32,573 nucleotides of DNA, taken from Akkermansia muciniphila (GTDB taxonomy: Bacteria; Verrucomicrobiota; Verrucomicrobiia; Limisphaerales; BJHT01). Both the position numbers and the translations under genes were made by a program. Location of the stretch: contig CAMAUZ010000085.1 of NCBI GenBank assembly GCA_945861535.1, forward strand, positions 1 to 32,573. The letters run 5' to 3'. Below are positions 1-32,573 of this stretch, one piece after another; the first letter of the stretch is position 1, and each line of letters starts with the position of its first letter. Under the pieces are notes generated by a model, which saw nothing but the letters and a program-made list of their open reading frames with translations, ran no database searches and had not been told where the DNA came from.

Positions 1-332
1 ACCTGCACGAGCCGCGTGCCGTCGCTTTTCGGAAAATGAATCATCGACGAGAAGACCACCTCGCGCGCCTGCTCGCCGCCGAGCGCGCGGAAAAAGTCCT
101 CCTCCACCTTGGTAAACGCGCGTCGCGAACTCACCGCCAGATCCGCGCCCAGCAGCGTCTTGGCCTGCTCCGCGATGGCCAGCTCGAGACTTGCGCGCAG
201 TCCGCCAATCGCCACCAGCGCCGCCACGCCGAGCACAATCGACGACGAGAACAGCAGCAACCGCCGCCGGCTCGACCGGCTCTCGCGCCACGCCATCCGC
301 CAGGTCCAAGGGTTTAGAAAAGGGTGGGGCAC
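1..332 (-). CDS. FtsX-family ABC transporter permease, N-terminal part (runs off window)
   Basis: The minus strand encodes the first ~110 residues of an integral membrane ABC permease of the FtsX/MacB-like (YbbP-type) family. The N-terminus reads NPWTWRMAWRESRSSRRRL, followed by a hydrophobic first membrane helix (LLLFSSSIVLGVAALVAIGG) and then the start of an extracytoplasmic domain (EQAKTLLGADLAVSSRR). This arginine-rich lead plus helix plus 'LLGADL' is the usual beginning of these permeases. A GTG at 332 is the likely start: an in-frame TAA lies just upstream, and the ATG at 296 would cut off the conserved WTWRMAWR lead. An ATP-binding partner is not in the window. The family moves lipoproteins, peptides or other amphipathic substrates across the inner membrane; the substrate here cannot be told. 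Confidence 0.85.
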   Translation of the reverse strand, partial: MPHPFLNPWTWRMAWRESRSSRRRLLLFSSSIVLGVAALVAIGGLRASLELAIAEQAKTLLGADLAVSSRRAFTKVEEDFFRALGGEQAREVVFSSMIHFPKSDGTRLVQ

Positions 333-333
333 A

Positions 334-644
334 GAAGAGTTGAAGGGTTAAAGGGTTAAAGCGTTGCTTCAGAGCGCCGACATCGGCAGCGGGCGAAGCC
401 GCGCGTTCTGGGGAGCGCACGCCGCTGGCGTGCAGTTTTCGGCGGCCCGCCGAAAACTTCGTTCCACCACCTTCTTCCGCAGCGGGAAAAGTGAGATCGG
501 GGAACGGCGGTTTGGGCGGGCCGCCCCAACCGGCACGCGGGCCGCATGCGCTCCCCGGCCGGATTCGGATTCCGGTTCGCAGGCTCCGGGTGCATCGCGC
601 AGCTTGATCGTTTCACGCTTCAACCCTTCACCCTTCAACTCTTC
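334..644. repeat. Repeat-bounded spacer with inverted arms and internal hairpins
   Basis: I see no convincing gene in this gap. It is framed by imperfect inverted arms of about 30 bases (334-363 and 616-644), built from GAAGGGTTAAA-type units on one side and their complement on the other. Inside are a strong palindrome with an 11-base stem (GTTTTCGGCGG, 435-457) and a weaker CGCACGCC/GGCGTGC hairpin just before it. Short reading frames across it have low-complexity, arginine-rich translations and look like chance. It resembles a non-coding, REP/MITE-like intergenic element. Confidence 0.5.
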
Positions 645-671
645 AACTCTTCGCCTCATCGCAGTTCCCGT

Positions 672-1793
672 TCACCCCATCTTCTGCCGGAAGCGCAGCA
701 CGCACAGGCCGAACAACGCGATGCCCATGAGCGTGAGCACGACGAGATGTTGCCCAAACTCAGCGAGGCTCGCGCCGCGCAGGATGATCGCCCGCGCCAG
801 TTCGATGAAGTACGTCGTCGGCAGCATCGCCCCGAGCCACCAAAACGGCCACGGCATCGTCTCGCGCGGGAAGATGAAGCCGGAGAAAAACACCGAGGGC
901 ATGATGAAGATCATGGTCATCTGGAGCGCCTGCATCTGGTTCTCGGCGCGCGTTGAGATCAGCAACCCGAGGCTCAGCAGCGCGAAAATATAAACAATCG
1001 TTGCGATCACGAGCGCCCCGAGGCTGCCGGCAATCGGGACCGCGAACAGCCAGTGCATAATGCCGAACAACCCGCCCGCCATCATCATCCCGATGCCCAG
1101 ATACGGCACCAGCTTCCCGAGCATCAAACCCCAGCGCGACAGCGGACTCACCAGCAACTGTTCGAGCGTCCCGCGCTCGCGCTCGCGCACGAGCGACATC
1201 GCCGTGGCGAACGTCGTGCCGATCTGCAACACCACGCCGATCACGCCCGGCACGAAGAAGTTCGGGCTGCGCATCGCCGGGTTGTAGAGGATTTGCGGCC
1301 GCACCTCGACGGGCAGTTCGCGACGGCCGGACTCCGCGAGCAGCGTCAGCACCGATTCGCGGAACGACACGCCCAGCGCCGTGTTCAACGCCGACGACGC
1401 GATGGTCGAGCTGGAGCCGTCGATCACCACCTGCAACTGCGCATTGCGCCCCGCCCGCAGGTCGCGCGTGAAACCGGGCGGAATCTGAATGCCGACGTAC
1501 GCCTTGCCCTGCCGGATGGCCGCCGCCATTTCCGTCACGCTCTGCACCTCGCCCACGATGCGGAAGGTCTGCGTGTTCACGAAGCGCTCAACGAGCTGCC
1601 GGCTTTCCTGCGTGCGGTCCTGGTCGAGCAGCACCGTCGCCATGTGCTTCACGTCATTGTCCAGCGCGTAGCCGAACGCGATCATCTCGATGAGCGGCGG
1701 GAAGAACATGAAGAACAGCGTCATCGGATCGCGCAGGACCACGCGTACCTCCTTGTAGAGAATGGCGTTGAAACCGCGAAAGGGATTATTCAT
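672..1793 (-). CDS. ABC-2 type transporter permease
   Basis: A 373-residue integral membrane permease of the ABC-2 (YhhJ/DrrB-like) superfamily, which exports drugs, polysaccharides or other substrates with a separate ATPase. There is a cytoplasmic start (MNNPFRGFNAILYKEVRV), a first helix (TLFFMFFPPLIEMIAFGYAL), a long extracytoplasmic loop of ~150 residues, and then a C-terminal block of about five helices. The block opens with the family signature ATAMSLVRERERGTLEQLL and includes the ...GKLVPYLGIG segment. I chose the ATG at 1793 because the extension upstream to 1874 is low-complexity and unlike the family. No ATPase gene is adjacent in the window. The next gene in the same direction (ending at 1) is a different class of permease. 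Confidence 0.9.
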   Translation of the reverse strand: MNNPFRGFNAILYKEVRVVLRDPMTLFFMFFPPLIEMIAFGYALDNDVKHMATVLLDQDRTQESRQLVERFVNTQTFRIVGEVQSVTEMAAAIRQGKAYVGIQIPPGFTRDLRAGRNAQLQVVIDGSSSTIASSALNTALGVSFRESVLTLLAESGRRELPVEVRPQILYNPAMRSPNFFVPGVIGVVLQIGTTFATAMSLVRERERGTLEQLLVSPLSRWGLMLGKLVPYLGIGMMMAGGLFGIMHWLFAVPIAGSLGALVIATIVYIFALLSLGLLISTRAENQMQALQMTMIFIMPSVFFSGFIFPRETMPWPFWWLGAMLPTTYFIELARAIILRGASLAEFGQHLVVLTLMGIALFGLCVLRFRQKMG

Positions 1794-1931
1794 GCGCAAC
1801 GCCGCAACTGTAGCGCCGCCCGCCGCGGAGGACAGGAAAAGCGCAGGGCCAACCGAAGGCGGACCGGGAAACACTCCTGAGGTGACCGAGGCGATGGAGA
1901 AGCGAATGGGCGCTGGGCTGCCAACTGCTGC

Positions 1932-2171
1932 TCAGAGCTTTCCCAAGATGTCAGCTTTGCTAACGCCTTTGGCTCGCGCGACGGCGTTCAGGATGGCGTT
2001 GAGCGTGCCGAGGCGCAGCGGAGAATGGTCGGATATCGGGATGCGGTGGGCGACCGGGGACTCGGTCTGAAGAATGACGTGGCTGCCGACTTGGTGAACC
2101 TGACGGTAGCCATAGTGTCGGCAAAGCACCTGAATCAACTCACGTCCGCTGAGGTCGCGCGGCAGCTTCAT
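1932..2171 (-). CDS. hicA: HicA-family mRNA interferase toxin
   Basis: A 79-residue protein of the HicA family, small double-stranded-RNA-binding-fold toxins that cleave mRNA. It starts MKLPRDLSGRELIQVL and carries the family hallmark GSHVIL (residues ~29-34), whose histidine is the catalytic residue in HicA. A C-terminal helix (LNAILNAVARAKGVSKADIL) follows. Its ATG overlaps the stop codon of the upstream antitoxin by four bases (ATGA), so the two are translationally coupled, with antitoxin first. Length is normal for the family and I see no lesion, so the toxin is probably intact. Confidence 0.88.
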   Translation of the reverse strand: MKLPRDLSGRELIQVLCRHYGYRQVHQVGSHVILQTESPVAHRIPISDHSPLRLGTLNAILNAVARAKGVSKADILGKL

Positions 2172-2374
2172 GCGACCGCCAGCACTTCATCGCGCACCAG
2201 ATGCAGCCGGATGCGGGCCGGCTTGGGCTGGTCGAAGAAATAACCCTCGACGGCCTCCTGCACGTGGCGGCGCAGATCCTCCCAGGTGTCGCCTTGGGTG
2301 AAGATGTCGTGCGAGAGGCATTCTGCCACGAAGCCTCCATCCGCCTCGGTGGTGACGCTGAAAACGATTTCCAT
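2168..2374 (-). CDS. hicB: HicB-family antitoxin, minimal form
   Basis: A 68-residue protein with the HicB pseudo-RNase H-like fold: N-terminal strand MEIVFSVTTEADGGFVAEC, then the conserved helix region TWEDLRRHVQEAVEGYFF, then PARIRLHLVRDEVLAVA. It should bind and neutralise the HicA toxin encoded just downstream, whose start overlaps its stop. The ATG at 2374 gives the typical family start; an upstream in-frame extension to 2452 is unlike HicB. Unlike many HicB antitoxins it has no C-terminal ribbon-helix-helix or HTH DNA-binding domain, so autoregulation may need another mechanism or be absent. Confidence 0.85.
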   Translation of the reverse strand: MEIVFSVTTEADGGFVAECLSHDIFTQGDTWEDLRRHVQEAVEGYFFDQPKPARIRLHLVRDEVLAVA

Positions 2375-2573
2375 GTCCCCAAGGTGTCGGTTCCTCCCGT
2401 GAAAAACAAGTTCGGGTCGGGGAAGATCGTCGGTTCTTCCCTCCATTTCCACTGCCTCCCCAGATCGCCAACGGTGCCGCTCCGTGACTTGGCCATGCGC
2501 GGCCCCGAAGGCCCAAAAGACCTGCTGACACTTCCTTGGATTTCAGGGCATATTCCGCCGCCAGTAACAGCCC

Positions 2574-5500
2574 ATGAAGACATCGCCCCATCGCTTCGGT
2601 CTCGCCACACTCCTCGGCGGCCTGCTCGCTTTCCTGCCCGTTCCCGTCACTGCCGCGACGACCGATCCCACCGGCCTGTACGAAAAACAAATCCGCCCGC
2701 TCTTCGAGCAGCATTGCTTCAAGTGCCACAGCCACGCTGCGGACAAAATCAAGGGCGGCCTCGTGCTCGATTCCCACGGCGCGATGCTCACCGGCGGCGA
2801 CACCGGGCCGGCCATCGTCCCGGGTCATCCGGAGAAGAGCCTGCTCGTGAAGGCGGTGAAAAATACCGCGGGTCTCGAGACCAACATGCCGCCCAAGGAG
2901 AAACTCTCCGCCGAACAAATCGCCGCGCTCGAGCAATGGATCAAACTCGGCGCGCCCGTGCCCGCCTCCGCCACGCCCTTCGCCGACGGCCCCGCCAAGC
3001 GCACCGGCAAACTCACCGCGGCCGACAAGCAATGGTGGGCCTTCCAGCCCGTCGTGAAGCCCGCCGTGCCGCAGCCGCGCAACGCCGCATGGGCGCGCAA
3101 CGACGTCGATCGCTTCGTCCTCGCCCGTCTCGAACGCGAAGGTCTCCCGCCCTCGCCCGAAGCCGACCGCGTCACCCTGATTCGCCGCGTTTACTTCGAT
3201 TTGATCGGCCTCCCACCCACGCCCGCCGATGTGGATGCCTTCCTCGCCGACAAATCTGCCGACGCCTACGACAAGCTCGTCGAGCGCCTTCTGCAAAGCC
3301 CGCGCTTCGGCGAGAAATGGGCGCGCCACTGGCTTGATCTCGTGCGCTACGCCGACTCGGACGGCTACAAGGCCGACGACTACCGCCCGCACGTCTGGCG
3401 CTACCGCGATTACGTCGTGAAGTCCTTCAATGACGACAAGCCCTACGACCGCTTCGTGCGCGAGCAGCTCGCCGGCGACGAGCTTTTCCCCGACAATCCC
3501 GAGGCCGTCACCGGCACGTTCTACCTGCGCCACGGCATCTACGAATACAACAACCGCGACGTCGCCGGCCAATGGCAGCGCATCCTCGAGGACATCACCG
3601 ACACCACCGCCGACGCCTTCCTCGGCATGGGCCTCCAGTGCGCGCGCTGTCACGACCACAAGTTCGACCCGATCCTCCGCAAGGATTACTACCGCCTCCA
3701 GGCCTTCTTCGCCCCGCTGCTCCCGCGCGAAGACCTCACGCTCGCGACCGCCCCCGAGCGCGCCGAGTATCAGGCCAAGCTCGCCAAATGGGCGGCCGCC
3801 ACCGCTGAGATTCGCGCCGAGATCGAGACCATCCTCGCCCCCGTCCGCGAGCGCACGATCAAGGGCGCGAGCGAAAAGTTCATCGATGAAATCCGCGACA
3901 TGATCACCAAGCCCGTCGCCGAACGCACCCCCTACGAACATCAGGTCGCCGAACTCGCCCTCCGCCAGGTCACCTACGACCTCGACCGCCTCGACGCCAA
4001 GCTCAAGGGCGACACCAAGGAACGCGTCCTCGCGCTCCGCAAAAAACTCACCGAGTTCGACAAGCTCAAGCCCGCCGCGCTGCCCGTCGCCTTCGCCGCC
4101 ACCGACGTCGGCCCGCTCGCGCCGCCGACCACGATTCCCAAGGCACGCAACGCCGAAAACATCCTGCCCGGCTACCTCACTGTGCTCGACGAACGCCCCG
4201 CCACCGTGCAGCCGCTCGCGCATTCCACCGGCCGCCGCAGCGAACTCGCCCGCTGGCTCACCGAACCCGAAAATCCCCTCAGCCGCCGCGTGATGGTGAA
4301 CCGCCTGTGGCAATGGCATTTCGGCCGCGGCCTCGCCGCCAACGCGAGCGACTTCGGCAAGCTCGGCGAGCTTCCCTCCCATCCCGAGTTGCTCGACTGG
4401 CTCTCCGCGCGCTTCCTGGAGGAAGGCTGGAGCCTCAAGGCCATCCACCGCCTCATCGTCACCAGCGCGACCTATCGCCAAAGCTCGCGCACCGATCTCC
4501 AGTCCGCGGCGCAATTGAAAGATCCCGAGAACCGCCTGCTCTGGCGCGGCAATGTCCGCCGCCTCGAGGCCGAGCAAATCCGCGACGCCCTCCTCACCGC
4601 CACCGGCGTGCTCAAGCTCGACGCCGGCGGTCCCGGCACCGACTCGCTCACGCACCGCCGCTCGATTTTCAGCAAGGCACTGCGCAACGCCCGCGACCCG
4701 CTCCTCGATGTTTTCGATCTCGCCGAGGCCTTCCAGAGCGTCCCCCAGCGCAACGTCACCACCACGCCCACACAGGCCCTGCTGCTCTTCAACAGCCAGA
4801 TGATGCTGCGCCACGCCAAGGCCTTCGCGCAGCGCCTCGAACAGGAATACCCGAGCAGCAACGAGGAAATGGTCGCCGCCGCGTACCGCCTTGCGTTTGG
4901 CCGTGCGCCGCGCCCGCCGGAACTCGCCGCTGCGCTGAAATATCTCGCCAGCCAGAAAACGCGCGTCGCCGCCAAATCCACTGCGCCCGCCGCGATCACC
5001 GCGTTCGCCGCCGAGAAGATGCCCTATCGCGACGGCGTCGCCGCCGTCGTCTCGCCCGAGATGAACGCCGAGAGCCTCACCATTCCCGACAGCGCGTCAT
5101 TGCCCACGGGCGATTTCACGTTCGAAGCGTGCATCCTCCTCCGCTCCGTCGATGACGGCGCGGCCGTCCGCACCATCGCGGCGAAATGGGACGGCAACAC
5201 CAAGAAGCCCGGCTGGGGATTCGGTGTCACCGGCAAAGGTTCGCGCCGCAAACCGCAGACGCTCGTGCTCCAGTTCGGCGGCACCAAGCAGGACGGCTCG
5301 TTCGGCGAGGAGGCCGTTTTCTCGGACCAGACCATCGCGCTGAACACGCCCTACTACGTGTCCGCCTCCGTGAAACTCGCCACCGCCACAACCGCCGGCG
5401 AAATCACCTTCCACGTCAAAAATCTCGCCAACGACGACGAGCCGCTGCAGGTCGCCAAGGTCGCGCACAAGCTCACCGGCGGTTTCAAAAACGCGCTCCC

Positions 5501-5819
5501 GCTGCACCTCGGCGGCCGCTCCGGCAAAGGCGGCGGCTTCGACGGCATGCTCGACGACGTGCGCATCTCCACCGGCGCGTTGACCAAGGAACAACTCCTC
5601 CTCACCGCCGAGCCGCTGACCGAACGCACCGTCGGCTTCTGGCAGTTCGAGTCCAAACCCAGCGCCTTCAAAGACGCCTCGCGTCACGGCAACGACATCC
5701 GCCCCAGCGCGAAATCCGCCACCGCCTCCGCCCACGGCGCGCCCGAGAGCCAGCTCGCCGCCCTCACCGATTTCTGCCACGTCCTGCTCAACGCGAATGA
5801 GTTTGTGTATGTGGATTGA
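2574..5819 (+). CDS. Secreted PSCyt1-DUF1549-DUF1553 protein with an inserted LamG domain
   Basis: A 1081-residue exported protein typical of Planctomycetes and Verrucomicrobia. In order: a signal peptide (residues 1-28, ending VPVTAA); a cytochrome-c-like PSCyt1 domain with haem motif CFKCH (48-52) and a downstream NMPP that may supply the axial methionine; DUF1549 (~155-390) with a second CxxCH (CARCHDHKFDPI); a helical linker; DUF1553 (~550-815, including RRVMVNRLWQWHFGRGL); and a concanavalin/LamG-like domain (~845-1045). The end, TDFCHVLLNANEFVYVD, is the normal DUF1553 terminus, so the LamG module sits inside DUF1553 rather than after it. The expected partner is the DUF1501 gene at 7708, now 1.9 kb away behind inserted DNA. 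These pairs are linked to glycan or sulfated polysaccharide use, but their exact activity is unproven. Confidence 0.93.
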   Translation: MKTSPHRFGLATLLGGLLAFLPVPVTAATTDPTGLYEKQIRPLFEQHCFKCHSHAADKIKGGLVLDSHGAMLTGGDTGPAIVPGHPEKSLLVKAVKNTAGLETNMPPKEKLSAEQIAALEQWIKLGAPVPASATPFADGPAKRTGKLTAADKQWWAFQPVVKPAVPQPRNAAWARNDVDRFVLARLEREGLPPSPEADRVTLIRRVYFDLIGLPPTPADVDAFLADKSADAYDKLVERLLQSPRFGEKWARHWLDLVRYADSDGYKADDYRPHVWRYRDYVVKSFNDDKPYDRFVREQLAGDELFPDNPEAVTGTFYLRHGIYEYNNRDVAGQWQRILEDITDTTADAFLGMGLQCARCHDHKFDPILRKDYYRLQAFFAPLLPREDLTLATAPERAEYQAKLAKWAAATAEIRAEIETILAPVRERTIKGASEKFIDEIRDMITKPVAERTPYEHQVAELALRQVTYDLDRLDAKLKGDTKERVLALRKKLTEFDKLKPAALPVAFAATDVGPLAPPTTIPKARNAENILPGYLTVLDERPATVQPLAHSTGRRSELARWLTEPENPLSRRVMVNRLWQWHFGRGLAANASDFGKLGELPSHPELLDWLSARFLEEGWSLKAIHRLIVTSATYRQSSRTDLQSAAQLKDPENRLLWRGNVRRLEAEQIRDALLTATGVLKLDAGGPGTDSLTHRRSIFSKALRNARDPLLDVFDLAEAFQSVPQRNVTTTPTQALLLFNSQMMLRHAKAFAQRLEQEYPSSNEEMVAAAYRLAFGRAPRPPELAAALKYLASQKTRVAAKSTAPAAITAFAAEKMPYRDGVAAVVSPEMNAESLTIPDSASLPTGDFTFEACILLRSVDDGAAVRTIAAKWDGNTKKPGWGFGVTGKGSRRKPQTLVLQFGGTKQDGSFGEEAVFSDQTIALNTPYYVSASVKLATATTAGEITFHVKNLANDDEPLQVAKVAHKLTGGFKNALPLHLGGRSGKGGGFDGMLDDVRISTGALTKEQLLLTAEPLTERTVGFWQFESKPSAFKDASRHGNDIRPSAKSATASAHGAPESQLAALTDFCHVLLNANEFVYVD

Positions 5820-5868
5820 AAGAAAAGGCTGCGGGTGGATTTCAACCAAGCATCCAGACAGGATTGCC

Positions 5869-5914
5869 CCGCTGGTTTCGCCGAATGCATTACGTTCACG
5901 AGCGGAATGTTAGG
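5869..5914 (+). other. Orphan right half of an integron attC-like site
   Basis: A GTTAGGC box (5908-5914) of the attC R' type is preceded by a possible inner stem (CCGCT at 5869-5873 pairing with AGCGG at 5901-5905). The matching left GCCTAAC box cannot be found between here and the stop of the preceding gene. It marks the left edge of the cassette-like region; the first small cassette gene starts 22 bases downstream. It could be a degraded attC or a recombination scar. Confidence 0.45.
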
Positions 5915-5935
5915 CCACTTCGCACGTCGCAGAGC

Positions 5936-6199
5936 ATGAGGACACTTTTGAGATACACAGTCGTTCTCGTCGCCGTTTATCTCGCGGCGTGGACGGCGTC
6001 GTATGCAGTCATGTTTGTCAGCCGAGGTGACGGTTTGGATTTCAGATACTTCTTCGAGTATCTCAGGTTGGCGTGGACGTTCAGCGGTGGAGAGTTGCCG
6101 TCGTTCATCTGGCTTTTCAGCATGATCGCGTTCTTGCCACTGGCCGGATTGTCGGTATTTCTGTTGAGGAGATATGAGAGACGCAAGAAAGTGGCCTAA
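5936..6199 (+). CDS. Small two-helix membrane protein in an integron-like cassette
   Basis: An 87-residue protein of unknown function. It has an N-terminal membrane helix (residues ~5-25, RYTVVLVAVYLAAWTASYA), a short soluble stretch and a second helix (~55-77, FIWLFSMIAFLPLAGLSVFLL), and ends in a basic tail (RRYERRKKVA). Its TAA stop lies inside the GCCTAAC box of the attC site that follows, the usual layout of an integron gene cassette. Base composition is lower in GC than the flanking DUF1553 gene. The ATG at 5936 is preferred because it follows the GTTAGGC box closely; a frame extension back to 5816 would read through that box. Confidence 0.65.
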   Translation: MRTLLRYTVVLVAVYLAAWTASYAVMFVSRGDGLDFRYFFEYLRLAWTFSGGELPSFIWLFSMIAFLPLAGLSVFLLRRYERRKKVA

Positions 6200-6286
6200 C
6201 CATGCGCTGCTGCGAACCCGTCGAGAGCGTCGCGGTTGCAATCGAACGCCCTCGTGTGCCGGGTCGCTGAGCTCGGGTCGTTAGGC
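6194..6286 (+). other. Integron attC recombination site (complete)
   Basis: A 93-base site runs from GCCTAAC (6194-6200, R'' box) to GTTAGGC (6280-6286, R' box), which are exact complements. Inside, GCGAACCCG pairs with CGGGTCGC apart from one unpaired A, matching the L''/L' boxes with an extrahelical base that orient attC recombination by an integron integrase. The left box contains the stop codon of the preceding small gene, and the next small gene begins 13 bases after the right box. No integrase gene is in the window. Confidence 0.82.
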
Positions 6287-6299
6287 CACAGCGAGTGTC

Positions 6300-6701
6300 A
6301 TGCTAATTTCTCGCGCCATACTTCTAACGAGCTTCTTCATCGTGCTTGCCGGATGCAGCGACATGGCTGAGAGCAACCACGCAACGATTGCAGCAGCCAA
6401 GGCAGACATTGAGCGAGGATGGATTCCGCCGATTCTTCCAGCTTCGACCGTGCAGATTCGCGAGTCACACGACCTCGACACCAACATCGGGCACGGCACA
6501 TTCGCTTTTGGAGCATCAGATTCAGAGAAGTTCCGCGCCACGCTTACAGTGTTGCCAGCGGGCAATGTGATTCGTCGAGTTAGCATTCCCCGCGACCAGA
6601 TGGAGCACGAGGGTTACACATTTTATCGCCACGACGACTTCTACCTTGCCGTAGATTGGAGTCGCCGACGCGGAGAGTTCTGGTTAATGTATTCACCATG
6701 A
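6300..6701 (+). CDS. Small predicted lipoprotein in an integron-like cassette
   Basis: A 133-residue hypothetical protein with a lipoprotein signal peptide: hydrophobic residues 6-17, then a lipobox LAGC with the acylated cysteine at 19. The mature part (~115 residues, e.g. AAKADIERGWIPPILPAST and ending EFWLMYSP) has no family that I recognise. It starts just after a complete attC site and ends a few bases before a GCCTAAC box (6706-6712), so it behaves as a promoterless gene cassette. Codon use is less GC-biased than in the neighbouring chromosomal genes. Confidence 0.7.
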   Translation: MLISRAILLTSFFIVLAGCSDMAESNHATIAAAKADIERGWIPPILPASTVQIRESHDLDTNIGHGTFAFGASDSEKFRATLTVLPAGNVIRRVSIPRDQMEHEGYTFYRHDDFYLAVDWSRRRGEFWLMYSP

Positions 6702-6705
6702 CTAG

Positions 6706-6725
6706 GCCTAACTTGGGTTATAGTC
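6706..6725 (+). other. Truncated attC-like site (left half)
   Basis: A GCCTAAC box follows the lipoprotein stop by four bases, as expected for a cassette boundary. No GTTRRRY right box with matching inner arms appears before the next ATG at 6736. The short TAACTTGGGTTA mirror next to it suggests a collapsed or deleted attC. Confidence 0.45.
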
Positions 6726-6735
6726 CGCACGACGC

Positions 6736-7020
6736 ATGAAGCGCAAATATACCACTCCGAGTCTGTGCTTCGTGGCCATCTATCTCGGCAGCTACTTGGG
6801 GCTATCATTGGGCGGCGCATACATGCCGGCTAACTACGGACTGAACGGCATCAAAGACTGGGCGTGGACCCCTCGCGGTTTTGCGGACGACTCCGGGCGG
6901 CTGCGCGTTGGGGTGGTCATTCCATTCTTTCCGCTCTACTGGATTGACTCGCGTTACTGGCACAGTGACTGGACAGGGTTGAGCGGTCCACAGAAGATGC
7001 CCGTGCGGCCTAGCAGGTGA
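6736..7020 (+). CDS. Small hypothetical membrane-associated protein in cassette array
   Basis: A 94-residue protein of unknown function with one N-terminal hydrophobic segment (residues ~8-29, PSLCFVAIYLGSYLGLSLGG). An aromatic-rich region follows (GLNGIKDWAWTPRGF, VVIPFFPLYWIDSRYWHSDW). It starts 23 bases after a GCCTAAC box, and its 3' end overlaps a GCCTAGC variant (7008-7014); a second GCCTAGC lies at 7038-7044. Position and composition suggest a third integron-type cassette with decayed ends. Confidence 0.6.
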   Translation: MKRKYTTPSLCFVAIYLGSYLGLSLGGAYMPANYGLNGIKDWAWTPRGFADDSGRLRVGVVIPFFPLYWIDSRYWHSDWTGLSGPQKMPVRPSR

Positions 7021-7044
7021 CCAACCCCCAATGCAGCGCCTAGC
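7008..7044 (+). other. Degenerate attC-like boxes
   Basis: Two GCCTAGC boxes (7008-7014 and 7038-7044) lie at the end of the third cassette-like gene. They differ by one base from the GCCTAAC boxes upstream. No complementary right-hand box is visible, so these may be remnants of one or two decayed sites, or coincidence. The following bases, to about 7130, hold nothing recognisable. Confidence 0.3.
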
Positions 7045-7130
7045 CCAAACACCCGTAGTGCCTGATCATGCCTTGAAGTGCCGCTATCGAAACCGCTCGT
7101 AAAATCACGGCGTCTCACACGCCACTGACC

Positions 7131-7238
7131 ACCTCCACTTTCTACAACCACCCCTCGCCATGAAACCCACCCGCGATCCCCGCTGCTTCCGTTTTGAACC
7201 TGCCACCTCGCGCCGCGACTACCTCCTCCGCGGCGGCG
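7131..7238 (+). repeat. Direct repeat, left copy (DUF1501 5' region)
   Basis: These 108 bases match 7679-7786 with 8 mismatches by hand count. The match covers about 30 bases upstream of the start codon and the first ~26 codons of the DUF1501 gene. The right copy belongs to the intact gene; this copy ends abruptly at GGCGGCG, where a different sequence (toxin remnant) begins. Confidence 0.85.
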
Positions 7239-7252
7239 AAGGCATCAACTGA
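7160..7252 (+). pseudogene. Truncated DUF1501 5' fragment
   Basis: This encodes a 30-residue remnant beginning MKPTRDPRCFRFEPATSRR and carrying the same twin-arginine motif (RRDYLL) as the intact DUF1501 protein downstream (RRDFLL). It leaves the homologous sequence after LLRGG and stops at a TGA three codons later. Differences from the intact gene are mostly at wobble positions. This suggests the fragment is old, or came from a related DUF1501 paralogue, rather than a very recent tandem copy. Confidence 0.8.
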
Positions 7253-7323
7253 AGGAACGACTGAAACGAGCGGAAGAACATTACCGGGAATGGATCGAAA
7301 AACCGAAAAAGGAAACGCCATGA
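7240..7323 (+). pseudogene. 5'-truncated RelE/HigB-like toxin remnant
   Basis: In a second frame, the 27 codons before the antitoxin encode RHQLKERLKRAEEHYREWI followed by EKPKKETP and a TGA that overlaps the antitoxin ATG by four bases (ATGA). A basic, helical C-terminal tail followed by an overlapping HTH antitoxin is the usual layout of HigB/Gp49-like toxin-antitoxin operons. All upstream toxin sequence is missing and replaced by the DUF1501 5' fragment. The toxin identity is inferred from context and tail character only. Confidence 0.5.
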
Positions 7324-7655
7324 AAACTCACGGAGCCATCCGTCGGGGCGGAAAGAACATTTTCGAGGATCTGCAACTGCCGGACGCGGAGGAACTCAAC
7401 GCCAAGGCCCAGAACGCCTACCGCATCTGCGGCATTCTGGAGGAACGCAAGCTGACCCAACAGGCGGCGGCGGAGCTGCTCGGCACCGACCAGCCCAGGG
7501 TGTCCGCGCTGCTCCACGGACGGCTCGAAGGGTTCTCCTCCGACCGCCTCTTCCGGTTCTTGAACGCGCTCGATCAGGACATCGAAATCGTCATCCGACG
7601 GGCAAAGAAGAAAAGCCGCCAAGCGCCGAGCATCCGCGTTCTGGTCCCAGCGTGA
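7320..7655 (+). CDS. HTH (XRE-type) antitoxin, toxin partner deleted
   Basis: A 111-residue helix-turn-helix protein of the HigA-like antitoxin type. After a short N-terminal arm (FEDLQLPDAEELNAKAQNA), the DNA-binding domain spans roughly residues 35-85: RKLTQQAAAELLGTDQPRVSALLHG is the helix-turn-helix, followed by FSSDRLFRFLNALDQDIEIVIRR. The ATG at 7320 overlaps the stop of the truncated toxin frame, the usual coupling for a toxin-first module. The reading frame is intact, so a free antitoxin or repressor could still be made. It lies between two copies of the DUF1501 5' region. Confidence 0.8.
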   Translation: MKTHGAIRRGGKNIFEDLQLPDAEELNAKAQNAYRICGILEERKLTQQAAAELLGTDQPRVSALLHGRLEGFSSDRLFRFLNALDQDIEIVIRRAKKKSRQAPSIRVLVPA

Positions 7656-7678
7656 TCCGCCCGCCGATACCCCTGAGA

Positions 7679-7786
7679 ACCTCCACTTCCCACAACCACC
7701 CCTCACCATGAAACCCACCCCCGATCCCCGCTGCTTTCGTTTTGAACCCGCCACCTCCCGCCGCGACTTCCTCCTCCGCGGCGGCG
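7679..7786 (+). repeat. Direct repeat, right copy (start of intact DUF1501 gene)
   Basis: This partner of 7131-7238 differs at 8 of 108 positions. Together the repeats bracket the toxin-antitoxin remnant. Confidence 0.85.
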
Positions 7787-9156
7787 CAGGCTTCGGCGCG
7801 CTCGCGCTGAGCCACCTGCTCGCCGGCGATTCCCTCGCCGCGCCCGCCAAGCCCTTCACCTCGCCCGTCGCACCCAAGCCGCCGCAGTTCGCGGGCAAGG
7901 CCAAGAGCGTCATCTTCCTCTTCATGGAAGGCGGCCCCAGCCACCTCGACACCTTCGATCCCAAGCCGAAATTGCAGGAACTCGCCGGCAAACCCCTCCC
8001 GCCCAGCTTCGGCAAAATCATCACCGCGATGGGCGAGTTCAACTCCCCCGTCCTCGCCTCCAAACGTCAGTGGGCGCAGCACGGCCAGAGCGGCCTGTGG
8101 ATTTCCGACTGGTGCCCGCACGTCGCCACCTGCGCCGACGACCTCGCCGTCATCCGCTCCTGCTGGGGCAACGGCATCGTCCACTCCAACGGCGTCTGCC
8201 AGATGAACACCGGCTCGATCCTCGCGGGCCGGCCGTCCCTCGGCGCGTGGGTCAACTACGGCCTCGGCACCGTCAACCAGAACCTCCCCGCCTTCGTCGT
8301 CATGCAGGACAACAACGGCACCGTCGTCAACGGCCCGCGCAACTGGGGCAGCGGCTTCATGCCCGCCGTCTATCAGGGCACCCGCATCACCCCCGGCAAC
8401 GAACCCATCGCCAACCTCAACACCCCCGAGGGCGTCAGCGAAATGCGCCAGCGCGGCAAGCTCGATTTCCTCTACGAAATCAACCGCGACCACGCCCGCA
8501 GCCGCCCGCAGCAGACCGAACTCGACGCCCGCATCGCCGCCTACGAACTCGCCTTCCGCATGCAGGCCGACGCCCCCGAAGCCGTCGATCTCACCCACGA
8601 AACCGACGCCACCAAAAAACTCTACGGCCTGGATGACCCGGCCACCGCCACCTTCGGCCGCATGTGCCTTCTCTCGCGCCGGCTCGTCGAGCGCGGCGTG
8701 CGCTTCGTCCAGCTCTACTCCGGTGCCGGCAGCAAATGGGACGCCCACTCGAACATCGAGAAAAACCACACCGAACGCTTCCGCGAAACCGACAAGGCCA
8801 TCGCCGGCCTTCTGAAAGATTTGAAAGCCCGCGGCCTTCTCGACAGCACCCTCGTCGTCTGGGGCGGCGAATTCGGCCGCACCCCGATGAGCGAAAAAGG
8901 CGACGGCCGCGACCACAACCCCACCGGCTTCACCATGTGGATGGCCGGCGGCGGAGTGCAAGGCGGCCAGGTCATCGGCACCACCGACGAGGTCGGCCTC
9001 CACGCCGTCGAAGAACGCCTCCACGTCCACGACCTCCACGCCACGATCCTGTGGCTACTCGGCATGGACAACCTCAAGGTCACCTACAACTACAAAGGCC
9101 GCCCCGAAAACCCGACCGTCAACGAAGGCGAGGCATACCAGAAAATCGCGGGGTAG
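7708..9156 (+). CDS. DUF1501 family protein, Tat-exported
   Basis: A 482-residue protein of the DUF1501 family, related to the alkaline phosphatase/sulfatase superfamily and very common in PVC bacteria beside PSCyt1/DUF1553 genes. The N-terminus carries a twin-arginine signal (SRRDFLLRGGAGFGALALS), implying folded export. Recognisable blocks are SVIFLFMEGGPSHLDTFDPK (~68-87), a GVRFVQLYSGAGSKWDAH region, and WGGEFGRTPMSEKGDGRDHN near residue 390, which resembles the metal-binding end of the superfamily fold. Its usual partner lies upstream at 2574. The ATG at 7708 follows a CCCCTCACC context that is shared with the truncated copy at 7160. Confidence 0.93.
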   Translation: MKPTPDPRCFRFEPATSRRDFLLRGGAGFGALALSHLLAGDSLAAPAKPFTSPVAPKPPQFAGKAKSVIFLFMEGGPSHLDTFDPKPKLQELAGKPLPPSFGKIITAMGEFNSPVLASKRQWAQHGQSGLWISDWCPHVATCADDLAVIRSCWGNGIVHSNGVCQMNTGSILAGRPSLGAWVNYGLGTVNQNLPAFVVMQDNNGTVVNGPRNWGSGFMPAVYQGTRITPGNEPIANLNTPEGVSEMRQRGKLDFLYEINRDHARSRPQQTELDARIAAYELAFRMQADAPEAVDLTHETDATKKLYGLDDPATATFGRMCLLSRRLVERGVRFVQLYSGAGSKWDAHSNIEKNHTERFRETDKAIAGLLKDLKARGLLDSTLVVWGGEFGRTPMSEKGDGRDHNPTGFTMWMAGGGVQGGQVIGTTDEVGLHAVEERLHVHDLHATILWLLGMDNLKVTYNYKGRPENPTVNEGEAYQKIAG

Positions 9157-9573
9157 CCGTCGGCACCGAATCGCAAGGCGGTTTTCCGATCGGTCGGAGC
9201 GCGGCGTTCACGCCGCTTCAAGGTGGCTAAGGAACAGCGCGCCCGAACCACGCGGAAGCCGGCTGGGCCGTAGCCGCCGACGTGAGGAAGCGGATTTTTG
9301 CGCCGTCCGCATGAGGGCACGCAGCCTACACGATTGGGCCGCAAAGCCCGCCGCCTGTAGGCCCGGTGCCCTCACCGGGCGGGTTTTAAGACAGGCTCTA
9401 ATCGGAAAGTTGGTGGACCACTAACAAATCAAAACCACTAACCGGCACTAACTCGCACTAATAAAAAGCCCAGACCAACATCACTCCCCAAGCGCGGCTT
9501 GGCTCGGTATCTATTAGTGCAGGTTAGTGCCGGTTAGTGGTTTCCAGTCCTTCAGCCGTCCCTCCTGCAAAGC
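9157..9573. repeat. Intergenic repeats between convergent genes
   Basis: This gap between two convergent genes has no credible gene. It holds (1) the palindromic 24-mer GGAGCGCGGCGTTCACGCCG+CTTC at 9196-9219, found in reverse complement at 31765-31788; (2) a GCCCGGTGCCCTCACCGGGC hairpin near 9361-9380; and (3) a 32-base inverted repeat, 9432-9463 against 9512-9543, made of CACTAAC/GTTAGTG units with two mismatches. The last could act as a bidirectional terminator, although it lacks a clear T-run. Confidence 0.6.
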
Positions 9574-10371
9574 TCACCCAGGCAATCCCACGGTTTCCCC
9601 CGTCGGCTGCATCAGCACCGTCATCCGCTTCGGCAACGACGGAGTCGCCGTGGCAAACTCCGCCTGAATCACGCAATAGTGCAACGCCCCCGTGTCCGTC
9701 TGCCCGGCGTTCACGCACACGGTGCGACCCAACTTATGATGCCAACGCCCCGTGCGCCGCGGCGTCCCGTGGTCATGCCCGGATATGGTGAGCCACGGCG
9801 AGTAGCGATCGATGGCGGACACCCATTCAGGATTCCCGGCGACCACTCCGCCTGGCCGGGTAAGCGGTGTCCCCGCGGGCGGTTCGTGCATCAGCCAAAG
9901 CGTACGCGCCGCCGCGCCATGCGGAGCCAGCGCCTTGGGCAGCCACCGCAGTGCATCGCCGTCATGGTGTGGCGCCTTGGGGTCGGGATCGTACAGCGAC
10001 TCCACAAACGCCGTCTCATCCCCCATAAGACAGGGAAACCCCACTATCACCAGCGGCCCATGAACAAACACCGCCCGATCCAACGCGTGCAGCGGGCGCC
10101 CGGTGTGTTTCCAAGTCACAAAGAATTCCCACCAATTGTCACCCTCGTGATTACCCCGCACAAACACCACCTCCTCACACGGAAGCCGGCTGAAAAACTC
10201 AGCACACTCCGCCGTGGTGAACTGATCCGGATGATCCCCGCCCGCATCCAGGAAATCCCCCACCAACACCACGACCTCCGGCCTGTACGAAGCCACCGCT
10301 TTGGCCAGTTGCTCATAAAGCACCCGCACCCGGTGAAGATCAGTAACCGTAAGAATTTTCAGGGTTGGCAT
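9574..10371 (-). CDS. Calcineurin-like metallophosphoesterase
   Basis: A 265-residue, probably cytoplasmic phosphoesterase. The di-metal site motifs appear in order: D-x-H in VTDLHRV (residues ~9-12), GDFLD (~38-42), GNHEGDNWW (~74-82), a mid-protein histidine in LMHEPP (~161), and GHDHG (~199-203). There is no signal peptide. The family hydrolyses phosphomonoesters, diesters or nucleotides, and the substrate cannot be read from sequence. It is followed by the CACTAAC inverted repeat and lies downstream of the beta-propeller gene, with a 224-base gap that contains a perfect 22-base inverted repeat, so the two may be transcribed separately. Confidence 0.92.
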   Translation of the reverse strand: MPTLKILTVTDLHRVRVLYEQLAKAVASYRPEVVVLVGDFLDAGGDHPDQFTTAECAEFFSRLPCEEVVFVRGNHEGDNWWEFFVTWKHTGRPLHALDRAVFVHGPLVIVGFPCLMGDETAFVESLYDPDPKAPHHDGDALRWLPKALAPHGAAARTLWLMHEPPAGTPLTRPGGVVAGNPEWVSAIDRYSPWLTISGHDHGTPRRTGRWHHKLGRTVCVNAGQTDTGALHYCVIQAEFATATPSLPKRMTVLMQPTGETVGLPG

Positions 10372-10462
10372 AAACCACCATCGCTATCCGCAAATCAGAA
10401 TCATCACTGGGTGACTCGCCTGTAAACCGGGTTTCCCTCAGTGCCTGTCGGAAAGCCCCGGC

Positions 10463-10530
10463 TTGGAGTTCCGCGTTTACGCGGCCCGCTCGTTGCACAC
10501 CGCCGGAACCGCGTAAACGCGGAACTCCAA
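10463..10530. terminator. Perfect 22-base inverted repeat, possible terminator
   Basis: The arms at 10463-10484 (TTGGAGTTCCGCGTTTACGC+GG) and 10509-10530 are exact reverse complements around a 24-base loop. It lies downstream of the beta-propeller gene, reading on the minus strand, and before the phosphoesterase. A terminator role is possible, but there is no clear T-tract and it may instead be one of the local repeat elements. The rest of the 10372-10595 gap shows nothing else. Confidence 0.5.
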
Positions 10531-10595
10531 ACCCAGTCCTTCGCGGCTCAAGCGACTTTTCAAACAGGCTCTCAGTCTTCCAATGAGACGTTCTC

Positions 10596-11483
10596 TTAAT
10601 CCACCGCCCTTACGGTAGTCAGTGACTTGATGAGACTATGGTCATCCCATTTCCAGACTACTTTCTTGTCACGAGTAACTTCGAAGGCGTGCGCGCCTTT
10701 GCCTTCCTGCCCACGAAGGAAGTTACCGACGAGCAAGTTACCATTGGGCAACTGCTGGATGCTGGAAATCCACGTGATGTTTAGCTCGGGTGCATCCGCT
10801 GCGGTGAACTGCCACGCGATTTGTTTGTCCGGTGTCACTTCGATCACGCGCTTCTGGGTGCCGCAGGAGATGAGGGTGTTGCCGTTTTTCAGGCGCTGCG
10901 CGTCGCCGGCATTCTGCACGCCGGTGTATTCCCACACGACCTTGCCGTTCACGTCCACCTCGCGCACCGCGCCTTCGCCTTCGTGCGCGGACAAGATGTT
11001 TCCATTCGGGAGCTTGTGGATGTTGCGGACTTGCAGGTGATAACTCGCGTGGCTGGTCGGCAGCGGCGTAACGCGCACGACCTCGCCTTTCGCACTCACC
11101 TCGACGGCCTGACACGGGCCTTGTTCCGCGACGAGCGTGTTGCCATTGGCCAGCCGCCGACAGCCCAACACCTGCGGGCACTTGCTCACGTAATTCCAAA
11201 CCTCCTCGCCCTTGCGCGTGACCTCGCGCACGCCCGTGGGCTTGCCACCGTAGGCATAGAGCACGTTCCCATTCGGCAGCACCTCGAAGATCACGGCAAT
11301 GCTCGGCGGCCGGTGCTCCCAGACCAACTTGCCGTTCGCGTCGAGTTCGAGCATCCGGTTCAGCCCCTTGCCATACTCGAAGAGCAGGAGGCGATGGGCG
11401 GGCGTCGGTGAATCTGCCGCAAGCGCCGACAGCGCGGGCAGGAGTGAAAGAAACAAAGCGAGGAGGCATCGGTAGGGTTTCAT
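10596..11483 (-). CDS. Secreted beta-propeller (PQQ/NHL-like repeat) protein
   Basis: A 295-residue protein with a cleavable signal peptide (residues 1-23, LLALFLSLLPALSALAA), so it is periplasmic or outside the cell. The mature part is a run of ~40-45-residue repeats, each with the turn (L)PNGNxL or a variant such as LANGNTLVAE, LKNGNTLISC and LPNGNLLVGN. These alternate with strands of the form V-x-EV-x-x-x-G-x-VVW, a beta-propeller pattern seen in PQQ-binding-like and arylsulfotransferase-like proteins. No catalytic residues are identified; it may be a binding or scaffolding protein. The ATG at 11483 gives the signal peptide directly. Confidence 0.85.
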   Translation of the reverse strand: MKPYRCLLALFLSLLPALSALAADSPTPAHRLLLFEYGKGLNRMLELDANGKLVWEHRPPSIAVIFEVLPNGNVLYAYGGKPTGVREVTRKGEEVWNYVSKCPQVLGCRRLANGNTLVAEQGPCQAVEVSAKGEVVRVTPLPTSHASYHLQVRNIHKLPNGNILSAHEGEGAVREVDVNGKVVWEYTGVQNAGDAQRLKNGNTLISCGTQKRVIEVTPDKQIAWQFTAADAPELNITWISSIQQLPNGNLLVGNFLRGQEGKGAHAFEVTRDKKVVWKWDDHSLIKSLTTVRAVD

Positions 11484-12214
11484 GGCTGCATTAAATTAGG
11501 CGGCCGCGAGAATGCGACGCGGCGGCAGAAAAGCAACGGCCCAGGGATCGGAGGCCTGGCCATGCGGTCGGAACCGCCAGGATGACCCCGGAGCCGCGAT
11601 GGCCACAGCACGGCGGAGCCGCAACCCACGGCGGAGCCGACCGGTCCCCGGTCGCCGCACGGGTAGTGGGAACGGCGCGGGGGGACACGGGTGATCTGAC
11701 TGGCGGGGTGGGCAGTGCTTGCGACGGATACCCGTGGCGGCAGCATGTTCAGACGCGCTGTGGAAGAGGCGCACGTCGTCGTGGCGCGGCGCGGCGGCGC
11801 TCCGGGCGCATCTCAGTTTTGCGGCCGATTCCCAGTTCATCAGTGGCCGACTTCAGCCGGGTGCTTCCGTGGAGCCACTTGCAAAACCCCTGCTTGTTTA
11901 TCTTTTACCCACCCTCTCTTACCATCTCCAGCCCGTCCCCTCGGCCAAGGCCCAGTCATCTGGTAAAAGATGAGGGGTAAAAGATGGAAAGCCGGAACTG
12001 TGAAGCCGAGGTTTTGCAAGTGCCTCCGGGGTTTGAAAATTCTTGGCCGGGACCGCGGCGGTACGCGCCGGATCGGAGATCGGAGCGCCGCAGGCAGGGT
12101 TGCGCGAAAGCGACGGCGGCAGGCGATCCGGTCACCCCATTTCCACCGTTCGCACCGCTGCGGGGAAAAAAGGATTCGCGCTGCCCCAACCCGTTTCGCA
12201 TAGTCCCGCCCCAC
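11484..12214. repeat. 731-base gene-free stretch with nested inverted repeats
   Basis: I find no believable gene here; overlapping frames on both strands are arginine- and proline-rich and disagree. It contains a GGAGCCGCAACCCA motif at about 11616-11630, the complement of the GGGTTGCGGCTCC unit repeated at 31618 and 31780. It also holds a nested inverted repeat: outer 13-base perfect arms CACTTGCAAAACC (11876-11888) and its complement (12010-12022), with inner arms TCTTTTACCC (11901-11910) and GGGTAAAAGA (11975-11984). The yicC promoter should lie in the last ~200 bases, but no clear -35/-10 pair stands out. Confidence 0.5.
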
Positions 12215-13093
12215 ATGAAATCAATGACGGGTTACGGGCGGGGCGAATGCGCCCGGGAGGGGTTCAAAGTGACCGTTGAACTCAGTTCCGTGAACCGCAA
12301 ACAGAGCGAGATCGCGCTCAATCTGCCGCGCGATTTGGAGGTGCTCGAATCGCGGATTCGCGATGCGGTCAACCGCCGGATCGCCCGCGGCCGCGTCACG
12401 GCGCGGGTGCTCCTGCACGCCGCCGAGGGCGCGACGGGCCGCGAACAGATCAACCTGGCGCTCGCCACGGAATACGCGCGGGATTTTCGTGCGCTGGCCA
12501 AAGCGCTGAACCTCGCCGGCGAGGTGACCGTGGACGCCATCCTGCGCGCGCCCGGCGTGCTGGAGAGCAGCGCCGGCGAACTCGATCCCGAGGCGGTCTG
12601 GCCCGCGGTCGAGACGGCGCTGGGCCAGGCGCTCGAGGCGTTGGTGAAGATGCGCGAATGCGAGGGGCAGAATCTGGCCGCCGATCTCCGCCAGCGCATG
12701 ACCAACGTGGCGCGCTCCCTGGAGACCGTGCAGGCGCAGGCGCCCGCGGTGCAGGTGCGTTACCGCGAGCAATTGCTCGAACGCGTCCGCGCCGCCGGGG
12801 TCGAGGTCGCCACGGCGAACGACGAACGCGTGCTCAAGGAACTCGTGTTCTTCGCCGACCGCTCGGACATCACCGAGGAAATCACCCGGCTGCAGAGCCA
12901 TTTTCAACAGTTCGAGGACTGCGTGAAATCCGGCGAACCGGTCGGCCGGACACTGGATTTTCTCTCGCAGGAAATGAACCGGGAAATCAACACGCTGGGT
13001 TCCAAGGCCAACAGCAGCGAGATTTCGCGCGAGGTGGTGGTCTTGAAGACCGAGTTGGAGAAATTCCGCGAACAGGTGCAGAACGTCGAATGA
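12215..13093 (+). CDS. yicC: YicC family protein (endoribonuclease-associated)
   Basis: A 292-residue YicC protein, a conserved bacterial family tied to stationary-phase survival and more recently to endoribonuclease activity. The start MKSMTGYGRGE is the invariant YicC N-terminus and fixes the ATG at 12215, although the frame stays open upstream. The C-terminus has the DUF1732 block: DERVLKELVFFADRSDITEE, LQSHFQQF, GRTLDFLSQEMNREINTLGS+KA and a final KTELEKFREQVQNVE. Its stop overlaps the start of gmk by four bases, and yicC-gmk is a very common conserved pair. Confidence 0.96.
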   Translation: MKSMTGYGRGECAREGFKVTVELSSVNRKQSEIALNLPRDLEVLESRIRDAVNRRIARGRVTARVLLHAAEGATGREQINLALATEYARDFRALAKALNLAGEVTVDAILRAPGVLESSAGELDPEAVWPAVETALGQALEALVKMRECEGQNLAADLRQRMTNVARSLETVQAQAPAVQVRYREQLLERVRAAGVEVATANDERVLKELVFFADRSDITEEITRLQSHFQQFEDCVKSGEPVGRTLDFLSQEMNREINTLGSKANSSEISREVVVLKTELEKFREQVQNVE

Positions 13094-13728
13094 AGCCGCC
13101 GATGAGTTCCGAGCATTCCAACGCCCTGCTGCTGGTGCTCTCCGCGCCCTCGGGCGGCGGCAAGACCACCGTCAGCACGAAGCTGCTTCAGCGAAATGCC
13201 AACCTCGCCCGCGCCATCACCTGCACCACCCGGACGCCGCGCCCCGGCGAACGCGATGGCGTGGATTACTACTTCCTGGATGCGGGCCATTTCCTGAAAC
13301 GGGTGCAGGCCGGCAATTTCCTCGAACACGCGACCGTGTACGGCAACAGCTACGGCACGCTCAAGGCCGAGGTGCTCAGCAAGCTGCGCCAGGGCAAGGA
13401 CGTGCTCCTGAGCGTCGATGTCCAGGGGGCCGCCGCCATCCGCACGCAGGCCGCCGAAGATGCCGAACTGGGCACGGCGCTGGTCACGGTGTTCCTCACC
13501 CCGCCGTCCATCGCGATCCTCGAGGACCGCCTGCGCAAGCGGAATCAGGATTTGTCCACCGTCATCCACAAGCGCCTGGCGCACGCGCGGCAGGAGATCG
13601 CCCAGTGGAAACACTTTGATTATCTGGTCGTCAGCTCGTCGATTGACGAAGACGTGCGGCGGATGCAGGCGATCATGGATGCGGAGAAAATGCGGCAGTC
13701 GCGCTCAGCGCCGCCGCTCGGCGATTAA
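13090..13728 (+). CDS. gmk: Guanylate kinase
   Basis: A 212-residue cytoplasmic enzyme that phosphorylates GMP to GDP with ATP. The P-loop is SAPSGGGKTT (residues ~18-27). The GMP-binding region follows in order: TRTPRPGERDGVDYYF, then FLEHATVYGNSYGT, then VLLSVDVQGAAAIR. The lid is ILEDRLRKRNQDL. The ATG at 13090 overlaps the yicC stop (ATGA); an alternative ATG at 13102 (MSSEHS) would also give a full enzyme. Length is normal, with a slightly extended C-terminus. No rpoZ follows; coaC begins after 39 bases. Confidence 0.97.
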   Translation: MKPPMSSEHSNALLLVLSAPSGGGKTTVSTKLLQRNANLARAITCTTRTPRPGERDGVDYYFLDAGHFLKRVQAGNFLEHATVYGNSYGTLKAEVLSKLRQGKDVLLSVDVQGAAAIRTQAAEDAELGTALVTVFLTPPSIAILEDRLRKRNQDLSTVIHKRLAHARQEIAQWKHFDYLVVSSSIDEDVRRMQAIMDAEKMRQSRSAPPLGD

Positions 13729-13767
13729 CCCGAAAACCGCGCCCCGTCTGCGTCGCGAAAGGCCCCG

Positions 13768-14325
13768 ATGAACCCACCGCAAAACATTGTTCTGGGCGTG
13801 ACCGGCTCGATCGCCGCACACCGCGCGGCGGACCTGACCAGCCTGCTCACCAAGCAGGGCTTCGCCGTCCACGTCGTGCTCACCGCCGACGCACAACGCT
13901 TCATCACCCCCCTGCCCTTCAAGACCCTCTCGCGCCATCCGGTCGTCACCGATCTCTACGACGAGGAGCACGGCTGGCAGCCCACGCACATCCGGCTGGC
14001 CGATGAGGCGGATCTGCTGCTGGTCGCGCCGGCCACCGCCAATTTCATCGCCAAGCTGGCGCACGGCCTCGCGGACGACGCGCTATCGTGTCTCGCGCTG
14101 GCGCTGAATCCGCGGGCGAAGATCCTCATCGCCCCCGCGATGAACGGGAAGATGTGGCAGCACCCGGCGACGCAGGAAAACGTCGCGACGCTGACCGCGC
14201 GCGGGGTGGAATTCATCGGACCGGAGGCCGGCCTGCTTGCCTGTGGTTACGAGGGCCTCGGCCGGCTCTGGCCCATCGCCGACATCGCCGCCCGGGCGAC
14301 GGCGCGGCTGTCCGGGCCCGGCTGA
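13768..14325 (+). CDS. coaC: Phosphopantothenoylcysteine decarboxylase (monofunctional CoaC)
   Basis: A 185-residue flavoprotein of the HFCD family that decarboxylates 4'-phosphopantothenoylcysteine in coenzyme A synthesis. The FMN-binding start is IVLGVTGSIAAHRAADL. The active-site histidine is in PTHIRLADEAD, followed by the ATANFIAKLAHGLADD region. The substrate-binding clamp APAMNGKMW and the cysteine-containing flap GLLACGYEGLGRL end the domain. The CoaB synthetase half found in Dfp fusions is missing, and the gene ends with a stop shortly after the CoaC fold, so CoaB is presumably encoded elsewhere. Confidence 0.93.
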   Translation: MNPPQNIVLGVTGSIAAHRAADLTSLLTKQGFAVHVVLTADAQRFITPLPFKTLSRHPVVTDLYDEEHGWQPTHIRLADEADLLLVAPATANFIAKLAHGLADDALSCLALALNPRAKILIAPAMNGKMWQHPATQENVATLTARGVEFIGPEAGLLACGYEGLGRLWPIADIAARATARLSGPG

Positions 14326-14342
14326 ACTCCGCCCTGAGCCCC

Positions 14343-15748
14343 ATGCAATTCCCCGATTACCAGACGCCCAAGCGGTGGGCGGATTTCCTGGTGACGCCGA
14401 CCGTGGACCCCGTGCGACGGGCCGAACGGCTGCGGTTCGGCGAGCGGAACATTGTGCTGCCGGCCAAGCTGGCCGTGCTGGCGATCTTTGTTTACGAGTT
14501 CTTTTTTTCCAACAGCTTCGAAGGCCTGAACACCATCGGCGACATGGCGCTGGATCCGGTGAAGCGCTTCCTGATCGGCTATCTCATCATCAACGCCGGT
14601 GTGGTCGGCGTGTATCTGTGGATGGAACGCCTGCCGTTCTCGCTCGTGAACTCGATCACCTGGATCGTGAACCTGCTCGACGCGCTGTTCGTGGCGGCGA
14701 TCACGGTGGTGACCGGCGGCTTCGAGAGCGTGCTCTACTGGGTCTTCCTTGTGCTGATCGTGCGCAACGCCGTCAGCGTGCCGGTCGCCGGGCCGCAGTT
14801 GGTGCTCAACTTCCTGACCATCGGTTCCTATGTCGCCGCCGTGTCGCTCTACAAATCGATCGTCGAACTGGACCCCTTGAGTTCGCCGGTGCTGATCGAC
14901 CTCGGGCGCGAGCCGGCCGGGCTGGTCATGTCCGGCCAGACCGGGCAATTGCTGCTGGCCCGCGTGCTCCTGCTCGTGCTGCTCACGGCCTGTTGTTACG
15001 GCGTCGAGGTGCTCTTCGACCGCGGCTCGCAGGCGGCGGAAGAGGCCCGCGAATTCAGCACGCGCCAGGAACAGTTGACCTCCGCGGGCCGGCTGGCCGC
15101 CGAGATCGCGCACCGGCTGAAGAACCCGCTGGCGATCATCAACAACGCCGCCTTTTCCGCCCAACGTCTGCTGAAACAGGACCAGTCGGGCGCGCTCGAA
15201 AAAATGCAGATGATCCGCGACGAAGTGGAACGGTCCGACCGGATTCTCACCGAACTGATGGGCTATTCGCAGCTCGCGGAGGGCCGCGTGGAACGCCTCG
15301 ACCTTGCCCCGCTGCTGGAGGACGCGATCGCCCAGGTGTTCCCCGCGGCGGCGAAGTACGAGGTGACCCTCCGGCGCGAGATCGAGTCCGGTTTGCCGCC
15401 GCTGTTGATGCAGCGCGCCCATCTCGAGGCCATCCTGGTCAACCTCCTGCTCAACGCCCGCGAGGCCATGCAGGGCCGCGGCCAGCTCGAAATTCACGCC
15501 GTGCAGAAAGATGACGGCGCGGTGGTCATTCAGATCAAGGACAGCGGCCCCGGCATCCCCGAGCGCCAGCGGCGGCAGATCTTCGAGCCGTACTTTACCA
15601 CCAAGGAAAAAGGCACCGGGCTCGGCCTCTCCATCGTCAAGCACAACGTCGAGCTCTACGGCGGCACCATTGAAGTCGAATCCACGCTTGGAAAGGGCGC
15701 CCGCTTCACCCTAAAGTTTCCCGCGAAAGTATTGATGAGTCTGCGCAA

Positions 15749-15752
<4 letters not shown>
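14343..15752 (+). CDS. Membrane sensor histidine kinase (NtrB/AtoS-like)
   Basis: A 469-residue sensor kinase. The N-terminal half holds about five to six membrane helices (for example LPAKLAVLAIFVYEFFF, FLIGYLIINAGVVGVYLWM and LLLARVLLLVLLTACCYGV) and no large periplasmic sensor domain, so the signal is probably sensed in or at the membrane. The kinase core has the H-box AAEIAHRLKNPLAIINN (phospho-accepting His), the N-box ILVNLLLNAREAM, G1 DSGPGIP, the F-box FEPYFTTKEKGTGLGLSI and G2 within that. The stop overlaps the response regulator start by four bases, identifying its partner. The ATG at 14343 lies 17 bases after coaC. Confidence 0.93.
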
Positions 15753-17167
<1,415 letters not shown>

Positions 17168-17168
17168 C

Positions 17169-17654
17169 ATGACCGGCTGGGTTCCATCTCTGGCGCAGGC
17201 CACACCCCTCGGCGACGACCGGGTGCCGACACCGTCCGGATCGAAGATCACCACGCTGCTCGCGAACGACGCGGCCCTCGTCGTGCTGGCCGGACTTTTC
17301 CTGACGCTCCTCCTCGCGCCTTGGGCGGCCCGCTACTGGCGGCGCACCGGCCGGCGCCATCGAAAATTCAAAGGCTTGGAACACGTCGGCATCCCCGCCG
17401 CCGTCGCGACACCCGGCGCCCTCGCGGTCCCCCGCCCCCTCGCGGTTTCCAGCGGCCCCGGGACTTCGTCCAAACCGGTTGCTGCGCCACCCCGTCCGAC
17501 CCCGCCCGCACCTGCGCCCGCGCCCGCGAAGTCCGCTTCCCGAGCGAGTCGCCGCCGGGTGCGCGCCCATCGGCCGCGCAATCCGACCCTCGCTGAAATC
17601 GGCGGCCTCCCGCCGCTGCGCCCCGATCCCGACTCGCCGCCCGCCGCGCCCTGA
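17169..17654 (+). CDS. Small single-helix membrane protein with Pro/Ala-rich tail
   Basis: A 161-residue hypothetical protein. One membrane helix (~36-54, AALVVLAGLFLTLLLAPWAA) is followed by a basic stop-transfer patch (RYWRRTGRRHRKFK) and a long proline/alanine-rich, basic and probably disordered cytoplasmic tail (APPRPTPPAPAPAPAKS). It starts one base after the response regulator stop and ends three bases before hpnD, so it is translated within the same operon. I recognise no family. The composition makes the frame less certain than its neighbours, but the tight spacing argues that it is real. Confidence 0.65.
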   Translation: MTGWVPSLAQATPLGDDRVPTPSGSKITTLLANDAALVVLAGLFLTLLLAPWAARYWRRTGRRHRKFKGLEHVGIPAAVATPGALAVPRPLAVSSGPGTSSKPVAAPPRPTPPAPAPAPAKSASRASRRRVRAHRPRNPTLAEIGGLPPLRPDPDSPPAAP

Positions 17655-17657
17655 ATC

Positions 17658-18527
17658 ATGGAAGTCAGCCAAAGCATCACCCGCAAAAGCGCCTCCAACC
17701 TCGCGCTGGCTTTCATCCTTCTGCCCCCCGAAAAGCGCGCCGCCATGTCCGCGCTCTACGCCTTCTGCCGCGAGGTCGATGATGTCGCCGACGAAGAATC
17801 CGTCCCCGTCCCGCAGCGCCGCGCGCAGTTGGCCCAATGGGATGCCGACATTCAAACCGCCTGCGCGGGCGGCGAACCGGTGTTCGCGGTGAATCAGGAA
17901 CTGCGCCCCGTCATCGCGCAATACCGGCTCGCCCTGCCGCTGTTTCAGGACCTCATCCGAGGCGTCACGATGGACCTCGACACCCAGCGCTACGACACCT
18001 ACGCCGACCTCGAACTCTACTGCTACCGCGTCGCCTCCGTCGTCGGCCTCCTCAGCATTGAAATCTTCGGCTACCAAAATCCCGCCTGCCGCGACTACGC
18101 GGTCCATCTCGGCAAGGCCCTGCAACTGACGAACATCTTGCGCGATGTCGGCGAAGACGCCACCCGCGGCCGCATCTACCTGCCCCTCGCCGAGCTGGCC
18201 CGCTTCCAGGTCACGCCCGAAGAAATCCTCCGCGGCGAATACTCCGAGCGCTACGCCGCCCTCGCCGCCAGTGTCGCCGCGCGCGCCCGCCATTTCTACC
18301 GCCTCGCCAACGACACGCTGCCCGCCACCGACCGCCGCGCGATGATGACCGCCGAACTGATGGGCTCCGTATATTGGCGTCTCCTGCTCAAGCTCGAACA
18401 CCGCCGCTTCCACGTCTTCGCCGGGCCGAAAACCCGCCTCACCAAACCGCAGAAAATCCTCCTCATCCTCCGCACCTGGCTCCGCCTCCGCACCGGCGCG
18501 GTCACCCCGAACTATGGCCGCCCCTGA
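17658..18527 (+). CDS. hpnD: Presqualene diphosphate synthase / squalene-phytoene synthase family
   Basis: A 289-residue trans-isoprenyl diphosphate synthase that condenses two farnesyl diphosphates head-to-head, giving presqualene diphosphate for hopanoids in the HpnD subgroup. Both Mg2+-binding aspartate motifs are present: YAFCREVDDVADE (~34-46) and LTNILRDVGEDATRGRIYLP (~155-174). The substrate-binding YCYRVASVVG segment is also present. Assignment to HpnD rather than a carotenoid CrtB rests on overall resemblance and on the HpnK gene nearby. HpnC, HpnE and squalene-hopene cyclase are not in the window. Confidence 0.88.
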   Translation: MEVSQSITRKSASNLALAFILLPPEKRAAMSALYAFCREVDDVADEESVPVPQRRAQLAQWDADIQTACAGGEPVFAVNQELRPVIAQYRLALPLFQDLIRGVTMDLDTQRYDTYADLELYCYRVASVVGLLSIEIFGYQNPACRDYAVHLGKALQLTNILRDVGEDATRGRIYLPLAELARFQVTPEEILRGEYSERYAALAASVAARARHFYRLANDTLPATDRRAMMTAELMGSVYWRLLLKLEHRRFHVFAGPKTRLTKPQKILLILRTWLRLRTGAVTPNYGRP

Positions 18528-18887
18528 GCCGCGCCCGCACGAAGCGCGGCGTTTACGCCGCAGTGGGCCACGACGGGACCTGTCAATCTTCGCGGAAGTT
18601 CGTTCAGTCCGCACCGGGGCCGTTGTCTCCCACTCCTCCGTTCGGAACGGAGGAGTGGGGCGGGGCGAGGAGGCGCTCCGCAAGCTCGGTCCGCTCGCCA
18701 TGGTGAAGCACCCCTCTCCCCGGCCCTCTCCCCGTTCGTGCCTCACGGGGCGAGGGAGGCGGACCCGCCTCTGGTTACAGCGGTCCCAGAACGAATTTTC
18801 GCAACGATCGATATGCGCCGCAGACTCCGCCGAGCGGCGGACATTTCTCCGGCCTGAAGACCGCGCTCCTCGCCCCCTCCCCCGCCC
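18528..18887. repeat. Gene-free gap with perfect hairpins
   Basis: This 360-base gap between hpnD and hpnK holds no gene. It begins with a GCGGCGTTTACGCCGC palindrome (about 18546-18561), a relative of the 9196 and 31765 elements. A perfect 15-base-stem hairpin follows (18629-18659, CCCACTCCTCCGTTC and its complement), then a CCCCGT...ACGGGG pair near 18720-18752. The 15-base hairpin may reduce read-through from hpnD to hpnK, but no T-run follows it. Confidence 0.5.
18629..18659. terminator. Perfect 15-base-stem hairpin downstream of hpnD
   Basis: Left arm 18629-18643 and right arm 18645-18659 are exact reverse complements around a single G, so a real loop would open a few central pairs. It lies 102 bases after the hpnD stop. 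Stability favours a transcript-end or mRNA-protecting role, but without a T-tract an intrinsic terminator is uncertain, and it could be a dispersed repeat. Confidence 0.4.
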
Positions 18888-19715
18888 ATGAGCACGGTCG
18901 CCCCGCCCCGCCGCCTCATCGTCAACGCCGACGACTTCGGCCGCTCCGCCTCGATCAACGCCGCCGTCATCCGCGCCCACCGCGATGGCATCCTCACCAC
19001 CGCCAGCCTGATGGTAAACGGCGACGCCTGCGCCGAAGCCATCGCCCTCGCGCGCGAGCATCCGCGTCTCGGCGTCGGCCTCCATCTCTCCCTCATCTGC
19101 GGCCGCGCCGCCCTGCCACCGCGCGAGATTCCCGGCCTCGTCGATTCCGCCGGTGACTTCAGCAACGACCCCGTCCGCACCGGCTTTCGCTACTTCGCGC
19201 AACCCGCCCTGCGCCCGCAACTCCGCGCGGAAATCCAGGCCCAATTCGCCAAATTTCGCGCCACCGGCCTGCCCCTGGACCACGTCAACGGCCACCTCAA
19301 CCTCCACCTCCACCCGACCGTCTTCCGCCTTCTCCTCGACGCCGAACCCGCGCTGCGCCACCTCCGCCTCACGCGCGATCCCTTCCGGCTCAATGCCCGC
19401 CTCGCCCGCGGCCAGTGGCCCTACCGCCTCAGCCACGCCCTCATTTTCCTGCTCCTCTCCGCGCGCGCCCGCCCGCAACTCCGCGCCCGCGGCATCCGCC
19501 ACACGCCGCTCGTCTTTGGCCTCCTGCAAAACGCCCGCGTGAACGAAGCCTACGTCCGCGCCCTCCTCCCCGCCCTGCCCCCCGGCGACAGCGAACTCTA
19601 CTCCCACCCGTCCCTCGACGAGTTCCGCCCCGAGCTGGACGCCCTCCTCAGCCCCGCCGTGAAACAAGCCGTCACCGACCTCGGCATCACCCTCATCCGC
19701 TACCAGGATTTGTAA
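18888..19715 (+). CDS. hpnK: HpnK, YdjC/ChbG-family carbohydrate deacetylase-like protein
   Basis: A 275-residue protein of the YdjC/ChbG fold, which removes acetyl groups from amino sugars. In hopanoid clusters this branch is called HpnK and is linked to tailoring of hopanoid side chains. Metal-binding motifs are LIVNADDFGRS (~11-21, with the aspartates), GVGLHLSL (~60-67) and DHVNGHLNLHLHP (~127-139, several histidines). A late ELYSHPSLDE (~240-249) gives a further histidine. It lies downstream of hpnD in the same direction, supporting the hopanoid assignment over a generic chito-oligosaccharide deacetylase. Confidence 0.88.
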   Translation: MSTVAPPRRLIVNADDFGRSASINAAVIRAHRDGILTTASLMVNGDACAEAIALAREHPRLGVGLHLSLICGRAALPPREIPGLVDSAGDFSNDPVRTGFRYFAQPALRPQLRAEIQAQFAKFRATGLPLDHVNGHLNLHLHPTVFRLLLDAEPALRHLRLTRDPFRLNARLARGQWPYRLSHALIFLLLSARARPQLRARGIRHTPLVFGLLQNARVNEAYVRALLPALPPGDSELYSHPSLDEFRPELDALLSPAVKQAVTDLGITLIRYQDL

Positions 19716-20495
19716 GTCTGGAAACAGGAGGAGGAATCTGGGAACCACGGATCAGAACCGACAAGCAAAGATAAACCTGAAAACGGCAGTTGAGTTGAAC
19801 CACGAAACACACGAAGCCCACGAAACAGGCGAAAACAAGGGCTGCAAGTGAGTTATTACGGCATCAAAAAACACCTGCCGGGTGAACCGTGAGCTTGCTG
19901 TAACGCGTTCCCTTTTCGTTTCTTTCGTGTCTTTCATCGTTCAACCCGACTGCCGTTTCCAAGGTGAATGGTTGCCGCGCTTCCTGCGAGCGGCGGATGT
20001 CGCGGTGGAGTCTCGTTACCGTGTTTCGTGGAAAGGAGAAAAAGGAGAGATACCAGGGTTACCACGGCAGATGCGGAGCAGACTACCGCTGCTGCCTTCC
20101 GGCCCTCGCGGGGTTTGTAAGTCCACATTCCATGGACCCTGGCCCCCGGATTAAGGCGGAGGGCGCTGGGGGTCGCAAGGAGATTTACGGATGAATTTGG
20201 CGGACGACCGGGAGTGGGGGGAGAGCGTGCGGTGGGCTTTCGGAGCGGCACAGAACACCGCAGAGAGCGGAAGGGCGCAGAGTTGGTGGAGGCGCGGCAA
20301 CGGCGGCGCGCGACCGGTCCCCGGACGCAGCGCGTGAATGGCGGAGGGAGCGGCGGAATGTTCCGAAGATTTTCGTATTGCGGGCGCACTCCACGGTTAG
20401 CCCTACTCCCTCTCGGTAATCCCGCTCCGCTGAATGCTGAACCCCCAAGCGCGCGTTCCACAGCTCCCGGCAAACCCAACAGGATTCCATTTGTT
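19716..20495. repeat. Gene-free stretch with long CACGAAA inverted repeat
   Basis: No credible gene is visible. An inverted repeat of roughly 50-base arms (about 19779-19829 against 19909-19960) is formed by GAAAACGGCAGT, TTGAAC and tandem CACGAAA-type units on the left, with their complements on the right. The same CACGAAA unit makes a separate inverted repeat at 30783-30922. The rest (about 19960-20495) is GC-rich, non-repetitive sequence with only short arginine-rich frames, and I assign nothing to it. Confidence 0.55.
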
Positions 20496-20707
20496 TAGCC
20501 CCAGCGGGGCGGTGCTATTCCAACCCAGGGCATGGCCTTGGGTTTCGGCGTCGAGCGTCCGCGAAGCCCTGAAGGGGCGGTCCAACCGTGGGACTGTTAC
20601 CCCGCGATCGAACGCCCCTTCAGGGCTAAACGGTTCAATGGGTGGCGTAACCCAGGGCGTCGCTTCGCTCTGCCCTGGGCTGGTATGTCATCGCCCCGTT
20701 GGGGCTA
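20496..20707. repeat. Large nested inverted-repeat (cruciform-like) element
   Basis: The outer arms, 37 bases each (20496-20532 and 20671-20707), are imperfect complements (about 7 mismatches by hand), starting TAGCCCC and ending GGGGCTA. Inner arms AGCCCTGAAGGGGCG (20565-20579) and its exact complement (20613-20627) form a second stem. The right outer edge includes the TAG stop of the minus-strand toxin gene. It has the character of a dispersed structured repeat; no transposase lies within it. Confidence 0.7.
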
Positions 20708-20956
20708 GGTATCGGCGGGGTTGAGGGCGAGGACCTTGATGTGGCGGTCGGCGGAATCGATCCAGTAATGGATGGCGTAGCCGGCGAAGACGCTGATCTC
20801 CACGCGGCGGCCGATGCCGTCGCGCTCCTGGTAGTCGGAATGTCCTTCGGGAAACTGCCGTAACTTGGAAAGATGAGCTAGGAGACGGGCGCGGGATTGC
20901 TTGGGCATGGCGTCCAAGACACTGATCGCTTCCAGATCAAGGAGGCGGTAGTCCGT
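20705..20956 (-). CDS. ParE/RelE-like toxin, start codon apparently lost
   Basis: The minus strand encodes a small type II toxin-like protein. The body is TDYRLLDLEAISVLDAMPKQ, then LLAHLSKLRQFPEGHSDYQE, GRRVEISVFAGYAIHYWID and a final HIKVLALNPADT. This matches the ParE/RelE fold, with central strands 'RRVEISVF-GYAIHYW-D'. The expected initiator position reads ACG (20954-20956), nine bases after the antitoxin TAG, rather than ATG. A TTG at 20917 would remove the first strand, and an ATG at 20908 removes still more. The gene may be silenced, use a non-standard start or be translated from TTG. It ends inside the large structured repeat. Confidence 0.65.
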   Translation of the reverse strand, partial: TDYRLLDLEAISVLDAMPKQSRARLLAHLSKLRQFPEGHSDYQERDGIGRRVEISVFAGYAIHYWIDSADRHIKVLALNPADT

Positions 20957-20965
20957 GCGACCCGG

Positions 20966-21160
20966 CTAGTCCGAATATCGCTTCTGCAAGTCATCCAGTT
21001 CTACCCAGTGAGCCAGATTCTTGTCATCGATCTTGCGGGAAAGTTCGCTTTGGAACTGATCGTTCTGGTGGGTCTGTAGGGAAACCAGAAAGGCGATCAA
21101 TTCACGCCGCTCCGCTGATTGCAGATGCGCGGCCTGGTCTTTGAGTTGTGCCAATGACAT
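20966..21160 (-). CDS. Small antitoxin upstream of the ParE/RelE-like toxin
   Basis: A 64-residue, charged, helical protein: LAQLKDQAAHLQSAERRELI, AFLVSLQTHQ, then SRKIDDKNLAHWVELDDLQK. Size, position directly before the toxin frame and the C-terminal 'DDK...HWV-LD' neutralising-tail look fit a type II antitoxin of the addiction-module class. It is in the same frame as the toxin, with one TAG between them. The fold of the N-terminal DNA-binding part is not clear from sequence. The frame is intact. Confidence 0.65.
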   Translation of the reverse strand: MSLAQLKDQAAHLQSAERRELIAFLVSLQTHQNDQFQSELSRKIDDKNLAHWVELDDLQKRYSD

Positions 21161-21417
21161 GGGCGGAGGCTAGTTCTTGGCGGCCCGGCGATCAAGCGGG
21201 TTGGCGTGGGTCAGGCTTCCAGCCTGACGGTACGGGCGGCATCCGTGCCGCCCGTTCCTTGCGGCGGCGCGACAGGAGCGGGAACACGGGGCAGGGATGC
21301 CCCGTGAACCGGCAGGCAAGGATGCCTACCCCACATACGGGGCGCGCACCGAGGTCGAGGAAATGCGCGGGGTTTCGGGTCGGCGGGTTTTCCGCGAGGG
21401 CGCGGAGAACTGCGAAC
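21161..21417. repeat. Tandem run of short GC-rich hairpins
   Basis: Four perfect or near-perfect hairpins follow each other: 21210-21228 (GTCAGGCT...AGCCTGAC), 21232-21255 (ACGGGCGGC...GCCGCCCGT), 21285-21306 (CACGGGGC...GCCCCGTG) and 21311-21330 (GGCAGGC...GCCTACC). Each has a 3- to 6-base loop. The stretch then carries the first copy of a 50-base direct repeat (21361-21410). No gene is seen. Confidence 0.6.
21361..21410. repeat. 50-base direct repeat, copy 1
   Basis: This copy matches 21957-22006 with 5 mismatches by hand count. It lies just past the 3' end of the small coiled-coil gene read on the minus strand. Confidence 0.75.
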
Positions 21418-21678
21418 TTAGGGTCGGTCCTTGGGCAACTTCCCCTGTGTCAGGCGGCGTTCGAGCTTGAGGAAGGCATTTTCTAACTGGAGGTGCTGTT
21501 TCTCTCGCTCCAGGCGCTCGCGGTCGCTGATGTGACGGACCTCGGTGGAAAGGGCCTCCACCAATCCGGCCAGTTCGTGCATCTCCCGGCGCAGTTCCGC
21601 GATGGCGGCCTTGTTTTCGCGGGTGTCCTTCGCCACGGACACCAGACCGGCCAGTAGTTCAGCGAGCTGCTTCCACAT
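21418..21678 (-). CDS. Small coiled-coil protein
   Basis: An 86-residue hypothetical protein starting MWKQLAELLAGLVSVAKDTR. Heptad-like leucine spacing with alternating charges (ENKAAIAELRREMHELAGLV, ISDRERLEREKQHLQLENAF) predicts an almost continuous coiled coil. The ATG at 21678 lies inside the end of the upstream small gene (20-base overlap), which suggests coupled translation. I recognise no family. It is paired with a second helical small protein, and a structural or adaptor role is only a guess. Confidence 0.6.
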   Translation of the reverse strand: MWKQLAELLAGLVSVAKDTRENKAAIAELRREMHELAGLVEALSTEVRHISDRERLEREKQHLQLENAFLKLERRLTQGKLPKDRP

Positions 21679-21865
21679 GGCGCAGATTCTCCCGGATGCG
21701 GTCAAATTTCTTGCGGGTGGCGACGCGGAGCTGCCGGATTTCGGCGGCGGCGGTTCGGTTGGCCTTGCGGATGAGGGTAAGTTCTTCGAGGTAACCGCGA
21801 AGCTGTGCTGCGAATTGAGCGTCCGCGCGCATCTCGTCCTGCGGCAACGTGGTGGCGACTTTCAT
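21659..21865 (-). CDS. Small helical protein upstream of coiled-coil gene
   Basis: A 68-residue hypothetical protein (MKVATTLPQDEMRADAQF...). The sequence is rich in Ala, Arg and Leu with regular helix periodicity (LRGYLEELTLIRKANRTAAA, IRQLRVATRKKFDRIRENLR), so it is probably helical, perhaps partnering the overlapping downstream coiled-coil protein. It has no membrane segment and no recognised domain. Confidence 0.55.
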   Translation of the reverse strand: MKVATTLPQDEMRADAQFAAQLRGYLEELTLIRKANRTAAAEIRQLRVATRKKFDRIRENLRHVEAAR

Positions 21866-21908
21866 GGGCCGAGGCTAGCGTCTTGGTGTGGTGGGGGCAA
21901 GCGGGGTT

Positions 21909-22286
21909 TCACGTGAGAAGGGCATCCAGATCCGAGGCGCGGACGGAGGTTGTAGAAAATGTGCGGGGTTTCGGGCTTGCGGGTTTTCCGCGAGGGCGCG
22001 GAAAACGGCACCCGGGGGCGGGTGCGGTCCCCATGTTGCTTCGCTGTTCGGGAGTTAGGAGGCGGGGCGGCGGGGGGGCTTTTGGGGGTGGAAGCTTCCA
22101 GAGGTAGGCGGCAGGGGGGCCTTTGGTACGGGTTAAGCCGATTTCTAGCTCCAGGCGCTTGACCCAGGTGGGGCACGGGCGGGCATAGGGCAGGGCGAGG
22201 CGCGCTTGCAATTGCGGCCAGGTCAGGCCGGTGGGATTCCGGCGGAGTTCATCGCGAATTGCGTTTCGGAAGTCTTCGTAGCGCAT
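21909..22286 (-). CDS. Hypothetical protein with repeat-derived C-terminus
   Basis: A 125-residue frame from the ATG at 22286. The N-terminal ~65 residues (MRYEDFRNAIRDELRRNPTG, LTWPQLQARLALPYARPCPT, WVKRLELEIGLTRTKGPPAA, YLWKLP) have a helical, possibly winged-helix-like pattern. The rest is proline- and arginine-rich, and a section is encoded by the second copy of the 50-base direct repeat. The true gene may be shorter or have had its end replaced by repeat sequence. I recognise no family. An upstream in-frame ATG at 22355 would extend the protein, but it overlaps the large ATPase gene's 3' end. Confidence 0.5.
   Translation of the reverse strand: MRYEDFRNAIRDELRRNPTGLTWPQLQARLALPYARPCPTWVKRLELEIGLTRTKGPPAAYLWKLPPPKAPPPPRLLTPEQRSNMGTAPAPGCRFPRPRGKPASPKPRTFSTTSVRASDLDALLT
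21957..22006. repeat. 50-base direct repeat, copy 2
   Basis: This copy matches 21361-21410 with 5 mismatches. It lies within the proline-rich 3' part of the small gene at 21909-22286. Confidence 0.75.
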
Positions 22287-22351
22287 GGTCACTGGGGGAA
22301 GTTGACGGGTTAAGTTGAAGCAGAGATACCGAAACTCGCGGATTAACAACT

Positions 22352-25300
22352 TCAACAGTCGCCAACTTCAACCCATTCCACGCCTAGTTCTTTACACTTC
22401 TGTTTCAGACCATTCGGGATGCTTGGTGCAACAAGAATTCCACGAACATTCCCGCACGCTTGATTGAATTCCGCGGCAGTGACGTGCTTGTAGGCCACAG
22501 TTTGCCAGACGCCGTAGTCGCTTTCACCGGGAAATTCAGATTCGACTTCAATCGCGACGAACCTCTCGTGAACGTCTATTAGGATGAGGTCTGGTCTGAA
22601 ATGCGATTCAAGGGAAGGCTCATATCGGAACTGATGCATTCCGGCTTCGATGATCTCAGGATGTTTCCATAGCTTGTCTTTAAGATCGCGATGGGCGCGG
22701 TTTTCGCCGCCGCCTCCTCCCCCGCCACCGTGGCCCCCACCCCGTCCGCTTCCGGATGCTGGAAGACGGTGTCCGCCGCCCGGTTGGGTGGTTCCTAATG
22801 GAACTAAAGTTGAAGTTGAACTCTGAGTTGGACTCACGGCAATGGGGAGTGGGGCAAGCGGCAGAGTCGGCACAGGCGTGACTGGACGGGGAGGCGTTAG
22901 GGTCAAAACACGGGGTGTTAGAACTGGGGTTTTTGGTAGCGCGTTTGCGATCTCGACTTCTGTGACTCCCCGATTTAGCAGTTTGCGCTTGAGGCTGGCC
23001 TCGTCACAACCGAGCAAGTCGGCAAAAACTGCACCATCATCCAACTGGTCTGAACGACCAGCGGCGTGACATAATGCCAAGCCAACCTCTTCCCATAAGA
23101 TGTCTTTGGGTTTTCCTTGAGCCGTGAAATTCTCATCGGAATCGAGCCACAGGGATGGCGGCGTCAGCGCCGATTCCTGAAAGAATGCGGGGCACGATTG
23201 CGTTTCGAGTTCATGTTGATGAAGCAGAAACTTCACCTGAAGGCTCAACCCAACCCGGAAGCTTACTGTCCGCCATTTCTCGCTGACTCTCGTCGGGTCG
23301 TGATCTCTAGCACGCAGATACGCTTCCAGACAGGGGGAGCGCTCCCGAAGGCGCCACCGTATTTCGTCAGCCAAATCGGGCTGAGGTTCACCTTTTCGAA
23401 AAGAAGCGCTACCCTGTAAAGCTTTACTGAGCGATTGAATTCCAAAGATTTCACATGCCTTATCCTTATTTTCCCGTCTCCCCAATTCCACGGGGAATGT
23501 CCGGATACCCTTCAATCGTAAACGCGAGAGATCGGGGCGGTCCACAAACCAAACATTCTGGCCGCTCGATACGAGATGCCAGGCGTCCGTATTATCAGGG
23601 CGCTTTTCGACGCACCAAATTTTGCCGGGATAATTCGACGAACATCTGCGGAGCGCCTCCGCATACAGGCGCTTAGTCCTCGACCGATCGGATTCGTTCT
23701 CATTGCCATCAACTTTGGTTGCGGCAAGGAGCCAATGGTTCCAGTCCGATGGGGTTACGGAATTCCACGAAGACCGGATGCCCAAGCGTTCTTGAACGTG
23801 GGTGGGTATGTGACGGGCTGGCGCGAAGACCCAGTCCGAAAGAGTTTGATAGACCTCGGAAGCTTGTGAAAATAGGTCACGCGGTGGCGCAAGCTTCTCA
23901 GACCCATCAACGGGAATCCACGCTACATGTTGGAATAAATGCCAAAGATAAGAGGGTGAATCTGGCAGGCAGACATTATCATGGTCACATCGTTTCGAGC
24001 TAGATCGGGATATGCTTGCCTGTCGATAGGTCTCATAGTAGGCCCACTCTCCGCCGATAGATGTAAATGCCCCACTTAGCTCAAGAACCGACGCATCGCC
24101 GTCGAGCTGCCAGTCTTCCCGGAGGCGGGCGCACCGGACGTCGTTTTCGTTGTCCTTGTTCAGCGTAATGCAGTGGTCATTCCAGAGTCTTGGTGCATTT
24201 GGGAGTGGGAAGGGAAATCGGCCGCACTGCCACAAGATACGCTGTTTTGGCTCGCTTTCGTTCACCACGCATAGCACCTTAGGCGACCAACCAACGCCAA
24301 GCCATCGGGCGATCAGTTCGATCTGTTTGCGCCGAGTTTCATCCTCTTCCGGCGGCAGAAAAAACGAGCGATTGCGGTTTGATGTGTAGGCGCGTTCAAG
24401 GAAATCGTTCCCTGTCCATTCCTGGCCCGCATAGACGTCTTTGGCTGGCTTCCACTCCCCATTGTGACATGGGACATTGACTTGCTCTGCCAGTGCGTTG
24501 CGGTCCTTGCTTTTCCAGTCTATTACACCGTCGGACTCTTTGAGAAGCGGCGCGATGTTCGAGAGAAGATACGCCCACAGCTTTTCTGGAACGACTGCGG
24601 CAAGTTGCTGCTTTGCGAGTACTTGGGCGATGCTTTGCGGCTTGAACTCCTGAACCCCCAGCGCCTGTAAAAGACGTTTCACCTCTGGGTTTAGTTCGCA
24701 ATCGACCGCAAATGCCCGGGAAATGAATCCAACTTGGATGCCCTCGGGGGCGGGTGTGAGACGGCTGTCCTTCGGCGGAAAGAAAAGATAGCAATTGAAT
24801 GTTGCTTGAGGGCTGGCATCGCCTTCAATGGGAAGCAGTGGGAAGTTGCGCAACTCTTCGATGCTGAGTTTGGCCGTTGAGTTGAGCGCCATAACAACTT
24901 TTTCTCGCTTTTCATTATCCACTCCCGGCGTAAGAAAAAACGTTCCGGCAAGCCCACCTGGCCTGTGGTGCGTCAGCAATTCCTTAAACTTTTGCCAGTT
25001 GGGGACTCGGTTAATGGAATTCCAAGGGAAGTCTTTTGTGCCTGCATCCGGGCACAAACGCACGTCGCAGAGTCGAACTCCGCACTGGGGAAGCACCATT
25101 TCCAGCAAGGTGGCCTTTATTGCTCGCCAGACTTCATCTGCAAGTCCAGTCATGCCATCTAGTGGCGCTAACAAATCCAAAAAGATTCCGTCTTCATGTA
25201 CTGAAGTGAGGACAGATTTCACACAACAGGCCAACGATTGCACTATCTCAGGGCGGTTGGCCCCTGGGCGTACCCTCTTCCTGTTTTGCTCCAAGTCGAA

Positions 25301-26224
25301 TTCCCCGTGTAGGTACATTGGCACAGGGCAAATTTCCTCCGTCGGGAAGAATACGCGAATCTTGTCGTGGCGATACGGTGTGGGGTAGCCGTCCGAATCG
25401 ACGAGGACTGCAGCCGCGCTTGCCGTTTGTCCCGAAGGATCCCGGAATATACGCCACCGGCTTTTATGGGTGACCTTGTCTCCAATCTCCGCCGAAAGAT
25501 TGCGAACGTCACCGTCTCTCTCGCATCTCCAAAGAATCCGATCGCCTTCGGGAGGTTGCCAGTAAACTTCATCGATAGCGTGAAGAAAGAGCAAAATTGT
25601 AGGATCCCCAGTGACTGCTTCCCATTCTTTGGCGAAAAGGCCGTTGCGGATTATCGGCGCAGCCGATTCCAAAGTGATTATTGTGGCGTAAACTGCCTCG
25701 ACCTCTGGAATTGCGAGGTCTTGGTCATCCCAGAAAGGCAGCCGTAAAACTGGCACTTCGTCTGCAGACGGTAAATCAGCAGCCCGCAATGCTTTTTGAC
25801 TATCCTCACGACTGAAGCGGACCCGCAGGTTTCCCGATCGAATCCGCACTCGCTCGCCTACGTCGAGCACCGCTTTGAATCCAAGTCCTTTGTAGCCGAT
25901 TGGATCAGTGGCTGCGGCATCGTCAGCATTTTGCAAGAGTTCGAGCAGGAGCCGATTCGTGTAGTCCAACCCCATTTCTTTCTCAGCGCGGGCATGCTCA
26001 ATCACGTCGCCAGGGCAACGTTTGTAAGCATCAAGCCTATTCGCCCGGAGCGCATCCACCTTCCGTTTTGCCTCCAATGCGGAATCGAATGGTCCTGGAT
26101 TTCGCTCGGTTTCGTCGCTGCGGTGACTATTGCACACGGCTTCCAATCCACCGATGGAAAATGGTTTTCCCGTATTCGCCGCAATCAGTCCCTTGCTGCT
26201 CCAGTTAAAGTACGCATGTGACAT
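22352..26224 (-). CDS. Giant GHKL (sacsin-like) ATPase with C-terminal PD-(D/E)XK-type nuclease domain
   Basis: A 1290-residue protein in a visibly lower-GC gene than its neighbours, suggesting transfer. Bergerat-fold (HSP90/sacsin/MutL-type) ATP-binding motifs are present, but in the order II (IAANTGKPFS, residues 14-23), I (LLLELLQNADDA, 92-103), III (IGYKGLGFKAV, 109-119); normally I comes first. The middle ~1000 residues have no domain that I recognise. A Pro/Thr-rich and then Gly-rich linker (~1100-1173) leads to a C-terminal domain with RPDLILID...VAIEVE (Asp 1212, Glu 1226, Glu 1228) and WQTVAYKHV, resembling PD-(D/E)XK nucleases of the NucS/Mrr type with Glu in place of the usual Lys. 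Proteins of this general build occur in defence islands; a phage-defence role is inference. It lies 69 bases downstream of the giant ThuA gene. Confidence 0.8.
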   Translation of the reverse strand: MSHAYFNWSSKGLIAANTGKPFSIGGLEAVCNSHRSDETERNPGPFDSALEAKRKVDALRANRLDAYKRCPGDVIEHARAEKEMGLDYTNRLLLELLQNADDAAATDPIGYKGLGFKAVLDVGERVRIRSGNLRVRFSREDSQKALRAADLPSADEVPVLRLPFWDDQDLAIPEVEAVYATIITLESAAPIIRNGLFAKEWEAVTGDPTILLFLHAIDEVYWQPPEGDRILWRCERDGDVRNLSAEIGDKVTHKSRWRIFRDPSGQTASAAAVLVDSDGYPTPYRHDKIRVFFPTEEICPVPMYLHGEFDLEQNRKRVRPGANRPEIVQSLACCVKSVLTSVHEDGIFLDLLAPLDGMTGLADEVWRAIKATLLEMVLPQCGVRLCDVRLCPDAGTKDFPWNSINRVPNWQKFKELLTHHRPGGLAGTFFLTPGVDNEKREKVVMALNSTAKLSIEELRNFPLLPIEGDASPQATFNCYLFFPPKDSRLTPAPEGIQVGFISRAFAVDCELNPEVKRLLQALGVQEFKPQSIAQVLAKQQLAAVVPEKLWAYLLSNIAPLLKESDGVIDWKSKDRNALAEQVNVPCHNGEWKPAKDVYAGQEWTGNDFLERAYTSNRNRSFFLPPEEDETRRKQIELIARWLGVGWSPKVLCVVNESEPKQRILWQCGRFPFPLPNAPRLWNDHCITLNKDNENDVRCARLREDWQLDGDASVLELSGAFTSIGGEWAYYETYRQASISRSSSKRCDHDNVCLPDSPSYLWHLFQHVAWIPVDGSEKLAPPRDLFSQASEVYQTLSDWVFAPARHIPTHVQERLGIRSSWNSVTPSDWNHWLLAATKVDGNENESDRSRTKRLYAEALRRCSSNYPGKIWCVEKRPDNTDAWHLVSSGQNVWFVDRPDLSRLRLKGIRTFPVELGRRENKDKACEIFGIQSLSKALQGSASFRKGEPQPDLADEIRWRLRERSPCLEAYLRARDHDPTRVSEKWRTVSFRVGLSLQVKFLLHQHELETQSCPAFFQESALTPPSLWLDSDENFTAQGKPKDILWEEVGLALCHAAGRSDQLDDGAVFADLLGCDEASLKRKLLNRGVTEVEIANALPKTPVLTPRVLTLTPPRPVTPVPTLPLAPLPIAVSPTQSSTSTLVPLGTTQPGGGHRLPASGSGRGGGHGGGGGGGGENRAHRDLKDKLWKHPEIIEAGMHQFRYEPSLESHFRPDLILIDVHERFVAIEVESEFPGESDYGVWQTVAYKHVTAAEFNQACGNVRGILVAPSIPNGLKQKCKELGVEWVEVGDC

Positions 26225-26293
26225 AATGAAGTCTGCTTGTCATTTTGGGCTTAGATCATGCGTGTCACGGGTTCCGGTATGTTTACGTCCGGA

Positions 26294-29200
26294 TTACTTC
26301 TTCGGTTCATGACTCAGGGCTAAGTATTCCAAGATCGCGGCTAAGTCGGACGGAGGGAGTTGCTCGAAGCCGGTGGGCATGATGGAAAGGAGGGAGGCGT
26401 CGAGCTTGGCGATGTCTTTGCGCTGGACGACGTGTTTGGCGCCAGTGAGGTCGAGGATTTCCACGGTGGTCTGGGTCTCGGCTTCGAGGCGGCCGGTGTA
26501 GGTTTCGCCGGCTTTGGTGGTGACGCTCCAGGAGCGGTAGTTGGCTTCGACGGAGCGGTTGGGGTCGATGATTTCGACGAGGATGTCGGCGCGGGGGCGG
26601 ACGCCGATGCCGGTGAGTTCGGGGCCGATCTTGCCGCCTTTGCCGTCGAGGGTGTGGCAGTTGAGGCAGACGAGGTCGAAGATTTCCTTGCCGCGTTTCA
26701 CGTCGCCTTTCTGGTTGGCGATGGGGAGGAGTTTGTCGGTAAGGGCGGCCATTTCGGCGCTCGAGGGAGCGGGCTTGGCGCCTTCGAGTTTGCGGGCGCG
26801 GGCAGCGAGGTCGCGGTTCGCGTTGCTCTTGAGTTGCTGCCAGTATTCGGCGGCGATGTCGGTGCGTTTGAGCGGGCCGCGTTCCACGGCGTCGAGGAGG
26901 GCGGCGATCCATTCGGGGCGGCGGAGGACAGCGGAGATGGTGGCGCGGCGGGTGGTGGGGGTGAGTTTGTTCCAGCTTTCAACGAGGGCGGTGCCGGTCT
27001 GGGGGTGGCGGCTTTCGGAGACGGCGGTGATGAGGCCGCTGGCGAGGGCGGGCGGGGCGGTGAGGGCGAGTTGCGCGAGGACGAGTTGGGTGGAGGCGGG
27101 CTGGTCATCGAGGAAGACGAGCTGGCGCGCGGCATCGACGCGGTCGGTGACGCCGGCCTGGGCGTCGGCGACGAGGGTCTTGAAGCCTTTGGTGAGGGCG
27201 GCGACTTCGGAGGCGAAGAGGTCGCGGCGGCCCCAGCGGTCGGCGAGGCTGACGAGGCGTCCGCGGGAGTCGTTGGGGAGGGATTTGAGGAGGGCGACGA
27301 GTTTGGGTTCGTCGTCGGGGGTGAGTTTCGGCGCGGTGCCGGCGGGCCAGCCGGTGGCGAGGCCGTCGAGGATGGGGAGGGCGAGCGCGGGCGAGGCGTC
27401 GGTGAGGGCGAGGAGGGTGGGCACGACGGATTCGACGGGGACGCGGGACGCGTAGTGGCCGGTGACGATGCGGAGGGTCTGGCCGACGCCCGCGGAGACG
27501 CCGGCCACGGGTCCGCCGCCGCCGGCGATGGGGATGAGTTCGATGTCATCGAACCACGCGGTGCCGGTGGCGAGGCCCCAACCGCCGAAGAGGCAGTTGA
27601 TGGTGAGGTCGGTGATGCCGGCGCTGTGGAAGATGGTTTCGACACGGGTCCAGTCCTTGGTGCCGGTGATGGCGGGGGTTTTCGAGCCTTCGATGCCTTG
27701 GGCTTCGTGGAGGTTGAGCTGGGCACCGCGCGCGCCTTTGAGGTTCTCGGTTTTGATCCAGACGGAGAGGCGGTAGGTGGTGTTGGGTTCGAGTTTCACC
27801 TTGGTGAACCAACTGGTGTCCGCGCCTTCCGTGGAGTCGATGCGGAGGCTGCGGGTGCCGGTGTGGGCGAGGTCGGAGAGGCTGTGCTCGCCTTTGCCGC
27901 GGTAGGTGCGCGGGGTCCAGTCGAGGGGTTTGCCGGCGGTTTCGTTTTCGAAGCCGGGGTTGCGAATAATGTTCACGGGCTTCGGCGCGGCGGGCGCGGG
28001 GGCGTGCGGAACGCTGGCGAGGGCGGCCTTGAGGAAGCCCGCGTCGTGCTTGGCGGCGGCGGCGGTGGCGGCGTGTTGCAGCCATTTGTCGCCGGAGTAT
28101 TTTTCATCTTTCAACGCGGCGAAAACGGCCTCGCCTGCAGCGGTGTCCGCTGGCAGGTCGGCGAGCGCGAGGAAGGCGGCGAGGCGGACCTGGGCGTCGG
28201 CGTCGGCGAGGAGCGGGGTGGCGAGCGCGGGCGCGAAATCTTTTCGTAAGGCCATGAGCGCGGCGCGGCGGACGCTGGCGGCGGGATGCTTGAGGGCTTG
28301 GCGCGCGGCGACGTGGGCGAGTTTGTAGCCGGAGTCGAGTTCGCCGAGGCCCTGCAAAGTCCAGAGGGCATGGAGCGCGCCGGGGTTGAGGCCGAGTTCA
28401 TCGACGGTGGTGTCGCGGACGAGTTTGACGAGGGCGTCCGCGGCGGCGGTGAGGTGACGCTCGACGAGGAGTCGCTGGGCGTGCATGCGCCAGAGGAGGT
28501 TCTCGTGTTTGAGCGCGGCGACGAGTTCGGCGGGCGTGGCTTTGGCGAGGTTGAGCGAGGGCGTGAGTTTTCCATCCTGATGCGTGACGCGATAGATGCG
28601 GCCGTGGGTTTTGTCCCGGAGGGGGATGTCGTAGGCGTTGCCTTTGCCGTTCTTGAAGCCGGCGGGCGTGGGGTTGTGCTGGATGATGTAGTTGTACCAA
28701 TCGATCACCCAGAGCGCGCCGTCGGGGCCGACCTCGGCCATGATGGGCGCGGTCCATTCGTCATCGCTGGCGAGGAAGGTGCGGCTGTTTTGCGCGATGA
28801 AATCCGCGCCGTTGGGCTGGAGGACGAACTTGCCGACGAGATGGCCGGTGGGTTCGGTGACGAAGGCGACGCGGTTCCAGTAGGATTTCGGGAAGCTGCG
28901 CGCGGTGTAGAGGGCGTGGCCGGCGGCGGCGGTGTAGCCGCCGTGGACATCGACCTGGCGGACTTTTTCGGTGATCGGGAAAAAGCGCGAACTCGTCGCG
29001 ATGGTGTCCACGCGGCTCGCGGACCAGCCGCTGACGGCTTCGTAGTAGCGGTTGGGGATGGGCATGTACATGGAGGGGTTGCCGTTGGCGGTGGAGCCGA
29101 AGACGATGGCGTCCTCGCTCCAGCCGAAGCCCCAGGTGTTGTTGTTGCTCGAACGGATGAACTCGAGTTTCGAGCCGTCGGGCTTGAAGCGGAAGAAGCC

Positions 29201-30559
29201 CATGCCGAAGCGCTGCGGCTGGCCGCCGACTTCGCCGTTGAAGCCCGAGTAGCCGACGGTGCCCCAGATCCAGTTGTCGAAACCCCAGCGGATGCTGCTC
29301 GGTCCGGCGTGGGTGTCGCCGGTGCCCCAGCCGGTGAAGAGGACTTTGCGCACGTCGGCCTTGTCATCGCCGTCGGTGTCTTGGAGGAGGAGCGTGTCGG
29401 GCGCCTGCACGACGATGAGGCCGCCGTTGGCGAAGACGAAGCCGGTGGGGATGCTCAACTTGTCGGCGAACACGGTGAACTTGTCGGCGCGGCCGGTGCC
29501 CTTGGTGTCTTCGCAAATCACGATGCGGTCGCGGCCCGCGCCGGGCGGCTGCATTTCATTCGGATAATCCACGGTCTCGGCGATCCAGAGGCGGCCGCGT
29601 TCGTCGAAGGCCATGGTGATGGGCTTCTTGATTTCGGGATCGGCGGCCCAGAGTTGCGAGGCGAAACCGGGGAGGGTGACGAGGTGTTTGGCGGATTCGT
29701 CGGCGGGCAGCGGCTTCTGCATTTGATTCCATTTGGTGTCGCCTTTGCGCGCGCCGCCGGGGGCGTAGAAGGGGACATTGGCTTCCTGATACTCGAAGGG
29801 TTTGAGGCCGGTCTTGGCCTGCAATTCCTCAAGGCCGTTGGCGGCGGCCCAGCGGAGGCCGTTCTCGATCAGGGCGTGGAAACCGGCGTTGGACCAGGTG
29901 CGTTGGTCGTGGCCCCAGGCAGTGTAAAACATGCGGCCCTGGCCGTGGGTGCGGACCCAGGTGTAAGGCTCCGCGCCCTTGTCGTCGCGGCGTTCGGCGA
30001 GGACGATGCGGTTGGTCGGGTTGTGCGCGGAGTGGACGTAGGTTTCGTCCCAGCTCTCGATGGCGGTGAGGCCCTGCATGATCGGGTGTTCGGCGTTGAC
30101 GATGGTTTCCTGGAAGACGCCGGTGCCGTGGCTTTTGAACTTGCCGCCGACGAGCGCGATGAACGCGGGGGAATTGCCGAAGCACGCGGAGGCGCAGTGG
30201 ATGGGCACGAGGCCCTTGCCGCCGGCGACGAAATCGAGGAGTGCCTTCTCCTGTTCGGGCGCGAGCTTGGTGTGGTTGGCGAAGATGGCGAGGGCGTCGT
30301 AGCGGGCGAGCGTGGCGGGGTTCAGGTCGTCGAGCTTCTCGGTGTAGGTGAAGGTGATGCCGCGCGGGCTGAGGGCGGCGTCGAGTTGCTTGAAGCGCGC
30401 GGCGGGCTGGTGGTGGCCTTGGTCGCCGAGGAAGAGGACGTTGAGCGCGCCGCTGGTTTTTGGGAGGGGGGCTTTGGCGGCGGCGAAGGTGGTGGCCGTG
30501 GTGAGGAACGCCAGCGCGAAGGCGGCGGGGCGGAGGAGGGACGCGAGTTTGTTTTTCAT
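26294..30559 (-). CDS. Secreted ThuA / PVC-type dehydrogenase / HEAT / CBM-like / cytochrome c fusion
   Basis: A 1421-residue exported protein. Domains in order: signal peptide (1-30, ending TTFAAAKA); ThuA-like domain (~38-265, LNVLFLGDQGHHQPAARF to FHALIENGLRWAAANG), a class I amidotransferase-like fold; PVC-type membrane-bound dehydrogenase propeller (~310-690, PGFASQLWAADPEIKKPITM to GRIYRVTH); HEAT-like helical repeats (~700-870); a galactose-binding/CBM-like beta-sandwich (~885-1035, NIIRNPGFENE to WFDDIELIPI); more HEAT-like repeats; and a C-terminal cytochrome c domain with haem motif CLNCH. The ATG at 30559 is chosen because it begins the signal peptide; the open frame upstream to 30808 is repeat-derived. 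Probably a cell-surface sugar or alcohol oxidoreductase; the substrate is unknown. Confidence 0.92.
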   Translation of the reverse strand: MKNKLASLLRPAAFALAFLTTATTFAAAKAPLPKTSGALNVLFLGDQGHHQPAARFKQLDAALSPRGITFTYTEKLDDLNPATLARYDALAIFANHTKLAPEQEKALLDFVAGGKGLVPIHCASACFGNSPAFIALVGGKFKSHGTGVFQETIVNAEHPIMQGLTAIESWDETYVHSAHNPTNRIVLAERRDDKGAEPYTWVRTHGQGRMFYTAWGHDQRTWSNAGFHALIENGLRWAAANGLEELQAKTGLKPFEYQEANVPFYAPGGARKGDTKWNQMQKPLPADESAKHLVTLPGFASQLWAADPEIKKPITMAFDERGRLWIAETVDYPNEMQPPGAGRDRIVICEDTKGTGRADKFTVFADKLSIPTGFVFANGGLIVVQAPDTLLLQDTDGDDKADVRKVLFTGWGTGDTHAGPSSIRWGFDNWIWGTVGYSGFNGEVGGQPQRFGMGFFRFKPDGSKLEFIRSSNNNTWGFGWSEDAIVFGSTANGNPSMYMPIPNRYYEAVSGWSASRVDTIATSSRFFPITEKVRQVDVHGGYTAAAGHALYTARSFPKSYWNRVAFVTEPTGHLVGKFVLQPNGADFIAQNSRTFLASDDEWTAPIMAEVGPDGALWVIDWYNYIIQHNPTPAGFKNGKGNAYDIPLRDKTHGRIYRVTHQDGKLTPSLNLAKATPAELVAALKHENLLWRMHAQRLLVERHLTAAADALVKLVRDTTVDELGLNPGALHALWTLQGLGELDSGYKLAHVAARQALKHPAASVRRAALMALRKDFAPALATPLLADADAQVRLAAFLALADLPADTAAGEAVFAALKDEKYSGDKWLQHAATAAAAKHDAGFLKAALASVPHAPAPAAPKPVNIIRNPGFENETAGKPLDWTPRTYRGKGEHSLSDLAHTGTRSLRIDSTEGADTSWFTKVKLEPNTTYRLSVWIKTENLKGARGAQLNLHEAQGIEGSKTPAITGTKDWTRVETIFHSAGITDLTINCLFGGWGLATGTAWFDDIELIPIAGGGGPVAGVSAGVGQTLRIVTGHYASRVPVESVVPTLLALTDASPALALPILDGLATGWPAGTAPKLTPDDEPKLVALLKSLPNDSRGRLVSLADRWGRRDLFASEVAALTKGFKTLVADAQAGVTDRVDAARQLVFLDDQPASTQLVLAQLALTAPPALASGLITAVSESRHPQTGTALVESWNKLTPTTRRATISAVLRRPEWIAALLDAVERGPLKRTDIAAEYWQQLKSNANRDLAARARKLEGAKPAPSSAEMAALTDKLLPIANQKGDVKRGKEIFDLVCLNCHTLDGKGGKIGPELTGIGVRPRADILVEIIDPNRSVEANYRSWSVTTKAGETYTGRLEAETQTTVEILDLTGAKHVVQRKDIAKLDASLLSIMPTGFEQLPPSDLAAILEYLALSHEPKK

Positions 30560-30951
30560 GACGATGGTTTTGGCTCGCTGCGCGCGGGAGGTCCGGGGGG
30601 AGCGCCGCGCGGCAGGGAGCGGCGAAAGATTAGGGAGAAATGGGGCGGCGACAATGAGGTTTCGCGGGATTTTCGGGTGGAGATTTTCGGGGAGACGGAA
30701 TCGGGAATGGCAGAAAAATGGGGAGGGGAGAGGGGATTTTGGAGTGGCTGGCGCACGGTGGTTCGACTTGGAAAAAGTAGTTGGAACCACGAAAGACACG
30801 AAAGACACGAAAAGAGAAAGCCATACGGAACCGGGGGATCGCGGGGCAGGTGAAGAAACTCAATGCCGCCAAACCACAATTCGGCCCTTTGTTTTCGTGC
30901 CTTTCGTCTCTTTCGTGGTTCGTCTTGCCGACCGTTTCCGGCTTCAGCCGC
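30560..30951. repeat. Gene-free gap with CACGAAA inverted repeat
   Basis: No gene is seen. The arms 30783-30813 (GGAACCACGAAAGACACG and onward) and 30892-30922 are complements with about three mismatches over 31 bases, separated by 78 bases. The unit is shared with the repeat at 19797-19940. The promoter of the downstream giant gene should lie between here and 30559, but I cannot pick out its boxes. Confidence 0.6.
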
Positions 30952-31395
30952 TCACGGCGTTTTTCGCAGCGTGTTCCACGGGGCTTCGGTCGAGACATCG
31001 ACGATGGCGGGGCCGGGGGCGTTGGCGGGGGAGAGGATGGCGAGGAAGACGAGGGGTTCGGGGTGGGGATTGTAGGTGCCGTGAACTTCGCCTTTGGGGA
31101 TCAGGACCATTTCCCCGGGATCGAGAAGGCGGTGGTCGCGGCCGCACCACTGCTCGGCGCGGCCGGAGAGGACGTAGATGATTTCTTCGCGGGTGGGATG
31201 GGTGTGGAAGGGGTGCGAGCCGCCGGCAGGCATGTTAGCGCGGACGAGGAGCAGCTCCTGATTGGGCACAATGTCAGCGCGGCAGAGCCATTCTTCGTAG
31301 GCCCATGGGGAGGTGAAATCGATTTTCTCGGCGGCGGTGACGAAGCGGCGGAGGGCAAGGTCGGCGGGGGAGGCGGACTTGGCGGGCGTGTTCAT
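30952..31395 (-). CDS. Cupin-domain protein
   Basis: A 147-residue single-domain cupin. Cupin motif 1 is GSHPFHTHPTREEIIYVLSG, giving the H-x-H-x(4)-E metal ligands, and motif 2 is GEMVLIPKGEVHGTYN with the last histidine. This layout supports a divalent-metal beta-barrel. The N-terminal ~40 residues (...SPWAYEEWLCRADIVP) are outside the core. There is no signal peptide. The family includes isomerases, dioxygenases and sugar-binding regulators, and the specific function cannot be told. The ATG at 31395 is preferred; the open frame upstream is repeat sequence. Confidence 0.88.
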   Translation of the reverse strand: MNTPAKSASPADLALRRFVTAAEKIDFTSPWAYEEWLCRADIVPNQELLLVRANMPAGGSHPFHTHPTREEIIYVLSGRAEQWCGRDHRLLDPGEMVLIPKGEVHGTYNPHPEPLVFLAILSPANAPGPAIVDVSTEAPWNTLRKTP

Positions 31396-32058
31396 GGGGG
31401 AAGTGATGCCAGAACGGGGCTGGGAAGGGGAAGCGAAAGGAGGCGGGAACGGCGGCCGAAAACCTTCTCTCTCGGCACTACAACTCTGAAAAAATCCTCG
31501 CACATCGCGAGGCGTTCGGGGTGCGGGCGGTCCCCGCCCGCAGCGGCGGCGCACCTGCGAGGACACCAACCAACTTCCAACGCCCCGGCTCCGGTGTGGC
31601 CGCTGCGGCCGGGACGGCCGCGCTCCTTGGGTTGCGGCTCCGCCGCTCTGTGCCACAACTCTGCAATATCCTCGCGTGGCACGAGGGATTCGGAGCACGG
31701 CATTCGTACTATTTCAGCGTGAGAGGTACGGGCATGGTCGGACCCGCGACGACGTTCGAACGGTGAAGCGGCGTGAACGCCGCGCTCCTTGGGTTGCGGC
31801 TCCGCCGCTCTGTGTTCCTCGCGTCTCTGTGGTTCTCTCATCGGTTTTCACTGCAGAGATGCGGCTTAGTCTGACCTTGAGCGCGCAGCAGAATAAGTCG
31901 CACCGCACAGCATGGGAGTACCCGCCCTCGGGTGCAATTTCCCGCGCCCTCACGGAAAACCAGCGCGGGACGAAAGCGTGCGGAGTTATTGAAACTCACC
32001 GGCTCGCATGAGGGCTGGATGCAAGACGGGGCAGCGCCGCCGATTCCGGCGTTCGGAA
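31396..32058. repeat. Repeat-filled gene-free region
   Basis: No credible gene is present. A perfect 35-base direct repeat occurs at 31618-31652 and 31780-31814 (containing GCTCCTTGGGTTGCGGCTCC and CGCCGCTCTGTG). The second copy is preceded by the palindrome GAAGCGGCGTGAACGCCGC (from 31765), which is identical over 24 bases to the complement of 9196-9219. The remainder (about 31830-32058) is unremarkable. Confidence 0.65.
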
Positions 32059-32210
32059 TTATTTGTCCGAGCGCGGGTCGAAGGCGTCGCGGAGGCCGTC
32101 GCCGAGGAAATTGAGGGCGAGGAGGCTGGTGACGAGGACGAAGACGACGTAGGCCAGCGCGTAAAGGATGTCCACGAAGCGCATCATGAATTCATCGGTG
32201 GGTCCGCCGG
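32059..32210 (-). pseudogene. Oligopeptide ABC permease (OppC/DppC-type) remnant with internal deletion
   Basis: The minus strand joins two conserved pieces of a peptide-transporter permease: TDEFMMRFVDILYALAYVVF, which belongs to the middle of OppB/OppC-type proteins, and SLLALNFLGDGLRDAFDPRS, which is the extreme C-terminus. The ~100 or more residues that normally separate them, including the EAA loop, are missing and the frame continues across the joint. The upstream part of the frame (to 32343) is unrelated to the family. This is a dead fragment. Confidence 0.75.
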
Positions 32211-32427
32211 AACTGGCTGGGAGGGCGCAGTCAGCGACACCCAGGGCGGGTGTGCTTCCCGGCACGAATTCCCGAGGCGACGCTTGCGGTGCCCCCGCGT
32301 CCCGGCCTAATCTCTCCGCACTGCGAACGATTTTCCTCCCCACCCAGAACGCGCGGAATTTCCAGCCAGTGCCCGTTGGTTTGGTGGGAGAAACGGAACC
32401 GAGTCAGATAGGTTGAACGCATGACAC
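32211..32427. other. Unassigned spacer between permease remnant and insertion sequence
   Basis: Short frames on both strands show no recognisable protein and I see no strong repeat. It may be further decayed sequence or a dispersed element that I do not recognise. Confidence 0.3.
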
Positions 32428-32573
32428 TAGTGTAGTGTCTCCGAATTGACTATACATAACAGGTTTTGGCGATAAACTCACGGCATGGCTCGACCCATTC
32501 AAACCCTGTCCCTCACCCCCGAACAGCGATCCGAGCTGCGACGGCTCGTCAATCGGCCCACCGCCTCGCAGCG
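32428..32573 (+). mobile_element. IS630-family insertion sequence, left end (runs off window)
   Basis: A candidate left end begins at a TA dinucleotide (32428-32429), the target that IS630/Tc1-like elements duplicate. It is followed by GTGTAGTGTCTCCGAATTGA, which may be the terminal inverted repeat, and then by the transposase start. The right end lies outside the window, so the boundary is inferred. Confidence 0.5.
32485..32573 (+). CDS. IS630-family transposase, N-terminal fragment
   Basis: The first 29 residues begin MARPIQTLSLTPEQRSEL and continue RRLVNRPTASQR. The opening 'MARP--LSLT-EQR-EL-RLV-R-TA-QR' is the typical start of IS630-type DDE transposases, just before their helix-turn-helix. 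The catalytic domain is beyond the window, so activity cannot be judged. Confidence 0.72.
   Translation, partial: MARPIQTLSLTPEQRSELRRLVNRPTASQ

Follow-up and report, generated by a model that had tools for sequence, protein, structure and literature searches.

Introduction

Gyrase, Hsp90, MutL, MORC proteins and histidine kinases are all built on the GHKL fold, and in known GHKL sites the N-box helix and the G2 motif both contact the phosphates. To our knowledge, the order of the GHKL motifs has been treated as fixed, and in GyrB, ParE, MutL, Hsp90 and MORC the N-box helix comes before the G1 hairpin. ATP binding drives conformational change and dimerisation in GHKL proteins (reviewed in PMC12733681). 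Tiamat, which is listed among anti-phage systems with an unknown mechanism (PMC10482375), is represented by TmtA (PADLOC PDLC03964 and its sister models), in which a GHKL-type N-terminal ATPase and a long middle region are followed by a C-terminal nuclease-like domain, usually DUF3883-like. Related ATPase domains are described by the sacsin SR regions and by NCBIfam model NF047352, the sacsin N-terminal ATP-binding-like domain.

The protein described here would belong with these systems, being of GHKL type by its motifs and predicted fold and TmtA-like by profile, but it departs from the canonical order of both families, and no published permuted GHKL or Bergerat domain was found in open-access full text.

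Motif order and block architecture

The gene lies in the window (the whole stretch of DNA analysed, 32,573 nt), and its parts are as follows.

22352..26224, minus strand: whole gene, 1,290 aa, TmtA-like with permuted GHKL domain (open frame; PADLOC TmtA PDLC03964, E 1.3e-66)
26105..26218, minus strand: block B, residues 3-40, beta hairpin, motif II (ANTGKPF, G1 box) and lid helix (profile match; model strands 2-8 and 12-17, helix 24-31)
26081..26104, minus strand: variable linker, residues 41-48, between the end of the lid and the helices of the ancestral N-terminus (poor conservation among permuted members)
25907..26080, minus strand: block A, residues 49-106, the helices of the ancestral N-terminus, then the N-box helix bearing motif I and E95/N99/D102 (profile match; helices 49-69, 72-87 and 89-104)
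25217..25906, minus strand: block C, residues 107-336, motif III (G2, IGYKGLGFK) and the rest of the ATPase/transducer region (profile match)
22934..25216, minus strand: middle region, residues about 337-1097, common to TmtA-like proteins (further TmtA profile stretches)
22706..22933, minus strand: Pro-, Ser- and Gly-rich linker, residues 1098-1173 (sequence composition)
22364..22693, minus strand: NucS-like domain at the C-terminus, residues 1178-1287, a putative nuclease of the PD-(D/E)XK type (NCBIfam NucS, Pfam NucS_C, weak PDB match)

Translation of 26224-22352 (minus strand) yields a single unbroken frame of 1,290 aa and bears out the motif order II-I-III, and the placement of the motifs, first claimed from the letters alone. 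The frame is open throughout, so that a frameshift is rejected, as the sequence-only reading had also held. Motif II (IAANTGKPFS, residues 14-23) is followed by motif I (LLLELLQNADDA, residues 92-103) and motif III (IGYKGLGFKAV, residues 109-119), with only five residues (AATDP) between the last two; motifs I and III are 15 residues apart in permuted proteins and 53-70 apart in normal-order relatives.

The nature of the rearrangement was resolved with a profile built from 55 normal-order relatives, of which positions 59-94 match residues 4-39 of the window protein (block B), positions 3-57 match residues 52-106 (block A) and positions 98-328 match residues 108-336 (block C), with no junction leaving uncovered, or covering twice, more than three profile positions. 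Three relatives introduced below (L042, L043 and L044) give the same three-piece match, the domain being covered once and in the order B-A-C. The canonical place of block B is between blocks A and C, and moving it back in silico, for comparison only, restores an uninterrupted domain and lifts the score from 184 to 212 bits. Independently of the profile alignment, the curated NCBIfam sacsin model splits at the same two junctions: model positions 2-17 match residues 91-106 of the window protein, 17-57 match L043 residues 3-43 and 58-80 match L042 residues 107-129. All three stretches of NF047352 are found among the permuted members, but split and out of order, which is why these proteins score below its cut-off of 50 bits. 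Judged by sequence, the order is not a product of chance, since three separate normal-order profile blocks match (19, 42 and 120 bits) and a 48%-identical protein of another genome shares the order and can be aligned with the window protein from residue 1 onward.

Relatives sharing the permuted order

That 48%-identical protein, L042 (locus coordinates 4677-8528), came from a search of same-class genomes; it belongs to a groundwater Verrucomicrobia MAG, shows the order II-I-III of the window protein, and its identity with the latter runs on to residue 1107. An alignment scan with motif III across about 85,000 species genomes returned L042 as well and uncovered two further permuted loci, L043 (431-4576) and L044 (2010-5966); 75 of its 80 loci had the normal order, three were permuted and two could not be classed. 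A remnant of a permuted TmtA-like gene, L147 (G878:C265, about 118930-119310, minus strand), ends just past motif III and still retains the permuted order. Alignment with homologues, proposed as a check when the motif order was first noticed, thus places four loci of other Verrucomicrobiota genomes, three full-length proteins and one remnant, in the same order. With the window protein, five loci show G1, N-box, G2 in place of the canonical N-box, G1, G2, and are therefore to be regarded as a permuted variant rather than as canonical GHKL members.

The full-length permuted relatives share 34-50% identity in the GHKL domain, and the full-length permuted genes are long open frames (1,284-1,382 aa). 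Carriers are scattered, with two among 384 genomes of the class and one among 388 of the phylum. A genome-contig scan with the whole window protein as query returned no relatives, L042-L044 having come from the motif III alignment; none were found among viral contigs and phage records, and plasmids gave distant relatives only, the best with 26% identity across 27% of the query. Weak matches in two genomes (G319 and G359) were rejected as relatives, being ordinary HtpG. Sequence search of the window's own genome gave a single match to the window protein, and a second close copy was accordingly rejected. The same genome carries a distant TmtA-like gene of normal motif order (L034; G000:C59, about 7528-8994, minus strand), with a frame of about 1,491 aa.

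A tree restricted to blocks A and C places the four full-length permuted proteins on one side of a branch (97/92; 97% of bootstrap trees), and the two halves of this clade are deeply diverged. Between L043 and L044 dN/dS is 0.13-0.24 by region, which indicates purifying selection on the permuted proteins. The residues E95, N99 and D102 and the G1 and G2 glycines are invariant across the permuted set, as are N17-x-G19 and G110-x-x-G113-x-G115, both present in the window protein; the T/S between N17 and G19 varies within the set. The lid S-x-K, near-invariant in the relatives aligned, is S-D-E in the window protein (residues 36-38; 26111-26119, minus strand) and S-S-E in L044, the lysine being kept in L042 and L043. 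This lysine contacts the gamma phosphate in sacsin simulations (PMC9880540), and because the motif is replaced in the window protein and L044, hydrolysis by these two proteins may be altered.

Predicted structure

Structure prediction, also suggested at the outset, returned a confident domain of GHKL type: AlphaFold2 reached a pLDDT of 89.8 and a pTM of 0.88 with a 71-row alignment whose blocks B and C are covered by normal-order relatives and whose block A has only four rows. The lowest pLDDT within the first 100 model residues was found at 31-40. Prediction with the four permuted rows alone gave a pLDDT of 42, and mixed alignments A3, A4 and A6, which placed fragments wrongly, were left out of the prediction. 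The two Foldseek matches at E about 0.001 or better were GRP94 and HSP90. Foldseek TM-scores were modest (0.24-0.42), as is expected of a permuted query and equally of a distant one. Structural alignment matched GyrB, ParE, MORC, MutL, Hsp90, topo II, SMCHD1 and sacsin at Z 8.5-10.1, the sacsin SR1 fold over 145 residues at 3.1 Å.

Every structural alignment row shown begins at model residue 1 or 2, and the model start pairs with residues 54-56 of E. coli GyrB, 62 of M. tuberculosis GyrB, 39-40 of MutL and 126-133 of sacsin, positions which we take to lie just past the N-box helix. Such a start is as expected from sequential alignment if block A had been relocated to follow block B. The GHKL domain of the window protein is confidently predicted to adopt a Bergerat fold, and the N-box helix would probably lie at the nucleotide pocket, which the moved segment would close. 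The predicted fold and the N-box, G1 and G2 residues are shared with GyrB, ParE, MutL, Hsp90 and MORC, whereas the N-box helix of the window protein follows the G1 hairpin instead of preceding it.

Family identity, C-terminal domains and neighbourhood

Profile searches make the window protein a divergent member of the TmtA (Tiamat)-like ATPases, matching PDLC03964 (E 1.3e-66) in several stretches over the ATPase and middle region; the permuted relatives match the TmtA profile at E 1e-56 to 1e-61. The match is not colinear, profile positions about 63-108 being absent in place and supplied by the N-terminus. The overall plan of Tiamat is retained, but the permuted proteins read B-A-C instead of A-B-C, and in some of them the usual C-terminus is replaced by a NucS-like or HNH domain.

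The C-terminal domain of the window protein resembles NucS/EndoMS over about 105 aa (NCBIfam NucS, NF003270, E 4.1e-9, 35.9 bits against a cut-off of 216; Pfam NucS_C, E 0.0017, 18.7 bits against a cut-off of 24; a weak PDB sequence match). It differs from NucS/EndoMS in falling below the curated cut-offs, in its fusion to a GHKL protein, and in its putative active site, where RPD occurs at 1210 but IEVE stands where ExK is expected, the lysine being replaced by E; with membership defined by the curated cut-off and a catalytic ExK, it is not counted as a NucS member. L042 ends in an HNH domain (Pfam HNH_2, E 2.8e-6), and the C-termini of L043 and L044 are weakly DUF3883/NO VEIN-like. Permuted members thus exchange their C-terminal domains, as modular defence effectors do.

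Among the window neighbours tested, no defence genes were recognised and a single weak PADLOC match was obtained; L044 is surrounded by sulfatase-like genes. Two adjacent small ORFs lie 3' of the gene (20705-20908 and 20966-21160, minus strand), which look RelE/RelB-like by eye and have no Pfam match, so that a toxin-antitoxin pair is only suspected. A 148-aa ORF with a TTG start (21909-22355, minus strand) shares four bases with the end of the gene at its stop; it matched no family and might not be a genuine gene.

Proposed mechanism and alternative explanations

The best explanation, to which we assign a probability of roughly 75%, is an inherited segment-swapped GHKL domain, derived from one ancestral event, in a TmtA-like protein that would act as an ATP-gated single-gene defence nuclease. 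The ancestral order A-B-C would have become B-A-C, most simply once, in the ancestor of a small Verrucomicrobiota clade, and a tandem duplication followed by deletion, as suggested in the sequence-only reading, would fit the clean block exchange. The linker sequence TERNPGPF was considered as a decayed copy of the block C start (TERIGYKGLGF in L042), which, if real, would point to tandem duplication, and was dropped because the resemblance is too weak. The fold would still close, since the N-box helix would finish, and the G2 loop begin, at the phosphate end of the pocket, a gap that five residues can bridge, and the new variable linker would join the lid end to the old N-terminus. Closure of the lid upon ATP binding would then move the tethered N-terminal helices directly, leading to dimerisation or rearrangement and hence to gating of the C-terminal nuclease-like domain, with the protein acting as a single-gene anti-phage defence. 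The N-terminal ATPase, the varying nuclease-like tails and the scattered distribution suggest such an ATP-gated defence effector. The sequence and model data establish the swap, its conservation, the single clade and a confident GHKL-type prediction, whereas ATP turnover, gating, nuclease activity, defence and an origin through duplication and loss are inferred. The more specific proposition, a functional segment-swapped Bergerat fold with re-wired coupling of lid and N-terminus in a defence protein whose nuclease tails are exchangeable, is given slightly better than even odds.

These readings have to be weighed against explanations in which the order is an artefact, a lesion, or part of another function. 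The draft genome comprises 169 contigs, and a piece of about 110 bases could have been misplaced in a gene that really has the normal motif order. However, independent genomes carry the same order at four loci diverged to 34-50% identity, no direct repeats that could mislead an assembler were found around the junctions of the swapped segment, and the frame and conserved residues are intact; misassembly is therefore rejected as extremely improbable. The sequence-only reading had left two options, a permuted Bergerat fold or a broken ATPase, and the shared order, conserved motifs and confident GHKL-type model favour the former. An ATPase whose nucleotide site was destroyed by the rearrangement, leaving a decaying protein or a mere scaffold, would account for the loss of the lid lysine in the window protein and L044 and for the truncated remnant L147, but it is hard to reconcile with site residues invariant across a deep divergence, with the low dN/dS, with long open frames and with the predicted fold, and is considered improbable.

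Less easily dismissed, although still unlikely, is a permuted and functional protein outside defence, such as an ATPase with a chaperone- or repair-like housekeeping role and a tail that binds nucleic acids. The single weak PADLOC match among the window neighbours tested, the sulfatase-like surroundings of L044 and the unknown mechanism of Tiamat itself are in keeping with such a role. TmtA is nevertheless the best family match, and the patchy distribution, the variation among nuclease-like tails and the remnant are what solo defence genes typically show, which argues for the defence reading.

Implications

As a natural, inherited permutation, this small clade represents an evolutionary experiment on which connections the GHKL fold can do without, and it renders the coupling of lid and N-terminus directly testable. 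Furthermore, because a curated profile splits on these proteins and scores them below its cut-off, permuted members can escape annotation and surveys of defence systems. If the preferred reading of an inherited segment swap is true, the coupling of lid and N-terminus that drives GHKL dimerisation would have been re-wired in these proteins, with the N-box running straight into G2.
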